From assembly GCF_039545095.1 (NCBI RefSeq), contig NZ_BAABRS010000001.1, positions 1,054,001-1,118,000 of the forward strand: a stretch of 64,000 bases of DNA, given 5' to 3'. The position numbers and the translations under genes were made by a program. The notes beneath the pieces were generated by a model. That model did no database searches, was not told where the DNA came from, and saw only the letters and a list, made by a program, of their open reading frames with translations. The first letter of the stretch is position 1; each line of letters begins with the position of its first letter. Below are positions 1 through 64,000 of the stretch, in pieces. Source of the DNA: Fodinibius salicampi (GTDB lineage Bacteria; Bacteroidota; Rhodothermia; Balneolales; Balneolaceae).

Positions 1-142
1 CGCATACCCTTTTAAAATTATCTTCATTAATCACTTGGGGAGTAAATAAAATTCGAACATCATCTGAAGGCTCTCCATAATTTTTTCGGGCAGTATTGAT
101 TCCTTCTTCTATCTGTTGTCGGGAATAAGAGGTAATGTTCAT
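1..142 (-). CDS. Unrecognised protein, 5' part only (runs off left edge)
   Basis: About 47 codons of a minus-strand gene are visible, from ATG at 142 to the left edge. It starts 24 bases after the stop of the phosphopantetheinyl transferase gene on the same strand, so the two are probably co-transcribed. The N-terminus reads MNITSYSRQQIEEG and continues with charged and polar residues. There is no signal peptide or membrane segment in what can be seen. I do not recognise a family and assign no function. Confidence 0.5.
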   Translation of the reverse strand, partial: MNITSYSRQQIEEGINTARKNYGEPSDDVRILFTPQVINEDNFKRVC

Positions 143-166
143 AGAAATTTTAGCTGATCAAATTCA

Positions 167-799
167 TTAAGAATAAAACGCAATGGCTAACCAGTTATTA
201 TCGAATTGAAAACTACAAACTTTAGCTTGTTTGTCATTATCTAATTTTGCTAAAAAATAATCGCCATCTTTCAGGACCTTAACGTCATTCATATTTAACC
301 GTAGCCCTTTGCCCAGAAGTTTAATATAGGCTTCTTTAATGGTCCATAACTGGATGGTAGAAACAGTATCCTTTCCATCTTTTTCTTCGGGATGCATTAT
401 TCTTGTTCTTAGTCCATCGGCCACCTTTCTATCTGTGGGTTCAAGATCAATTCCGATCGGATGTTCCCTGGCAAGACCGCACAATACTTTTTTATTTGTA
501 TGCGCAATACTAACTTCAAACTGCTCCAAACGGGTTTTAGCAAAAGGATTTCCCCATTCATTTTTCCAAACAAGAAATTCCATCTCAGGCAATTCCCATT
601 CTTGAGCCAACTTTTTAAATAATAACCGCGAGCTTACAAACTCCCTCCGCCGACTTTCATTTTCTAACTGATTCAATTCTTGCTGTTCTTCCAAATGCAA
701 CCTATTTAGTTGCTTTGAGGAAGGTTCAGCGATGTCATCAAGACCAAATATAGCTTCAAAAGGCAGAGGAACTTGATCCCGATTAAATATATTTGACAT
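167..799 (-). CDS. 4'-phosphopantetheinyl transferase superfamily protein (Sfp/AcpT type)
   Basis: The protein would transfer 4'-phosphopantetheine from coenzyme A to a serine of an acyl or peptidyl carrier protein. At 210 aa it has the usual length of the two-lobed Sfp type. The signature GIDLE lies at residues 116-120 and WTIKEAYIK at 152-160; these carry the Mg-binding acidic residues and the KEA lysine of the family. SIAHT at 97-101 fits the conserved strand before the first motif. The start is the ATG at 799, divergent from lysS. The carrier-protein substrate cannot be told from this window, as no polyketide or peptide synthetase is nearby; it may serve fatty-acid ACP. Confidence 0.88.
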   Translation of the reverse strand: MSNIFNRDQVPLPFEAIFGLDDIAEPSSKQLNRLHLEEQQELNQLENESRRREFVSSRLLFKKLAQEWELPEMEFLVWKNEWGNPFAKTRLEQFEVSIAHTNKKVLCGLAREHPIGIDLEPTDRKVADGLRTRIMHPEEKDGKDTVSTIQLWTIKEAYIKLLGKGLRLNMNDVKVLKDGDYFLAKLDNDKQAKVCSFQFDNNWLAIAFYS

Positions 800-979
800 T
801 CTAATAATGAAAGTTTACTGGCTCACCTTTTCGTTCTTACAGCTTAAAATCGATAAAATTGTGATATTATAAAACTATTCAACCATAACAAGAAAAAACT
901 CACAATTTTGTGGCTAATTCCCTATTTTTAGCGACTTAGCAATACCTCTTTAAACAGAATTAAATTTCATCTTATTCTC

Positions 980-2512
980 ATGAGCAATACTGAGTCCTCA
1001 GTAAGTGAACAACACGAAATACGTCTTGAAAAACTAAAAGAGCTGCGGGAAATGGGGGAAAATCCTTATCCCTATGACTTTGAGGTAACACACAAAAGTA
1101 AATATATTCTTGATCATCCCGAATTAATAAAAGAAGATGATCAGGATGAGGACGATGTTGAAACAGTTTCTGTAGCGGGACGTGTAATGACACGTCGAAT
1201 CATGGGAGGATCAACCTTTTTTAACCTGCAGGATTCGGAAGGACAGATTCAGGTTTACATCCGTAAAAATGATGTAGGCAAGGAAAAATACAATGAAGTA
1301 TTTAAACGTTTAACCGACATCGGAGATATTGTCGGAATCAAGGGTCACGTATTTAAAACCGGAACTGGCGAAACCACGGTTTATGCGAAAGAATTTCAGC
1401 TCTTAAGCAAAACTCTCCGCCCTATTCCTCTTCCGAAGGAAGTAGAGGAAGACGGAGAAACCAAGGTGTATGATGCTTTCTCGGATAAAGAACAACGGTA
1501 TCGTCAACGGTACCTGGATCTGATCGTTAATCCTGAAGTTCGTGATGTATTCCAGCAACGAACGGAAATGGTACAGGCCATGCGGAATTTCATGAACGAC
1601 AAAGGCTATATGGAGGTAGAAACGCCCATTTTGCAACCCATATATGGTGGAGCCTCGGCAGAACCATTTGTAACCCATCATAATGCGCTGGATATGAAAC
1701 TATACCTCCGTATCGCCAATGAGTTATATCTCAAGAGGCTGATCGTCGGAGGATATGACGGCGTATATGAATTTTCAAAAGACTTCCGTAATGAGGGACT
1801 TTCTCGGTTCCACAATCCCGAATTCACCCAGGTCGAATTATATGTAGCCTACAAAGATTACAACTGGATGATGGATTTTGTGGAAAAAATGATTGAAAAT
1901 GTGGCCAAGACACTACACGGTTCTGCTACCGTTCAGGTTGGGGACAATGAGATTGACTTCTCCGCCCCCTGGCCTCGCATACCCATGTTCGAAGCTATTG
2001 AAGATGAAACCGGTAAAGACATATATGGCAAGGACCTAAGTGAATTAAAAGAAATAGCTAAGGAACTTCATATTGAGCTAGAAGATAGCTTTGGAAAAGG
2101 AAAAATAATCGATGAAATATTCGGAGAATATATTGAACCTAACCTGATTCAACCGACTTTCATCACGGATTATCCCATTGAAATGAGTCCTCTTGCCAAG
2201 AAACATCGCGAAAAAGAAGGATTGGTTGAACGTTTTGAATGCATCTGCAATGGCAAAGAAATTGCCAATGCTTTTTCTGAACTCAATGATCCGGTTGACC
2301 AACGTGAACGGTTCGAAGAGCAGTCTCGTCTGCGTGCTGAAGGCGATGAAGAAGCGATGGCCATTGATGAGGATTTTCTGCAGGCACTCGAATACGGTAT
2401 GCCTCCCACTGCGGGACTCGGTATCGGTATCGATCGATTGGCTATGATTATGACGGATTCCGATTCTATACGTGACGTGCTGTTCTTTCCGCAGATGAAG
2501 CCGGAAAAGTAA
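980..2512 (+). CDS. lysS: Lysyl-tRNA synthetase, class II
   Basis: This enzyme charges tRNA-Lys with lysine in the cytosol. The 510 aa length is typical for the bacterial class II enzyme. An N-terminal OB-fold anticodon-binding region spans about residues 55-150. The catalytic core follows with motif 2 ([18 protein letters not shown]) and motif 3 ([11 protein letters not shown]) close to the C-terminus. The C-terminus PQMKPEK is also typical. The start ATG follows a 180-base divergent intergenic region shared with the phosphopantetheinyl transferase gene. A LolC/E-type permease gene begins 11 bases after the stop, so the two are likely co-transcribed. Confidence 0.97.
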
Positions 2513-2523
2513 CACCAACCATC

Positions 2524-3753
2524 ATGAATTTCGAGTGGTACCTGGCCAAACGTTACTTTCAAGGCAAACGTAAAGACTCCAGCTTTTTATCGTTTATTAA
2601 AGCTATGGCCATTACGGGCGTAGCCGTAGGATCGGCAGGGTTGCTTATTGCTCTTTCCATTGTACACGGGTTTAAGTCATCAATAGACAGCAAGGTTTTA
2701 GGCTTTGCTCCTCATTTTACTGTTACTACATTCAGCAGTGGCGAGCCAATCTTACGGGCTGATACTCTTCTCACTAAGCTAGAAGATTATCCTGAAATTG
2801 CTCAGGCACAAGCCGTAATTCACGGACAAGCCATGATTCAATCCTCAGAGGAAGTTACAGGCATCTTAATGAAGGGGGTCAACCAGGAAGGCGATGTCAC
2901 CGACATCAGAGAGTATATCCATCGCGGAAAATATAACTTAGACAAAGATAGTACTGGTCTGCCCGGCATGGTCATAGGCTCAAAGCTGGCGAAAACCTTA
3001 AATGCAGACATAGGTTCTAAACTTACCACTTATACCGTAGAAGGACTTCCTTCACCGCTGAGTTCGCCAGAAATTAAGCAGTTTAGACTAAGTGGTATTT
3101 ATCAGACAGGTATCGGACAGTTCGATGAGACTTTTGCATTGGTTGCCCGTCCCCATGCACAAGAGCTTTTCGGGACTCCCAAAAATGAGGCCTCACAGAT
3201 AGAAATACGCCTTACAGATTACACGCAGATACCTGAGTTCAAACAACAAATAAGTGGCGACCTTGACTTTCCTTACTTTGCTGAAAGCATTTATGAAAAG
3301 CATAGTAGTATTTTTGCGTGGATCGATTTACAGGAGCAAACCATCCCCTTTGTTATCGGAGTCATGATTATTGTTGCGGCCTTTAACCTTATCGGCACAG
3401 TTCTGATGATGGTACTGGAGCGAACCAAAGACATAGGCATCCTCAAGACAATGGGAGCCAACGACAAAAGCATCCGCTATATCTTTTTGTTGGAAGGCCT
3501 TTTTGTAGCTATATCCGGGCTGCTTATCGGTATTGCTTTATCTCTTTTATTTGCCTGGCTCCAATCTACCTATCAGCTTATCCCTCTTTCAGAAGAAAAC
3601 TATTACATGGCCTATGCTCCGGTAGAACCACATGGACTCGATTTTGTTATTGTCGCGGGTGTTACCCTTTTGCTTTGTGCCCTTTCTTCCTATCTCCCGG
3701 CACGCATAGCTGCCAAAACAGATCCACTGAAGGTTATCGCTTACGGCAGGTAA
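2524..3753 (+). CDS. LolC/LolE-type lipoprotein-releasing ABC transporter permease
   Basis: This is an inner-membrane permease of the LolC/E (MacB/FtsX) superfamily, which extracts lipoproteins from the inner membrane for transport to the outer membrane. The 409 aa protein has one N-terminal membrane segment (about 25-50), a large periplasmic domain (50-270), and three C-terminal membrane segments, the expected FtsX topology. The N-terminus with YLAKRYF and a GVAVGSAGL stretch is typical of LolC/E. It lies 11 bases after lysS. No ATPase gene is adjacent; a LolD-type ATPase is encoded near 49.2 kb and is the natural partner candidate. Whether it acts as LolC, LolE or a LolF-like single permease cannot be decided. 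Confidence 0.88.
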   Translation: MNFEWYLAKRYFQGKRKDSSFLSFIKAMAITGVAVGSAGLLIALSIVHGFKSSIDSKVLGFAPHFTVTTFSSGEPILRADTLLTKLEDYPEIAQAQAVIHGQAMIQSSEEVTGILMKGVNQEGDVTDIREYIHRGKYNLDKDSTGLPGMVIGSKLAKTLNADIGSKLTTYTVEGLPSPLSSPEIKQFRLSGIYQTGIGQFDETFALVARPHAQELFGTPKNEASQIEIRLTDYTQIPEFKQQISGDLDFPYFAESIYEKHSSIFAWIDLQEQTIPFVIGVMIIVAAFNLIGTVLMMVLERTKDIGILKTMGANDKSIRYIFLLEGLFVAISGLLIGIALSLLFAWLQSTYQLIPLSEENYYMAYAPVEPHGLDFVIVAGVTLLLCALSSYLPARIAAKTDPLKVIAYGR

Positions 3754-3812
3754 TTTGGTTAATAGTTATTGATAAACTGTTACCGACTTTAACTACCTAA
3801 TCCGTGATGGAA

Positions 3813-4802
3813 CTAATACCGTCCACGGATATTGGGACGAATCTCATCTTCATATAAACGACGGAGCTTTTTATGTACCTCACCGGACAGAGGCTCAAGA
3901 GAAGACGCACCAGTATTGCTTTTTATGTGCTTCTTTTTGGTCGCACCAGGGATAACTGTTGTTACCTCAGGATGATCTAAAATCCACCGTAAGGCAAGCT
4001 GAGGCATCTCGCCCCCAGGCATAATATCTTCAATTTCTCTTGCAAACTGAACGGCCTTTTCGAACTTAATACCTGCAAATGTTTCTCCTACATTAAATGC
4101 CTCACCATCAGCATTAAAATTTCTATGGTCCCCCTCGGGGAAAGTGGTATTTTCATCAAATTTTCCTGTCAGTACCCCACTTGCCAATGGTACCCGTACA
4201 ATCAGATCTACATCCTTTTGGGATGCCTCTTCAAAAAATTCATCGGCCAGATGCTGGCGAAAGAGATTAAAAATAATTTGCAGCGAAGCCAATCCTTCTT
4301 GCTCCAGACAGATCTTTGCTTCTTCCGTTGTTTCAACGCTTGCTCCCCAATATTTGATAAGTCCTTCGTCTTCCAATCGACGGAAGTGATCAAAAACATC
4401 TCCCTTTTGAAGCTGTTCTTTTGGAATGCAGTGGAGCTGGACCAAAAAGAGCTGGGAAACTCCCAAATTTTCGAGAGAACTTTTTACGTGATCGCGCATC
4501 GCTTCATATGTAAAATTCTTTGGCCAGCCGTAATCATTATCCTCTCGTCTTCCCAGCTTAGTTGCTACATAAATTTCCCGGTCGCTATCCAGCTGGTTTA
4601 AAAATGTACCGATCGTCCGTTCACTTACTCCCATTCCATAAATATCGGCAGTGTCAATAAAGTTGCCTCCTTCATCGATATAGGATTGTAAAATAGAGAA
4701 AGCTTCCTCTTCGCTTACATCACCCCATTCAGAGCTTCCCAGCTGCCAGGTTCCAAGTCCTACTTCAGCAATTGAGGCTTCCTTAAAAGATCGGTAATTC
4801 AT
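3813..4802 (-). CDS. Aldo/keto reductase
   Basis: This is an NADPH-dependent oxidoreductase of the aldo/keto reductase TIM-barrel superfamily, 329 aa. The active-site Asp and Tyr lie in FIDTADIYGMGVSE (around residues 49-62), and the catalytic Lys in YVATKLGRRE further on. The C-terminal cofactor-binding region contains TTVIPGATKKKHI, the usual ribose-phosphate binding loop. The overall pattern is close to the YajO/YdhF-like general AKRs found in many bacteria; the substrate is unknown. It is convergent with the LolC/E gene and separated from it by about 60 bases without a clear terminator. Confidence 0.92.
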   Translation of the reverse strand: MNYRSFKEASIAEVGLGTWQLGSSEWGDVSEEEAFSILQSYIDEGGNFIDTADIYGMGVSERTIGTFLNQLDSDREIYVATKLGRREDNDYGWPKNFTYEAMRDHVKSSLENLGVSQLFLVQLHCIPKEQLQKGDVFDHFRRLEDEGLIKYWGASVETTEEAKICLEQEGLASLQIIFNLFRQHLADEFFEEASQKDVDLIVRVPLASGVLTGKFDENTTFPEGDHRNFNADGEAFNVGETFAGIKFEKAVQFAREIEDIMPGGEMPQLALRWILDHPEVTTVIPGATKKKHIKSNTGASSLEPLSGEVHKKLRRLYEDEIRPNIRGRY

Positions 4803-4906
4803 AAAACAAAAGTTTGTAATTGTAATTAGTGAGGCTAAAATATAATTAAAAACGCCTGGTTATCCATTGGATTAGTGTGGAAAGAAAAATCTCATTTTAA
4901 GAGCTT

Positions 4907-6037
4907 TTAAAGGGCCGGAGATATTTCCATCTGGCTGCATTCATCAAACATAGTATCAAATTCTTCAATCCTTTCGGGCCAGTTCAGATGCTTATTAATA
5001 TTTTGCAAAGAAGACTTTGGCAAAGGATTGGTTTCTCCAGTCAATAAATCCTTTAAATAATGGAAGAGATCATCTTCAGTATTATAGAGTACTGGTGCGT
5101 GAAGCAAAGGCTTATGGAGGCTTTCAGGAATGAGCTCCGGATAATGAAGCCTGTTGGGCAAAAGAGGATGACAACCACAGTATATAGCTTCCATAATAGC
5201 CACACAGAAAAACTCATAGGTAGCCGTGGATACTACAATATCACCGCTATGGAGCAACTTGCTGTAATTTTCACGATTTTCTACATATCCAAAGTGAGTA
5301 ATATGCTGGCCGTATCGCTGCCATGCCTTCTCGAATTCTTCAGGCTTTTCATGTTGGGTATCTCCAGCCAGGATCAGATCAAAAGTCAGATCAATATCAT
5401 TAAGACGATTAAGCACCCGGAAAAACATTGCGGGATTGCGATCGAACTGCCAGCGCTGATTCCACACGATAACCGGATTTTCGTTTGATTCCCGCTGGTC
5501 AGGCTGGGTGTTGAACCGATGAAGATCAAGTCCCGGATATAACACCATGCTTTTTTCCGCTATCTTATCCACGGGATAATAGTATTTGTCATCGGGATAA
5601 TACTCTAAAAACTCGGGCAGTGCTTTCAGAAAATCATCACGGTGAAAGTTTGATGAAAAAATAAGCTTATCAGCGGAGAGCATACTGATATAATTAAGAT
5701 AGCAGTAGGTCAGGTCCCGTTCTTCATCCTCAGGTATTGGCTGAGTAAACTGGTTTTCATGCATATACATGATCTTTGGCACATCAGCAAACCGCGGATT
5801 CGTCAATGATAAAAAAGCAGGTAAGTTTGTCATGCTGCTAACCAGCAACAGATCAATATCTTCAGAGATCTCCTGGGTCATGCCGGCCAGTTTAACCGAG
5901 TTCCCGTGCATCTGCCATTTTTGTCCCTTGTAGCTTAAATTTACAGGAATGATATTATGACGGGAGTGACTTTTTAATCCCTTTAAGAAGGCTTTGTGCG
6001 AACCGCTGTAAAAAGGTTCTACTGCTAGGATATTCAT
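4907..6037 (-). CDS. GT4-type glycosyltransferase, tRNA-queuosine alpha-mannosyltransferase-like (DUF3524)
   Basis: The 376 aa protein is a GT-B glycosyltransferase. Its N-terminus (MNILAVEPFYSGSHKAFLKG, followed by a Lys-Trp-Gln-Met-His stretch) matches the DUF3524 domain. That domain defines the GTDC1 family, whose human member mannosylates queuosine in tRNA-Asp. The C-terminal Rossmann half contains HFGYVENRENYSKLL and an EAIYCGCHPLLPNRLHYPE stretch, the nucleotide-sugar binding region of GT4 enzymes. No membrane segments are seen, consistent with a cytosolic enzyme. No queuosine biosynthesis gene is in the window, so a tRNA substrate is inferred from the family only. Confidence 0.78.
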   Translation of the reverse strand: MNILAVEPFYSGSHKAFLKGLKSHSRHNIIPVNLSYKGQKWQMHGNSVKLAGMTQEISEDIDLLLVSSMTNLPAFLSLTNPRFADVPKIMYMHENQFTQPIPEDEERDLTYCYLNYISMLSADKLIFSSNFHRDDFLKALPEFLEYYPDDKYYYPVDKIAEKSMVLYPGLDLHRFNTQPDQRESNENPVIVWNQRWQFDRNPAMFFRVLNRLNDIDLTFDLILAGDTQHEKPEEFEKAWQRYGQHITHFGYVENRENYSKLLHSGDIVVSTATYEFFCVAIMEAIYCGCHPLLPNRLHYPELIPESLHKPLLHAPVLYNTEDDLFHYLKDLLTGETNPLPKSSLQNINKHLNWPERIEEFDTMFDECSQMEISPAL

Positions 6038-6117
6038 TCAGAATAATATTATAATCGAAATTCAAGACAGATGTAGAAAACAGATAGCCATAATGTAATA
6101 GGATTGAGCCAGAAATA

Positions 6118-7962
6118 TTATCGGAAACGTGCTTCTATATCTTCCAAAGGGATATATTCGAGGGTTGGCTTATTCAACGGATCACTATATGGCTCATCAC
6201 AGGCGAAAAGCTGGTCAAGCAGGTTCTCCATTTCCATGTCCGAAAGTCTTTTTCCTTTAGGAATAGCTGTTTTTGCTGCAAATGCTATTGCCAAACTTTC
6301 ACGCGCATCAAACTCAAACTGCCCATTAATTTCCTGGTATTGCTCCAGCATCGATTTCAAAACCGATTGCTCGTCCCCGACATTGATATCAGCCGGGACC
6401 CCGCTTATCATAGCGGTGTTTCCACTGAGCAATTGGACATTAAAGCCCATCCGCTGTAAAATAGGATGTACTTCCTCCAAAAGTGAAAACTCAGAAGCAG
6501 AGAACTCAACAGTCTGTGCAAAAAGAAGCTGCTGGGTACTTGGAATCGCTTCTTCTGTTGCGCTAAGCGCCTTCTCATAAACAATGCGCTTATGGGCCGC
6601 ATGTTGATCAATCAGGCATAATCCTGAACGGGTCTGTGTGAGAATATAGCGGTTATGCAGCTGCCAGAACCCCCGGTCGCCCATCTGTTCGGGCTCTTGT
6701 CCTGTAAAATCTTTTTGCCCCTTGTCACTGCCTTTGTGTTGTTCAAAACTATAAAGCTGCTGGGACTTATCTTGATCTCCTTTGGAGGATTTAGACCGGT
6801 CAAAATTTATACGGGACGGAAACTTAACCGGCTTCTTTTTTTCGCTTCCCCCCGACTGACTTCCTCCGAAATTAAAATCCGTGGAGAAATTACCACTGCG
6901 ACTTCGATGCGATTGACGCGATTCAGGACGAGAGACATCCGGTACTAGAAACTGCTCGTTCAGCGTTTTCTTAACTACTGATTTAGTCAGCTTTATTACG
7001 CTTTGTTCATCTTCAAACTTAACCTCTTCCTTGGCAGGATGAACGTTAACATCTACCTGTGCAGGATCTATACTCAGAAAAATAGCGTAAAAAGGATAAT
7101 CTTTGTCACCTGTCCATGTATCATAAATACTCAATATAACGTATGTCAGCCACCGGTGCTGAATTGGTCGCCCATTGACGAACAGGAATTGCTCTCCACG
7201 GCTCCTTTTTGTCAGTTTAGGATCAGCCAGAATACCCCGAACCGTAAGGTAGCTGGTTTCCTCTTCAAACTCTATAAGACTGGCGCGGTAGCTTTTGCCA
7301 AACATATCGGCAATTCGCTCTTTTAACAGCTGGTCCTTGGGCAGATCATAGATTATATCTGTATCAGCCACAAGCTCTATACCTAAATCGGGATTTGCCA
7401 ATGCTGCTTGCTGAACCGTTTTCAGGATATGACGAAACTCCGTAGCATCTGTTTTTAAAAACTGACGGCGGGCTCGAACATTATAAAAAAGATTACGAAC
7501 AGCTACCGAAGTACCATCCTCCACAGCAGCGGGCTCAAACGATTTCTCTTCGCCGCCCCAAATTTCATATTTATATCCAATATCATCACCCGGACGCTTG
7601 GTTTTGAGTGTTACCTGGGAAACCGATGAGATTGAGGCCATAGCCTCTCCCCGAAAACCAAGTGTGCGAACGCGGAAAAGATCATCCACATCCTGAATCT
7701 TGGAAGTGGCATGCTGTTCAAAACAAAGCCGTATATCCTCCTCTCCCATCCCGCAGCCGTTGTCGATCACCTGTATAAGCGTTCGTCCGGCATTTTGGAT
7801 AACGATTTTTAATTCGTCCGCTCCGGCGTCAATAGCATTATCCAGTAACTCTTTAACCACTGAGCTGGGTCGTTGTATCACTTCGCCAGCAGCAATCTTG
7901 TTGGAAATCTCGGGAGGAAGCTGATGAATAATGGAATGTTGGGAATCCGTTTCCTGAGTCAA
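6118..7962 (-). CDS. mutL: DNA mismatch repair protein MutL
   Basis: MutL couples mismatch recognition by MutS to strand removal. The 614 aa protein has the GHKL ATPase at residues 15-335, with ELLDNAIDAGA at 38-48, DNGCGM at 67-72 and GFRGEA at 102-107. A low-complexity linker of Ser, Lys and Gln (about 345-425) leads to the dimerisation domain. The endonuclease motif DQHA(X)2E(X)4E reads DQHAAHKRIVYE (452-463), with Lys at the first Glu position. The zinc-site C-P-H motif near the end is replaced by DPLNKPT. No ATG lies in frame before the conserved core, so translation probably starts at TTG 7962. Confidence 0.95.
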   Translation of the reverse strand: MTQETDSQHSIIHQLPPEISNKIAAGEVIQRPSSVVKELLDNAIDAGADELKIVIQNAGRTLIQVIDNGCGMGEEDIRLCFEQHATSKIQDVDDLFRVRTLGFRGEAMASISSVSQVTLKTKRPGDDIGYKYEIWGGEEKSFEPAAVEDGTSVAVRNLFYNVRARRQFLKTDATEFRHILKTVQQAALANPDLGIELVADTDIIYDLPKDQLLKERIADMFGKSYRASLIEFEEETSYLTVRGILADPKLTKRSRGEQFLFVNGRPIQHRWLTYVILSIYDTWTGDKDYPFYAIFLSIDPAQVDVNVHPAKEEVKFEDEQSVIKLTKSVVKKTLNEQFLVPDVSRPESRQSHRSRSGNFSTDFNFGGSQSGGSEKKKPVKFPSRINFDRSKSSKGDQDKSQQLYSFEQHKGSDKGQKDFTGQEPEQMGDRGFWQLHNRYILTQTRSGLCLIDQHAAHKRIVYEKALSATEEAIPSTQQLLFAQTVEFSASEFSLLEEVHPILQRMGFNVQLLSGNTAMISGVPADINVGDEQSVLKSMLEQYQEINGQFEFDARESLAIAFAAKTAIPKGKRLSDMEMENLLDQLFACDEPYSDPLNKPTLEYIPLEDIEARFR

Positions 7963-8053
7963 TGTACGGGTTAATTTTTCGGGTTTACTATTGTACTTCT
8001 AACGACAGACTGCCTAAGATCCAAAGATATGATTCTATGATAATTCGTAAAAT

Positions 8054-8254
8054 TTAAAGCAGATACATAATATAAATAACCAGCGACAAACCCAGCGCAT
8101 ACATCAACACAGAGCGTCCCTGATGATATTTTTTATGAGAACGTCGGATTTGTATTCGTTCCTTTCTGCTCTTCTCTTTCTCCGGGTCATGATGCCGAAA
8201 AGGATAATCAAATTTTTTGGGCCGGGGCCGGTGCCCGAACATTGGCTTGATCAT
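8054..8254 (-). CDS. Small basic protein with C-terminal membrane segment
   Basis: This is a 66 aa protein of unknown function. The N-terminal two thirds is very basic and rich in His, Arg and Lys (FGHRPRPKKFDYPFRHH). The last 20 residues (SVLMYALGLSLVIYIMYLL) form one membrane helix, so it is probably a tail-anchored inner-membrane protein with a cationic cytosolic part. I choose ATG 8254 because GAGGAAG lies just upstream with good spacing. An in-frame ATG at 8305 would add 17 residues but has no ribosome-binding site. It follows mutL upstream on the minus strand and is divergent from icd. Confidence 0.55.
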   Translation of the reverse strand: MIKPMFGHRPRPKKFDYPFRHHDPEKEKSRKERIQIRRSHKKYHQGRSVLMYALGLSLVIYIMYLL

Positions 8255-8430
8255 GGCTGCTTCCTCATATGATATAGGGTAGAAGTTTCCATTAAGTATG
8301 AACATAATATAACCAGAAAATTGGATAAAATGCAGTCCCCATACTTCTTCTTTTTCAACCTGTGCACCTGCCTGTTTTTTTTGCTATACTTAAAGGCAAA
8401 TTAAATTCAAAAATCTATTGCAGAAATTCC

Positions 8431-9678
8431 ATGAGTTACGACAAAATAACTGCTCCAGAAAAAGGTACCAAAGTTGAAAAGAAATCCGATGGCTCTCTAA
8501 AAGTAGGTGACAATCCTATTATTCCATTTATCGAAGGTGATGGAATAGGAATTGATATCACTCCTACTATGCGCCACGTTTTAGATAGCGCTGTCGAAAA
8601 AGCATATGACGGCCAAAAAGAAATTGAATGGTTCGAAATTTATGCCGGCGAAAAAGCCCTCAAGTATTATGGTGAAGGTCATTGGCTGCCGGAAGATACG
8701 CTTAAAGCTATTAAAGACTATAAAATTGCTATTAAGGGTCCGCTTACAACCCCTGTTGGTGGCGGTATTCGCTCCTTGAATGTAGCTATTCGTCAAAAAC
8801 TGGATTTATTTGCCTGTGTGCGTCCGGTTAAATATTACAAAGGTACTCCAAGCCCTGTTAAGCATCCCGAAAAAACAGATATGGTCATTTTCCGGGAGAA
8901 TACCGAGGATATTTATGCAGGAATTGAATATCAAACGGGAACAGAGGAAAATGAAAAACTCAAGAATTTCCTGATCGATGAATTGGGTGTTGACCAAATC
9001 CGCTTTCCTGATACCACTTCTTTAGGTATTAAACCTATATCCATTGAAGGAACAAAACGTCTCGTTCGGTCTGCCATTGATTATGCTCTTGAAACTGGTC
9101 GCGACAGTGTTACCCTGGTACACAAAGGAAATATCATGAAGTTTACCGAGGGAAGCTTTAAAGAATGGGGTTACGAAGTAGCGCGTGAAGAGTATAACGC
9201 TGAAGTTATTGGCGAAGGTCCCTGGTGTAAGCTCCCTAATGGACTGGTTGTTAAAGATGTTATTGCAGATGCTTTCTTGCAGCAAATTTTAACTCGTCCC
9301 GATGAGTACGACGTTATCGCTACAATGAACCTCAACGGCGATTATATTTCTGATGCTCTTGCTGCTTGTGTAGGAGGAATTGGAATTGCTCCCGGAGCGA
9401 ACATCAACTACAATACCGGACTTGCTGTCTTTGAAGCGACACACGGTACCGCGCCTAAGTATACCGGTCAGGATAAAGTAAATCCTGGATCTCTCATCCT
9501 CTCTGGAGTTATTATGCTGCGGTATATGGGCTGGAACGAAGCAGCAGACCTTATTGAGAAAGGAATAGAGGCTTCAATCAGTCAGAAGAAGGTAACCTAT
9601 GATTTTGAGCGCCTGATGGAAGGAGCAACCCTTCTGAAGTGTTCTGAATTTGGTGACCAAATCGTAGAGAATATGTAA
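8431..9678 (+). CDS. icd: NADP-dependent isocitrate dehydrogenase
   Basis: This TCA-cycle enzyme oxidises isocitrate to 2-oxoglutarate and CO2 with NADP. From ATG 8431 the protein is 415 aa, the same size as the E. coli enzyme. An in-frame upstream start at 8362 would add 23 residues with no counterpart in the family. [13 protein letters not shown] marks the N-terminal fold. [13 protein letters not shown] contains the serine that is phosphorylated in E. coli and contacts substrate. [18 protein letters not shown] and [15 protein letters not shown] are the metal-binding and NADP-site motifs. The gene ends in a strong hairpin terminator. Confidence 0.96.
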
Positions 9679-9707
9679 TAGACAATATATCTCTTTGTAA
9701 AAAGATC

Positions 9708-9746
9708 AAGCCCGCAAGGTATTCATGCTTTGCGGGCTTTCTTTTT
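9708..9746 (+). terminator. Rho-independent terminator after icd
   Basis: A perfect 10-bp stem, AAGCCCGCAA (9708-9717) with TTGCGGGCTT (9730-9739), encloses a 12-base loop and is followed by a T-rich run. It begins 30 bases after the icd stop. The downstream minus-strand gene ends at 9788. Confidence 0.9.
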
Positions 9747-9787
9747 GGTATTTAGAAAATTTTATCCGCCTTCCTTCTTCCTTCCTG

Positions 9788-10348
9788 CTAGAATGAGCTA
9801 AAAAACTGTGCATTCTTAATAGTTTCCCATTGTCCTTCGTAGGAAGACAATCTGGCATCAATAGCCTCAATCAGCTCTGCTTTATTTACCTGTACTTTTG
9901 CAAAACCTCTGATGCCCTGATGGTCCGTTACTTCCCTTTTGGCTGTTTCCCGCATGTGCGATACTTCCTCTACCGCATCTGCCGCCTTTCTGAATTCAAT
10001 TAAAAAGCTGGGATCTTTCAGCTCCGAAGTCTGGCCTTCTCCATCAATAATATTGGTGCGAATATTTTCAAGACGATCAGAAACTTCACGTTTCAGCCGT
10101 GCGATTCCCCAGGCTTGGGCTTTCGATACAGCTCTCTCGGGGTCACTGTCAATAGCTGTTGCATAGGCAGTAATTGTCGTATCATTATCTGTGATCTCTT
10201 GCTCACTAAACCATTCGGGCATCCATTCGAGCTCTTCCTGTGGAGCCTGCTGATTAGCAGTGCTGTCCACCGTTGGGGCGCTGGCAGAGCATCCAATCAA
10301 TCCCATTAATATTATTGCTAGTCCTAATTTCAATAAAATCCTGTCCAT
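9788..10348 (-). CDS. LPP20-like lipoprotein
   Basis: From ATG 10348 the product is 186 aa with a lipoprotein signal peptide (lipobox LIGC). The mature part carries a region of alternating Ala-rich helix and strand (AYATAIDSDPERAVSKAQ, then IARLKREVSDRL) that resembles the LPP20/LPP20-like domain of bacterial lipoproteins. Function is unknown; it would sit in the periplasm or outer membrane. It lies about 145 bases downstream of the HtrA gene on the same strand and may belong to the same envelope-stress regulon. An in-frame start at 10441 is possible but would bury the signal peptide. Confidence 0.7.
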   Translation of the reverse strand: MDRILLKLGLAIILMGLIGCSASAPTVDSTANQQAPQEELEWMPEWFSEQEITDNDTTITAYATAIDSDPERAVSKAQAWGIARLKREVSDRLENIRTNIIDGEGQTSELKDPSFLIEFRKAADAVEEVSHMRETAKREVTDHQGIRGFAKVQVNKAELIEAIDARLSSYEGQWETIKNAQFFSSF

Positions 10349-10493
10349 AATAATTTTGTTTAAAATAAACTCATTAATAATTTTATAAAAAAGACTAAAA
10401 TCAGCCATAGATTGACCACTTGCAACCAAAATCTTATCCATTCATATGGTCTGGTATTATGAGAGAGCAGATTAAAAGGGATCAAAAATTATT

Positions 10494-11666
10494 TTATTCC
10501 GATTGGAATAGTTCCAGCTCAATCTCTTTTTCTATCTCTTCTCCTTCCCGCCAAATATTTACTAAAACCACTTCACCGGGACTCATTACTGCTATCTTTT
10601 GTTGCAGCTGATTAGATTCATCAACAGGTGTCCCGTTTACGCTAAGGATAACATCATCTTCTTCTAAGCCGGCCTCGGCCGCTGCCCCATCCGGTACCAC
10701 CCGTTGAATACGTACTCCCCTAATAGTATCCATACCTAATTCTTCAGCAGCTAAAGCATCTATACTGCTAATGGTAACACCCAGCAAGGCACGACGCACT
10801 TCGCCATACTCAATAAGATCTTTAGCTACCTTCATTGCTAAATTCGAGGGGGCGGCGAAGCCGTATCCCTGGTAGTTTCCACTCATTGAGGCAATAGCTG
10901 TATTTACACCAATCAGCTCTCCACTGGTATTCACCAAAGCGCCTCCACTATTTCCTTTATTAATAGCTGCGTCGGTTTGAATAAAGCTCTCCACCCGCAT
11001 TCGATCCTGAATAATCTGCATGTCCCTACTCAACGCACTGACGATACCAGCGGTAACGGTGGATCGGAGTCTAAAGGGGTTTCCGATGGCCAAAACCCAT
11101 TCCCCTACCTCTACTTCGTTGGAATTCCCTACGGTTATGGCCGGCAAGCCTTGCGCATCAATCTTCATAACGGCCAAATCAGTCGTGGGGTCCTTGCCAA
11201 CCACCCGGGCCTCAAATGTTCGTTTGTCATTGAGCGTAATATGAACGCCGTCTTCGGCCGCTCCCTCGATTACATGATTATTGGTTAAGATATAGCCATC
11301 GCTGCTAATAATAATCCCCGAACCTACAGTGCGGGCTCTCCAGGGAAAAATGTTTCCCCACATGCCCTCTTTCTCTTCATGTAATTCATCATCGGGAATA
11401 TCTTCTTTTGAGATGGGGATCTCAGTTTCAATGTAGACCACTGTAGGCCTTACGCGTTCCGCTATTTTTTTAAACAGAAAACGACCATCCAGTTTCTCGA
11501 GATCCTCATCCGAAAAAACAGGCTGTGTACTTTGGGTCACTTGCGTGACTTCTACCTCTGCATGATCATTGACTCCGTTTTGCTGATATATCGTAAAGAG
11601 TGCTCCTACCAGAATCCCGATTAAAAGCAACAGTATGGCTGTCAGATAACGGTCTCTTCTTTTCAT
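10494..11666 (-). CDS. HtrA/DegS-like trypsin-like serine protease with one PDZ domain
   Basis: This is a 390 aa periplasmic protease tethered by an N-terminal membrane helix (residues 8-27). The catalytic triad is visible: His131 in NNHVIEGA, Asp163 in TTDLAVMKI and Ser240 in NKGNSGGALV. One PDZ domain covers about 285-380 (LGVTISSIDA to the end). A membrane anchor with a single PDZ is the architecture of DegS, which starts anti-sigma cleavage in E. coli. Its start codon overlaps the recO stop by four bases (ATGA), and the sigma/anti-sigma pair lies upstream, so a regulatory-protease role is attractive but inferred. Confidence 0.92.
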   Translation of the reverse strand: MKRRDRYLTAILLLLIGILVGALFTIYQQNGVNDHAEVEVTQVTQSTQPVFSDEDLEKLDGRFLFKKIAERVRPTVVYIETEIPISKEDIPDDELHEEKEGMWGNIFPWRARTVGSGIIISSDGYILTNNHVIEGAAEDGVHITLNDKRTFEARVVGKDPTTDLAVMKIDAQGLPAITVGNSNEVEVGEWVLAIGNPFRLRSTVTAGIVSALSRDMQIIQDRMRVESFIQTDAAINKGNSGGALVNTSGELIGVNTAIASMSGNYQGYGFAAPSNLAMKVAKDLIEYGEVRRALLGVTISSIDALAAEELGMDTIRGVRIQRVVPDGAAAEAGLEEDDVILSVNGTPVDESNQLQQKIAVMSPGEVVLVNIWREGEEIEKEIELELFQSE

Positions 11667-12406
11667 GGTGTTTCCTGCAAAATTTGTTCAAAAATGGCGT
11701 CCGACTTTCGGTCTTTTAACCCCTCTACATGGTACTTAAAATATCGGTCTAATAATTTAATCAATCCTTTTAATTCTCCCGACTCAAATGAAATATCAAA
11801 GAGTGTTGAACTTCTCGCCTGCAATGCGATTGTTATAAATTTAGCTTGACGAGAACTTAACTTATATGAATGCGAAGAAATATTCCTTGTAGATACTAAA
11901 CCGGATTCTATGTTTAAATAGTTCATTTCTTCGAGGGATTCCCCTGCATCGAGCTGCAGGCCAACACCCGTAAGTTCGGCTAAGCGTATTTGCAGATAGG
12001 GAAAAATAACCGGAGGATGAACATCCGTACGGTCCAGCCATACCAACATTTTTTGGGTAAAATCAAAGAGAGGCTCGTTTACTTCATTATCATGCAACAG
12101 CTGACTGATCAGCTCAATGGCCGAAGTCATAGTAGCCATTTTCTCAAAATTGGTACGCAGATTCATGGTCTTTTGCTGGTAACTGGCCTCACTCAGAATC
12201 TGAACAGAGCGGGAGCTTTTATAGTAATAAACGACATCCAGCATATTTCCCACTTCAATAAGTCCGGAAAACTTACTTTTGGGCTTTTTCGCTCCGCGTA
12301 CCATTAATGCGATTTTACCATGTTCGCGGCTAAAAACGGTCACAATCTTACTCGACTCCTGGTAATCAACCGTTCTAAAAACGATGGCCTCCGTATGAGA
12401 AATCAT
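11663..12406 (-). CDS. recO: DNA repair protein RecO
   Basis: RecO works with RecR (and RecF) to load RecA onto single-stranded DNA coated with SSB. The 247 aa protein begins with the N-terminal OB-fold typical of the family (AIVFRTVDYQESSKIVTVFS, then GKIALMVRGAKK). A helical domain follows. The four-cysteine zinc site found in some RecO proteins is absent. It overlaps the HtrA gene by four bases and lies about 75 bases downstream of the anti-sigma gene, so it appears embedded in an envelope-stress operon. Confidence 0.9.
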   Translation of the reverse strand: MISHTEAIVFRTVDYQESSKIVTVFSREHGKIALMVRGAKKPKSKFSGLIEVGNMLDVVYYYKSSRSVQILSEASYQQKTMNLRTNFEKMATMTSAIELISQLLHDNEVNEPLFDFTQKMLVWLDRTDVHPPVIFPYLQIRLAELTGVGLQLDAGESLEEMNYLNIESGLVSTRNISSHSYKLSSRQAKFITIALQARSSTLFDISFESGELKGLIKLLDRYFKYHVEGLKDRKSDAIFEQILQETP

Positions 12407-12481
12407 TCCTTTTCCATAATCAAAGCGTTAATCTGTATATAGAAAAGGACGGGGAGTACCGATACAATTGCAACTCTTAAA

Positions 12482-13117
12482 TTAGTTGGAACTACCGGTA
12501 AGTTGAAAGGATCGTGCCGGTCGACTATTGACAGAAGGTTGCTCAATAAGACGTAATTTTTGTTGTGACTCCTCCAAGAGGGCCTCGTAACTGGTATCAT
12601 CAAGGCTTTGACCATTAAAATGGAGGACATTATTGCGATCAACCCATGGCTCGACCTCTTCTTCCTGAGCCATTATAGTCTGAAACAGCTGTGTATCCAG
12701 TGAAAATCCACTGCTACCGGTTGTTACCTCGGTTTCGGCATCACTACTTGTCGAGGAGGTCGATAGTTGCTGGCGATTATCCCCTTCGCTACCTATATAA
12801 AACCATGCCCCTCCGGCCGTAAGAGTAAGAGCAATAGTTGCTGCAACAGCATATTTAAAAGCAGGCTTAAACGAAGATATAGTAGAGGCCCTGTTTTTTT
12901 GAGCCTGAGCGGCCGCCTGCTCCATAATTTGATCGCTTAACTCCGATGGAGGATTTTTTTCGGGCAGCCTATCTAGCTTTTTTAGCGTCTGCCGCATACT
13001 TTCAACCTCAATAAGGAGGTCTTCATCCTCCATCATTGCTCGTTCCATCAGTAGTTCCTCAGAAGGATCCATCTCCTTCATCAGATACCGAATACAATCA
13101 TTGTTCTCATTGCGCAT
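12482..13117 (-). CDS. Transmembrane anti-sigma factor (partner of the ECF sigma factor)
   Basis: From ATG 13117 this is a 211 aa single-pass membrane protein. The cytosolic N-terminus (about residues 1-85) is helical and acidic (YLMKEMDPSEELLMERAM), like anti-sigma domains that lack the zinc HxxxCxxC motif. One membrane helix follows (AVAATIALTLTAGGAWFYI), then a periplasmic tail rich in Ser, Thr and Gln. The start overlaps the end of the sigma gene by 11 bases, which implies translational coupling. An upstream start at 13150 lies deep in the sigma gene and is less likely. The function is inferred from position and topology. Confidence 0.8.
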   Translation of the reverse strand: MRNENNDCIRYLMKEMDPSEELLMERAMMEDEDLLIEVESMRQTLKKLDRLPEKNPPSELSDQIMEQAAAQAQKNRASTISSFKPAFKYAVAATIALTLTAGGAWFYIGSEGDNRQQLSTSSTSSDAETEVTTGSSGFSLDTQLFQTIMAQEEEVEPWVDRNNVLHFNGQSLDDTSYEALLEESQQKLRLIEQPSVNSRPARSFQLTGSSN

Positions 13118-13748
13118 AATTATGTTCTTCTTGTTCTTTTTCTTTATCAAAAAGTTTTCGAAGATTTATTAACGCATACCGCATGCGTCCTAGTGCGGTA
13201 TTTATTGAAACATCGGTTAAATCTGCAATTTCCTTGAACGGCATTTCGTAATAGTGACGCAACATTACCACTTGCCGCTGTTCTTCAGGAAGTTCACCAA
13301 TATGCTTCATCAGGCTGCTTTTCGTTTCTTGCTTCTCAAGCTGTTCCTGTGCGCTGACAAGATCTTCGTCAGGTAAACGATCGTAGAAATCCGTATTGGA
13401 GTCCTCGTCGTAAGAAGCATTAACGTCCACAAACCGTTTTTGTTTTCTTAAATAATCAATTGTTGCATTATGGGCTATACGCATAACCCATGCAATCCAT
13501 TTTCCCTGTTCATTGTAGGTATCGTCCATCTTCGTAATAACCTTGGTAAAGGTCTCCTGGAAGATGTCGTCCGCTTTTCCGCTACTTCCTACCATACTGT
13601 AGATATAGGAGTAGACTTTGGTTTGGTGACGATTCATAAGCTCACTGAAGGCCTGTTCATCACCGTTTTGGCGATAAAATCTAACCAGGTCTTTATCATC
13701 CAGCTGCTTATATTTCTTACTAATATGTTTGGATTGTTCGAGCTTCAT
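13107..13748 (-). CDS. ECF RNA polymerase sigma factor
   Basis: This is a 213 aa sigma-70 family factor of the extracytoplasmic-function class. Region 2 is visible as DIFQETFTKVITKMD and WIAWVMRIAHNATIDYLRK, region 4 as LPEEQRQVVMLRHYYEMPFK followed by a helix-turn-helix (EIADLTDVSINTALGRMRYA). It heads a minus-strand operon with its anti-sigma factor, recO and an HtrA protease, the layout of an envelope-stress response. A GGAAC-N16-CGTA promoter candidate upstream suggests autoregulation. Confidence 0.95.
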   Translation of the reverse strand: MKLEQSKHISKKYKQLDDKDLVRFYRQNGDEQAFSELMNRHQTKVYSYIYSMVGSSGKADDIFQETFTKVITKMDDTYNEQGKWIAWVMRIAHNATIDYLRKQKRFVDVNASYDEDSNTDFYDRLPDEDLVSAQEQLEKQETKSSLMKHIGELPEEQRQVVMLRHYYEMPFKEIADLTDVSINTALGRMRYALINLRKLFDKEKEQEEHNYAQ

Positions 13749-13858
13749 AATATCCTCACGCCTGATTTAAGAATTTAAGTCAATCATACAGCTCAACAAG
13801 CTATATGTAATTGACCGCCATCTATCACCAGAACAAATTTCTTTAAATTACGATTCAG

Positions 13859-13950
13859 TAAGTTCTACACTATGTTGAGTACGTAATTCAGGAACTTTTG
13901 TTCCATTGACAGTCAATTATCTATACGCATTCTAAATACTGTAGAACTTA
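13859..13950. repeat. Perfect 11-bp inverted repeat upstream of the sigma operon
   Basis: TAAGTTCTACA at 13859-13869 is exactly complementary to TGTAGAACTTA at 13940-13950. The arms are 70 bases apart and flank the candidate ECF promoter. This 222-base gap between the sigma gene and the uvrC end also contains the GGAAC/GTTCC palindrome. Nothing codes here. Confidence 0.6.
13880..13904 (-). promoter_or_regulatory. Candidate ECF-type promoter of the sigma operon
   Basis: Read on the minus strand, GGAAC (13904-13900) is followed after 16 bases by CGTA (13883-13880). This matches the typical -35 (GGAAC) and -10 (CGT) of ECF sigma factors. The predicted transcription start would leave an untranslated leader of about 120 bases before the sigma gene. 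The GGAAC is also one arm of the palindrome GGAAC-TTTT-GTTCC (13891-13904). Confidence 0.4.
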
Positions 13951-13970
13951 TTGTATATCACATGTTAATG

Positions 13971-15848
13971 TTAGTCACCTTTGTGTTCTTCGTTATTACT
14001 TCCAAAATAATTAAATACTCTTTGACCCATTTTCGTTCCAATTTCGGCTTGCAGCTCGTCTAAAGGAGCCTTTTGAACTGATGATACCGACCCAAACTCC
14101 TTTAGAAGCTTTTGGGCTGTTTTCTTACCTACTCCTTTAATTTGTGTCAACTCGGTTTTAATCGTTCGTTTTGAACGTTTATCACGGTGGAAATTAATCG
14201 CAAAGCGATGCGCTTCATCCCGTATCCGCTGCAAAAGCTTCAATGCCGAAGATTTCTTTGGAATCATTATGGGTTTAGACTTGCCCGGCACAAAGACCTC
14301 TTCCAGGCGCTTGGCCAAACCGATAACTTCACACTCTCCATAAAAACCAATTTCTTTCAAAGCTGCAACAGCACTGCTTAATTGCCCTTTACCCCCATCA
14401 ACAACAATAAGATCGGGAATATGCTGTTTTTCCTTCATTACGCGGCTGTACCGGCGTTCCAGCACCTCTTTCATGGAGGCAAAGTCATCGGGACCCTCAA
14501 CTGTTTTTATGTTAAATCTTTTATACTCGCTTTTTCTTGTGCGGGCATCCACAAAACAGACCATTGAAGCCACCGGGTCGCTTCCCTGCAGGTTCGAGTT
14601 GTCAAAACACTCGATGCGCCGTGGCAGGCGGTCTAAATCCAGTTGTTCCTTAAGCTCCTTTATTGAATGGGGGATTCGTTTTCGGGCGGCTTTCTCTTTT
14701 TCCAGCTTCCGTTCACCCAGCATAAGCTTGGCATTGGAAAGCGCCATGCGGATCATCTTGGCCTTTTCTCCGCGCTGTGGCCGATGGATACGCACCTGCT
14801 TTCCCCGCTGCTCTGACAGATACTGGTACAGCGGCTCATCATTCTTCAGTTCGTGACTTACATACACTTCATCAGGGATTGTATCCGATCCAAACTCCTG
14901 GGAGCCCGTATAATAATCTTCCACAAAGGATTGAAGCATCTCTCCTTTCTCCAGATGATCTATATTCTTCAGGAAACGATGGAATTTACTAATCAGTTTA
15001 CCCTCGCGGACTTTAAACAGAACCCCACAGGCCTCCGATATCTCTTTATCCACCCGCAGAGCAAACAGATCCCGATCTACCTGCTTGCTGGCTACCATCT
15101 TCATCTTTTTGCTGTATTTCTGTACGGCCTTTAAACTATCACGTATGCGGGCTGCCTGCTCAAAGGCCAAATCATCGGAAGCAATAGACATTTCTTCTTT
15201 CAAATCCCGTATCAGAGCCTTAGTACGGCCATTCAGCATACGCTCGACCTTTTTGATGGTCTCCTGGTATTCTTCCAGATCCCAGTCCCCGGAACAGCTT
15301 TCCAGATAGTCGTCAAAGCAGGAGTGCCATTTGGGCGGACCTTTTGTTCGATTCACCGTTTTGCGGGCTACAGCACAGGTACAAAGGTCAAAAGCCTTAC
15401 GAATGGTTTCCATCATCCGCTTCATGTGCATGACACTGTCATAAGGACCAAAATACTTGCTACCATCCTTAATGACCGTCCGAGTGGAAAAAACACGGGG
15501 ACGCTCTTCATTGGTGATACAAATATATGGATAGGTTTTATCATCCCGGTACATCACATTATAGCGGGGCTGGTGCTTCTTGATAAGGTTATTTTCCAGG
15601 ATGAGAGCCTCAGACTCAGAATCGGTTACAATCACGTCCAGATCGTCAATCTTCTTAACCATCACCCGAATACGTCCGTCATGACCTCCGGAATCCTGAA
15701 AATACGAGCGAACCCGGTTCCGCAATCGTTTGGCCTTACCGATATAAAGCTCACGCCCTTTCTTATCTTTAAAAATGTATACACCCGGAGAAAGCGGCAG
15801 ATGATCTACCTTCTCCTTTACATCAATTTCTGCAGAATCCGTGCTCAT
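13971..15848 (-). CDS. uvrC: Excinuclease ABC subunit C
   Basis: UvrC makes both incisions in nucleotide excision repair. The 625 aa protein has the N-terminal GIY-YIG nuclease domain (SPGVYIFKDKKGRELYIGKA, about residues 20-95) and a UVR motif that binds UvrB (around 205-240). The RNase H-like second nuclease starts at RRIECFDNSNLQGSDPVAS, with VVDGGKGQL carrying an acidic metal ligand. A C-terminal tandem helix-hairpin-helix includes IKGVGKKTAQKLLKEFGS. It is divergent from the downstream pseudouridine synthase gene. Cysteine-rich residues around 150-185 fit the cluster known in UvrC. Confidence 0.97.
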   Translation of the reverse strand: MSTDSAEIDVKEKVDHLPLSPGVYIFKDKKGRELYIGKAKRLRNRVRSYFQDSGGHDGRIRVMVKKIDDLDVIVTDSESEALILENNLIKKHQPRYNVMYRDDKTYPYICITNEERPRVFSTRTVIKDGSKYFGPYDSVMHMKRMMETIRKAFDLCTCAVARKTVNRTKGPPKWHSCFDDYLESCSGDWDLEEYQETIKKVERMLNGRTKALIRDLKEEMSIASDDLAFEQAARIRDSLKAVQKYSKKMKMVASKQVDRDLFALRVDKEISEACGVLFKVREGKLISKFHRFLKNIDHLEKGEMLQSFVEDYYTGSQEFGSDTIPDEVYVSHELKNDEPLYQYLSEQRGKQVRIHRPQRGEKAKMIRMALSNAKLMLGERKLEKEKAARKRIPHSIKELKEQLDLDRLPRRIECFDNSNLQGSDPVASMVCFVDARTRKSEYKRFNIKTVEGPDDFASMKEVLERRYSRVMKEKQHIPDLIVVDGGKGQLSSAVAALKEIGFYGECEVIGLAKRLEEVFVPGKSKPIMIPKKSSALKLLQRIRDEAHRFAINFHRDKRSKRTIKTELTQIKGVGKKTAQKLLKEFGSVSSVQKAPLDELQAEIGTKMGQRVFNYFGSNNEEHKGD

Positions 15849-16036
15849 TGATTACCGTAGATTAAAAACTCGTTTTTCCTAAAATATAAATTATCACAAT
15901 AATGATATACCGCTATCCCCGAATTAGTTCTACCGAGACTATAATAAAAACGGCGACTTACTTTGTTCATAAATTTGTTTACATAGCTAAGGTCATTATT
16001 TTTACACTTTTCAAATATTTTCAGCAACAATTTCTG

Positions 16037-16735
16037 ATGGATTACACCAACACCCAGCCCAATATTCCCATTGTTTTTGAGGATGAACACCTATTGGTTA
16101 TTGACAAGCCCTCGGGCCTCCTGTCGCAAGAAGATCATACTGGGGATCCGGATGTTTTAAGCCTTTGCAAATCCTATCTCAAGCGGTCGGCATCTTCAAC
16201 CGGCACCCCATACCTCGGACTCCTCCATCGCCTGGACCGCCCGATAAGTGGGCTTATGCTCCTTGCTAAAGACGGAAATGCCGCTCAGGTATTATCCAAA
16301 CAAATACGTGACCGTACGATACAAAAAACCTATTGGGCTGTTTGTGAGGGATCCCCACCCCGGAATGGAGTATTAACACACTATCTTGCTAAAGACCGGG
16401 ATAGAAATGTAGTAGAGATAAAGCCGGAAAGCCAAAAAGAAGCTAAGAAAGCCATATTATCTTTTGCGACCATGGAACAGCAGGAACAATTAAATCTACT
16501 GTCCATTCATCTTCAAACGGGACGTCCCCATCAAATACGTGTACAGCTAGCGGCAGAGGGATACCCGATTTGGGGAGATTACAAATATGGCAGCAATCAG
16601 CCCGATGGAAGGGAGATGGCTCTCCGAGCCGTTGAGTTGATTTTTGAACATCCCGGGCATAAGCAGCAAGTGTGTCTCGAAGTAGCTCCTGCCAACCAAA
16701 TGCCATGGTCCCTCTTTTCAATCGCCCAAATGTAA
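16037..16735 (+). CDS. RluA-family RNA pseudouridine synthase
   Basis: The enzyme converts uridine to pseudouridine in RNA. From ATG 16037 it is 232 aa. The catalytic motif HRLDRPISGLMLLAK carries the Asp nucleophile, and GRPHQIRVQLA with PIWGDYKYG forms the conserved C-terminal active-site part. There is no S4 domain, so it resembles the short RluA/RluC-like enzymes whose target (23S rRNA or tRNA) cannot be assigned. An upstream in-frame extension to 15902 has no family counterpart. A methyltransferase gene starts 10 bases after its stop. Confidence 0.9.
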   Translation: MDYTNTQPNIPIVFEDEHLLVIDKPSGLLSQEDHTGDPDVLSLCKSYLKRSASSTGTPYLGLLHRLDRPISGLMLLAKDGNAAQVLSKQIRDRTIQKTYWAVCEGSPPRNGVLTHYLAKDRDRNVVEIKPESQKEAKKAILSFATMEQQEQLNLLSIHLQTGRPHQIRVQLAAEGYPIWGDYKYGSNQPDGREMALRAVELIFEHPGHKQQVCLEVAPANQMPWSLFSIAQM

Positions 16736-16745
16736 TGCAATCTGA

Positions 16746-17621
16746 ATGAAATTAACCCATTTAAGTCAATCGGCCGCTTTTATCACCATTAAGTTTTATG
16801 GACTCACTCGGGATGAGCGATATCGAGCTCTCTTTGAGAAGGAAACGATACGGTATTATGAAAAGATGGTTTCTTTCTTACCTGCCCCTCTCTCCTACTA
16901 TCACTACTGGCTGCAATTCAAATGGGCACGACTGTTATACATTGCTGCTGAGGAAATGCTTTTGCCGGGGGACCTGCTCCATATTCTTGCTCGGAAACAG
17001 TTTGTGGAACACATGGCCGATGATCTGCTCGAAGAAGGATATGACCAAGTACTTATCCTGGGAAGCGGCCTTGATCATCTGGGACTCCGATATGCCCGGA
17101 GTAACAAGCCTACAATTGAAATCGATACTCTGCGTATGTCGCAGTATAAACAGGCTTTTTTAGACCAACACTATCCCCATTCAGAGCATCCTCATCTATT
17201 GGGTTGTAACCTATCGGAGCAACCGCTCAGCAAGATACTGGAATGCCAAGAGATCCTTACTCCAAAGAAAAAAACGATCGTTATTGCGGAAGGATTTTTC
17301 GATTACCTTGCCCCGCCCACCGTTCATAATACCCTTTCCAACCTTCGGGATTACTTTTCTTCCCCGGCCGTTATAAGTACCCATTTCGCACTGGATGAAC
17401 TATCTCCCTTTCATCGCTGGATCTTTCAAACAAGCCTTCGATTCGCCGGAGAACCACTACAGTTTCATACTTCAATGGATGAATTTGAACAAATACTAGA
17501 TGAATATCATCTCTGGCTCTCTTCATGTTACGGGACGGATGATTTGGCCACCCGGCTGAATACTCAGGTAGAAATCAATCTTCCGCTTTTAAAAGGATTT
17601 TACCTTTTTACCGCAAAATAA
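16746..17621 (+). CDS. Class I SAM-dependent methyltransferase (leucine carboxyl methyltransferase-like)
   Basis: This is a 291 aa SAM-dependent methyltransferase. The glycine-rich SAM loop is QVLILGSGLDHLGLRYA, preceded by helical N-terminal residues and followed by the acidic strand TIEIDTLRMS. IVIAEGFFDYLAPPTV is typical of the LCMT/PPM1 (TcmP-like) group, which methylates carboxyl groups of small molecules or proteins. The substrate is unknown. It starts 10 bases after the pseudouridine synthase gene, so the two are one transcription unit, but a shared RNA function is not implied. Confidence 0.85.
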   Translation: MKLTHLSQSAAFITIKFYGLTRDERYRALFEKETIRYYEKMVSFLPAPLSYYHYWLQFKWARLLYIAAEEMLLPGDLLHILARKQFVEHMADDLLEEGYDQVLILGSGLDHLGLRYARSNKPTIEIDTLRMSQYKQAFLDQHYPHSEHPHLLGCNLSEQPLSKILECQEILTPKKKTIVIAEGFFDYLAPPTVHNTLSNLRDYFSSPAVISTHFALDELSPFHRWIFQTSLRFAGEPLQFHTSMDEFEQILDEYHLWLSSCYGTDDLATRLNTQVEINLPLLKGFYLFTAK

Positions 17622-17746
17622 GCATTCCTAAAAAGCAATTGGCAACAATCCATTAATTATAAGTGGAACATTCGCAGGTATCTATATGTTGATTAAGTGA
17701 ACAGCGCCATTCTCACTGAAAAAACACTTCTCGGCCAACCAGAGTT

Positions 17747-17992
17747 ATGGGCAAAAAGGAGCTTACCAAATATGAAGCGCTCAAGCTGATTACCCCCGTA
17801 GTGGATGACGAGGTATGCCAGGAAAAAAAACAGACTTTTTTTGAGTTCATAGAAAAGCATGATGACGTGCGGAAGCAATATGAGTCCACCAAAAAAATTA
17901 AATCGCTCATCTGTTCACGATGTCCCTCCCGAAAAGCCCCGGAAACCCTGCGAATCAGTATTAAGAAAATAATTCGAGAAAACTGTAAGTGA
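17747..17992 (+). CDS. Small soluble anti-sigma-like protein (zf-HC2-like without full zinc site)
   Basis: This is an 81 aa protein without signal peptide or membrane helix. Its middle (VDDEVCQEKKQTFFEFIEKH, then a conserved Arg-Lys-Gln-Tyr-Glu stretch) follows the pattern of anti-sigma N-terminal domains: a short turn after the first helix, an acidic second helix, then a Tyr-Glu helix ending in APETLRISI. The zinc ligands of classical zf-HC2 domains are only partly present (one Cys early, CSRC late). The start ATG is at 17747. No sigma factor gene is adjacent, so the partner, if any, is encoded elsewhere. Confidence 0.55.
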   Translation: MGKKELTKYEALKLITPVVDDEVCQEKKQTFFEFIEKHDDVRKQYESTKKIKSLICSRCPSRKAPETLRISIKKIIRENCK

Positions 17993-18061
17993 TACTGCTA
18001 ACTTACTGGTATGCAATTGGTAAGAAAATACATATAAAACTGTATTAAAGATAGGATGTCG

Positions 18062-18649
18062 TTAAAAACGTATACGCGTAGCCAGCAACGGAATGGTTTC
18101 ATCCATAATATTCGCTGAGGATACTCCCAGGGCAAAAGAATTTCGCTGTTCCTGATATTTCTCCACCGATTTACCTACACTCATAATATTATAGATAGTA
18201 CTTCCAATAATCAGTGCTCCCCCTATCAATATCTTGGTATCTGTTAGCTTAACCTCTTTATTGTCCACCGGAAAGGCATCTGCAAAGCGACTACCCAGTA
18301 TTTCACTGGTCGCATTTTTCATGAGCACCATACCCGTCCCCCGCAGCGCTAATCCTGCAAATCCACGGCCGTAATCCTCCGCATAAAAATTACCGGTTGA
18401 AGGTCCTGTTGCCAGTCCATAAACGGTTAACGCCGCTCCGACGGTCTGAACCGTAGGATTCTCAAAAATTGCTACCGTACCAATACCAACCGCCAATGGA
18501 ATCACCGTATTTGTTACGGCTATATTGCGAGCTTGCGAAACACTTTTAATTTGCTGCTGGTTAATCTGGATTGCCTGCTGGGCTTGTGCCTCAATTGTAA
18601 ACAGCATTACCAGTAAAATACCTGTAAGAATTATAAAATAGTTTTTCAT
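18062..18649 (-). CDS. Hypothetical exported protein
   Basis: This is a 195 aa protein with a clear signal peptide (NYFIILTGILLVMLFTIEAQA). The mature part is rich in small hydrophobic residues and Gly, with two or three weakly hydrophobic stretches (IPLAVGIGTVAIF, VGAALTVYGLA, ILIGGALIIGS), which may be membrane-associated. I do not recognise a family. It lies between the orphan anti-sigma-like gene and rmuC, 81 bases downstream of rmuC on the same strand. Confidence 0.65.
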   Translation of the reverse strand: MKNYFIILTGILLVMLFTIEAQAQQAIQINQQQIKSVSQARNIAVTNTVIPLAVGIGTVAIFENPTVQTVGAALTVYGLATGPSTGNFYAEDYGRGFAGLALRGTGMVLMKNATSEILGSRFADAFPVDNKEVKLTDTKILIGGALIIGSTIYNIMSVGKSVEKYQEQRNSFALGVSSANIMDETIPLLATRIRF

Positions 18650-18730
18650 AAGGCCCTAAATATGGAAAGGATAAGATTCATCTACAAACCAGCTTTAAAA
18701 ACAATGCAGCAAACATTTTAAAAAAGACGA

Positions 18731-20110
18731 CTAGTCTTTTTGTTCTTCCTGCTCTTCCCCATCTCCATCACTTATCTGATTTCTTTCCCTTATATCCTGT
18801 GGAAGCGTTTTACTGGATTTAGCCCCCAGCTCCCGCAACATTTCTACTTGCCGTACCACATTACCCCGTCCCTCTGAAAGCCGTCCCATAGCCTCATCAT
18901 AGCTCTCCTGAGTCTGGCGGATACGCTGACCGATATCCTGCATGCTTTCTACGAACAGCACAAACTTATCATAGAGCGCTCCGCCGCGATCGGCAATTTC
19001 CTGTGCATTCTTGCTCTGGTATTCCTGCTTCCACACGCTGTCGATGGTGGCCAGGGTGGCCAGCAGTGTAGAGGGACTTACAATCACGATATTCTGATCA
19101 AAGGCATCGTAATAAAGACTGGCGTCCTGCTGCAGGGCCACGCCAAAAGCGGATTCGATAGGTACGAACATCAATACGAAATCGGGACTGTTGCCGCCGT
19201 AAAGCTGCTCATAGTTTTTACTGCTGAGTCCCTTCACATGACTACGCAATGAATTGACATGCTGTTTCAAAGCCCGTTGACGCTCCTCGTCATCATCTGC
19301 AGAAGTATAACGCTCGTAGGCTGTCAGCGATACCTTGGAGTCAATCACCAACCGCTTTTCATCTGGCAGGTGCACCACCACATCCGGATGCAGGCGTCGC
19401 CCGTCGTCGGTAGTATGGTGCTCCTGGAGCTCATATTCCCGACCCTTTGTAAGTCCGGATTTTTCGAGAATACGTTGTAAAATTACCTCTCCCCAGCTTC
19501 CCTGAGTCTTAGATTCTCCTTTAAGTGCCTTGGTTAAGTCCTTGGCTTCTTCGGCCATCTGCTGATTCATCTCCTTCAGATGCTTGAGGTGCTGCTCCAG
19601 CGAACTACGTCCTTTGATATCCTCTTTGTGGGTTTCCTCTACCTTTTTCTTGAACTCCTCCATCTTTTCGCCGAGCGGCTTCAGGAGCTGATCCAGCTTC
19701 TCTTTGTTCTGCTCAGTAAACTTTTGAGACTTCTCTTCTAAAATCTTATTCGCCAGATTCTCGAACTCATCCTTGAACCGCTCCTGCAGGTTTTCCATCT
19801 CCTCTTTCTGCTCGGAGAGCCGTTCTTTTAGATTGCGATAATCAGCCTTGAGTGAGGCCAGTTGCTTTTCGGCTTCGTTGGCGCGGCTCTGCTCTTTCTG
19901 GTAATTATTTTTCGCTTCTGAAACCTCCGCATCGAGTCGCTCGTTCCGCTCTTCGAGCCGGGATATGGTCTGCATCGCCTCTCCCCGCTCCTGTTCCAGG
20001 GCATCGGCTTCTTCTTTGGTTAGTGCCTGACTGCTTTTGTATTTAAAATGGGCGATGGCGTAACCTAGAATTAGGCCTACGAGTATAAACAGGATTGAAA
20101 TCAGTTCCAT
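18731..20110 (-). CDS. rmuC: DNA recombination protein RmuC homolog
   Basis: RmuC is thought to limit DNA inversions and rearrangements between short repeats. The 459 aa protein has an N-terminal membrane helix (LISILFILVGLILGYAIA), a long coiled coil (about 30-190), and the RmuC nuclease-like core. Core motifs are SWGEVILQRILEKSGL, HPDVVVHLPDEKRLVIDSKV and FVPIESAFGVALQ. The acidic C-terminal tail is variable. A seven-base tandem array lies 24 bases upstream of the start codon and could affect the promoter. Confidence 0.93.
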   Translation of the reverse strand: MELISILFILVGLILGYAIAHFKYKSSQALTKEEADALEQERGEAMQTISRLEERNERLDAEVSEAKNNYQKEQSRANEAEKQLASLKADYRNLKERLSEQKEEMENLQERFKDEFENLANKILEEKSQKFTEQNKEKLDQLLKPLGEKMEEFKKKVEETHKEDIKGRSSLEQHLKHLKEMNQQMAEEAKDLTKALKGESKTQGSWGEVILQRILEKSGLTKGREYELQEHHTTDDGRRLHPDVVVHLPDEKRLVIDSKVSLTAYERYTSADDDEERQRALKQHVNSLRSHVKGLSSKNYEQLYGGNSPDFVLMFVPIESAFGVALQQDASLYYDAFDQNIVIVSPSTLLATLATIDSVWKQEYQSKNAQEIADRGGALYDKFVLFVESMQDIGQRIRQTQESYDEAMGRLSEGRGNVVRQVEMLRELGAKSSKTLPQDIRERNQISDGDGEEQEEQKD

Positions 20111-20133
20111 GTGTGTGGGTTACAAGTTACAGG

Positions 20134-20203
20134 TTTTAGCATTTAGCATTTAGCATTTAGTATTTAGTATTTAGTATTTAGTATTTAGTATTTAGTATTT
20201 AGG
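20134..20203. repeat. Tandem array of ten 7-bp units (ATTTAGC/ATTTAGT)
   Basis: Ten consecutive 7-bp units run without interruption. The first is TTTTAGC, then two copies of ATTTAGC, six of ATTTAGT, and a final ATTTAGG. The array starts 24 bases upstream of the rmuC start codon. Such arrays expand and contract by slippage. Confidence 0.95.
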
Positions 20204-20512
20204 CTGGCGATTTTGAATAGCGATGTCAAGAATTAATTTAAATATTTGTTATTGGTTATCCGGTTCGGTAGTTGCTTAAGCCAAGGAGAACCTTCAACAT
20301 TTAACTTTTAGCCTGCAACTACTATATGAACACTTCTTTTATCTTGGAGAAGAAGCCTTGGTATAGTGGAGCAATATCACAGTTCTGGCATCCAGTTTCC
20401 AGTATGGTTTGTAGATGTAAAAGCTTAAGATATAGAGGTGGGGTGACGGCATGGTGGCAGACCATCTATAGTTTCTAATTAGCTCAATTCAAATCTTTAC
20501 TAATAGTTTCGA

Positions 20513-20605
20513 ACTCGTATAAGTTACAAACTTGGAGGAGTTTTATATTTTCATTTAGACATGCGGCTGGCCCATACTCGTCCAAGTTGCAAACTTGAAC
20601 GAGTA
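20513..20605. repeat. Pair of REP-like palindromes
   Basis: The copy at 20575-20605 has TACTCGT and ACGAGTA ends, AAGTT/AACTT inner arms and a three-base loop, with one mismatch in a 14-bp stem. The copy at 20513-20541 is the same palindrome in a decayed form (ACTCG...GGAGT ends, AAGTT/AACTT core). They lie in the same orientation 33 bases apart, as in REP/BIME elements mobilised by REP-associated transposases. No such transposase is in the window. Confidence 0.75.
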
Positions 20606-20648
20606 TTAGGAACCAACTTTTCCATCTCACTCCTCCTGCCCTTACTTA

Positions 20649-20786
20649 CTCAGTCTCCTTGAGATCATAATCCCGGACACTACGAGATACTAAGCTCATA
20701 CACTCCGAGATTAGTTTCTCAGACACTATGAGTAAGTAATCTCAGTCAGTAAGGGATATACTTCTCAGTCCGACCGAGCAGTGTTA
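20649..20786. repeat. Six degenerate 23-bp tandem units, each a small hairpin
   Basis: Six units begin at 20649, 20672, 20695, 20718, 20741 and 20764, an exact 23-base period. Each starts with a 15-base hairpin of the form CTCrGwCACTmyGAG (for example CTCATACACTCCGAG, CCCGGACACTACGAG, CTCAGACACTATGAG) and ends with an 8-base AT-rich spacer. Base changes are scattered but the CTC/GAG ends are largely kept. Confidence 0.85.
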
Positions 20787-20953
20787 AATGCTCCCCAGGC
20801 TATAAATCATGCAGGATCTCTTAGAACAGTCTTAAGGTTAACCTTCACAAAGCGCCGCTAAACAGTTCTTGGATTTAGTGTATTCGATATCTAATATCAG
20901 TTAATATGGCAAGTGATATTTCAATCCTACTTCTACTTAAAACGTAAAAAGCT

Positions 20954-21163
20954 ATGCGACATCAAAACTGGCAGTGTCCGAAGTGCAATAACAGGGAATT
21001 TGAGACGGGGGTAGTTTCCGGGACCGGTGGATTTTTATCCAAGTTTTTTAACATTCAAACCCAAAAATTCACCACCATTACCTGCACAAGATGTACCTAT
21101 ACGGAAATGTATAAAGGCGAAAGCAGTACCATCGAAAATATTTTCGATTTCTTCGGTAACTAA
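20954..21163 (+). CDS. Small zinc-ribbon protein (DUF2082-like)
   Basis: This is a 69 aa protein with two CxxC knuckles, CPKC (about residues 8-11) and CTRC (44-47), which together form a zinc ribbon. Between them lies GVVSGTGGFLSKFFNIQTQKF. This order and length match the small nucleic-acid-binding Zn-ribbon proteins of the DUF2082/YpzJ kind. Function is not established; a role in RNA or DNA binding is assumed from the fold. It stands alone in the repeat-rich region. Confidence 0.75.
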   Translation: MRHQNWQCPKCNNREFETGVVSGTGGFLSKFFNIQTQKFTTITCTRCTYTEMYKGESSTIENIFDFFGN

Positions 21164-21242
21164 GAATCTTATAGGGTCAATTCGACGATCACGGTACAAT
21201 TGTGAAGCTCATACGAAGAATTATCAGGTGGTGAGTTTTTTG

Positions 21243-21272
21243 GTTCATTTTTTCCTCATTGAAAAAATGAAC
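21243..21272. repeat. Perfect 12-bp hairpin
   Basis: GTTCATTTTTTC (21243-21254) and GAAAAAATGAAC (21261-21272) are perfectly complementary around the loop CTCATT. The flanks TTTTTG and CCAAAG add partial complementarity. It lies about 80 bases after the zinc-ribbon gene. No T-run follows the stem, so it looks like a dispersed palindromic repeat rather than a terminator. Confidence 0.7.
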
Positions 21273-21354
21273 AGCCAAAGAATAAAAAGATAGTTAAAAG
21301 GTTTCGGTCCTTACACTGACCCCTTCTTGTTCCTCTCCCCTCAGAATTCGAAAC

Positions 21355-21376
21355 CCTGAATGAGTGTAAATTCAGG
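21355..21376 (-). terminator. Weak hairpin after the RlpA-like gene
   Basis: CCTGAAT (21355-21361) pairs with ATTCAGG (21370-21376) around an 8-base loop, 14 bases past the stop of the minus-strand RlpA-like gene. On that strand only a short GTTTCG follows, so terminator function is uncertain. Confidence 0.3.
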
Positions 21377-21390
21377 CTAAAAGATAGCTA

Positions 21391-21825
21391 TCATTCACAT
21401 TCTAAATCCTGAATCGGCCTTTCCCCTTCTTTGACCAGATAGAGCTCCACCTCGGCAAGCCCATCATCAATAATATTAATTTTTTGGGCTGCCTTGCGGG
21501 AGAGATCAATGATGCGATCCCCTGTAAAAGGTCCCCGATTATTAATGCGCACCTCGACGGATTTCTCATTTTCAACATTAACTACGCGGACAATGGTATT
21601 AAAGGGAAGGGTTTTATGTGCCGCCGTGAGTGTTTCTGTATCGTACCTCTCTCCACTTGCGGTCAGCTTGCCGTGGAAATATTCACCATACCAGCTAGCA
21701 GTGCCGGAATCTATGAAGCAGTCGTCCTCCTGGAACGTGTCGCTCTCCGGAATACAACAGGATATAGTAAACAGGCTTGAAATCACTACCAAGTATAATG
21801 GGATATATAAAGACTTATTGATCAT
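21391..21825 (-). CDS. RlpA-like double-psi beta-barrel lipoprotein
   Basis: From ATG 21825 this is a 144 aa secreted protein with a signal peptide ending in a lipobox-like FTISC. The mature part is an RlpA/DPBB domain: GTASWYGEYFHGKLTASGE, then LTAAHKTLPFNT, VRVVN, RINNRGPFTGDRIIDLS and AAQKINI. The Asp in GDRIIDLS and the His in AAHKTLPF are the usual active-site residues of RlpA lytic transglycosylases, which cut peptidoglycan strands lacking stem peptides. There is no SPOR domain, so septal targeting is not expected. A longer open frame to 21918 precedes the signal peptide and is probably untranslated. Confidence 0.85.
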   Translation of the reverse strand: MINKSLYIPLYLVVISSLFTISCCIPESDTFQEDDCFIDSGTASWYGEYFHGKLTASGERYDTETLTAAHKTLPFNTIVRVVNVENEKSVEVRINNRGPFTGDRIIDLSRKAAQKINIIDDGLAEVELYLVKEGERPIQDLECE

Positions 21826-21919
21826 ACTATTAGTGATATTGCTATAGCAACGCCTTTGTTTCGCAAATAATAAAAAAATGACCTTGCCGAGGATCATGAT
21901 ATATGATTTTAGCCACAAC

Positions 21920-21939
21920 CGCGGGAATGAATTCCCGCG
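21920..21939. repeat. Perfect 9-bp GC-rich hairpin
   Basis: CGCGGGAAT (21920-21928) and ATTCCCGCG (21931-21939) form a perfect stem with a two-base loop. It stands out from the AT-rich surroundings. It lies about 95 bases upstream of the RlpA-like start codon in a 500-base gap that otherwise holds no gene. It looks like a dispersed palindromic element. Confidence 0.7.
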
Positions 21940-22145
21940 CTATTGATTGGAATAAATTATTGCAAGTTCATCACAAGCGCAGAATTTTCAATCCTACGCC
22001 TATTTAACACAGAATATTATCTATATACAATCAACATTGTATTTCTGGGAAGGAGAACAAGCCTGCGCTACGAAGCCGTGTTTTTGGGCGTAGTTGTGTG
22101 GACGTGTCAAAATAAGAGCAATAACTTTGTTAAGGTACCGGACCA

Positions 22146-22235
22146 GACTACTCCGACCCTCCGAGTGGACTACTACAGAGCTTTTAGTAGTAAGAACAGA
22201 AGGTCCGAGTAGTCTACTACGAGCGAATGTAGTAG
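22146..22235. repeat. Nested inverted-repeat element with three stems
   Basis: Outer arms GACTACTCCGACC (22146-22158) and GGTCCGAGTAGTC (22202-22214) pair with one mismatch. Inside lies a second stem, ACTACTA (22169-22175) with TAGTAGT (22185-22191). Adjoining the outer arm is a third stem, CTACTAC (22214-22220) with GTAGTAG (22229-22235). All share the CTACTAC/GTAGTAG motif. The block is 93 bases upstream of the RtcB relic. Confidence 0.8.
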
Positions 22236-22327
22236 TGCTTGATCGGAATATATTCAGCCGTGTGGAATGTTTCGCAGCTTGTACGGTTTTACATTAAAGG
22301 CTGTAACCAACAAGATAACACCGCTTA

Positions 22328-22747
22328 ATGGGCCACTTTGAATTTATCGAACATACCGCCGATAAAGGATTCCGGGTGGAAGGGACTTATCTCCGGGAAC
22401 TCTTCGATACATCTGTACATGGATTGGCAAAGTTACTTCGGGAAGCATGTACCAGCTCATACGTGCTCACCGGCACGTCTAAAGGGATGGAATCCACCTT
22501 CGGCTCTACCTGTCACGGGGCCGGGAGAACGATGTCACGAACGGCCGCAAAAAAAAGTAGATGCCGCCGAACTTATAAGTTCGGCTCAATAAAAATGAGA
22601 TACACGTACAGGCAGCTTCCAAGAGCGGGGTGGCCGAAGCCCCCCTTGGCCTATAAAGAAGTGCTCACCGTAGTAAATACCGTTGAGCAGGCAGGACTAG
22701 CGGAGAAAGCTGTTAAAATGCGTCCCGTTGCCGTTATCAAGGGATAA
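22328..22747 (+). pseudogene. Decayed archease-RtcB chimera (RNA ligase operon relic)
   Basis: The first 37 or so codons read as the start of archease (FEFIEHTADKGFRVEG, then a Leu-Phe-Asp stretch). The frame then runs directly into the last third of RtcB: SSYVLTGTSKGMESTFGST and CHGAGRTMSR, the HGAGR box holding the guanylylated His of active RtcB. RtcB likeness then jumps frames: KKVDAAELISSA after an 8-A run, IHVQAASKSGVAEAP, and LAYKEVLTVV after a 6-C run, ending in AVIKG at the normal C-terminus. Two homopolymer frameshifts and a stop separate these parts, and most of archease and RtcB is deleted. The product is not functional. Confidence 0.85.
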
Positions 22748-22925
22748 ATTTATCCTTAAATATTCTGCCCCCCCCAATGTATAGCCTGTACTATATTCAA
22801 ATCCAATTATATAGCACTGATTCGTCCTTTATTTCTCCTTGCAGTTTTACTGATCTATATTGACATTAGCATGCCTTCACTGGAAAGGTAAAAAGAGTTA
22901 CGACTTCAAAATTAAGCCAATTAAT

Positions 22926-23459
22926 ATGAATTCTAATCTTCTCATCCTTAAATTAAACCAGCTTGAGCACTGGCTTGAAGAAACAAAGGGACATTACGGA
23001 AAATATCCCCTGCGATGGCTGGGGTATATGGTAGTGGCAATAGTAATGGTAATGAGCAATCTCCTGGCCCTGATTCGCTGGCCCATCCACAGTCTGATCA
23101 AGGTCTTTCAGACCACCCAGTCAAATGTGGAAGTTGCCATACATAGCAGCCAGCCCAACGACGTGGATGCGGATCTGCTTGATGAAATTCTAAAAAAACG
23201 ACCCAAAGTGTTGGTTGACTTCTGGGCGGCGTGGTGTGGCCCCTGCATTATGATGAACGAGCCGCTGAAGAAAATAGCGGTATCAAAGGATACGGACTGT
23301 ACGATTGTGAAGGTAAATACCGTGAAATATTCTCAGCTGACGGAGCAATATAATGTCAAAGGGTTACCGACCCTCGTCCTGTTTGAAAAAGGGAAAGAAG
23401 TAAAGCGTTATGCCGGGGCACTCTCCTACACTGAACTGAAGGATTTTATAAACAGTTAA
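22926..23459 (+). CDS. Membrane-anchored thioredoxin-family protein
   Basis: This is a 177 aa protein from ATG 22926; an upstream in-frame start at 22860 adds residues without a family match. One membrane helix (WLGYMVVAIVMVMSNLLALI) anchors the N-terminus. The thioredoxin domain lies in the C-terminal 110 residues with the redox centre WAAWCGPCIMMNEPL, the cis-proline loop VKGLPTLVLF, and a C-terminal strand (RYAGALSY). The CGPC centre suggests a reducing thioredoxin rather than an oxidase. The substrate is unknown. Confidence 0.85.
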   Translation: MNSNLLILKLNQLEHWLEETKGHYGKYPLRWLGYMVVAIVMVMSNLLALIRWPIHSLIKVFQTTQSNVEVAIHSSQPNDVDADLLDEILKKRPKVLVDFWAAWCGPCIMMNEPLKKIAVSKDTDCTIVKVNTVKYSQLTEQYNVKGLPTLVLFEKGKEVKRYAGALSYTELKDFINS

Positions 23460-23467
23460 CTGAAATA

Positions 23468-25120
23468 TTATTTTTTGGTTTGGGATTCGGAAATCGGCAA
23501 AAGATTTTCCAAACTAAGGACAAGCATTCTACTGGATTGCGTAAATAGCCTATTTATCATCACCATTGAAGTCGCTTCCAGATCATTCAACGCTCCTCTT
23601 TTGGCAGCTTCTGAACTTGCCCTGATGCTCTGCCTATCGTACGTATCCACTTGCTTCAGTATTTGATCCGGTACTTTATCAGGTTCTTTTTCACTAATGA
23701 GCAGTGGCTCCAGATCATTAAATAGTTCACTTAGACGATTTTGAAATACCTCAAGTTGACTGTTTAAGAATGAATTATTCGCCAGTTCAAAGTCCTCTAA
23801 GTCACTGCGGACCTCCTTTAAATTTTTGGTTGCATTCATAATACTCCGGCTGGATCTAAGATATTCTTCCATCTTTTTTGATTCTTCCGGTTCCAGTTCC
23901 GTGGTATTTATCCTGGCATAGTATTCAAAAATATTACCGTGCAGTTCCTTTAGCTGTCCATAAACCTGATCAGCAGTGCCCATAATACGATGCTGTAATG
24001 CAGGTTCTTCGGCATCAGAGAGCACCTTCGGTATTTTCAAATCATATAAAATGATCAGATATCGACGGGATTCAATAAACTGGTGCACGATCTCCTTTTT
24101 AAATGCCTCCTGAGCAGCATCGGGTATATCCGGAGAAGTATTTTGGATATAGTGCGTCAGGATCCGCCGGGGTTCCTGGAATAAAGTGTTTAACTTATCG
24201 GTAAGCTGTGTTATAAACGGAAGAAAAAGCATAATGCCTATGATGTTGAAGAGCGTATGAAATAACGCAATGCCCATAATGACATTCTCTTGCCATCCAA
24301 AACCTACTTGTATAAACCATACAACTACCGGGAGCAGTAAAAATACTACTATCCCGGTCACCAGATTAAAAGTGAGGTGTCCGAGTGCCACCCTCTTTTT
24401 TATAGGGATGCCGCCCACAGAGCCGAGCACAACCGTAACTGTTGTCCCCACATTCGCGCCGATCACCATAGCGGCCCCGGATTCAAATCCCAAAATCCCA
24501 CCATTAATGGATGCCAATATAATAGCTATGGTTGCCGAACTCGACTGCATTATAGCAGTAAGTATGATCCCGGCCAATAGAAAAGTTCCTGTACCATAAC
24601 CGGCCAATATGGCTACATCAAACAACTGAGTAATCTGATCAACACTGGTTTTCATATAGTCCAAACCATGGAACAGAAATCCGAAGCCTATCAAAAGTTT
24701 GCTTACATTGAGGTATCGCGGAGAGGAAGAAAAGAAAATAAGTCCCAGCCCGCCAATGGCAATTAACGGCAGAGCAAAACTCTCTATGCTTATTTTAAAT
24801 CCAAAAAAGGCGACTATCCACGCAGTAAAGGTGGTGCCTATGTTTGCACCTAAGATAACGCCCATAGCATTGCCCAGACTCATGATCCCTGCCCCAACGA
24901 ACGCTAACACCATTAAGTTGACGGCAGAGCTGCTTTGCAGGATGGCAGTGCTGAATGTACCCGAGAGTACCGCTGAAAACCGAGTTTCGGTATAGCGCCG
25001 GATTAATGTTTTAAAAGCTTTTCCAGCCAGTTCTTTGATGGAATCTTCCATCAGGTAAATACCGAACAGGAATATACCGAGTCCGGCCAGCAGCCGCCAA
25101 ATATCAAAGGTTTCACTCAT
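23468..25120 (-). CDS. Na/Pi cotransporter family protein with PhoU-like C-terminus
   Basis: This 550 aa membrane protein has two inverted repeats of the NptA/PhoU-associated type. QSSSAVNLMVLAFVGAG and MQSSSATIAIILASINGG are the paired QSSSA motifs of Na/Pi symporters, and GANIGTT and GANVGTT complete each repeat. About ten membrane segments cover residues 1-310. The remaining 240 residues form a soluble helical PhoU-like domain. It likely takes up phosphate with sodium, as expected for a salt-adapted organism. It is convergent with the thioredoxin gene, with only 8 bases between them. Confidence 0.92.
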   Translation of the reverse strand: MSETFDIWRLLAGLGIFLFGIYLMEDSIKELAGKAFKTLIRRYTETRFSAVLSGTFSTAILQSSSAVNLMVLAFVGAGIMSLGNAMGVILGANIGTTFTAWIVAFFGFKISIESFALPLIAIGGLGLIFFSSSPRYLNVSKLLIGFGFLFHGLDYMKTSVDQITQLFDVAILAGYGTGTFLLAGIILTAIMQSSSATIAIILASINGGILGFESGAAMVIGANVGTTVTVVLGSVGGIPIKKRVALGHLTFNLVTGIVVFLLLPVVVWFIQVGFGWQENVIMGIALFHTLFNIIGIMLFLPFITQLTDKLNTLFQEPRRILTHYIQNTSPDIPDAAQEAFKKEIVHQFIESRRYLIILYDLKIPKVLSDAEEPALQHRIMGTADQVYGQLKELHGNIFEYYARINTTELEPEESKKMEEYLRSSRSIMNATKNLKEVRSDLEDFELANNSFLNSQLEVFQNRLSELFNDLEPLLISEKEPDKVPDQILKQVDTYDRQSIRASSEAAKRGALNDLEATSMVMINRLFTQSSRMLVLSLENLLPISESQTKK

Positions 25121-25308
25121 AGTTTAAGAACTCAATGCAATTTTGCATCCGAAATTCAATAAATATCTGTTCTATTCAAAATATTCTGAACTTTCCTTTT
25201 CTTAATATATCAATGGTTAAAGGTTAAATAGATGGTGTCTCTAATATGATTATATATATTTATAATTTATTCTCTTCAATATGTCCCTGAATCAACTTCA
25301 AAATTACT

Positions 25309-25800
25309 ATGACTAACGATTATACCGTCCCCGCCCAAACAAGTATCGGACATGTTCACCTGAAAGTCAGCGATCTACAGCAGGCACTCGATTTCTACTG
25401 TAGGCTCCTTGGCTTCGAAATTACTACTACCTATGGTGACCAAGCCGCCTTTATATCCGCCGGCGGATACCATCACCATATCGGACTCAATACCTGGCAC
25501 AGCAAAGACGGACCTCAGGCTCCGAAAAACAGTACGGGGCTGTTTCATACCGCCATCCGCTACCCTACTCGGAGCGATCTTGCTGAAATACTGGTGCGGT
25601 TGAGAAGTGAAAGTTATCCCCTGACCGGCGCGAGCGATCACGGGGTTTCGGAGGCGTTGTATCTGAATGATCCCGACGGGAATGGCGTGGAACTTTACTG
25701 GGATCGTCCCCGGGAAGAATGGCCATTTAATAAAGATGGTTCTCTAAATATGTATACCCGTCCGCTGGATTTGGTAGATCTGCTACAGGAAATTGAATAA
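25309..25800 (+). CDS. VOC (glyoxalase/ring-cleavage dioxygenase) superfamily protein
   Basis: This is a 163 aa protein with the two beta-alpha-beta-beta-beta units of the vicinal oxygen chelate fold. The first starts IGHVHLKVSDLQQALDFYCR; the second starts TGLFHTAIRYPTRSDL. Metal ligands are probably His in GHVHLK and LFHTAI, plus Glu in NGVELYWDRP. The sequence resembles the catechol-2,3-dioxygenase-like CatE/YfiE group, but the substrate cannot be read from it. Confidence 0.85.
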   Translation: MTNDYTVPAQTSIGHVHLKVSDLQQALDFYCRLLGFEITTTYGDQAAFISAGGYHHHIGLNTWHSKDGPQAPKNSTGLFHTAIRYPTRSDLAEILVRLRSESYPLTGASDHGVSEALYLNDPDGNGVELYWDRPREEWPFNKDGSLNMYTRPLDLVDLLQEIE

Positions 25801-25897
25801 TTAGTCAAAAATACTTGTTTCAAAGGGAACAAATAAACATGCTGTGACTTTGAGCAGTATAAGCATTAAATATTGATAGAATACACAGTCCCGTTTT

Positions 25898-26950
25898 ATG
25901 GAACTATATCTTCGTTTGATCGGAGGTATTATCCTCCTTCTTCTTAATGCATTTTATGTAGCTACTGAGTTTGCGTTAACCCGGCTTCGTCAATATGACC
26001 GGAATGAACTCGAGGATAATGCCGGGCTTAACCGCGCCTGGGAAATGACTGAGACGCTGGAAATCTACCTCACCTCTTGTCAGATTGGCATTACGACTAC
26101 CAGTATTTTATTAGGCGTTATTGCAGAGCCGGCCGTTACAGAATTAATTGAACTACTAATCACTGCGGATGCCATAGGCTCCATTTCCTCCCATACCATC
26201 TCTATTATCCTGTCAGTAACAATAATAAATCTCGTTCATACCATTTGGGGAGAACAAGCCCCTACTTACCTGGGGGTGGAAAAAGCCGAAACGGTAGCAC
26301 GCCATTGTGCATATCCGCTTTACTGGTGGACATATGCGATTTATCCGGTTCTTGTATTTGGCGATTATGTTACAAAAGCTACCCTCCGGTTGTTTGGTAT
26401 CCAAATGGATCGCTCTTGGTTGAAAGGAGAAAGTGCTTCCGGATCCGGTGATATTCGATCCGAAATGGTTGACCTGCTCAAAACCGAGGGCGTCTCAGGC
26501 GACCGCCGGGAAGAGGTACTCAATGCCCTGGATATTGATAATATTGCTGTGCAGGAAATCATGATTCCACGGGAAAAAATTATTTGCTTAAGTACAGAAA
26601 AATCATTTTCCGATAATCTCAACATTATCCGTGAGCATATGCATGCACGCTATCCTTTAGTTGGTGAAACTATCGATGATGTTAAGGGTGTACTCTATAC
26701 TCCCCAAATAACCGCTAATATGAAGGAGCTGCTAAATGGAGGTAAAGAACTTGACGATTTTGACTGGCCCAGGATGATTGTATCTAAGAACCTTCCGATA
26801 AGTAAGCTCATTGACGAATTTCAGGTTGAGCACCAAGAGTTGGCTATGGTAAAAGAAAATGGACGTATTGTAGGTTTAGTTACCCTTACTGATGCCTTCG
26901 AAACGATTATTGGAAGTGCCGAAGATCCGCTGGACTTACTCAATAACTGA
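25898..26950 (+). CDS. CNNM/DUF21 membrane protein with CBS domains
   Basis: This is a 350 aa protein with an N-terminal CNNM (DUF21) membrane domain of about 190 residues (NAFYVATEFALTRLRQYDR, SCQIGITTTSILLGVIAE). A cytosolic CBS pair follows (about 205-345; VQEIMIPREKIICLSTEKS, and AMVKENGRIVGLVTLTDAFE). The family includes Mg/Co efflux proteins (CorC/MpfA/YhdP). The C-terminal CorC_HlyC domain of the longer members is absent, so ion-transport coupling is less certain. It is flanked by plain intergenic sequence. Confidence 0.9.
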   Translation: MELYLRLIGGIILLLLNAFYVATEFALTRLRQYDRNELEDNAGLNRAWEMTETLEIYLTSCQIGITTTSILLGVIAEPAVTELIELLITADAIGSISSHTISIILSVTIINLVHTIWGEQAPTYLGVEKAETVARHCAYPLYWWTYAIYPVLVFGDYVTKATLRLFGIQMDRSWLKGESASGSGDIRSEMVDLLKTEGVSGDRREEVLNALDIDNIAVQEIMIPREKIICLSTEKSFSDNLNIIREHMHARYPLVGETIDDVKGVLYTPQITANMKELLNGGKELDDFDWPRMIVSKNLPISKLIDEFQVEHQELAMVKENGRIVGLVTLTDAFETIIGSAEDPLDLLNN

Positions 26951-27008
26951 TTATATTCCCAAAAACAGGTTCCACTCTTCAAAAGAGTATATCTGGATAG
27001 CTTTCAAT

Positions 27009-27036
27009 AAAGGCCATTCATTTGGAATGGTTTCCG
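27009..27036 (+). terminator. Weak terminator after the CNNM gene
   Basis: CCATTC (27014-27019) pairs with GAATGG (27025-27030) around a short loop, followed by TTTCCGTTT. The stem is only six bases and lies about 60 bases after the gene. It may also affect the DsbA-family gene downstream. Confidence 0.3.
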
Positions 27037-27104
27037 TTTGAACTTGTTTACCTTAGTAGCTATACAAAACGTACTACACTAAGAATTTAATATTGATAAT
27101 TGAT

Positions 27105-27791
27105 ATGAAAGTCGAAATTTGGTCCGATATAATGTGCCCCTTTTGCTATATAGGCAAGCGGCGATTTGAGCAAGCTCTTAATCAATTTGAATATGCCGAT
27201 GAAGTTAAAGTCGAGTGGCGAAGTTTCCAGCTTAATCCCGATATGGAAACAGCCCCCAATGCCAGCATCAATGAATACCTGGCCGAATCCAAGGGCTGGT
27301 CGTTGAATGAAGCCAGGCAGATGAACGAACGGGTTACTAAGATGGCTGCCGAAGAGGGGCTGGAATATCATATGGATCAAGCTGTGGTTGCCAATTCATT
27401 TGATGCGCATCGCCTCATCCAGTTTGCCAAAAGCAATGATTTAGGCGATGAAGCAGAGGAAACACTCTTTCAAGCATACTTTACCGAAGGGAAGAATATG
27501 GACGATACAGATACGCTGGTAGAAATTGCCGAACAGATTGGACTGGTAACGCAAGAAACACGCGAAGTACTGAAAAGCGACCAATATGCTAAAGCTGTTC
27601 AGCATGATATCCAGACCGCCCAAGCGATGAACATTCGCGGCGTACCCTTCTTTCTATTTAACAGAAAGTTTGCCGTTTCTGGTGCCCAGGAATCAGAAAC
27701 CTTTTTAAAAGCACTTAAACAGTCATGGAATGACTGGGTTGAAAAACAAGAAGCAGAAGAAGAACCCGCCACAGAAAAACAGGCCAACTAA
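27105..27791 (+). CDS. DsbA-family oxidoreductase (FrnE-like)
   Basis: From ATG 27105 this is a 228 aa cytosolic thioredoxin-fold protein. The redox motif CPFC in DIMCPFCYIGKRRFEQAL, the helical insertion with SFDAHRLIQFAKSNDLG, and the cis-Pro loop RGVPFFLFNRKFAVSG are typical of the FrnE/2-hydroxychromene-2-carboxylate isomerase-like group. FrnE-type proteins act in disulfide exchange under oxidative stress. No signal peptide is present. A TTG four codons upstream is in frame but less likely. A relic of its 3' end lies near 29.75 kb, so this gene was once duplicated. Confidence 0.9.
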   Translation: MKVEIWSDIMCPFCYIGKRRFEQALNQFEYADEVKVEWRSFQLNPDMETAPNASINEYLAESKGWSLNEARQMNERVTKMAAEEGLEYHMDQAVVANSFDAHRLIQFAKSNDLGDEAEETLFQAYFTEGKNMDDTDTLVEIAEQIGLVTQETREVLKSDQYAKAVQHDIQTAQAMNIRGVPFFLFNRKFAVSGAQESETFLKALKQSWNDWVEKQEAEEEPATEKQAN

Positions 27792-27958
27792 CGTTTAAAT
27801 CTGCTTTTTGAAGGGGCTGGACTGTCTTTCCAATGTCACGATGAAATACATGTCGTTGCTTCCAGGCCCCTCCTTTTACCTCTTTGCAGTGTTCCAGATC
27901 TTTATTAAATGTATCACTAGGGTTTCGGCAATCGTTCAACACCTCAATTAAACTTCTC
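27792..27958 (-). pseudogene. 3' relic of a phospholipase D-family gene (cls paralog)
   Basis: Read on the minus strand, this stretch codes for FNKDLEHCKEVKGGAWKQR, matching the C-terminal FNEDLEHCEEVKGETWKRR of the intact gene at 29791-30957. At the DNA level the two are similar over about 165 bases, starting just after the dsbA stop. Single-base indels break the frame in at least two places, and the original stop codon is lost. Only the last 50 or so codons remain. It is the left trace of a duplication. Confidence 0.8.
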
Positions 27959-28252
27959 ATCCGAAATTCATTAAATACCTGTGTAGTATTTCATTCCCTC
28001 AATCCTTTTATTATTTAATATGAAATGAGGATTGGATATAAGAATCCAGCGATATATATCAGGAAATAAGCAATTTTTAGCATATTTTATACTTTGCTGT
28101 GTATATCTTAAAACGAGTAGCTTAGGTTGAAAATACTTTCTCTCCTCAAGGTGATGACTGGAACAACCTTTCTGAGGTTGCTATACTTATATCAGGTTCA
28201 GCTTACGAAATAACATTGTTAGCATTTCATAAATATTAACTGGGATACCATC
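27959..28252. other. Upstream region of the diadenylate cyclase gene
   Basis: No gene is seen. A bulged hairpin, CCTCA-AGGT (28144-28152) with ACCT-TTC-TGAGG (28166-28177), lies about 75 bases before the cyclase start and could be a leader structure. No known riboswitch class was recognised. Confidence 0.4.
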
Positions 28253-28597
28253 TTGATCGAACCTGCTTTTATATTACTTCAAAGCATCGAAGATACCTTT
28301 TATACCTTTCTTCAAAATATCCGTATTGTTGATCTGCTGGATATTATTATCATCTCCTTTTTTCTCTATATCGTACTGAACTGGCTGCGTCAGAGTGCTT
28401 CGCGCCGTAATTTACTTAGTTTTTTGGTGATCTTAATTGTTTATGTCATTGCCCGCTTTACCTGGATGTACCTTACGGAACTACTTATCGAAGGACTTTT
28501 CATTATAATTTTGATTGGTATTGTCGTTGTATTTCAATCTGATATGCGACGGATCATCGACCGCATCAGCAACTGGCGTTTTTTTGACATCTCCTAG
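28253..28597 (+). CDS. N-terminal membrane part of CdaA (upstream of the TAG)
   Basis: This frame of 114 codons starts at TTG 28253, the only plausible start after an in-frame TAG at 28220. It encodes three membrane segments, LLDIIIISFFLYIVLNWL, LLSFLVILIVYVIARF and LLIEGLFIIILIGIVVVF, then DMRRIIDR, the link to the catalytic domain in CdaA proteins. It ends at TAG 28595-28597 after FFDIS. By itself it cannot make cyclic di-AMP. Confidence 0.55.
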   Translation: MIEPAFILLQSIEDTFYTFLQNIRIVDLLDIIIISFFLYIVLNWLRQSASRRNLLSFLVILIVYVIARFTWMYLTELLIEGLFIIILIGIVVVFQSDMRRIIDRISNWRFFDIS

Positions 28598-28639
28598 CCC
28601 GATTCCACGGACATTTCAACCAGTATTATTACAGAAGCG

Positions 28640-29734
28640 GTGGCCAAGATGGCGGATCAGCGAATCGGAGCCCTCATTGTGCTAGAGGGTAGAGAAGACT
28701 TGGACCGGCACGTTCATGGCGGTATTGAGCTAGATGGCAAGATCACAATTCCGCTGCTGCACAGTATCTTTAACACTAATGCACCCGGCCACGATGGAGC
28801 AGTGCTCAGCGACGGACAGCGAATTTTAAAGTTTGGGGTCCATTTACCCCTTTCGACCAATTTATATAAACTGTCGCGCGGCGGTACACGGCACACAGCT
28901 GCGCTGGGTCTTTCGGAAAAGTGTGATGCCCTGGTAATTGTGGTTTCGGAAGAACGGGGAACTATCAGTATTGCTGAGAACGGACAGATCAAAGAACTGG
29001 AATCCCACAGCGATCTCAAGAAACATCTTGATGATTTTTGGGCTGAATATTATCAATCAAAAACAACATCCAACAAACAATGGGGCGAACGCCGAAGCCT
29101 AAAAACTGCTTTGGCTGCAGGCAGCCTTGCCTTTATTCTATGGTTATCCTTTGCCTACCCTTCGGAAACTGTATATCGAACCTATGCCGTGCCAATTGAA
29201 TACAGCAACCTCGAATCTACCTCTTATGCCCTTCAGGATACGGTGCCACTGCAAGCGCGGATTACCCTCTCGGGTTCTGAGCAGGCCTTCCGTACGTTTG
29301 ACCCCTCAGAGCTAATTATATCATTTGATCTGGCCTCCGAAGAGGTTGAAGACCTTGAGCTCGATATCGACAGCGATAATATTAATCTTCCGGCGGGATT
29401 GCAGTTTTTCGAGGCCTCCCCGTCCGTGCTTCAACTTAAAAAGCAATACTTTGTACCTGTAAACGTCCCGGTCAAAGTGCCCGTGACAGGTACCATAGCA
29501 GAACATCTGCAATTTCAACCTGTCGTCCCCTCTCCTGAAATCATAACCATCTTGGTGGATACCGCCGCTGCAACAATCGATTCGGTTTTGACCGAGCCCG
29601 TAGATCTAAGCCAAGTTGAAGAACAAACGGTACAACAAAAAATGCTCCAGCTGGAAGGTGACTCTTTTCGCCTGTCTGAACAAGCTTCCCCAAATATTAC
29701 CGTAACTATAAACGTGCGTAAGATTCAATCATAA
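28640..29734 (+). CDS. Diadenylate cyclase domain plus YbbR repeats (downstream of the TAG)
   Basis: This open frame of 364 codons starts at GTG 28640 (ATG at 28649) and is in the same frame as the membrane part, 42 bases after the TAG. It keeps most of the DAC catalytic domain, then a membrane helix at about residues 150-170 and two YbbR-like units with the periplasmic Pro-Val repeats VPVNVPVKVPVTG. If translated alone it would lack the first strands of the DAC fold and its membrane anchor. Confidence 0.5.
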   Translation: MAKMADQRIGALIVLEGREDLDRHVHGGIELDGKITIPLLHSIFNTNAPGHDGAVLSDGQRILKFGVHLPLSTNLYKLSRGGTRHTAALGLSEKCDALVIVVSEERGTISIAENGQIKELESHSDLKKHLDDFWAEYYQSKTTSNKQWGERRSLKTALAAGSLAFILWLSFAYPSETVYRTYAVPIEYSNLESTSYALQDTVPLQARITLSGSEQAFRTFDPSELIISFDLASEEVEDLELDIDSDNINLPAGLQFFEASPSVLQLKKQYFVPVNVPVKVPVTGTIAEHLQFQPVVPSPEIITILVDTAAATIDSVLTEPVDLSQVEEQTVQQKMLQLEGDSFRLSEQASPNITVTINVRKIQS

Positions 29735-29788
29735 TTTCTTCTTATTAATAAAAACTTTGCTGTTTCGGGCGAGAGCGGACCAGTTTAA
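29735..29788 (+). pseudogene. 3' relic of a dsbA-family gene
   Basis: The stretch TTCTTCTTATTAATAAAAAC and its continuation align with the dsbA-family gene over the segment coding PFFLFNRKFAVSG; one frame reads NKNFAVSGESGPV then stops. It lies between the cyclase-YbbR gene and the intact cls gene, in the same relative position as the real dsbA end before the cls relic at 27792. It is the right trace of the same duplication. Confidence 0.6.
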
Positions 29789-29790
29789 CG

Positions 29791-30957
29791 TTAAATCTGC
29801 TGTTTAAAGGGCCTGCTAAGTCCTTCCAATGCCCGACGAAACACATTTCGCCGCTTCCAGGTCTCTCCCTTCACCTCTTCACAGTGTTCCAGATCTTCAT
29901 TGAAATGAGTTACCAGGGTTTCGGCCAGTTCTTCACTAAGTGCCACCAGATTTACTTCATCATCTTTAAGCATTGACCGATGGTTGAAATTCGCAGAACC
30001 AATACATGAAACAAAATCATCAATCACAATAATCTTGGAGTGCAGCATTGTTTTTTGATATTGCCAGAGAGTAACACCGGCATCCAACAGATCATTAAAA
30101 TGATCTCCACCTGCAATATTGGCCACCCGCTTATCCATGTGCTTACCCGGCATCATAATCTGTACATTCACTCCACGCTTAGCCGCATCGCACAGTCGCT
30201 GCACCATTGGCTTATTAGGATTAAAGTAAGCGGTGGTAATAAATATACTTTCCTGAGCCATTTGTATAAGCGTTTTATACAAAATAACGATATCACTCCA
30301 ACGTACTGAAGCGGAGGTCCGAACAACTTGCAGGGGAATATCCTGGATTGAATGATCGTCCGGGAGTGGTGTTTTACCATTATTTTCATGCCAGGGAAGA
30401 CCAATTTTAAGATTTCTTCCCGCTTCAATCCAGTTTTCCAGAAAAGCCGACTGTAGTCCCTTTACAGCTGGACCTTCAATGCGGAAGTGTGTTTCTCTCC
30501 ATTCGGAAGGATTGCGCGCGTCCCCCTCCCATTCTTCTGCAATCCCTACTCCCCCGGTAAAAGCAACGCAACCATCACAAATTAATACTTTGCGATGGGT
30601 ACGGTTATCACTCTTCCAGACTTTCCATTGCTTGAATGGGCGAAACCATTCTACCTCTACCCCACTGGTTTCCATCAATGCAACCAGTTCTTCCGGCATA
30701 AAGGCCGCCCCGAAACTGTCTAAAATAACCCGTACCTCTAAGCCTTCCTCGGCTTTTTTTGCCAGTATTCGGGCAAAACGATCAGCGATATTTCCTTCCC
30801 AATAGACGAATGTAAGGAAATCGACCTGGTGTTCGGCGGCTTTAATAGCCTTCAGCATTGCCGGAAAAATTTCATCCCCATTCTTTAGTACTTTTACGGC
30901 ATTCCCCTGTGAAAAAGGAACGCCCACCGTCGCTTCCAGGGTTTCTTTATAATCCAT
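29791..30957 (-). CDS. Phospholipase D-family protein, cardiolipin synthase-like
   Basis: The 388 aa protein has two HKD motifs: THRKVLICDG and LHSKIIVIDD, each with the HxK(x)4D pattern, each followed by GG/GS and asparagine (FTGGVGIAEEW, IGSANFNHRS). This is the double-HKD layout of cardiolipin synthases ClsB/ClsC and related phosphatidyl transferases. There is no N-terminal membrane helix, as in ClsB-type enzymes. The likely reaction is condensation of phosphatidylglycerol to cardiolipin, but a hydrolase is possible. A 3' relic of a paralog lies at 27792-27958. Confidence 0.88.
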   Translation of the reverse strand: MDYKETLEATVGVPFSQGNAVKVLKNGDEIFPAMLKAIKAAEHQVDFLTFVYWEGNIADRFARILAKKAEEGLEVRVILDSFGAAFMPEELVALMETSGVEVEWFRPFKQWKVWKSDNRTHRKVLICDGCVAFTGGVGIAEEWEGDARNPSEWRETHFRIEGPAVKGLQSAFLENWIEAGRNLKIGLPWHENNGKTPLPDDHSIQDIPLQVVRTSASVRWSDIVILYKTLIQMAQESIFITTAYFNPNKPMVQRLCDAAKRGVNVQIMMPGKHMDKRVANIAGGDHFNDLLDAGVTLWQYQKTMLHSKIIVIDDFVSCIGSANFNHRSMLKDDEVNLVALSEELAETLVTHFNEDLEHCEEVKGETWKRRNVFRRALEGLSRPFKQQI

Positions 30958-31064
30958 TCCATTATTGGTTGCCGTATTAAAGTGAAAGAGAGTAGAATTA
31001 TCTACTCAAGCATCAGTATTCCCAATACCTACCCTTAGATAGTCATGATGACACCGTTCGGTTC

Positions 31065-31499
31065 CTACTTATTCAAGTTAGGATGACGATACGTTGCTGC
31101 CACTCCAAGAATAGCTGATAAGAACAGGATGCCTGGTGCAAGTAAGGGATAGGATCCTTTAATTGCCGGCCAGATAGCTTCCACAGCTGAAAATGAGGGA
31201 TTAATTTCCAAAGTGAACTGGTAGTTCCCCATAAAATGCAGATACATACCGTATAGACTGCTCAGGGCAATAAATCCCATTATCCAGCGAAGGGTTGTTA
31301 AAATTTTACGGCCCGGCTTTCTCCAGGCAGCTGCTGATATAAAAAAACCAATAACCGATAAAATAATAGGAATCCACTGCTGGGTTTCCTCATAATGCTC
31401 CAACAGGTAAAGTTCAGCAATCGTCCCAATAAAAATAAAGGCAGCAACTCCCAACAAAAATGAACGGAGTTGCTGCTCTACAGTAGATGAATGTTCCAC
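31065..31499 (-). CDS. Small four-helix membrane protein
   Basis: This is a 144 aa protein with four predicted membrane helices (SFLLGVAAFIFIGTIAEL, IPIILSVIGFFISAAAW, LRWIMGFIALSSLYGMYL, LLAPGILFLSAILGVAAT). No known domain was recognised. The most plausible start is GTG at 31499, because no early ATG is in frame. It lies 3 bases downstream of the helix-hairpin-helix lipoprotein gene on the same strand, so they are likely co-transcribed. Confidence 0.65.
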   Translation of the reverse strand: MEHSSTVEQQLRSFLLGVAAFIFIGTIAELYLLEHYEETQQWIPIILSVIGFFISAAAWRKPGRKILTTLRWIMGFIALSSLYGMYLHFMGNYQFTLEINPSFSAVEAIWPAIKGSYPLLAPGILFLSAILGVAATYRHPNLNK

Positions 31500-31502
31500 G
31501 GT

Positions 31503-32033
31503 TTACTCAGACTTTAAATACGTCTTGGCTGTAGCAAGATCTTCTTCATCGACATAAGAAGTAAGATTTTCGAGAAATGCATCGTTGGAATCATACGGTC
31601 TTGCATCAATCAGTTCCTGGGCCGCGTCGGCATCTACGCCCGGAAGCTGCTGAAGGGTAGCAGCATCGCTGTTATTCACATCAATAGGAACGAAGATATA
31701 TTCTTCATAGGCAGCAACCTGGTCCTCATCCACATATTTTCCAATCTCCTGACGAAATTGTTGAATACTGACATAGGGTCGATATTCTTCAAATTCGTGC
31801 ACCATCTTGTCTCCCACATTCGGGATAGTTCTGAATTCTTCTTCGGAAGCTGTGTTAACATTCAGCTTTGCTTCGGGTGCTGTCGCTACCGTCGTATCTT
31901 GCTCAATTGTTCCTTGAGATGTGGGCTCTTGTACTACTTCCTGCTCGTTACTTTCACTGCCGCCACAAGCTACAACGCTCATCATTAAGGCAATGAGTAA
32001 AGAACCGGAAACTAATCTGTTAATTTTATTCAT
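31503..32033 (-). CDS. Lipoprotein with two ComEA-like helix-hairpin-helix repeats
   Basis: This is a 176 aa protein with a lipoprotein signal (lipobox VVAC at about residue 20). After an acidic Glu/Thr linker it has two ComEA-like helix-hairpin-helix repeats. The first begins LNVNTASEEEFRTIPNVGD, the second IDVNNSDAATLQQLPGVDA. Such repeats in exported ComEA bind DNA during natural transformation. No other competence gene is nearby, and the acidic charge of the protein is unusual for DNA binding, so an adhesive or protein-binding role is possible. Confidence 0.8.
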   Translation of the reverse strand: MNKINRLVSGSLLIALMMSVVACGGSESNEQEVVQEPTSQGTIEQDTTVATAPEAKLNVNTASEEEFRTIPNVGDKMVHEFEEYRPYVSIQQFRQEIGKYVDEDQVAAYEEYIFVPIDVNNSDAATLQQLPGVDADAAQELIDARPYDSNDAFLENLTSYVDEEDLATAKTYLKSE

Positions 32034-32241
32034 TTTTCAATTCTTTAAATTTATTAAGTGCTTTGAGTTACAATTTCACCTGAATATAAAAGTTATATTG
32101 GTCGGCACCATATTTTTTATGGTATATCCTACTGGAAACATATACCCAACGATTAGCTTAATAAAATATTTATATACAATTAGTCATTGAAAACAATGAT
32201 AACCCTCATAGATAATAACAAAAACTTTATACCTGTTTTTG

Positions 32242-32272
32242 TTTATGCTCTGTAGAATAGTCCGTATCTTCA
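32242..32272 (+). promoter_or_regulatory. Candidate promoter of the MFS gene
   Basis: TTTA (32242-32245) and TATCTTCA (32265-32272) are 19 bases apart, close to the TTTG-N19-TAnnTTTG pattern of Bacteroidota promoters. The start codon follows after about 46 bases. Confidence 0.3.
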
Positions 32273-32317
32273 GCGCAGAATTTTTACAAAAATCAACAAT
32301 CTTCACTTACACATTCC

Positions 32318-33529
32318 ATGAGGAATTATCTGCAGTTTGTGCTGAAAGAAAAGCGCCTGCTGTCCTTCGGTTTCACTTTTACTTTTTTCTCCAGCTTTGG
32401 ACAAACCTTTTTAATTTCTCTCTTTGTCCCCTTTTTCTTATCCGATTTTAACCTCTCTAATGCCAGTTTCGGCTCTATTTATTCAGTAGCAACCCTTGCC
32501 AGTGCGTTCACCCTTCCCTTTATAGGTAAGTGGATTGATTATTTACCACTAAAAAAGTTCAGCTTATTGGTGGCAATGGGACTTATGATCGCTGCTTTTA
32601 CGGTTTCCGTTTCGTGGCATGTTGCAATTTTATTCATTGGACTTCTGTTACTCCGCTTAGCCGGACAGGGACTAAGCAGTCATACAGCCCAAACAGCTAT
32701 GGCTAAGTTTTTTCGGCTTCAGCGTGGCAAGGCCCTTAGCATTGCTAACCTCGGATATCCTATAGGAGAAGCCATCCTGCCATTAATGATCACAGCATTG
32801 ATTCCTATTTTAACATGGAGAGGTGCATGGGGCGGTATCTCATTGGCTATCGGTATACTTCTGATTCCTTTTGTAATAAATATTCTAAGTGGTAAAACCG
32901 AAGAGCTTACGACACCTGAATCTGCTACTGATGATTCGGAAGCTTCTCCTGCAGATTACAGCATAGTACTTACAGATATACGATTTTATCTGCTCTTACC
33001 GGCTGTACTTTTACCGGCATTCTGGATAACAGGTCTGTTCTTATATCAGGTCTCTATTGCTGAACAGCTGGGATGGTCTGCTACACTCATTGCGTCTGCT
33101 TTTGTTGCCTTCGCCGGAGCCAGGATCATCAGTTCCCTGGGAGTAGGTCCAATTATTGATAAACTTAGTGCTCGACAGCTATTTCCCTATTACATGCTTC
33201 CCATAGGAAGCGGATTTTTAGTCGCCTATTTTCATCCCGGACCATGGTCGGCCTTTGCCTATATGTTTTTACTAGGCGTAACCATGGGATTTGGCAGTAA
33301 TCTTAAATCTGCTCTTTGGGCTGAAATGTACGGAGAGGATTCTGTCGGTACGATTCGCAGTCTGTTTTCTGCACTCATGGTATTCAGTACGGCCTTAAGC
33401 CCCTTTTTAATGGGTTGGCTTCTGGACAATAGTATTGCCATGACTGATATTTTGCTCAGTGCTTTTATCACCGTAATCATCGGTACGTTAATGGCGATGC
33501 TTGCTTTCCGTAAGCAGTTGTGGGGGTAA
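32318..33529 (+). CDS. MFS transporter
   Basis: This is a 403 aa membrane protein with about twelve helices. FIGKWIDYLPLKKFSLLV is the loop 2-3 motif of the major facilitator superfamily, and the second half carries the matching VGPIIDKLSARQLFPY loop. The acidic cytoplasmic loop between the halves (EELTTPESATDDSEASPAD) is short. The substrate is unknown; the sequence resembles the oxalate/formate and monocarboxylate-type MFS groups only loosely. Confidence 0.88.
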   Translation: MRNYLQFVLKEKRLLSFGFTFTFFSSFGQTFLISLFVPFFLSDFNLSNASFGSIYSVATLASAFTLPFIGKWIDYLPLKKFSLLVAMGLMIAAFTVSVSWHVAILFIGLLLLRLAGQGLSSHTAQTAMAKFFRLQRGKALSIANLGYPIGEAILPLMITALIPILTWRGAWGGISLAIGILLIPFVINILSGKTEELTTPESATDDSEASPADYSIVLTDIRFYLLLPAVLLPAFWITGLFLYQVSIAEQLGWSATLIASAFVAFAGARIISSLGVGPIIDKLSARQLFPYYMLPIGSGFLVAYFHPGPWSAFAYMFLLGVTMGFGSNLKSALWAEMYGEDSVGTIRSLFSALMVFSTALSPFLMGWLLDNSIAMTDILLSAFITVIIGTLMAMLAFRKQLWG

Positions 33530-33570
33530 CCTTTTATCTAAAACTTTAAAAGTATAATCCCTATACGTGT

Positions 33571-34320
33571 TTAAATTAAAATTCTAACACCCCATCCTAC
33601 TATTAAAGCCAACAACGTAGAAAGTAATGTTCCTATTAAAACATATTCGGCAAAAGAACGATCGTCTTTAAAATTATTAAAGCGGGTCACTCCTTTTGCG
33701 GCCAGGATAAATCCGATGGCACTATATTGATTAAGCAGAACAAAGATGAAGATAAAAATTCGTTCTAGCAGTCCGATGAGTCGACCCATACTATATTCTT
33801 CATCGCTCACTTTATCCTCCTGTTCACCTATCGATTGAAGTCCCATGACGTTAAGTATATAGCGAAGTACTATATTCATTTCATTAATCACCAGCAATAT
33901 TCCCGCCAGTATAATTTGTATAGTATTCACCATATCAATATCTAGATAGATATTCTGTCCCGGAAGAAACATCCATCCAAAAAAACTTATCCCTTTTTCA
34001 ACCAGTAATCCCCCGCTAATATTCAGTAACGAACTGCATATAATGCCTGTAATGAGCAGATGATACAGAAAAGTGAGCGCCCTATTCCGGTTAAGTTTTT
34101 CTTTATTCCGTTCTGCAGCTCTCATTACAAACGGATAGCTAACCAAGTGAATAGCCAGCAATCCCCAAGCCCAGCTAAACTGAACGAAGGGAAGCACCAA
34201 TAAGGGCAAAGCGCCAATAATTATCAGATCCTTGTCGGTTACGCCCTTATCACGAAAGATGAGTCGAAGGCGGGCCAGCAACGTCAGATTGAGAATAGTT
34301 AAATAAATTGCGTAGTTCAT
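33571..34320 (-). CDS. Membrane protein, DUF3307-like C-terminal half
   Basis: This is a 249 aa protein with six or seven predicted membrane helices. The C-terminal part (GRLIGLLERIFIFIFVLLNQ, then AIGFILAAKGVTRF, then AEYVLIGTLLSTLLALI) matches the conserved tail of DUF3307 membrane proteins. It overlaps the upstream SatD gene by four bases (ATGA, 34317-34320), so the two are translationally coupled. SatD-DUF3307 pairs occur in other bacteria; no activity is established. Confidence 0.75.
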   Translation of the reverse strand: MNYAIYLTILNLTLLARLRLIFRDKGVTDKDLIIIGALPLLVLPFVQFSWAWGLLAIHLVSYPFVMRAAERNKEKLNRNRALTFLYHLLITGIICSSLLNISGGLLVEKGISFFGWMFLPGQNIYLDIDMVNTIQIILAGILLVINEMNIVLRYILNVMGLQSIGEQEDKVSDEEYSMGRLIGLLERIFIFIFVLLNQYSAIGFILAAKGVTRFNNFKDDRSFAEYVLIGTLLSTLLALIVGWGVRILI

Positions 34321-34958
34321 TTTGTTAGTTGTTGGTCAATAAGTTCAGATATATTATCCATTAGTTTACTGATAACATCCAGTGCGCCCGCCTCTCTATT
34401 TTTATAAAATGCCGGCGGAGAAATATCCAGCTGTTCCACAATCTCTTTGTAATCCTTTCCCTCTTTCGACATGTGTAAAATTGATAATCGGTTTTTCTTC
34501 CATGTTTTTATTTCATGGGAAAGCAACCGAAGGCTGTTATTGATAAGAGACAGCGTGGTATTATCCTCCTCTTCCACATTCAGATGAAAAAAGAAGCCGC
34601 TCTCTTTCAGTTTCTCCATTCCTCTGCGTGCCTCGTGAAAAGCCGGACCATCCATTCCAATGGCCTGTTCGTTATTTATAGGCGTAGCGATACTACCCAC
34701 CCCCAAGGAGAAACGTATTCTCACGGGATACAAAACAGCTAGAATTCGAAGTAGATGAACAAACAGCCTATCTGCCTCTTCAAATACCGCCTGAAATTCA
34801 TCCCCCAGTGTAATGGTATAAGGAGCAACTGGCGCATGATCAGTTTGATTTAAATAATCCAATTCTTCCTGCATTTTATCCTGTAAAGCCTCTCGTTGTT
34901 CTTCTTTGATCTCCTTCGAAGACTCAATATCCGCTATAAGTACCAAATATCGTTTCAT
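34317..34958 (-). CDS. SatD-family protein: nucleotide-cyclase-like domain plus C-terminal helix-turn-helix
   Basis: This is a 213 aa cytosolic protein. The N-terminal 120 residues resemble class III nucleotide cyclases: YLVLIADIESSKE (Asp10), then LGDEFQAVFE (Asp53), 43 residues apart, as for the two metal Asps in that fold. VRIRFSLGVGSI and MDGPAFHEARRGME (108-112, HEARR where NxxxR is usual) continue the pattern. The C-terminal 50 residues form a helix-turn-helix (YKEIVEQLDISPPAFYKNRE). The first 120 residues fit the SatD family. Coupling to a membrane protein and three 29-bp repeats upstream suggest autoregulation. Confidence 0.75.
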   Translation of the reverse strand: MKRYLVLIADIESSKEIKEEQREALQDKMQEELDYLNQTDHAPVAPYTITLGDEFQAVFEEADRLFVHLLRILAVLYPVRIRFSLGVGSIATPINNEQAIGMDGPAFHEARRGMEKLKESGFFFHLNVEEEDNTTLSLINNSLRLLSHEIKTWKKNRLSILHMSKEGKDYKEIVEQLDISPPAFYKNREAGALDVISKLMDNISELIDQQLTK

Positions 34959-34988
34959 AAGACTGTTTTTTTATCTTTTCCAATATAT

Positions 34989-35059
34989 AACCAAAATAGT
35001 TTAAATATTCAATTTTTAACCAAAGTAGTTATATAATGTATTTTTAAACCAATACAGTT
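34989..35059. repeat. Three 13-bp direct repeats at an exact 29-bp period (candidate operator)
   Basis: AACCAAAATAGTT (34989-35001), AACCAAAGTAGTT (35018-35030) and AACCAATACAGTT (35047-35059) start exactly 29 bases apart. They lie 31-101 bases upstream of the satD start in AT-rich DNA. Each is a partial palindrome (AAC...GTT). They resemble binding sites for a regulator acting cooperatively; SatD itself has a C-terminal helix-turn-helix. Confidence 0.7.
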
Positions 35060-35259
35060 ACTCATAAGATTGGATTATCCTCTCATCTCTTAAAAGATTG
35101 CTAAAACCAATGAATAGAAAGAAATAATTTTCAACTACATATATGGATCTGATACAAAATCAGCTTCCCAAATAAAAGGAAGTTATCTCCTCGTACGGGC
35201 ATGATTTATATTTTATTAAGAGCGTTAAATAAACGATCTTAGATTCTGCATTTAACAAA

Positions 35260-35346
35260 ATGCTTGCTATTTTATGTCTGGCAATTATTATCGGGATCAC
35301 TATCTATATATTTAAAGGTCTAATCTTTTTTGAGCTAATTAATTGA
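35260..35346 (+). CDS. Possible 28-aa single-helix membrane peptide upstream of UPF0182
   Basis: A 28-codon open frame from ATG 35260 encodes a strongly hydrophobic peptide (MLAILCLAIIIGITIYIFKG) ending LIFFELIN. Its stop lies two bases before the UPF0182 start codon, so the frames could be coupled. No ribosome-binding site is evident, and AT-rich DNA easily yields such frames. It could be a real small protein or a chance frame. Confidence 0.35.
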   Translation: MLAILCLAIIIGITIYIFKGLIFFELIN

Positions 35347-35348
35347 TT

Positions 35349-38072
35349 ATGAATCGTCTTTTCAATTCTTCAGGATCTGTTTTTCGTATCGCATTTATTT
35401 TTCTACTGGGTCTAATTCTTCTGGGGGCTCTTTCCGACTGGATTATAGAATGGCTCTGGCTCGATAACCTGGGCTATGATGAGGTCTTCTGGACCATTAA
35501 GATAACCCAGGCCCTCCTCCTTTTATCAGCTCTCGTGGTTTCACTGGCTTATGTTTTACCCAATATGAAAGCACTGGGACAAAAAATCGGAACGATGAGT
35601 TTCGGCAACTCTCCCCTGGCCCAACTGAATCTGGATCAGATTAGTACCCAAAAGATCAAGCGTCTTTTTATGGGGATTGGAGGGGCGATTAGCCTGTTTT
35701 TTTCGCTGGCTTTTTTCATGCGATGGGATACCTACTTCCGCTTCCACTGGAATGAGACGGTAGGTCAGTTGGACCCCATTTTCAGCAACGACATCGGCTT
35801 TTATCTTTTCCGTCTTCCCTTTATCGAACTAATACAAAACAGTCTCACCTCGCTGGTATTTTTTGTTACGCTTATCACCATCATTTTATATATCTATTCA
35901 GGAGCTGTTTCACTCCGATCCAAAAATGAGCTTAGCTTTCATCCCGGGGTTAAGAAGCAAATCAGCATAAACCTGGGGATCTGGTTCCTGCTGCTATCAT
36001 GGGGATACTACCTGGAGCGGTACAATCTGCTGTACAATGATACAGGAGCTGTCTATGGCATGAGTTATGTAGACCTCAATGTAAATCTGCCCATTTTATG
36101 GATCGTAAGCATTCTCTGTTTTCTATTAGCTGCCCTGTCCTTTTACCAGCTGTACAAAAATCGCTTTAAATGGCTTGCCATAGGCGGTGTTATTACCCTT
36201 TTAATTGGCGGTGTTGGATTGAATATGCTTCCGGGTGCAATACAAAGTTTCGTTGTAAATCCCAGTGAATTACAGCTGGAAACGCCTTACATAGAAAACA
36301 GTATAGAACAGACACGCAAGGCGTATGCCCTCGATAAAATGCAAACACGTGAATATAGCGCACAGCCCGCCGAGGAAATGTCGTGGTCTACGGTGGAAGA
36401 AAATGAAGAAACTATAGAGAATATTCGACTTTGGGATCCTCGCCTGCTAATTCAGACATACCGGCAACTTCAGGAAATCCGGTTGTATTATCAGTTTTAT
36501 AATGTAGATGTAGATCGCTACCACACAGATGAGGGCTACCTGCAGATGATGGTCGCAGCACGAGAACTTTCCGAAGAAATGCCCCAGGGATCCGATACTT
36601 GGGTGAATCGAAGACTACAGTATACTCATGGATATGGAATGGTTATGAGTCCCGTTGCTCAGGAAGGCTCTCAGGGAGACCCCCGCATGGTCATTAAAGA
36701 TATCCCTCCCAAAAGCGAGATTGGGCTGGAAGTTGAAAACCCGGCTATTTATTACGGGGAGCACAACGACGATTACAAGATCGTCAATACCAATGTACAA
36801 GAGCTCGACTATCCCCAGGGAGATCAAAATGTTTATACAAATTACCAGGGAACCAGTGGGGTCTCCATTAATAACATTTTTGAGCGGCTACTCTTTGCCT
36901 GGAATTTTGGGGATATGAATATCCTATTGACAGACTATATAAATGAGGATAGCAAAATTATTTTTTGGAAGCGTATACAGGAGCGAGTACAACGTATTGC
37001 TCCCTTCCTGAGGCTCGAAGACGACCCCTACCTGGTACTGGAAAACGGACAACTGTACTGGATACAAGATGCCTATACCACTTCGCCTGATTATCCCTAT
37101 GCCGAGCCGTTCAATAATCAGTACAACTATATTCGAAATTCCGTAAAAGTGGTGGTGGATGCCTATGACGGTACCGTGGACTTTTATGTATCCGATGAGG
37201 AAGATCCGGTTTTAAAAGTATATCGTGATATCTTTCCCGATATGTTTCAACCCTTGGATGCAATGCCTGAAGGACTTAAAGAACATATTAGATATCCGAT
37301 ACATCTCTTTGAGGCGCAAATGGATAAGTACAATAAATATCACATGACTGACCCCCAGGTATTTTATAACAATGAAGACTTGTGGACCCGTCCCAACGAA
37401 AAATACGGGGGGCAATCTATCACTATGGAACCTTACTATGTGCTCACTAAACTGCCGGGACAAGAAGAACTACAATACCTGCTTATCAGTCCTCTTACTC
37501 CCAGCAACCGGGATAACATGATTGGCTGGATGGCCGCCAATTCGGACGTACCTAACTATGGTGAAGTCACCGTGTTCGAACTCCCGAAGGATCGGCTCAT
37601 ATTAGGTCCTGCACAGATTGAAGCACGTATTGATCAGGATACTGAAATATCGCGCCAATTAGCCCTTTGGGATCAGCGCGGCTCGCGGGTTATTCGAGGC
37701 AACCTGATGATTATTCCAATACAGGATTCCTTTCTTTATGTTGAACCGGTTTTCTTAATAGCCGAAGGGGTTGACATACCACAGCTACAGCGTGTTATTG
37801 CCACCTCCGGCGAAAAAATTGCCATGCAGCCTACCCTATGGCAGTCAATCGAAGCCCTGTATGGCCAACGTCGTCGCATTGCTGCTCCATCCGATACTAC
37901 AGCAGCTCCTGTTCCCCAAGCAGTGGAACAGATGCCTGCAGAAGGAGAGGAAAACTATCGGGAACTGCGTAATTTGTGGCAGGAAGCTCACGAGGCCCTG
38001 CAAGATGGCGACTGGACTCTGTTTGGAGAGAAAATGGATGAAATTAACAACCTGATAGAGAATGATTCCTGA
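35349..38072 (+). CDS. UPF0182 family membrane protein
   Basis: This is a 907 aa protein with seven membrane helices in the first 320 residues and a large exported domain of about 550 residues. Family marks include DWIIEWLWLDNLGYDEVFW near the N-terminus, LWDPRLLIQTYRQLQEIRLYY, and GSRVIRGNLMIIPIQDSFLYVEP toward the C-terminus. The C-terminal tail is acidic with Pro/Gln. Its biochemical role is unknown. ATG 35349 is preferred to the in-frame TTG two codons upstream. It is convergent with the kinase gene, with 9 bases between stops. Confidence 0.93.
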   Translation: MNRLFNSSGSVFRIAFIFLLGLILLGALSDWIIEWLWLDNLGYDEVFWTIKITQALLLLSALVVSLAYVLPNMKALGQKIGTMSFGNSPLAQLNLDQISTQKIKRLFMGIGGAISLFFSLAFFMRWDTYFRFHWNETVGQLDPIFSNDIGFYLFRLPFIELIQNSLTSLVFFVTLITIILYIYSGAVSLRSKNELSFHPGVKKQISINLGIWFLLLSWGYYLERYNLLYNDTGAVYGMSYVDLNVNLPILWIVSILCFLLAALSFYQLYKNRFKWLAIGGVITLLIGGVGLNMLPGAIQSFVVNPSELQLETPYIENSIEQTRKAYALDKMQTREYSAQPAEEMSWSTVEENEETIENIRLWDPRLLIQTYRQLQEIRLYYQFYNVDVDRYHTDEGYLQMMVAARELSEEMPQGSDTWVNRRLQYTHGYGMVMSPVAQEGSQGDPRMVIKDIPPKSEIGLEVENPAIYYGEHNDDYKIVNTNVQELDYPQGDQNVYTNYQGTSGVSINNIFERLLFAWNFGDMNILLTDYINEDSKIIFWKRIQERVQRIAPFLRLEDDPYLVLENGQLYWIQDAYTTSPDYPYAEPFNNQYNYIRNSVKVVVDAYDGTVDFYVSDEEDPVLKVYRDIFPDMFQPLDAMPEGLKEHIRYPIHLFEAQMDKYNKYHMTDPQVFYNNEDLWTRPNEKYGGQSITMEPYYVLTKLPGQEELQYLLISPLTPSNRDNMIGWMAANSDVPNYGEVTVFELPKDRLILGPAQIEARIDQDTEISRQLALWDQRGSRVIRGNLMIIPIQDSFLYVEPVFLIAEGVDIPQLQRVIATSGEKIAMQPTLWQSIEALYGQRRRIAAPSDTTAAPVPQAVEQMPAEGEENYRELRNLWQEAHEALQDGDWTLFGEKMDEINNLIENDS

Positions 38073-38081
38073 TGACCAAGA

Positions 38082-40538
38082 TTAGTCTTCCAGGTAAAAT
38101 TGCATTTGGAAATGAGTTCCCGAATTTTCAGGGATATAAGATATCTGTCCCTGTAATTGTTCAGATAACGTATTAATAAGCTGTATACCCAACGACTTGG
38201 GATTTTTAATACTGGTATCTTCCGGCATCCCTATGCCATCATCTTTAACATTAAGGGTTACCATTTCCTCTTTTTCCTGAACGGAAATCCAAATATTTCC
38301 GTCTGGTTTTTCCTTAAAGGCGTGCTTATAGGCATTGGTAATGAGCTCATTAAGTATCAAACCACATGGAATGGCTTGATTAACCGTAAGGTCCACGGGG
38401 TCGGCATCAATATGGACGTCTACCTTCGTAGTATCGGTATGCATGGAGGAAACAACAACTTTAAGCAATTGCTCAACATAGGTGTCAAATGAAATTTGAG
38501 AGAGATCCTCGCGCTGATAGAGCTTTTCATGAATCAAAGCTATAGAATTAATGCGCATTTGACTCTCTTTTAGTACTTCTACAGCCTCTTCCGAAGTGGT
38601 ATTATAGGCCTGCAATTCAAGCAACCCGGTAATAACGGCCAGATTATTTTTAACCCGGTGATGGATTTCGGCCAAAAGAACCTCTTTCTCTTTCAGGGAT
38701 TCCTTAATCTTATTTTCTGCTTGTTTGTTTTCCGTCACATCCACGTATAGTCCATAAATCGCGATCGTCTCGTTCTGTACCTTCACAGGCACCCCATAAA
38801 TCAAAACATCGACAACACTCCCATCTTTACAACGTCTCTTCCCCGAGGTCTGTGCCGTATTCCCATTATATATCCTCTTAGATACTTCATAGGCATCACT
38901 TTTAGCATCCTCCGGTACAATAACTTCATCAATATTTTTACCCTTAATTTCCTCTGTGGTGAAGCCAAATACATTGGTAAAGGATTCATTCACAAACTGT
39001 AGTTCCTGATCCTCATTCATAAACGCAATGCCGATAGGAGCATTCTGAAAAAGCTGCCGAAATTTTTCCTCGCTCCGACGTATTTTCTCTTCGGCTTCGT
39101 ATCGCTCACTGATATCACGGGCAATGGTGATAACAACATCATCTCCAAAATATTTTCCGGGATTAGCGACGACTTCTTTTGGGAAAATTTCACCATTTTT
39201 TCTTTGTCCCCACCACTCAAAACTCTGCGGAGATCCATTCAGGGCCTTTTGAATAAGCTGATGAGTATCCTCAATATCTACCTTATTTTTTGCTGCCAGA
39301 AACTCAGGCGTTTTCCCAATGAAGTAATCACGTTTGTATCCATACATCTCTTCAGCGCCGCGATTGACCTCTAAGAAACACCCTTCTTTATCCTGTATAT
39401 AAATTGCGTCGCTTATAGAATCAAAGAGATCTTTAAAACTCTCCAAGCTCGACCGGTATTGTTTGACAATCTTTTTATTATGTGTGGTATCAACCAGGGT
39501 CCCCACCACTGCAGGCGCTCCGGCATATTTAATTGGAGATCCAAAAATATTTACATGAATTACCTGATCATTCTTTGTGATCCCTCTAAATCCATATTCA
39601 ACCGATTCCTCGACCTGCTGAATTCGATCAGTAACATTTTGCTGCACTTGCTTCAGGTCATCCGGATGAGCCAAGTCAGTAATACTATATTTATTTTCAA
39701 CTTCTTCTTTTGCGTAGCCAAAAATCTCGGCAAAACGGGGATTTACATAGCGGAATACCCCATCCTGTATCAAAAAGATACCTACCAATGACTCTTCAGA
39801 AAGAGCCCTGAACAAATTTTGAGACTCTCTTTTTTCCGTAATATCTGCGATCAGTGCACGGGCAGAACGCAGACTCCCATATTCATCATACAGTAACGAG
39901 TTATACCATTTATAATAGCGTACCTGTCCCCCTTTCGTACGTATCCTACTTTCTATTGTATATTGGGCTTGCTGATCCTTTATATTATTTTTGCATTTTT
40001 CTTTCCAGTCAACAAATGTATTTTCAGGCAGGATATCCTCCAAAAAAGCTTTTTCTCCTTTGGCTTCCTCTTCTTTCCATCCTAAAAGTTCTTCTGCCTG
40101 TTCGGACCAGTAGTTAATCCTATAATTGACATCCCATCCTATTTCAGCAAGGGGAAAATTAGCCTTATGGGCTTCCAACTTGGGATATTGGTTTGGGTCG
40201 CTTTCCTGGTGGTTGATTTGTTCCGATATATCATGGGCAACTGCGAACTTTGCCAGTTGACCTTCAAAATTAAACTGATGGTAGGTCAGCTGTACAAAAA
40301 ATTCTTCTCCTATTTTACTTCTGTGAATCCAAATCGAATTATTTTCATTAAGATCATTTATTATCTCCCTATGGGTTGATCTCTCTCCTAGATCATAAAA
40401 GTTCATCCCACACAATTCATCATAGGCATATCCGTATTTTTTCAAAACAGCCTCATTAACATCTAAAATGTCGTGGGAGCAATCATCCAAAATAAACAGT
40501 AGCTGGTTCGATAGGTAGGAAGAATTTTTCTGATGCAT
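38082..40538 (-). CDS. Multi-PAS sensor histidine kinase, HisKA_2 type
   Basis: This 818 aa cytosolic kinase has no membrane segments. At least five PAS domains are recognisable from repeated FRYVNPRFAEIFGYAKEEVE-, CFLEVNRGAEEMYGYKRDYF- and LQFVNESFTNVFGFTTEEIK-like blocks. The dimerisation/phosphotransfer domain is HisKA_2 (LLAEIHHRVKNNLAVITGLL), with the histidine in IHHRV. The ATPase domain has PCGLILNELITNAYKHAF and VKDDGIGMP. HisKA_2 kinases often signal in general stress or light/redox responses. No response regulator is adjacent, so the partner is elsewhere. Confidence 0.93.
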   Translation of the reverse strand: MHQKNSSYLSNQLLFILDDCSHDILDVNEAVLKKYGYAYDELCGMNFYDLGERSTHREIINDLNENNSIWIHRSKIGEEFFVQLTYHQFNFEGQLAKFAVAHDISEQINHQESDPNQYPKLEAHKANFPLAEIGWDVNYRINYWSEQAEELLGWKEEEAKGEKAFLEDILPENTFVDWKEKCKNNIKDQQAQYTIESRIRTKGGQVRYYKWYNSLLYDEYGSLRSARALIADITEKRESQNLFRALSEESLVGIFLIQDGVFRYVNPRFAEIFGYAKEEVENKYSITDLAHPDDLKQVQQNVTDRIQQVEESVEYGFRGITKNDQVIHVNIFGSPIKYAGAPAVVGTLVDTTHNKKIVKQYRSSLESFKDLFDSISDAIYIQDKEGCFLEVNRGAEEMYGYKRDYFIGKTPEFLAAKNKVDIEDTHQLIQKALNGSPQSFEWWGQRKNGEIFPKEVVANPGKYFGDDVVITIARDISERYEAEEKIRRSEEKFRQLFQNAPIGIAFMNEDQELQFVNESFTNVFGFTTEEIKGKNIDEVIVPEDAKSDAYEVSKRIYNGNTAQTSGKRRCKDGSVVDVLIYGVPVKVQNETIAIYGLYVDVTENKQAENKIKESLKEKEVLLAEIHHRVKNNLAVITGLLELQAYNTTSEEAVEVLKESQMRINSIALIHEKLYQREDLSQISFDTYVEQLLKVVVSSMHTDTTKVDVHIDADPVDLTVNQAIPCGLILNELITNAYKHAFKEKPDGNIWISVQEKEEMVTLNVKDDGIGMPEDTSIKNPKSLGIQLINTLSEQLQGQISYIPENSGTHFQMQFYLED

Positions 40539-40701
40539 TAAAAGTAAATAAAGTTAATGATTTTATACTTTCAGCGAGTTCTAATATATCGTGATCTGCC
40601 AAAAAATAAAGAAAAAAATAGCCTGTCCCTCTTTTCTAATTTTTATATCTTTAAGGGCTTAATTACAGAAATAAATCTTTAATAGCATATTAACCTGCCG
40701 A

Positions 40702-42642
40702 ATGGCTGACCAAATTACGATTACTTTACCCGACGGAACACAGAAGCAATATCCCAAGGGTATAACCGGACGTGAAATTTCGGAATCTATCTCTATGGGA
40801 TTAGCACGGGAAGCACTGAGTATTACACTCGACGATGAAATATTGGATTTAGATCGTCCGATTGAAGAAAGCGGGAATATTACCATTAATACCTGGGATA
40901 GTGAAGACGGTCAGTACACCTTTTGGCACTCATCAGCTCACCTCCTGGCCGAAGCTATTCAGGAACTTTATCCCAATACCAAGTTTGGAATTGGTCCACC
41001 AGTTGAAAACGGCTTTTATTATGATATTGATTTTGGAGACCAAACCATAGGACAGGACGATCTCGATGAGATCGAAGATATGATGATTGAACTGGCCCGT
41101 AAGAAATCGGAGTTCAACCGAAGAAAAGTTTCCAAACAAGAAGCTCTTAATTTTTATAAAGAACAGGATAACGAATATAAGGTAGATCTTATAGAAGATC
41201 TGGAAGATGGTGAAATCACCTTTTATACTCAGGGCGAATTTACTGATCTTTGCCGTGGGCCGCATATTCCGAATACGGGTCGTATTAAGGCGGTTAAGCT
41301 AACCGGACTGGCCGGTGCATACTGGCGTGGAGATAATGAAAGTGAACAGCTTACCCGTATTTATGGTATTAGCTTTCCAAAGCAAAAGTTACTGAAGAAA
41401 TATCTTAAACGAGTTGAGGAGGCCAAGAAACGAGATCATAAAAAGCTTGGCAAAGAGCTGGAACTCTATATGATCGACTCGATGATCGGCCAAGGATTAC
41501 CGGTTTGGTTGCCCAATGGAACGGTAATACGCCGGGAACTGGAGGCCTTTTTAAGAGAGGAGCAGAAAAAAAGAGGATACAAGGAAGTTATCACACCTCA
41601 TATTGGGAATCTGGAATTGTACCGTACCTCCGGACATTATCCCTATTACCGGGAATCACAGTACAATCCTATCCAGGTCGAAGATGAGGAATACCTGCTT
41701 AAACCGATGAATTGTCCGCACCATCATCGTATCTACTCGAATAAAATGCATAGCTATCGTGATCTGCCACTTCGACTGGCAGAGTTCGGAAACGTGTATC
41801 GGTTTGAGCAATCCGGGGAGTTGAGTGGTATGTCTAGAGTCCGCGGTTTCACCCAGGATGATGCTCATATTTATTGCACACACGATCAGCTTAAAGATGA
41901 AATCAAAAACTGTTTGGAACTTACTGAGCTCGTTTTTGGTATCTTTGATATGCCGGTGGATATCCGATTGTCTTTCCGTGATGATAATGAAGAAAAATAC
42001 GGGGGCAAGACAGAATTCTGGGACCGGGCCGAACAAGAAATAAGAGAAGTGGCCGATGAAGAAGAACTCGACTACACCATCGGTCGCGGTGAGGCCAGCT
42101 TTTATGGACCTAAGATTGACTTTATTATCCGTGATGCTATTGGACGAAAATGGCAGCTGGGAACCATCCAAGTTGACTATGTAATGCCCGAACGATTTGA
42201 TTTGAATTATGTAGGATCCGACAATCAGAAACACCGTCCGGTAATAATTCACAGAGCTCCTTTTGGTTCCATGGAGCGGTTCACCAGCATTCTAATAGAA
42301 CACTTTGCCGGAGATTTCCCTGTTTGGTTGGCACCAACACAGGTTGAAATAATTCCCGTATCCGATGATTCTAACAATTATGCTTATAAATGTGCTTCAA
42401 CACTTGCAGAAAATGACGTTCGTGTTGAAGTAGATGACCGAAGTGAAAAAGTCGGAGGAAAAATTCGTGATGCTGAAACGAGCAAGATTCCATATATGTT
42501 AATAGTAGGTAGTGATGAAGAGTCGGAAGGAACTGTTTCGGTTCGCCGGCATAAAGAAGGTGATATTGGAACTTTTGATTTTTCTGATTTTATTTCTAAT
42601 CTCACTGATGAGATTAAAAATAAAGAACTACCACAACACTAA
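40702..42642 (+). CDS. thrS: Threonyl-tRNA synthetase
   Basis: This is a 646 aa class II synthetase with an N-terminal TGS domain (ITITLPDGTQKQYPKG), an editing domain with HSSAHLLAEAIQELYP and CRGPHIPNTG, and the catalytic core. Core motifs are MNCPHHHRIYSNKMHSYRDLP (Cys and His zinc ligands), RVRGFTQDDAHIYC, and RAPFGSMERFTSILIEH. The C-terminal anticodon domain ends VRRHKEGDIGTFDF. The gene leads the thrS-infC-rpmI-rplT cluster; only 30 bases separate its stop from the infC start. Confidence 0.98.
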   Translation: MADQITITLPDGTQKQYPKGITGREISESISMGLAREALSITLDDEILDLDRPIEESGNITINTWDSEDGQYTFWHSSAHLLAEAIQELYPNTKFGIGPPVENGFYYDIDFGDQTIGQDDLDEIEDMMIELARKKSEFNRRKVSKQEALNFYKEQDNEYKVDLIEDLEDGEITFYTQGEFTDLCRGPHIPNTGRIKAVKLTGLAGAYWRGDNESEQLTRIYGISFPKQKLLKKYLKRVEEAKKRDHKKLGKELELYMIDSMIGQGLPVWLPNGTVIRRELEAFLREEQKKRGYKEVITPHIGNLELYRTSGHYPYYRESQYNPIQVEDEEYLLKPMNCPHHHRIYSNKMHSYRDLPLRLAEFGNVYRFEQSGELSGMSRVRGFTQDDAHIYCTHDQLKDEIKNCLELTELVFGIFDMPVDIRLSFRDDNEEKYGGKTEFWDRAEQEIREVADEEELDYTIGRGEASFYGPKIDFIIRDAIGRKWQLGTIQVDYVMPERFDLNYVGSDNQKHRPVIIHRAPFGSMERFTSILIEHFAGDFPVWLAPTQVEIIPVSDDSNNYAYKCASTLAENDVRVEVDDRSEKVGGKIRDAETSKIPYMLIVGSDEESEGTVSVRRHKEGDIGTFDFSDFISNLTDEIKNKELPQH

Positions 42643-42672
42643 CTTAATTTTAATAAAACCACAGAGGTTACT

Positions 42673-43233
42673 ATCGCAAGAACCAGACGACGAAGACCAC
42701 GGGGCAACGAAGACCGCCCTAATGCTAATGAGGAAATCAGATCATCCAAAGTCAGAGTTATTCATCCCGAAGATGCTGACAAAGAGCACGAGGTTGTACC
42801 TATAGATCGTGCTCGTGAAATAGCTGAATCTTATGGGCTTGATCTTGTTGAAGTGGCACCCAATGCTGAACCACCGGTTTGCAAGGTGCTCGACTTCGGC
42901 AAGTATATGTACAAGAAGAAAAAGAAGGAAAAAGAAGCCAAAAAGAAACAGCATACGGTACAAGTTAAAGAACTCCGGTTTAGACCTAATACCGACGACC
43001 ACGATCTCGAATTCAAAACCCGTCATGCTCGCGGATTTCTTGAAGATGGTGATAAAGTTAAGGCGACCGTTCAATTTCGTGGCCGGGATATGCTCTACAC
43101 TGAACGCGGTAAGGAACTGCTCATGGATTTAGCAGAAGAACTTAACGATATCAGCGAGATTGAAACAAAGCCTAACATGGAAGGTCGCCGAATGATTATG
43201 ATGTTGGCTCCTTCAGGAAAAGGCGGGGCTTAA
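42673..43233 (+). CDS. infC: Translation initiation factor IF-3 (starts at a non-AUG codon)
   Basis: This is a 186 aa protein if started at ATC 42673: the frame is closed by a stop 30 bases upstream and has no ATG, GTG or TTG before the conserved IF-3 N-terminus (SSKVRVIHPEDADKEHEV). AGAGG lies just upstream at good spacing for ATC. IF-3 genes with AUU or AUC starts are known to allow autoregulation by IF-3 itself. The linker is basic (KKKKKEKEAKKK), and the C-domain contains KELRFRPNT, FRGRDMLYTERG and GRRMIMMLAPSGKGGA. It sits in the thrS-infC-rpmI-rplT order. Confidence 0.92.
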   Translation: MARTRRRRPRGNEDRPNANEEIRSSKVRVIHPEDADKEHEVVPIDRAREIAESYGLDLVEVAPNAEPPVCKVLDFGKYMYKKKKKEKEAKKKQHTVQVKELRFRPNTDDHDLEFKTRHARGFLEDGDKVKATVQFRGRDMLYTERGKELLMDLAEELNDISEIETKPNMEGRRMIMMLAPSGKGGA

Positions 43234-43240
43234 TTAAAGT

Positions 43241-43322
43241 AATATCAACGCTTTTGTTGATATTTGGGGATAAAATCTTTTATAATAAATATTCTCAGTA
43301 TAGAGTTTATTCTCTAAACTCT
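43241..43322 (+). promoter_or_regulatory. Structured leader between infC and rpmI
   Basis: Two perfect hairpins lie in the 144-base gap: AATATCAAC (43241-43249) with GTTGATATT (43256-43264), and AGAGTTT (43302-43308) with AAACTCT (43316-43322). A gap with such structure before rpmI-rplT fits the known control of this operon by ribosomal protein L20, though the sequence does not match a family I can name. Confidence 0.45.
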
Positions 43323-43377
43323 TATGCTTATCTTTGAAGCCTTTTAATTCCAAGAAATTCTATACAGGTGTTTCGTT

Positions 43378-43575
43378 ATGCCAAAGATGAAATCTAACAG
43401 TGGAGCGAAAAAACGCTTTAGAAAAACCAGTTCTGGTAAAATTAAGCGTAAAAAGGCTGGAAAAAGCCATATCCTCACTAAGAAACGAAGTAAAAGAAAG
43501 CGTAAACTCGGTAAGACTACTTTGGTCGACAAGACTCAAAAGAAGGATGTCGAACAAATGCTTCCTTACAAATAA
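43378..43575 (+). CDS. rpmI: 50S ribosomal protein L35
   Basis: This is a 65 aa very basic protein with the L35 signature [15 protein letters not shown] near the N-terminus and [17 protein letters not shown] in the middle. It ends VEQMLPYK as usual. It lies between infC and rplT, the standard order. Confidence 0.97.
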
Positions 43576-43623
43576 CGTTTCTATACATTTAAATTAAACA
43601 TTAACACTTAAACATTAGACAAA

Positions 43624-43971
43624 ATGCCACGTTCAAGAAATAAGGTGGCTTCCCGTCGCCGTCGCCGCAAGATTTTAAAACAGGCGAAAGGTTACTGGGG
43701 CAAGCGAAAAAATGTTTATCGTTTTGCGAAAAACGCGGTAGAAAAAGGGATGCTATATCAGTATCGCGACCGTAAAGTTCGTAAACGAGAATTCCGGAAG
43801 CTCTGGATTACACGCATTAATGCTGCTGCCCGACAAAACGGTTCAACCTATTCAAGGCTGATGGGGGCCCTTAACAAGAAAGATATTCAGATCAATCGTA
43901 AGGTATTAGCAGATCTTGCCGTAAATGATCCGGATGCTTTCACTGCTATTGTAGAAGAAGCATCTAATTAA
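43624..43971 (+). CDS. rplT: 50S ribosomal protein L20
   Basis: This is a 115 aa L20 protein. The basic N-terminal arm ([19 protein letters not shown]) and the globular part with [19 protein letters not shown] and [17 protein letters not shown] are diagnostic. L20 binds early 23S rRNA and in other bacteria also represses its own operon. A strong terminator follows 17 bases after the stop. Confidence 0.98.
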
Positions 43972-43988
43972 TAGTATTATTCTATATA

Positions 43989-44036
43989 AAAGCCGATCCG
44001 CCAATATTTCTGGATGGATCGGCTTTTTTTATTTTT
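43989..44036 (+). terminator. Rho-independent terminator after rplT
   Basis: AAAGCCGATCC (43989-43999) and GGATCGGCTTT (44016-44026) form an 11-bp stem, followed directly by a long T run. It ends the thrS-infC-rpmI-rplT unit. Confidence 0.92.
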
Positions 44037-44145
44037 AAGGATTAGATAAGTTAGACCTTCCCTGCACACCCTGATATCTTATCCTAATTTGTCTGGTTTG
44101 CATATACACATAAAAGCATATAATTATATCGATTACTGAAATTTC

Positions 44146-45162
44146 ATGCTCGACGATATCCAAGAACTGAAAGAAGAAGTCATTAATTATAATATCTCCA
44201 CTGAAGACGAACTAGAGGAGTTTCGGCTGGAATTTCTATCCCGCAATGGAAAAGTCCAGAATATGTTTTCCCGGATGAGTGAAGTGCCCAATGAAAAAAA
44301 AGCCAAAGTGGGAAGAGCCATGAATGAAGTTAAAAATCTGGCTCAACAAACATTTAACGAGCATAAAAAACGACTGGCCCGTAAGCAAACGTCTGATATA
44401 AAAGCGACGGATGATCTTTCACTTCCGGCTCCGCCTCTCTCCTCGGGCTCCTACCATCCGCTAACCCAAACGATGGAGGAAATGAAAAATATTTTCTATC
44501 GCCTCGGTTTTTCTATTGCAGATGGTCCGGAAGTAGAGGATGATTTTCATAATTTTACAGCGCTCAATTTTCCTCCCAATCACCCGGCCCGTGACGAACA
44601 GGATACCTTTTTTATCCGGAAAGACGAGAATCCCAATGTAGATGACCTCGTACTTCGCACACACACCTCCCCTGTTCAAATACGACTGATGCAAGAAAAA
44701 GAACCACCGATACGAACCATCATGCCCGGGCGTGTTTACCGAAATGAGGCAGTATCACCCAAGTCCTATTTCCTTTTTCACCAGGTTGAGGCCCTCTATA
44801 TTGATACGGATGTTAGTGTTGCTGAGCTCAAAGAAACCCTTATAAGCTTTGCTAAGCTAATGTTTGGCAGTGATGTAAAATATCGACTTCGACCGGGTTT
44901 TTTTCCCTTTACAGAACCCAGTCTTGAAATGGATATCTGGTGGGAAACCCCGAATTCATCGAACGACGGACGCTGGCTGGAAATTTTAGGATCCGGAATG
45001 GTGGATCCAAATGTATTGAAAGCAGTGGATATCGATCCTGAAAAATATACCGGATATGCCTGGGGAATGGGCGTTGAACGCATTGCCCTGCTCCGCCACG
45101 AGATAGATGATATCCGAATCTTTTATGAAAACGACATTCGATTCTTAGAACAGTTTCACTAA
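44146..45162 (+). CDS. pheS: Phenylalanyl-tRNA synthetase alpha subunit
   Basis: This is a 338 aa catalytic alpha subunit, working as an alpha2-beta2 tetramer with PheT. The N-terminal coiled coil (about 1-90) is followed by the class II core: HPLTQTMEEMKNIFYRLGF, motif 2 around MPGRVYRNEAVSPKSYFLFHQ, and motif 3 YAWGMGVERIALLRHEIDDIR. The start is ATG 44146. A structured 110-base gap separates it from pheT. Confidence 0.97.
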   Translation: MLDDIQELKEEVINYNISTEDELEEFRLEFLSRNGKVQNMFSRMSEVPNEKKAKVGRAMNEVKNLAQQTFNEHKKRLARKQTSDIKATDDLSLPAPPLSSGSYHPLTQTMEEMKNIFYRLGFSIADGPEVEDDFHNFTALNFPPNHPARDEQDTFFIRKDENPNVDDLVLRTHTSPVQIRLMQEKEPPIRTIMPGRVYRNEAVSPKSYFLFHQVEALYIDTDVSVAELKETLISFAKLMFGSDVKYRLRPGFFPFTEPSLEMDIWWETPNSSNDGRWLEILGSGMVDPNVLKAVDIDPEKYTGYAWGMGVERIALLRHEIDDIRIFYENDIRFLEQFH

Positions 45163-45188
45163 CCAAATTCTGAACTGAACGCAGATGA

Positions 45189-45251
45189 TTTAGATCAATC
45201 CAAGCGTAGAACCGCTTACCTGAACGGTACCATTCGTTAGATTGATTTAAA
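45189..45251 (+). other. Three-way-junction RNA structure between pheS and pheT
   Basis: The outer stem pairs 45189-45200 (TTTAGATCAATC) with 45240-45251 (GATTGATTTAAA), twelve pairs with one G-U. Inside are two hairpins, AAGCG (45202-45206) with CGCTT (45213-45217), and AACG (45223-45226) with CGTT (45235-45238). The element ends 23 bases before pheT and has no T run, so it is not a simple terminator. Confidence 0.55.
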
Positions 45252-45274
45252 ATCAATAAACAATGATCAAATAA

Positions 45275-47683
45275 ATGAAAATTTCTTACAACTGGCTTTC
45301 TGAATTTATTAATTTAGAACTTACTCCTGAAGAAACCGCCGAAAAGCTCACTCTTATCGGCCTGGAAGTTGAAGAGGTTTCCTCTTATGGAAGTAAGCTG
45401 GAAGGGGTAGTAGTCGGTGAAGTGTTAGACGTTAAGGAACATCCCAATGCCGACCGCCTGCGAATATGCTCAGTGAACCTGGGAGATGAAGAAGTACAAA
45501 TAATTTGCGGGGCCAATAATGTAGCCGCCGGACAAAAAGTCCCCGTTGCAACGGTCGGTACGACGCTTCCTGTCGAAACGGAAAACGGTGAGCCTTTTAC
45601 CATCCGTAAGGCCAAACTGCGGGGCGAAAAATCTACCGGCATGATCTGTGCTGAGGATGAACTGGGGCTCGGAGAAGATCACAGTGGCATCATGGTGTTG
45701 GATGAGCGCCTCAAACCCGGCACCCCCCTTCATAAGGCTATTGATATCTATCAGGATACGGTTATTGACATTGAAATCACCCCCAACCGTCCGGATGCAA
45801 CCTGTCATCTGGGGGTAGCGCGAGACCTTGCAGCCGCCCTCTCCCTGGATCTTTCCAAACCTTTTGAAACGGATTTTGAAGCTGCCGAGCCTCTGCAGGA
45901 AATTGATATAAATATAGAAGCCCCCCAAAAGTGTCCCCGGTACGTGGGCAAGCTGGTTAAAGATGTGACCATAGAGGAATCTCCTACCTGGCTTCAGAAT
46001 CGGTTAAAGGTCCTGGGCATACGTCCCGTTAACAACATTGTGGATATTACTAATTATGTAATGTTCGAACTGGGGCAACCTCTGCACGCTTTTGATGCAG
46101 ATACCATTAAAGGCAATAGCATAATCATCAAAGATTTTGATGAAGAAATTACATTTGAAACACTCGATCATGAAGAACGCACTTGTTCAGCCGGAACGCT
46201 CTTTATTTGTGATGAGCAGGAACCGATAGCCATTGCAGGCGTAATGGGAGGCGTTGATTCGGAAGTAGGTGACCAAACTAAAAACGTACTGATTGAAAGT
46301 GCCTATTTTGATCCCGCTAGCATACGTAAAACAGCCAAAGAGCAGGTACTGCAAACTGATGCCTCCTACCGTTTCGAACGGGGCATTGATCCCCAACTGC
46401 AACGTATTGCCGCTGAACGGGCGGCACAGCTAATTGCGGACATATGTAACGGTAAAATAAGCGGTGGTTGTACGGATGTGCATCCGGTAAAGACGGAACC
46501 GCAACTACTGGAACTTAGAAAATCATATGTTAATCGTCTTCTGGGAACCAATTTTACCGTCGATCAGATTGTAGAAATACTGGACGGACTGGAACTGGAT
46601 CTTATTAATCGGGATGAGGAATCCATTACATACAAAATTCCCACTTTCCGTCCGGATCTCGAACGTGAAGTTGATCTTATAGAGGAAATAGGTCGATTAT
46701 ACGATTATAATCGGATTCCACCTCCTAAACATGGTAAATTCACTTCTCCCGAACCTCTTACCGATTGGGAGAAGCTACGTACCAAAGCAAAAGAAACAGC
46801 AAAGGGGCTTCGATTCCGGGAAATCTATTCAAACTCACTAATGCCCGAAGCAGATGCAGAATGGCTGGGCGAATTGAAAGGCATGATTCATACGCTCAAC
46901 CCCATTTCAAAAGAGATGACCACGCTTCGCCCTTCCCTGCTGTACGGTTTTCTTAAATCTGTAGCTTACAATTTTAATCGTAAAGCCCAGCAGCTTCGCT
47001 TTTTTGAAATTGGAAATGTTTTTGAGAAATCGGACAATGGTACCTATCACCATGGTATCAAAGAAGAAACCCATATTTTATTTGGCCTGGCAGGTTTTAA
47101 AACCATTGAGCATTGGAAAACTGAACCGAAACACTATGATGCCTTTGACTTAAAAGCTTCCGTAAACAGCTTCTTGCAGGAGGTTGAAGTTTTATCTGAG
47201 GTGGAAACATTTGTGGATGACAATAATGTACTCACTTATAAAGCAGATGGAGAAAAAATAGGTGAATTAAAAAATATCTCTCAAAAGATGAGAAAAAATT
47301 ATGAGATAAAACTACCTGCTGTAGCTGCCGAATTTTCCCTGTCCAAGATATTCGATATTAAGCAGCGAACAGAGGGAAAAACTTATGAACCGGTATCCAA
47401 GTTTCCCTCCTTTGAGTTCGACTTTGCAGTCATTGTCGATCGGGGAATCAAGGCTGGAAAACTGGTAAAAGCAATTAAAGAAACGGCGGGGGGTAATCTT
47501 CATGATCTCCAAATATTTGACGTTTTTGAAGGTCCTTCGCTTGGTGAAAATAAAAAAAGTTTGGCCTTCAGACTTTCATTCTTGGATAAAAACAAAACAT
47601 TGACTATCAATGAAGTAGAGCCTATAATTAACAAAGTAGTTGAAAGGCTCGAAAAGGAGTATTCCGCTAAACTTCGATCATAA
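45275..47683 (+). CDS. pheT: Phenylalanyl-tRNA synthetase beta subunit
   Basis: This 802 aa beta subunit carries the N-terminal EMAP-like tRNA-binding domain (VVGEVLDVKEHPNADRLRIC), the B1/B5 domains, the B3/B4 editing module (DIEITPNRPDATCHLGVARD, VDITNYVMFELGQPLHAFDAD), an inactive core-like domain, and the C-terminal ferredoxin-like anticodon-binding domain (KFPSFEFDFAVIVDRGI to the end). The start is ATG 45275. The stop is followed within 10 bases by a coiled-coil gene. Confidence 0.97.
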   Translation: MKISYNWLSEFINLELTPEETAEKLTLIGLEVEEVSSYGSKLEGVVVGEVLDVKEHPNADRLRICSVNLGDEEVQIICGANNVAAGQKVPVATVGTTLPVETENGEPFTIRKAKLRGEKSTGMICAEDELGLGEDHSGIMVLDERLKPGTPLHKAIDIYQDTVIDIEITPNRPDATCHLGVARDLAAALSLDLSKPFETDFEAAEPLQEIDINIEAPQKCPRYVGKLVKDVTIEESPTWLQNRLKVLGIRPVNNIVDITNYVMFELGQPLHAFDADTIKGNSIIIKDFDEEITFETLDHEERTCSAGTLFICDEQEPIAIAGVMGGVDSEVGDQTKNVLIESAYFDPASIRKTAKEQVLQTDASYRFERGIDPQLQRIAAERAAQLIADICNGKISGGCTDVHPVKTEPQLLELRKSYVNRLLGTNFTVDQIVEILDGLELDLINRDEESITYKIPTFRPDLEREVDLIEEIGRLYDYNRIPPPKHGKFTSPEPLTDWEKLRTKAKETAKGLRFREIYSNSLMPEADAEWLGELKGMIHTLNPISKEMTTLRPSLLYGFLKSVAYNFNRKAQQLRFFEIGNVFEKSDNGTYHHGIKEETHILFGLAGFKTIEHWKTEPKHYDAFDLKASVNSFLQEVEVLSEVETFVDDNNVLTYKADGEKIGELKNISQKMRKNYEIKLPAVAAEFSLSKIFDIKQRTEGKTYEPVSKFPSFEFDFAVIVDRGIKAGKLVKAIKETAGGNLHDLQIFDVFEGPSLGENKKSLAFRLSFLDKNKTLTINEVEPIINKVVERLEKEYSAKLRS

Positions 47684-47686
47684 TAA

Positions 47687-47950
47687 TTGACCGTGCTAAC
47701 AGACGACAGTCCATACAAAAAAGAGTTTAATCGACTCATCAATGAGATCCGAAAAGAGGTGACTTCTCTCAGAGAGGAAATTGATGAGCTCGAAAAAGAG
47801 AATAGTAAACTCAAGTCGAAACTCCGAAAAATTGAGCAGGGACAAGCTGATATTTTTTCAGAGGTTTCTGAATCAGAGCGGCTGGCCATACGTCATCAGG
47901 TATTGGGCTTGATTTCTAAAATTGACAATCATCTGGAGGATAGCCAATGA
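47687..47950 (+). CDS. Small coiled-coil protein, ZapB-like
   Basis: This is an 85-87 aa acidic coiled-coil protein (LINEIRKEVTSLREEIDELE, then KENSKLKSKLRKIEQ). Possible starts are TTG 47687 and GTG 47693; no ATG is in frame. It overlaps zapA by four bases (ATGA). The position between pheT and zapA and the ZapB-like coiled coil suggest a partner in FtsZ-ring organisation, but no direct homology was demonstrated. Confidence 0.65.
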   Translation: MTVLTDDSPYKKEFNRLINEIRKEVTSLREEIDELEKENSKLKSKLRKIEQGQADIFSEVSESERLAIRHQVLGLISKIDNHLEDSQ

Positions 47951-48240
47951 AATCTGTCAAAGTAACTATTTTAGGCAAGCAGTTTCCTTTAAAAGTAAAG
48001 GATTCTGAAGAGGAAACGATGAAACGTATTGCCCATTATGTAGATGATAAATTCCGGCAATACAAAAAAGAATTAAATAAGCAGCCCGATACTACGGTTA
48101 TGTCGCTTGCTGCTTTAGCGATTGCCGAAGAACTTTTTGAGGAGCGCAAGCAAAACAGAGAGCTTAATCAACAGGAAGAAAAAGTAATGGAAAAGGTAAA
48201 TGGCTCTCTTGAAGAGTTTGTTGATGAAATAACTTCCTGA
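47947..48240 (+). CDS. zapA: Cell division protein ZapA
   Basis: This is a 97 aa ZapA homolog. The N-terminal fold (KSVKVTILGKQFPLKVKDSE, ETMKRIAHYVDDKFRQYK) and the central TTVMSLAALAIAEELFEE helix are the family core; the C-terminal coiled coil is rich in Glu and Gln. ZapA cross-links FtsZ filaments at mid-cell. It overlaps the upstream coiled-coil gene by four bases. The rny gene that follows zapA in many genomes is absent; ymdB follows directly. Confidence 0.88.
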   Translation: MKSVKVTILGKQFPLKVKDSEEETMKRIAHYVDDKFRQYKKELNKQPDTTVMSLAALAIAEELFEERKQNRELNQQEEKVMEKVNGSLEEFVDEITS

Positions 48241-48251
48241 TTAAATTCCAT

Positions 48252-48282
48252 TCTGAGAAGGCCGTTAATTTCCTTACCTTTA
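48252..48282 (+). promoter_or_regulatory. Candidate promoter before ymdB
   Basis: TCTG (48252-48255) and TACCTTTA (48275-48282) are 19 bases apart, near the Bacteroidota consensus TTTG-N19-TAnnTTTG. The ymdB start codon follows 46 bases later. Confidence 0.35.
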
Positions 48283-48327
48283 GCTTTTTAATTCATCAGA
48301 TTTTCCTTTGGCCTAATTTCAGTAGCC

Positions 48328-49149
48328 ATGCCCAGCAAATTACTAAATATACTTTTTGTCGGAGATATCGTTGGCGATCCCGGATTAAGTCTTTTAGAAA
48401 CTATTTTACCCAGCCTCATCGATAAACATGAAGCGGACTTCGTTATTGCGAATGGGGAAAATTCCCATGAGGGCAAGGGTATCAATCGTTCAATCATTCA
48501 GCGACTCTATGACTTAGGCGTTGACGTAATTACAGGAGGCAACCACTCCTTCGCCAAATGGAAGGTCTTTGACTACATGAAAGAAGATGCCAATATTCTA
48601 CGTCCGATGAATTATCCAAAAGGTAATCCTGGCTATGGATTTGGTGTTTATGACCTATCTGATAGCGACCAAAAAATTGGAGTCCTTAATCTACAGGGAC
48701 GTACCTTTATGAATGCCATCGACGATCCTTTTTCAACTGCCGACTGGGTTATTGAACGAATGAAGGAGGAAACAGATATAATATTTGTAGATTTCCATGC
48801 TGAAGCCACCGCAGAAAAAATGGCGTTGGCCTGGCATCTGGATGGAGAGATTTCTATGTTCGTAGGAACCCATACGCATATTCCAACCAACGATGCCCGG
48901 CTTTTACCTAACGGCACGGGCTATATCAGCGATGCAGGCATGACCGGTTCTTTTGATTCAGTATTGGGAATGGATAAAAATACTTCTATGAAACGGTTTA
49001 AACTAGGTACTCCCCATCGCTATCGACTGGCAAACGGAAATAATCATCTCTGTGCCGTCTTGGGAAAAGTTGATATTGAAACGGGTAAATGCAAGCATAT
49101 TGAGCCGATCATTTATCCTTCCTTTCAATCAAATAGCTTAGAAGAATAA
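48328..49149 (+). CDS. YmdB-family metallophosphoesterase (TIGR00282)
   Basis: This is a 273 aa phosphodiesterase with the di-metal motifs LFVGDIVGDPG (Asp ligand), VIANGENSHEGKG (Asn), ITGGNHSFAK (His), IFVDFHAEATAEK (His) and VGTHTHIPTND (His-x-His). The B. subtilis homolog YmdB hydrolyses cyclic nucleotides and affects biofilm formation. It is followed within 4 bases by the lolD gene. Confidence 0.93.
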   Translation: MPSKLLNILFVGDIVGDPGLSLLETILPSLIDKHEADFVIANGENSHEGKGINRSIIQRLYDLGVDVITGGNHSFAKWKVFDYMKEDANILRPMNYPKGNPGYGFGVYDLSDSDQKIGVLNLQGRTFMNAIDDPFSTADWVIERMKEETDIIFVDFHAEATAEKMALAWHLDGEISMFVGTHTHIPTNDARLLPNGTGYISDAGMTGSFDSVLGMDKNTSMKRFKLGTPHRYRLANGNNHLCAVLGKVDIETGKCKHIEPIIYPSFQSNSLEE

Positions 49150-49152
49150 AAA

Positions 49153-49830
49153 ATGCCCATTTTAGAAGCTCGTGATATCACCAAAACCTATAATGGTCGA
49201 GATGGGAATCCCCTTACCGTTTTAGATAATACTTCCATTGCCATAGAAAAGGGATCGATTGTGACTATTGTTGGTGCGAGCGGATGTGGAAAAAGTACTT
49301 TGCTCCATATTCTGGGTGGACTGGATCGTCCTGATTCAGGAACGGTGTTGTGGCAGGAGGAATCAATATATGACATGGGCAAAGAGATACTAGCCAAATT
49401 CAGAAACAAAAATTTGGGCTTTGTTTTCCAATTCCATCACCTGTTGCCGGAATTTACGGCTGTAGAAAACATTATGATGCCCGCATTGATTGGCAATGCA
49501 ACGGAACAGCAGGCCAAGGAAAAAGCATTGCTACTCCTTCGGGATTTTGGTATTGCTGACCGGGCAGAACACCGTCCCACACAACTTTCCGGTGGGGAAC
49601 AACAGCGGGTGGCCATGGCACGTGCCCTTATCAATGACCCCGATCTTATTTTGGCCGACGAACCTACAGGAAATCTTGATGAAAGAAATACCGAAATTCT
49701 GCTCGATCTTCTTTATGACATCCGAAGGAAAAAAGATGTAAGTATTCTCTTAATTACCCATGAAAAAAATATTGCAGAGCGATCAGATTTAGTTTACGAA
49801 CTCTCTCATGGAAAACTGGCAGAACTTTAG
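49153..49830 (+). CDS. lolD: ABC transporter ATP-binding protein, LolD-like
   Basis: This is a 225 aa ATPase of the lipoprotein-release/MacB group. Walker A is GASGCGKST, the signature [15 protein letters not shown], Walker [13 protein letters not shown], and the H-loop [14 protein letters not shown]. The closest fit is LolD, the partner of LolC/E permeases; such a permease is encoded far away at 2.5 kb. It starts 3 bases after ymdB, so both are one transcription unit. Direct interaction with the 2.5-kb permease is assumed, not shown. Confidence 0.88.
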
Positions 49831-49832
49831 AT

Positions 49833-49863
49833 TTTGCTATCATCCAAAACAATGATATTTTTA
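49833..49863 (+). promoter_or_regulatory. Candidate promoter before the TPR membrane-protein gene
   Basis: TTTG (49833-49836) and TATTTTTA (49856-49863) are exactly 19 bases apart, close to the Bacteroidota consensus. The start codon follows 33 bases later. Confidence 0.45.
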
Positions 49864-49896
49864 CCGACCAAAAATAAAGTTTAATCCAATTTTATT

Positions 49897-50583
49897 ATGT
49901 CCAAGAAACAAGCGCGCGAAGAGTTAGAAAGCGATCCGCTATTAGAAACTTTTTCCAAGGCACAAAGTTTTTATGACCAAAATAAGTCTGCTGTAATCGG
50001 AGGTATTATAGCTTTAATTCTGATTATTGGAGGAGGGATAGGTTATTACTATTATTCCACCTCTCAAGAAGAAAGTGCCCAGCAATTATTATCAGACGCT
50101 ACAACCTATTATATCAACGGGAATTACCAACAAGCACTTACAGGATCTGATGAGGATTTTGCAGTTGGGTTTGAACAAATCATTGATAATTATCCCCGTA
50201 CCGATGCTGCTAATTTGGCTCGCTATTATGCTGCAGTAAGTGCATTTAACCTGGGCAACCTACAAGAAGCTATCTCTTATATTGAAGGCTATGAACTTCC
50301 TGATGGTATTTTAGGAGTTGGCCCTATTTCCTTTCATGCGATGCTTATGACTGAAGAAGGAAATTATAGTGAGGCTGCGAAGCTGTATATAAAAGCAGCT
50401 GAATGGGATGAAAACAGCTCAACAACTCCCTTCAATTATTTAAAAGCTGCCCAGACCTACAACTCTGCCGGAGAAAAAGAACAAGCTAAGGAATATGCTC
50501 AGCTTGTTGTAGATGAATACAGCAATAGTCCACAGGCATCTGAAGCGCAACGTCTTTTAGGTACTTTAGCTACCGCCAATTAA
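49897..50583 (+). CDS. TPR membrane protein (YfgM-like)
   Basis: This is a 228 aa protein with one membrane helix near the N-terminus (SAVIGGIIALILIIGGGIGYYYY) and at least three tetratricopeptide-like helical pairs in the exported part (AAVSAFNLGNLQEAISYIEGY, SEAAKLYIKAAEW, AQTYNSAGEKEQAKEYAQLV). This topology resembles YfgM, an ancillary factor at the Sec translocon, but also other TPR anchors. A strong terminator follows. Confidence 0.8.
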   Translation: MSKKQAREELESDPLLETFSKAQSFYDQNKSAVIGGIIALILIIGGGIGYYYYSTSQEESAQQLLSDATTYYINGNYQQALTGSDEDFAVGFEQIIDNYPRTDAANLARYYAAVSAFNLGNLQEAISYIEGYELPDGILGVGPISFHAMLMTEEGNYSEAAKLYIKAAEWDENSSTTPFNYLKAAQTYNSAGEKEQAKEYAQLVVDEYSNSPQASEAQRLLGTLATAN

Positions 50584-50602
50584 TAAAAGAAATCAATATA
50601 AA

Positions 50603-50634
50603 AAAGGAGGATTCTCTTCTCAGAATCCTCCTTT
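50603..50634. terminator. Bidirectional terminator between convergent genes
   Basis: AAAGGAGGATTCT (50603-50615) and AGAATCCTCCTTT (50622-50634) form a perfect 13-bp stem with a six-base loop. A-rich sequence on the left gives a T-run on the minus strand. It lies 20 bases after the TPR gene and 33 bases before the end of the Gfo/Idh/MocA gene. Confidence 0.9.
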
Positions 50635-50666
50635 AGTTCATTTATTATGAGCTTTTCGATTAAGTA

Positions 50667-51830
50667 TTAACTTCCCGGCGGTTGATAGTCCATATCTACC
50701 CACCGACGATTTTTCCCGCTTTCAATTGATTTGTGGATAAAATGAACTCCCCGTGCTCCATCCTGGACTGTTGGAAAATCTTGGGCAAATTCATGAGGCT
50801 CCTCTCCTGCCAGTCGGGCAGCAATAGTATCGGCTACATTTGAATAGATGTTGGCAAAAGCTTCAATAAAGCCTTCCGGATGTCCGGGAGGAATACGATT
50901 GCCCGCACCTGCTACGTCTGACAAGTATGGATTACCTCTTTTATAAATTTCTTCGGCTCCATCCGGATATTTAACCTGCAGATAGTTTGGATTTTCCTGG
51001 TGCCATTCCAGTCCTGCCTTTTCTCCGTAAATTCTAACATTCAGGTCATTCTCTTCACCAACGGCAATTTGCGAGACATGCAAGACTCCCTGAACTCCAC
51101 CTTCATAATGAATCAGCATATTCGCATCATCTTCCAGATCTCTTCCTTCGCCAAAAGTATTAATATCGGCATACAGCTCCTCCATCTGGAGTCCGGTAAT
51201 GTATTCGACCAGGTTTTCAGCATGAGTCCCGATGTCTCCTATACAGGAAGATATACCCGCTTTGTCAGGATCTAATCTCCATACCTCATCATCGTTATCA
51301 CTCTGGGATAACCAACCTTGCGGATATTCCACTACGACTTTCCGAAGCTTACCCAGCCTTCCGTCATCGACTATTTTCTTGGCTTCTTTAACCATAGGAT
51401 AGCCGGTATAATTATGGGTAAGACCAAAAATAACATCGTGTTCTTCTACCAGCCGGCATAATTCCTCCGCTTCCTCAATGGTATTGGTCATTGGCTTATC
51501 ACAAACAACGTGAATACCTGCCTCAATAAACACCTTTGCTACCGGGTAGTGCAGAAAGTTTGGGGTTGTAATACTTACAAAATCAATTCGCTCATTTTCA
51601 GGCAGTGCAGACTCTTTTTCAGCCATTTCTTCATAAGAATCATATACCCTGTCCGGATCCAGGTGCAGTCGTTCTCCCATTTCCCGGGACTTTTCAGGCT
51701 TTGAGGAAAAAGCTCCTGCAATGAGTTCCATCTTACCATCTAGTGCGGCAGCCATACGGTGGACTTCTCCGATAAATGCACCGGGACCACCACCGACCAT
51801 TCCGTAACGAATTTTCCTATCTATACTCAT
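50667..51830 (-). CDS. Gfo/Idh/MocA-family oxidoreductase
   Basis: This is a 387 aa protein with a Rossmann NAD(P) fold at the N-terminus (YGMVGGGPGAFIGEVHRMAA) and the family motif HVVCDKPMTNT, where Asp replaces the usual Glu of EKP. The C-terminal mixed sheet holds the catalytic His/Asp pair (CIGDIGTHAENLVEYITGLQ). Such enzymes oxidise or reduce sugars; next to GMC dehydrogenases and DUF1080 a 3-keto-sugar reductase role is plausible. No signal peptide is seen, so it acts in the cytosol. It is divergent from the first GMC gene. Confidence 0.88.
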   Translation of the reverse strand: MSIDRKIRYGMVGGGPGAFIGEVHRMAAALDGKMELIAGAFSSKPEKSREMGERLHLDPDRVYDSYEEMAEKESALPENERIDFVSITTPNFLHYPVAKVFIEAGIHVVCDKPMTNTIEEAEELCRLVEEHDVIFGLTHNYTGYPMVKEAKKIVDDGRLGKLRKVVVEYPQGWLSQSDNDDEVWRLDPDKAGISSCIGDIGTHAENLVEYITGLQMEELYADINTFGEGRDLEDDANMLIHYEGGVQGVLHVSQIAVGEENDLNVRIYGEKAGLEWHQENPNYLQVKYPDGAEEIYKRGNPYLSDVAGAGNRIPPGHPEGFIEAFANIYSNVADTIAARLAGEEPHEFAQDFPTVQDGARGVHFIHKSIESGKNRRWVDMDYQPPGS

Positions 51831-52012
51831 GGATTAATTCTAATTTTTTTACTTAAAATTTAATTATCGATTGTAATAAGCACCTTTAAAATTGAAAATG
51901 CAAAAGTTTAGCATGTCGAAGAAATTTCCAAAATTATTTCTGCAAATTTCTTGCAAATATCGTGCTCCACATATATGTTGATGCAGTAGTATAAGAAAAA
52001 CAAAAAAGGATC

Positions 52013-53734
52013 ATGAAAAATAAAAATTTCTACGTTTCAGATGCCCAGAGTGAAAACGAATATGATGCTATAGTTGTAGGATCAGGAATTTCTGGCGGAT
52101 GGGCAGCAAAAGAATTAACAGAAAAGGGATTGAAAACATTGGTTCTTGAACGGGGACGTGATGTAAAGCACGGGGAAGATTATAAAACGGAACACATGCC
52201 TCCCTGGGAAGCTGAATTTAGGGGTCGTGGTGACCGAAAGCTCTTTGAGGAAGAGTATCCCCGACAGCTTCGGTCAGATGTTATCAATGAGTATAACTAT
52301 CATTTTTTCGTAAATGATAAGAAACACCCCTATCAAACTGATGAGGAAGATCCTTTTTTATGGGTGAGGGGATACCAAGTTGGAGGCCGTTCTCTTACAT
52401 GGGGTCGCCAGGTTTACCGGTGGAGTGATCTTGATTTTGAAGCGAATGCCAAAGAAGGCATAGCTGTAGACTGGCCTATCCGATATGAAGATATTGCCCC
52501 ATGGTACGATTATGTGGAAGAGTTTATAGGTGTTAGCGGCCAGGAAGAAGGTCTTGACCACCTACCTGATGGAAATTTTTTGCCTCCCATGGACTTAAAT
52601 TGCGTTGAACAAGACGTAAAGGAGAAGATTGAAAATAATTTTGAATACCGATATCTGACGATAGGTCGCTGTGCAGTATTAACGGAACCACATAAAGGAC
52701 GCGGCGCCTGTCACTATTGTGGCCCCTGCTCTCGTGGATGTAGTGTAGGAGCATACTTCTCCAGCCAAAGCAGCACCCTCCCTGCTGCACGCAATACGGG
52801 AAACCTTACCTTGCGCCCAAACAGTATTGTAGATAGTATCATTTATGATAAGGAAACCAATCGGGCGAAAGGGGTACGCGTTATTGATCGGTTGACAAAG
52901 GAGACAAAAGAGTATCATGCTAAGGTCATATTTTTAAACGCCTCTGCCCTTGGCTCTACCCAGATCATGCTGAACTCTACTTCCGATGCTTTCCCAAATG
53001 GAATTGCAAACTCAAGTGGTGTAATGGGACATTACCTGATGGACCACCACTTCCGGGTAGGAGCTTCCGGCACTTTTGAAGGATATGAAGATCGCTATTA
53101 CAAGGGAAACAGGCCTAATGGTATATATATTCCTCGATTCCGTAATATAAACGAAGAAACCAAGCATGATGAATTTATTCGTGGATATGGCTTCCAGGGT
53201 CGCGCAAGCAGGGCCAGCTGGGGGCGTGGCACTTCTATGGATGGCTTTGGGAAAGAATTCAAAGAAAAACTGCGTGATCCCGGTCCCTGGAATTTTGGAA
53301 TGACCGCTTTTGGAGAAATACTTCCCTATGAGGATAATCACGTGACTCTTTCTGAAGAAACTGATGAATGGGGCTTACCCCAATTAGAAATTCATGCTTC
53401 CATTAATGAAAATGAAGAAAAAATGCGGGAAGATATGGCTGAAACAGCAGCTGAAATGCTGGAAGCTGCCGGCGGCAAAAATGTAAGTCCCTATTTTGGG
53501 GAGTATCTGGTCGGTGAAGGTATCCATGAAATGGGTACTGCACGTATGGGAAGAGATCCGGAAACTTCCGTTTTAAATGCCCATAACCAAACGCACGACG
53601 TCCCGAACCTTTTTGTCACCGATGGGGCTTGCATGACTTCGGCAGCTTGTCAGAATCCATCCTTAACCTATATGGCATTAACCGCCCGGGCGGTAGATTA
53701 TGCAGTGGATGAGCTGAATAAAGGTAATATTTAA
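52013..53734 (+). CDS. GMC-family FAD oxidoreductase (large subunit)
   Basis: This is a 573 aa flavoprotein. The FAD site is AIVVGSGISGGWAAKELTEKG near the N-terminus. The C-terminal active site is HEMGTARMGRDPETS plus CMTSAACQNPSLTYMALTAR. A Cys cluster (CHYCGPCSRGC, about residues 237-247) is like that of FAD-glucose dehydrogenase alpha subunits, where it binds an iron-sulfur cluster. The gene is followed after 81 bases by its Gdh subunit 3 partner, which supplies export. AAGGA lies upstream of ATG 52013. Confidence 0.93.
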   Translation: MKNKNFYVSDAQSENEYDAIVVGSGISGGWAAKELTEKGLKTLVLERGRDVKHGEDYKTEHMPPWEAEFRGRGDRKLFEEEYPRQLRSDVINEYNYHFFVNDKKHPYQTDEEDPFLWVRGYQVGGRSLTWGRQVYRWSDLDFEANAKEGIAVDWPIRYEDIAPWYDYVEEFIGVSGQEEGLDHLPDGNFLPPMDLNCVEQDVKEKIENNFEYRYLTIGRCAVLTEPHKGRGACHYCGPCSRGCSVGAYFSSQSSTLPAARNTGNLTLRPNSIVDSIIYDKETNRAKGVRVIDRLTKETKEYHAKVIFLNASALGSTQIMLNSTSDAFPNGIANSSGVMGHYLMDHHFRVGASGTFEGYEDRYYKGNRPNGIYIPRFRNINEETKHDEFIRGYGFQGRASRASWGRGTSMDGFGKEFKEKLRDPGPWNFGMTAFGEILPYEDNHVTLSEETDEWGLPQLEIHASINENEEKMREDMAETAAEMLEAAGGKNVSPYFGEYLVGEGIHEMGTARMGRDPETSVLNAHNQTHDVPNLFVTDGACMTSAACQNPSLTYMALTARAVDYAVDELNKGNI

Positions 53735-53815
53735 CGACCGTAATATCAGTGAGGTCTTTAATCAGTTTTTTATTTTTTCGAGAACCTTATTTCATGACTT
53801 AAAATTAGGTATACA

Positions 53816-54385
53816 ATGAATAGAAGAGAAGCTTTAAAACAACTTGCACTTTTAAGCGGAGGAGCCCTGTCCCTTACCACTGTAGCCGGGATTATGGGAG
53901 GATGTTCGGCAGAAACGAACGGTGGTGCCGGATTTACTCCGCAAACGTTATCACAGGCACAGAATGAACTGGTTACCCAGTTTTCTGAACGTATAATTCC
54001 CGCTACCGATACTCCCGGAGCAAAAGCTGCTGGCGTAAATCAGTTTATTGATCACATGCTTACCAACTGGAATACCGAGGAGGAGCGTAAACATTTTTTG
54101 GAGGGACTTGACCGCATTGATCAACTCAGCAACCAAAAATTTGACGATGTTTTCGCAGAACTTGGAGAAGCAGATCAAATTACAGTTATGGAAGAACTGG
54201 AGCAGGAAGCCCAAAATAACTCTGATGCAGATTTGAAACCGATCTTTTCAATGATGAAGGAGTTTACCGTCGTAGGGTATTATACTTCTGAGATTGGTGC
54301 TTCTCAAGAGCTCGTTTCCGACATTGTTCCTGGTTATTACGATGCCTGCATGCCCTATTCCGAAGTAGGCAGGGCTTATTCATAA
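53816..54385 (+). CDS. Gluconate 2-dehydrogenase subunit 3-family protein (Tat lipoprotein)
   Basis: This is a 189 aa small subunit of a GMC-type dehydrogenase. The N-terminus has twin arginines (MNRREALKQLALLSGG) and a lipobox (IMGGC), consistent with Tat export as a lipoprotein carrying the folded flavin subunit. The domain reads FSERIIPATDTPGAKAAGVNQ and continues helical to VGYYTSEIGASQE. It follows the GMC gene at 81 bases, so the two form one complex. Confidence 0.9.
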   Translation: MNRREALKQLALLSGGALSLTTVAGIMGGCSAETNGGAGFTPQTLSQAQNELVTQFSERIIPATDTPGAKAAGVNQFIDHMLTNWNTEEERKHFLEGLDRIDQLSNQKFDDVFAELGEADQITVMEELEQEAQNNSDADLKPIFSMMKEFTVVGYYTSEIGASQELVSDIVPGYYDACMPYSEVGRAYS

Positions 54386-54420
54386 AATATGGGTGGCATA
54401 AATTGAAATCACTTTTATAC

Positions 54421-55998
54421 TTAACTCTCTAAAATCTGGGAGGTACTTTCTTTCCCCAGTTCATTTACCACGGTTACAACGGCCCCGGAAAATGTATTTC
54501 CCTCAAAGGTCTCGGGAATAGCAATACTTTGTTTCCAGCCAGGATAGATATCCGTTTCCCACCTATTCCCAAATTTCTTTTTAACAACCCATAGCCATGA
54601 ATCTTTAGTTGTGTTAAGAGTAAGCACAAATTGATTACCTACCTTTTCAAGCTCTGCATCCGGCTTTTCTGGTAAACCGCCCGGAAGCCAGTCTGTAGAA
54701 GGAACCAAAGCTGATGAAGTGTAGACCTTATCCATTAATCGACCCGAAATTTGATCGGGATTCTGCATTAATGCCTTCATGCTAAAGTGTATGGCGCCTT
54801 CAGCACCGGGCTGATTTCGTATTATTTGAATTTGCTCTGCAATTTCTTCTGAGGACCATCCATCAGAAGTAGAAAGCAATTTACTTGTATACAGTCCCGG
54901 CCAAAGGTGACGATTTTTAATATTCTGCTGTTGCCACCACTCCAAGAGTACAGGAAAACTCTGCGCTTGCTGACTAATTGGCCAATACAGCTGTGGGGTG
55001 AGATAATCTACCCACCCTTCGCGCAACCATTTTCTGGCATCAGCAAAGATTTCATTATAGGCATCAAAGCCCTCTATCTGCTCCGGATGTCCCGGGCGCC
55101 AAATGCCAAACGGTGAAATACCAAACCTCACCTTCGGATCTATAAGCTTAATTTCTTCATTTAATCGCTTTACAAATGTATTTATATTTTCTCGACGCCA
55201 CTCATTCCTGTTTCCAGAAGTAGTTTTATCCCTGAATTTAGCATAAGAAGCATAATCTGGAAAGCCGATCGATTGACCGGAATTACTTTTAGCAGGATAC
55301 GGATAAAAGTAATCATCAAGATGAACCCCATCTATATCATAGCGGCGTACCACATCTGCAATAACGTCAATAGAATATTGCCGTGCTTCTTCCTTTCCCG
55401 GATCTAACCACAAATATGACCCATAGGAAACAACAAGATCAGATTTCCTATTCCTAATATGATTTGGCGCCAAAGGTCCACGGGCAGCGGGATGATGCGC
55501 ACGAAACGGATTGAACCACGCATGCAGTTCGAGTCCCCGACGATGTGCTTCCTCTACAGCAAATTTCAGGGGATCGTAATACGGCTCTGGGGGTTCTCCC
55601 TGTTTCCCGGTCAGATAAGCCGACCAAGGTTCATACGGGGAGTTATAAAAGGCATCAGCCGATGGCCTGACTTGGAATATAATAGCATTCAGGTTAAGCA
55701 ATACCGCCCTGTCCATGATGGCTCTAAGCTCTTTTTTTTGCTCCGAAACCGTAAGACCGGAATCCGAGGGCCAATCAATATTATCTACAGTGGCAATCCA
55801 AGCCCCCCGAAATTCTCTGGGCGTCTTGGGAATCTCATCAATATTTATTTTCGTAGCTTTCTCTTCATCTCTCTCTCTTTGTTCAACAATACCTTCGTTC
55901 TCTGGCCTCTCAGGTTCACTAACAGGTTTTGTAGTCGTACAACTAGCTGCAACAACAGCAATAAATAAAGTTAGAGATAATGCTCGTTCGAAAGTCAT
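54421..55998 (-). CDS. GHL10/DUF187-type glycoside hydrolase-like lipoprotein
   Basis: This is a 525 aa exported protein with a lipoprotein signal (VAASC at about residue 20). ATG 55998 is preferred over an in-frame TTG. The domain starts EFRGAWIATVDNIDWPSDSG and continues with YDPLKFAVEEAHRRGLELHAW, VVRRYDIDGVHLDDYFYPYP, and a Trp-Val-Asp-Tyr-Leu-Thr-Pro-Gln stretch, the TIM-barrel of the GHL10 family (DUF187). A small beta domain follows. The family is thought to act on glycans or peptidoglycan; specificity is unknown. Confidence 0.88.
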   Translation of the reverse strand: MTFERALSLTLFIAVVAASCTTTKPVSEPERPENEGIVEQRERDEEKATKINIDEIPKTPREFRGAWIATVDNIDWPSDSGLTVSEQKKELRAIMDRAVLLNLNAIIFQVRPSADAFYNSPYEPWSAYLTGKQGEPPEPYYDPLKFAVEEAHRRGLELHAWFNPFRAHHPAARGPLAPNHIRNRKSDLVVSYGSYLWLDPGKEEARQYSIDVIADVVRRYDIDGVHLDDYFYPYPAKSNSGQSIGFPDYASYAKFRDKTTSGNRNEWRRENINTFVKRLNEEIKLIDPKVRFGISPFGIWRPGHPEQIEGFDAYNEIFADARKWLREGWVDYLTPQLYWPISQQAQSFPVLLEWWQQQNIKNRHLWPGLYTSKLLSTSDGWSSEEIAEQIQIIRNQPGAEGAIHFSMKALMQNPDQISGRLMDKVYTSSALVPSTDWLPGGLPEKPDAELEKVGNQFVLTLNTTKDSWLWVVKKKFGNRWETDIYPGWKQSIAIPETFEGNTFSGAVVTVVNELGKESTSQILES

Positions 55999-56066
55999 AC
56001 TTATCAAAAGCTGATCAAGTTAAAGCTACTAAAAATAATATTGGAAATTTCTTTTTAACATAAAAT

Positions 56067-56094
56067 AGGCCATCATAAATAACTATGATGGCCT
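56067..56094 (-). terminator. Terminator of the DUF1080 gene
   Basis: AGGCCATCATA (56067-56077) and TATGATGGCCT (56084-56094) form a perfect 11-bp stem around a six-base loop. On the minus strand a T-rich ATTTTATG follows. It lies 22 bases after the stop of the 56116-56832 gene. Confidence 0.75.
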
Positions 56095-56115
56095 GAGAAA
56101 AAACGAGAAAAAAAA

Positions 56116-56832
56116 TTACAGTTCTTTGATTTTGATATTGCGGAAACTCACTCGATCACCATGATCCTGCAAGCTAATGTGTCCTTCCCGGGGATCGCCA
56201 AACTCCGGATGCTCACTAAACTTGCTATTACGTATCATTTCGTACCAATCATTGGTCCACATTTCATAGGTAACCACTTTCTCTCCATTTTGCCAATGTT
56301 CTATGGTGGATCCCTTAGCCACGATCTTTGCGCTGTTCCATTCTCCATACGGATTCGCATTCTGTGGTTCGGCCGGGATCAGATCATATAAGGAAGCTGA
56401 TTTTCGGTTTCCATCTTCTCCCATATCTGCATCCGGATGATTTTCATTATCCAGGATTTGAAACTCGGGAGCAGACCAGTAAATCGGTTGGTTAGGCTGT
56501 TCAATCCCGCGGTAAAGAATACCACTGTTGCCACTTTCCTGAACCTTCCATTCGAGTTTAAGTATAAAATCACCATATTTATGGCGAGTGATAATATCAC
56601 CTCCCCCACCATCTTCGAGCACAGTAAGGGCTCCATCTTCTGCTACCCAACCGTCTTCAGGAAATGTACCGCTATTATAACTGCGCCAGTGATCAAAGGA
56701 CTCCCCGTCAAACAATAAAATCCATCCCTCCTGCTGCTCTTTCTCTGTTAAGGTATTATGTTGGGCATTACTCATGTTGATACTTAATCCTAAAATTAAA
56801 AGTAATGAAAATACGGTAGATAAAAATTTCAT
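56116..56832 (-). CDS. DUF1080 protein (3-keto-disaccharide hydrolase family)
   Basis: This is a 238 aa secreted protein with an N-terminal signal peptide (FLSTVFSLLLILGLSINMSNA). The DUF1080 beta-sandwich starts at GWILLFDGESFDHWRSYN and includes KYGDFILKLEWKVQESGNSG, ILYRGIEQ, and GEWNSAKIVAKGSTIEHWQ, all standard for the fold. Members hydrolyse 3-keto-glycosides made by GMC-type dehydrogenases. It lies in the gene set with the second GMC pair, so such a role fits. It would act in the periplasm or outside the cell. Confidence 0.9.
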   Translation of the reverse strand: MKFLSTVFSLLLILGLSINMSNAQHNTLTEKEQQEGWILLFDGESFDHWRSYNSGTFPEDGWVAEDGALTVLEDGGGGDIITRHKYGDFILKLEWKVQESGNSGILYRGIEQPNQPIYWSAPEFQILDNENHPDADMGEDGNRKSASLYDLIPAEPQNANPYGEWNSAKIVAKGSTIEHWQNGEKVVTYEMWTNDWYEMIRNSKFSEHPEFGDPREGHISLQDHGDRVSFRNIKIKEL

Positions 56833-56871
56833 AGTGATTCTGTTATTTGGATTTGATTATGATAAAGTAAT

Positions 56872-57486
56872 TCACGCTGAACTAGCTTTGTCAGCTAAAT
56901 CAATATGTTCAAGTGCCTCGTGGGAGCATCCCTGCCAATCAAAAGGCTGATTACCCATATATCCGATATCCTCAATCCCTATTTTACTAGACCAAAAACC
57001 GGATGCCACCAGATCCCGAAAACGATTAAAAAAGGCTACTCCCTGCTGCATTTCTGGTTTTGCCTCCTCCGGATAGGCAATGTCATCAAGTATATCCGTT
57101 TTCTCATTCTCCGAACAATCAATAAACTTTTTGTCATATCGCTTTTGACACTGTACATCAAGCCATTGCAAACCACCACGAATAGGCGTCTGGTTTTCGG
57201 GTCGATCAAGCATCATAAAATCGATAAATTCGGGGACCCCAGCCTCTTCTGCATTGCCCGAACGCTCGTCTGCGGGAATAATCATATTCGCAAGCTGGCG
57301 AACCGTTTCGAACTCATGGTCGGTAAAGAACTGAGTCTCCCATTTTTCCAGATCTTGTTCGGTCACATGCTTCCAAAATTTATGTTCCTTTGCTGCCTCC
57401 TGCGGTGGTGTTTCACAGCCGGTAAGGGTAAAACTTGCCGCCAGCGTGCCAAGCGATAAGGTTTTCAGAGCTTCTCTTCTATCCAT
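56872..57486 (-). CDS. Gluconate 2-dehydrogenase subunit 3-family protein (second copy, Tat-like)
   Basis: This is a 204 aa small subunit with a twin-arginine N-terminus (MDRREALKTLSLGTLAASF) and a lipobox-like LTGC. The domain (FFTDHEFETVRQLANMIIPAD, then EFIDFMMLDRP) matches Gdh subunit 3. It lies 82 bases downstream of the second GMC gene on the same strand. It differs clearly from the first copy at 53816, so the two pairs are not recent duplicates. Confidence 0.9.
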   Translation of the reverse strand: MDRREALKTLSLGTLAASFTLTGCETPPQEAAKEHKFWKHVTEQDLEKWETQFFTDHEFETVRQLANMIIPADERSGNAEEAGVPEFIDFMMLDRPENQTPIRGGLQWLDVQCQKRYDKKFIDCSENEKTDILDDIAYPEEAKPEMQQGVAFFNRFRDLVASGFWSSKIGIEDIGYMGNQPFDWQGCSHEALEHIDLADKASSA

Positions 57487-57568
57487 AGTGAGTTAGATTT
57501 TTAGTATAAAGTAGTGTAATGAGCTTGTTTTCGGGTATTAATTCCGGCCTTCTACCTTATACATTTGT

Positions 57569-59281
57569 TTAAAGATTTCCTTTATTCATTTGATTTGTCA
57601 TGTACTCCGATGCACGCATCGATAGGGCTAAGATTGTCCACGTCGGATTTTTATGCGGTTGCGATACAAATGATCCTCCATCAACAACAAACAGGTTGTC
57701 AACATCGTGGGCCTGGCAATACTTATTCAATACTGAGGTATCCGGATCATCGCCCATACGCGTTGTCCCTACTTCGTGAATGATCTCGCCGGGATTCGTA
57801 ATACCGTAGCCATCTTCTTTGGAAGGCATATCCCAAAGCGCCTTCCCTCCCATTTGATCGATAATGGAGCGGAAGGTCTCCTGCATGTGCTTGACCTGAT
57901 TGTATTCGTGATCACTCCAGTTATAATTAAACCGTAATGTAGGAATACCCCATTCGTCAACCATATTGGGATCAATTTCGCAGTAATTATCTTCATAGGC
58001 GATGCTTTCGCCCCGGCCAGACATCCCGATAATAGAGCCATAATACTTCCGATAATCTTCTTTTAGCTCCTTGCCATATCCGCCACTGCGTTTAGGGCCT
58101 TCTCGGAACATGTCATTGTAATTTTGGATACCTCCCATAAATCCGTAACTCGGCATGCCTCGTCCACCCCACAGCTCAACGTGATAACCTCGTGGAAAGT
58201 CCAGCGTACTGTTGTCCTTCCACCAAGGTATATAGAGATGCATGCCGCCTGTTCCATCTTCGTTATGGGCCGGCATATCCATCAAGTCGGGAACCAAACC
58301 GGCTACTGAGGTTCCTGTAGAATCCATCAGATATTTACCCACCACACCACTGGAATTGGCCAAGCCATTGGGAAAGTCCGAGGACTTTGAATTCAATAGC
58401 AAGCGTGCAGATTCACAGGCACTTGCGGCCAGTACTACAATTTTAGCCCTGACCTTATACTCTTTGTTCTCCGTTTTATCAATATATGAAACACCAGTCG
58501 CCTTACCGTCGCTATACGTCACTTCCCGGACCATTGCATTATCTATAATCTCAAGATTACCGGTTTCAAGGGCCGGTGGAAGCAGTACGGAAGGCGTAGA
58601 AAAATTAGAATGGGTAGAACAGCTTCGGTTACACTGACCGCAATAGTGACAGGCCGCCCGTCCGTTATGTGGTTCCGTAATGATTGATAAACGCGACGGG
58701 ATCGCCGGAATTCCCATATCATCACAGGCATCTTTGATCAGATGCTCATAGCAACGGGGCTCCGGCGGATCCATAAAAACACCACCAGGCTCATTGTGAA
58801 TCCCCTCATTGGTACCAAAAACTCCAATTAGACGATCAATGCGGTCATAATAGGGAGCAATTTCTTCATAACTGATGGGCCAGTCACCCCCCAATCCATC
58901 TTTGCTTTTTACCCTAAAATCATCGGGACCAAATCGCAGGGAAATACGTCCCCAGTGATTTGTTCGGCCGCCCAACATCCGCCCCCTAAACCAGTCAAAG
59001 GTGGTGCCTTCTGTGGTCGAATAAGGTTCGCCTTCAATATCCCACCCTCCAAAGCAAGCATCAAATTCACCAAATGGCTGCAGGCGGGTGGAAGCACCGC
59101 GACGAGGTGATTCATAAGGCCAGGTAAACATGGCAAAATCTTCCGAATCAAACCATCCTCCTGCTTCCAGCATAATGACATTAGCGCCGGCCTTGGTCAA
59201 TTCATGTGCCGCCATCCCGCCTCCGGCTCCGGATCCAACAATGCACACATCATATTCTTCGGTACTTTCTTTAATCTGCAT
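57569..59281 (-). CDS. GMC-family FAD oxidoreductase (second copy, large subunit)
   Basis: This is a 570 aa flavoprotein. The FAD site is CIVGSGAGGGMAAHELTKAGA; the active-site His/Asn region is IHEVGTTRMGDDPDTSVLN and VSQPHKNPTWTILALSMR. The Cys cluster CHYCGQCNRSC (about residues 217-227) is in the same place as in the first copy and may bind an iron-sulfur cluster. It is paired with a Gdh subunit 3 gene on the same strand. It is clearly the same family as 52013-53734 but diverged, so substrate may differ. Confidence 0.93.
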   Translation of the reverse strand: MQIKESTEEYDVCIVGSGAGGGMAAHELTKAGANVIMLEAGGWFDSEDFAMFTWPYESPRRGASTRLQPFGEFDACFGGWDIEGEPYSTTEGTTFDWFRGRMLGGRTNHWGRISLRFGPDDFRVKSKDGLGGDWPISYEEIAPYYDRIDRLIGVFGTNEGIHNEPGGVFMDPPEPRCYEHLIKDACDDMGIPAIPSRLSIITEPHNGRAACHYCGQCNRSCSTHSNFSTPSVLLPPALETGNLEIIDNAMVREVTYSDGKATGVSYIDKTENKEYKVRAKIVVLAASACESARLLLNSKSSDFPNGLANSSGVVGKYLMDSTGTSVAGLVPDLMDMPAHNEDGTGGMHLYIPWWKDNSTLDFPRGYHVELWGGRGMPSYGFMGGIQNYNDMFREGPKRSGGYGKELKEDYRKYYGSIIGMSGRGESIAYEDNYCEIDPNMVDEWGIPTLRFNYNWSDHEYNQVKHMQETFRSIIDQMGGKALWDMPSKEDGYGITNPGEIIHEVGTTRMGDDPDTSVLNKYCQAHDVDNLFVVDGGSFVSQPHKNPTWTILALSMRASEYMTNQMNKGNL

Positions 59282-59362
59282 AGAAATCGGTACTCCTAAG
59301 ATTTAAACTGAAATTCAGATTGAGGTCTATTTTATATCCAACAGAAAATTAATCGAACTAGT

Positions 59363-59396
59363 AAAAAAGGTCCTCTTGTACAAAACAACAGGACCT
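59363..59396 (-). terminator. Rho-independent terminator of the isomerase/epimerase gene
   Basis: AGGTCCT (59368-59374) pairs with AGGACCT (59390-59396), extended by an inner TTGT/ACAA pairing. On the minus strand a run of six T follows at 59368-59363. It lies eight bases after the stop of the 59404 gene. Confidence 0.8.
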
Positions 59397-59403
59397 CGCT
59401 CGT

Positions 59404-60339
59404 TTAAGAAAGTTCTTTACCAATAGTCATCAGCAGCTCTTTTGAGGCTTTTACACCTTCAAATTCACTTAGCTCGCTTCCCTCATATTCAATACCGATG
59501 TATCCATTGAAGCCAGCATCTTTAACAATTTTGAGCATTTTTCTATAATCAATAGTAGTTTCTTCTCCTTCCTCATTAAAAGCATAGGTTTTTGCACTGA
59601 CTCCGTGAGCAAAAGGCATAAGTTCTTCCGTACCTTTGTACCGGTCATATTCTTCGACACAGGCACCATCTTCTTGATCAATGCAGAAATTGCCAAAGTC
59701 AGGTAGAGTACCACAATTTTCCATGTCGACCTGCTCCATTACATCGGCTAGCCATTTACCATTTGAAGAATAGCCGCCATGATTTTCCACAATCACATTA
59801 ATATCGTAGTCTTTGGCAAAGGTAGCCAAACGACCTAAACTATCGACCGCTGCCTTTTTTTGCTCTTCAGGGGAGGTATTACCATAAGCATTTACCCGAA
59901 TGGAATGACATCCGAGGTATTGTGCTGCTTCTACCCATTTATAATGGTTTTCAACCGCTTGCAGGCGTTCCTCCTCATCGGAAATAGCGAGTCCTCCTTC
60001 TCCATCAATCATAATCAGCACCTGATCAACTCCCAGATCATCACACCGGCTGTTAAGCTCATCCAGGTAATCGGTATCTTCGGCTTTATCTTTAAAAAAT
60101 TGATTTACATACTCTACTGCACTAATCCCAAATTCATTTTTGGCCGTTGCGGGAAAATCAAGATTCTCTAGCTTTCCATCGAATAATGATTGGTGCAGGC
60201 TCCACTCGGCAAGTGATATATCAAAAAACAATTCTTCCTTGGAAGGATTTGCATTAGAATTACATGCAGTAACCAAACCGGGTACTGAAGCCGAAAAAGC
60301 CGCCAATCCACTTAATTGTAAAAATTTTTTTCTATCCAT
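59404..60339 (-). CDS. Sugar isomerase/epimerase-like TIM-barrel lipoprotein
   Basis: This is a 311 aa exported protein from ATG 60339; an in-frame GTG lies one codon upstream. The N-terminus (MDRKKFLQLSGLAAFSA, then VTAC) is a Tat-like lipoprotein signal. The barrel has the metal ligands Glu in VIVENHGGYSSN, Asp in LPDFGNF, His in FAHGVSAK and Glu in YIGIEYEGS. Related proteins act as hydroxypyruvate isomerases, 2-keto-myo-inositol dehydratases or 3-keto-glycoside deglycosidases; the last fits this gene set. An exported location is unusual for an isomerase of this kind. AAAAGGGA lies just before the start codon. Confidence 0.85.
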   Translation of the reverse strand: MDRKKFLQLSGLAAFSASVPGLVTACNSNANPSKEELFFDISLAEWSLHQSLFDGKLENLDFPATAKNEFGISAVEYVNQFFKDKAEDTDYLDELNSRCDDLGVDQVLIMIDGEGGLAISDEEERLQAVENHYKWVEAAQYLGCHSIRVNAYGNTSPEEQKKAAVDSLGRLATFAKDYDINVIVENHGGYSSNGKWLADVMEQVDMENCGTLPDFGNFCIDQEDGACVEEYDRYKGTEELMPFAHGVSAKTYAFNEEGEETTIDYRKMLKIVKDAGFNGYIGIEYEGSELSEFEGVKASKELLMTIGKELS

Positions 60340-60644
60340 CACAAAGATCCCTTTTAAAGTTTAAGGTTAGTAGCAAATCATTATTAACATTGACTACAGA
60401 GAATAAAATGCGTGTACCTAATGATCTTATTCTAGCCTGCTAATAATTGACTACAAAAATATAAAATTTTAATTAACTCTATAATGTAATAAAAGATTCG
60501 AGGGATGCAATTCACTGCCTGATATTTTTTTGTAATAATAATGCAAAATTTTTTTACAACAATTGGAGTAATTTTTTTACATACTTAGCTGTTTAGAGAA
60601 ACAAAACTTTTAACTGAAAATCGCACTAAAATTTAGGGGTATTA
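60340..60644. promoter_or_regulatory. Divergent promoter region
   Basis: This 305-base gap lies between the divergent isomerase and nucleoside-transporter-like genes. It is very AT-rich, with several runs of T or A. TTGTAATAATAATGC and TTTTTTTACAA near 60530-60560 form an imperfect inverted repeat. No gene was recognised. Confidence 0.4.
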
Positions 60645-61898
60645 ATGAATAAATTATTGCAGACCAAGCTCAGCCTCATGATGTTTCTGGAATTTTTTAT
60701 ATGGGGTGCATGGTATTCCACCGTAGCAGTTTACATGAGCGTCAATGGCATGGAAAACCTCACCCATTGGCCCTTTACCGTTAATCCGATCGCAGCAATT
60801 ATTGCTCCTTTTTTTGTAGGGTTTATTGCTGACCGGTATTTTGCGACAGAAAAAGTTTTGGGTTTTTTACATATTTTGGGTGCTGTTTTTATGTTTCTTA
60901 CACCAATGGCGGTAAATTCGCCCTTGGTCTTTATCCTACTGCTTTTGGCCTATAATATTTGCTATATGCCAACAATGAGTTTGGCCAACTCCCTCTCTTT
61001 CCACCATATTAATGACCAAGAAAAAGACTTTCCTATTATACGAGTCTTTGGTACCATTGGCTGGATTGTAGCCGGATTGGCAATCAGCTTTGGGCTCGGA
61101 TATTTTTTGGCAGAAAATACAATTCCCGAAGAAACGGCCCTGCCACTTTATTTAACTTCGGCAGCCAGCCTGCTGTTGGGTCTCTATAGCTTTACCCTTC
61201 CACATACCCCTCCTCCTGCCGCAGGAGAAGAGGTTTCCGTGCGAAGTATTGCGGGTATTGATGCTATCAAGAAACTGGGAAGTAAGTCTTTTTATGTATT
61301 CTTGTTCAGTTCGTTTCTGATCTGTATCCCGTTAGCAGCCTATTATAACTTTACCCAAATATTTTTAGGGGATACCGGCTTTGAAAATATTGCCGCTACC
61401 TTGACTATCGGACAAATGTCCGAAGCCTTATTTATGGTACTCATTCCTGCCATGTTTGTCCGTCTGGGTGTAAAATGGATGTTGGCTGCGGGTATGTTTG
61501 CCTGGGTTCTGCGTTACGCTTTCTTTGCAGTTGGAGCTACAGACCCTATTATCTGGATGATTATTACGGGAATAGCGCTCCACGGAATTTGCTATGATTT
61601 CTTCTTTGTTACGGGACAAATTTATGTGGATAAAAAAGCTCCTGAAAGTATTCGCGGTCAGGCACAGGGACTTATTATCCTTATCACTTATGGTGTAGGA
61701 ATGCTTATTGGTGCACAGGTTGCCGGACAACTTTATAACCTGTTTTTAGGAGAGGCTTCTTCTCTAAGCTTAGCCCAATGGCATGATTTCTGGTGGATCC
61801 CTGCTATTTTTGCAGCAGCTGTTATGGTATTCTTTATCATTTTCTTTAACGATCAGGTACTGGATGAAGATGCTACCGCAGAAGACATAACCGTATAA
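60645..61898 (+). CDS. Nucleoside/sugar:H+ symporter-like MFS protein (NupG family)
   Basis: This is a 417 aa membrane protein with about twelve helices, of the nucleoside:H+ symporter (NupG/XapB) family. Marks are MMFLEFFIWGAWYSTVAVYM at the start, FFVGFIADRYFATEKVLGFLH in the first loop, and VTGQIYVDKKAPESIRGQAQG in the second half. Many members in this organism group occur next to sugar-oxidation genes and probably carry sugars rather than nucleosides. A strong terminator follows. Confidence 0.9.
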   Translation: MNKLLQTKLSLMMFLEFFIWGAWYSTVAVYMSVNGMENLTHWPFTVNPIAAIIAPFFVGFIADRYFATEKVLGFLHILGAVFMFLTPMAVNSPLVFILLLLAYNICYMPTMSLANSLSFHHINDQEKDFPIIRVFGTIGWIVAGLAISFGLGYFLAENTIPEETALPLYLTSAASLLLGLYSFTLPHTPPPAAGEEVSVRSIAGIDAIKKLGSKSFYVFLFSSFLICIPLAAYYNFTQIFLGDTGFENIAATLTIGQMSEALFMVLIPAMFVRLGVKWMLAAGMFAWVLRYAFFAVGATDPIIWMIITGIALHGICYDFFFVTGQIYVDKKAPESIRGQAQGLIILITYGVGMLIGAQVAGQLYNLFLGEASSLSLAQWHDFWWIPAIFAAAVMVFFIIFFNDQVLDEDATAEDITV

Positions 61899-61917
61899 TA
61901 GAAATAAATATAAATTT

Positions 61918-61957
61918 AAGGCCGGCCAACTACTAAAAGTTGGACGGCCTTATTTTT
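61918..61957 (+). terminator. Rho-independent terminator after the MFS gene
   Basis: AAGGCCGGCCAAC (61918-61930) pairs with GTTGG-A-CGGCCTT (61939-61951), with one bulge, followed by ATTTTTTT. It closes the transporter transcription unit. Confidence 0.9.
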
Positions 61958-62099
61958 TTAAGTTCGGTCTGAAAAATCTGTTATCAGTACAAGTATAAAC
62001 AAATCCATTAAAACTGGAAGGGATAGCATTTGTTTTAAAACACTTTTTTGCCTATCAATACTCATTGATAAGTGATCTCAATCAATAGAAAATCTACTA

Positions 62100-64000
62100 A
62101 TGCCTTTTTGCTTAGATAAGAACGCTTCTGTTTTAACAAAGATTTTTTACATCTTTTTTTTATTCATCGTTACAAGTTGCAGTAGCCAGCCGGAACCAGA
62201 AATTATTTCTATTAATGAGAACGAGGCTTCTGAAAGAGCAAAATCAATTCGTGGAGAAGTATCTGTAGAACTTTCAGATAGCTTAAACTTAAGTTTATGG
62301 GCTTCAGAAGAATTGCTAGGGGATCCTATTGGATTAGATATTACTAATACTGGAGAGGCTTTTGTTTCGATCACAAACCGCAGAAGTAGTTCCAAACCCG
62401 ATATCAGGGCTCATCAAGACTGGAATATTGAATCATTGAGCTGGACCACTGTGGAAGAGCGGTCGGATTTTTTAAAACGCCAATTATCACCTGAAAACAG
62501 TGAACAGAATGAATGGCTGGAGGATCTTAACGGGGATGGATCTCACGACTGGCGGGATTTAACTGTAAACAAAGAGGAAATATTTAGAATTTCAGACCAG
62601 TCCGGCGATGGCATTGCAGACCACTCCCTGCTTTATCTGCGTGATTTTCATGATAGAGAAACCGATGTGGCCGGTACCGTATTGTTCAACAATGGTGATG
62701 TTTTTATCGGTGTAGCTCCCGACCTCTGGCGTACCAGTGATACCAATAATGATGGTGTGGCTGATTCCAAAACGTCTATCAGCAGTGGGTATAGTGTGCA
62801 TATTGGGTTCGGCGGACATGGGATGTCGGGACTTACTACCGGACCTGACGGGCGTATATATTGGAGTATTGGCGATGTTGGATTAAATGTAGAGGGACCA
62901 GATGGGGAAAAATGGGCCTATCCAAACCATGGAGCAATCTTACGTTCCGATCCCGATGGCAGTAATTTTGAAGTATTCGCAACAGGGCTTCGTAATCCAC
63001 ACGAGTTTTCATTTGATAAATATGGGAACCTGATCTCGGTCGATCATGATGGGGATCACGCCGGCGAACAAGAGCGCCTGGTATATATCGTTAATGGATC
63101 TGACAGCGGCTGGCGCATTAACTGGCAATTCGGAAAATATACCGACCCCAAAAACAACAAATATAAGGTATGGATGGATGAAAATTACTTCAAACCCCGG
63201 TTTGCTAACCAGGCAGCTCATATACTCCCACCCCTAGCCAATTATCATAACGGAGCCGCTGGCATGGCTTACAACCCGGGGACAGCCCTTAGCGATAAAT
63301 GGAAAGATCATTTTTTTATCTCCGATTTTGTGGGATCACCATCCGGATCTGCTATACATGCTTTTGATCTGAAACCAAAAGGAGCCTCCTTTGAACTGAA
63401 TACTGACCAGCCTATTATGCAGGGAATTCTCCCAACCGGTTTGGATTTTGGTCCGGATGGTGCCCTATACTTTGCCGACTGGATAGAAAGCTGGAATACT
63501 AATGATAAGGGACGTATTTGGAAAATTGATACGCCCGCTGAAACCCATTCTGAAGTCAGGCAAGAAACAAAGCAGCTATTAGGGGAAGATTTTAGTTCAC
63601 ATTCAGATGACAAACTAGCTAATCTTCTGCAACATGAAGATATGAGAGTTCGAAAAGAGGCTCAATTTGAGCTGGTTAATCGTTCATCAAAACAAATTTT
63701 GCTGGATGCTATTCAACAACAAGAGCACCAACTCGAGAGAATCCATGGAATTTGGGGAATTGGACAGTTGGCACGAAAAAATAGTGAGGAGGCAGAACCC
63801 CTGGTTACTTATTTAAATGATGAAGACCCTGAAATAAGGGCCCAAACTGCTAAAACTTTAGGTGATATCCGATATAAACCAGCAGCTGAAGAATTGCTCC
63901 CTCTTTTAAAAGATGAATCGCTGCGAGTACAGTTTTTTGCAACCGAGGCATTGGGCCGCATCCGAGACAAAACCTCAGTGCAGCCTATTGTTAAGATGCT
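62100..64000 (+). CDS. PQQ-dehydrogenase-like beta-propeller lipoprotein with HEAT repeats (runs off right edge)
   Basis: The visible 633 codons start at ATG 62100. A lipoprotein signal (FLFIVTSC) is followed by a six-bladed beta-propeller: LLGDPIGLDITNTGEAFVSI, DLTVNKEEIFRISDQSGDG, GHGMSGLTTGPDGRIYWSIGD, ATGLRNPHEFSFDKYGNLIS, and PTGLDFGPDGALYFADW. After about residue 500 there are HEAT-like repeats (VRKEAQFELVNRSSKQILL, and PEIRAQTAKTLGDIRYKPAA). Members of this type usually end in a CxxCH cytochrome c domain, which would lie beyond the edge. It may accept or donate electrons for the GMC dehydrogenases nearby. Confidence 0.8.
   Translation, partial: MPFCLDKNASVLTKIFYIFFLFIVTSCSSQPEPEIISINENEASERAKSIRGEVSVELSDSLNLSLWASEELLGDPIGLDITNTGEAFVSITNRRSSSKPDIRAHQDWNIESLSWTTVEERSDFLKRQLSPENSEQNEWLEDLNGDGSHDWRDLTVNKEEIFRISDQSGDGIADHSLLYLRDFHDRETDVAGTVLFNNGDVFIGVAPDLWRTSDTNNDGVADSKTSISSGYSVHIGFGGHGMSGLTTGPDGRIYWSIGDVGLNVEGPDGEKWAYPNHGAILRSDPDGSNFEVFATGLRNPHEFSFDKYGNLISVDHDGDHAGEQERLVYIVNGSDSGWRINWQFGKYTDPKNNKYKVWMDENYFKPRFANQAAHILPPLANYHNGAAGMAYNPGTALSDKWKDHFFISDFVGSPSGSAIHAFDLKPKGASFELNTDQPIMQGILPTGLDFGPDGALYFADWIESWNTNDKGRIWKIDTPAETHSEVRQETKQLLGEDFSSHSDDKLANLLQHEDMRVRKEAQFELVNRSSKQILLDAIQQQEHQLERIHGIWGIGQLARKNSEEAEPLVTYLNDEDPEIRAQTAKTLGDIRYKPAAEELLPLLKDESLRVQFFATEALGRIRDKTSVQPIVKM

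Follow-up and report, generated by a model that had tools for sequence, protein, structure and literature searches.

Relation to known CdaA and CdaR systems

CdaA and CdaR are usually separate proteins that interact by their membrane helices, and fused CdaA-CdaR proteins have been reported in some streptococci (A5LQF8, E1M7C3, and V8IIN0) (PMC10243994). We analyzed a stretch of 64,000 nucleotides (hereafter the window, 64 kb) from a relative of Fodinibius roseus (Balneolaceae), with a genome close to Fodinibius (3.94 Mb in 11 contigs, 98.5% complete), in which a CdaA-CdaR-like frame is interrupted by one TAG codon. Compared with CdaA (DacA, membrane diadenylate cyclase, TIGR00159), the window fusion has the same CdaA_N helices and DAC domain in the same order, but it adds a C-terminal membrane helix and a YbbR part, carries RHT for RHR and PGHDGA for PLHDGA, and is an accessory copy alongside a canonical CdaA. 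As in CdaR/YbbR, one membrane helix precedes the YbbR domain, although CdaR is normally its own protein, and the window genome also encodes a separate one elsewhere. The streptococcal fusions, as described in PMC10243994, have the same domain order of CdaA followed by CdaR, and the architecture is therefore known in kind. The present fusion differs from them in being a paralogue with a variant catalytic motif, found in Balneolaceae, in two scattered genomes from other classes, and in a single Bdellovibrionales MAG. We found no description of such an accessory, motif-variant, mobile form in the literature searched, which is not proof of novelty. We consider it probable that an accessory CdaA-CdaR-like paralogue moved into the window locus and was recently broken by one nonsense change, with the canonical CdaA still making cyclic di-AMP.

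Architecture of the fusion frame

Translation of positions 28253-29734 (+) gave 114 codons, a TAG (28595-28597), 378 codons, and a TAA, with no further stop. The N-terminal piece (28253-28594, +) contains the CdaA-type membrane helices. The CdaA_N domain covers residues 22-98, upstream of the TAG (PF19293, E 2e-6), and hydropathy placed approximately three helices at residues 25-94 or thereabouts, ahead of the DAC domain. The DAC domain lies directly after the stop (28598-29020, +; PF02457, E 4e-36). A single membrane helix (29099-29155, +; residues 283-301 by hydropathy) stands ahead of the YbbR-like (CdaR) domain (29465-29710, +; PF07949, E 1e-6, residues 290-371 of the second piece). PF19293 and PF02457 scored above their cut-offs both in the two pieces of the window gene and in the intact protein of F. 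roseus, and the NCBIfam CdaA model TIGR00159 matched both pieces, each below its whole-protein cut-off. Among solved structures, CdaA catalytic domains (7ojs, 6huw, and others) come closest. An AlphaFold2 model of the intact F. roseus fusion, built from five sequences, had a mean pLDDT of 57, which was too poor for use. The TTG start at 28253-28255 is conserved in relatives: F. roseus, G053, and a Balneolaceae MAG (G213) have TTG at this position, and G030 has GTG. Translation, Pfam, and hydropathy thus bear out the order of CdaA helices, TAG, DAC domain, helix, and YbbR repeats that the initial annotation had read in one frame.

Homologues in relatives

The homologue in F. roseus is uninterrupted and conserved codon for codon, and the window frame is therefore not a chance reading. 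The two proteins share 92% of amino acids before the stop and 90% after it, with no indel and a dN/dS of 0.075. Unbroken fusion frames of 480-549 codons were found in ten other genomes (G003, G007 [F. salsisoli], G009, G011 [F. roseus], G021, G030, G053, G213, and, more distantly, G162 and the Bdellovibrionales MAG), and the likewise distant homologue in G146 is a 414-codon frame; those of G013 and G337 are truncated where the contig stops. A single unbroken frame joining CdaA and CdaR therefore occurs in the relatives, and in the window gene it is divided by the TAG. In the codon alignment, no relative has a stop at this site, which is CAG in F. roseus and other sense codons in 9 further relatives. 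Because the relatives are uninterrupted and none has the stop, these alignments indicate that the CdaA-YbbR fusion is a real protein family and that the stop is particular to the window genome. The homologues in relatives, fused and all with a sense codon at this site, uphold the earlier proposal of a natural CdaA-CdaR fusion.

The fusion is missing from 7 of the 12 genomes of the genus, and it is dispensable on that count. A DAC gene is present in all 49 near-complete relatives searched, and the fusion is an additional copy; G146, unlike the other fusion carriers, gave no second DAC copy in the search made.

An intact canonical cyclase in the same genome

A search of the window genome with the DAC model returned a second gene, as the initial annotation had advised looking for. 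This gene (G000:C2:63800) encodes a canonical full-length CdaA of 272 aa and lies just after folP. The genome also encodes a separate 333-aa protein resembling YbbR/CdaR, on contig C3, and a PgpH-type 7TMR-HDED phosphodiesterase. Since a canonical CdaA is present and the fusion is an extra copy, losing the fusion need not deprive the cell of cyclic di-AMP, which is presumably still made by the intact canonical enzyme, whose activity we infer. The earlier idea that the only such cyclase might be lost, which would be striking because cyclic di-AMP is often essential, does not hold, the housekeeping copy being in place beside folP. The interest then lies in the fusion family that is intact in relatives and joins a diadenylate cyclase domain and its regulator in one chain.

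In a relative, locus L042 (G029:C1:2035001) gave a weak DAC match (55 bits) in a 387-aa frame that resembles neither CdaA nor the fusion.

Variant catalytic motif of the fusion family

We surveyed the motifs of the DAC domain. The DGA motif is present in the window gene, as GHDGA, and the RHR motif is absent and replaced by RHT. All 13 distinct fusion proteins carry GTRH[T/A], the ones from G162, G146, and the Bdellovibrionales MAG among them, whereas the 34 ordinary copies all have RHR (as GTRHR or GLRHR). PGHDG is likewise the form in the fusions, versus PLHDGA in most ordinary copies. In a tree of DAC domains, a branch with strong support (100/99) sets the fusions apart. L001 and L013, which a pattern match (NRHTPLHDGA) had put forward as members of the fusion group, were rejected because the tree groups them with the canonical copies. 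The RH[T/A] change marks the whole family and predates the stop.

Replacement of DGA or RHR by alanines abolishes activity in CdaS and CdaM (PMC4568413, PMC13022847), the RHR alteration in these studies being a change of all three residues. In the literature searched, we found no report on the effect of the third RHR residue alone. The RH[T/A] motif and the separate branch suggest that the fusions may no longer be ordinary cyclases, being either altered or inactive. We tentatively propose, at rather less than even probability, that the RH[T/A] CdaA-YbbR fusions form a distinct, horizontally moving DAC subfamily with lost or changed cyclase activity, which might act as a nucleotide-sensing partner of canonical CdaA or make another product, the window showing one lineage in the course of losing it. 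As an extra copy beside canonical CdaA that deviates from a motif held necessary for catalysis, the family offers a simple way of asking whether a tethered CdaR combined with an altered RHR motif acts as a regulator or as a new enzyme.

Location and probable horizontal transfer

In G003, G009, and G021, a SIMPL-domain gene flanks the fusion, and a GDSL esterase and an ABC transporter come next; in G003 and G021, the other flank of the fusion is a threonine-dehydratase-like gene. The SIMPL flank is kept in F. salsisoli and F. roseus. In the window genome, G001, and G002, the dehydratase and SIMPL genes adjoin, with no fusion between them. The window fusion instead lies between a DsbA-like gene and a PLD-type (cardiolipin-synthase-like) gene (29791-30957, -; PF13091), a resident neighbor whose orthologues in G001, F. 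salsisoli, and F. roseus have no fusion alongside. The dS to F. roseus was 0.49-0.76 for the fusion, whereas nearly all other orthologue pairs, among them PLD, SIMPL, and canonical CdaA, gave approximately 1.8 or were saturated. DNA similarity to F. roseus extends from approximately 40 bases before the start codon up to the stop codon.

Because the fusion stands outside its ancestral locus and its dS is far below that of neighboring genes, it probably moved horizontally after the species split. An accessory CdaA paralogue fused to a CdaR-like YbbR part would have arrived at the present site in this way, most likely by transfer between Fodinibius-like lineages. A 135-bp remnant copy of the PLD gene 3' end (27795-27929, -), which blastn and the direct repeats D1-D3 place at approximately 80% identity to 29791-29925, is a possible footprint of insertion or duplication. 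A search of viral contigs for a transfer vehicle gave no relative of the fusion, and plasmids gave only ordinary CdaA/CdaS-like matches, none covering 80%.

The RmuC gene (18731-20110, -) has a dS to F. roseus of 0.94, lower than most, and its F. roseus counterpart stands approximately 3 kb away from the fusion gene. We did not conclude that RmuC and the fusion were transferred together, RmuC being 79% identical in G001 and generally conserved.

Meaning and age of the stop codon

Since the split from F. roseus, the window branch has accumulated 27 non-synonymous and 77 synonymous changes and the F. roseus branch 26 and 56, respectively (Fisher P 0.42). With the F. roseus branch as the baseline, neutral evolution over at least 5% of the window branch was disfavored (P 0.03), as was neutral evolution over 10% (P 0.002). 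No second lesion and no non-synonymous rise were seen on the window branch, which gave no sign of long decay. These counts indicate that the fusion frame was under normal constraint until very recently. The stop would accordingly be very young, not real, or not effective, and the observations fit a very recent stop, but also an erroneous base call or continued translation of the frame; we prefer the first.

An assembly base error in a gene that is intact in the organism would explain a lone substitution in an otherwise undamaged frame that is under normal constraint throughout. We consider this unlikely, since the contig is 1.83 Mb long in a nearly complete assembly, where single-base errors are expected to be rare, and a C-to-T nonsense change is a frequent natural event. 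Somewhat less likely again is a frame still in use, by read-through of the TAG or by separate production of the DAC-YbbR part through re-initiation, although the downstream part shows no relaxed constraint and a GTG at 28640 lies about 42 bases past the TAG. No CUA-anticodon tRNA was found among the 40 tRNAs of the genome, and TAG terminates 4 of 40 long ORFs in the window, 3 of which match Pfam families. TAG is thus an ordinary stop here; neither a suppressor tRNA nor a reassignment of TAG, as expected for a recoded stop, was found, and no relative has a stop here. The tRNA set and the well-supported genes ending in TAG disfavor read-through by recoding. In regards to re-initiation, inspection gave no clear ribosome-binding site for the GTG, and the resulting ORF (28640-29734, +), which lacks the N-terminal helices, would truncate the DAC domain at its start; we saw no sign of its use. 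The initial annotation had left a knock-out, a sequencing error, and read-through side by side; our analysis favors the recent knock-out and counts against read-through.

We infer that the stop is real in the organism and that translation ends at the TAG. One nonsense change would very recently have hit the linker that separates the DAC domain from the membrane helices. Translation would be expected to leave a membrane stub of 114 residues, with the DAC-YbbR part absent or present in traces, and the canonical CdaA would keep up cyclic di-AMP. An adaptive split, in which the truncated stub regulates the canonical CdaA, finds some precedent in the interaction of CdaA and CdaR via membrane helices in Firmicutes (PMC10243994). 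It is nevertheless very improbable, since no relative retains such a stub and the remainder of the frame shows no decay, which would make the split too young for a visible stub role.

Surrounding region

The Rfam search gave no match in the window, including the interval 21207-21273. There, approximately 60 bases recur, at 77-98% identity, at many sites in F. roseus, F. salsisoli, and G001, as a short dispersed repeat. The region 20110-28250 has few long genes and holds remnants (an archease-RtcB chimera and the copy of the PLD 3' end) near the broken fusion; it is possibly a zone of gene decay or rearrangement. The chimeric ORF (22328-22747, +) joins in frame the 35 N-terminal residues of archease and the 98 C-terminal residues of RtcB and is apparently a deletion remnant of an archease-rtcB pair. 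The genome gave no other match to RtcB, so this RNA ligase appears to have been lost.
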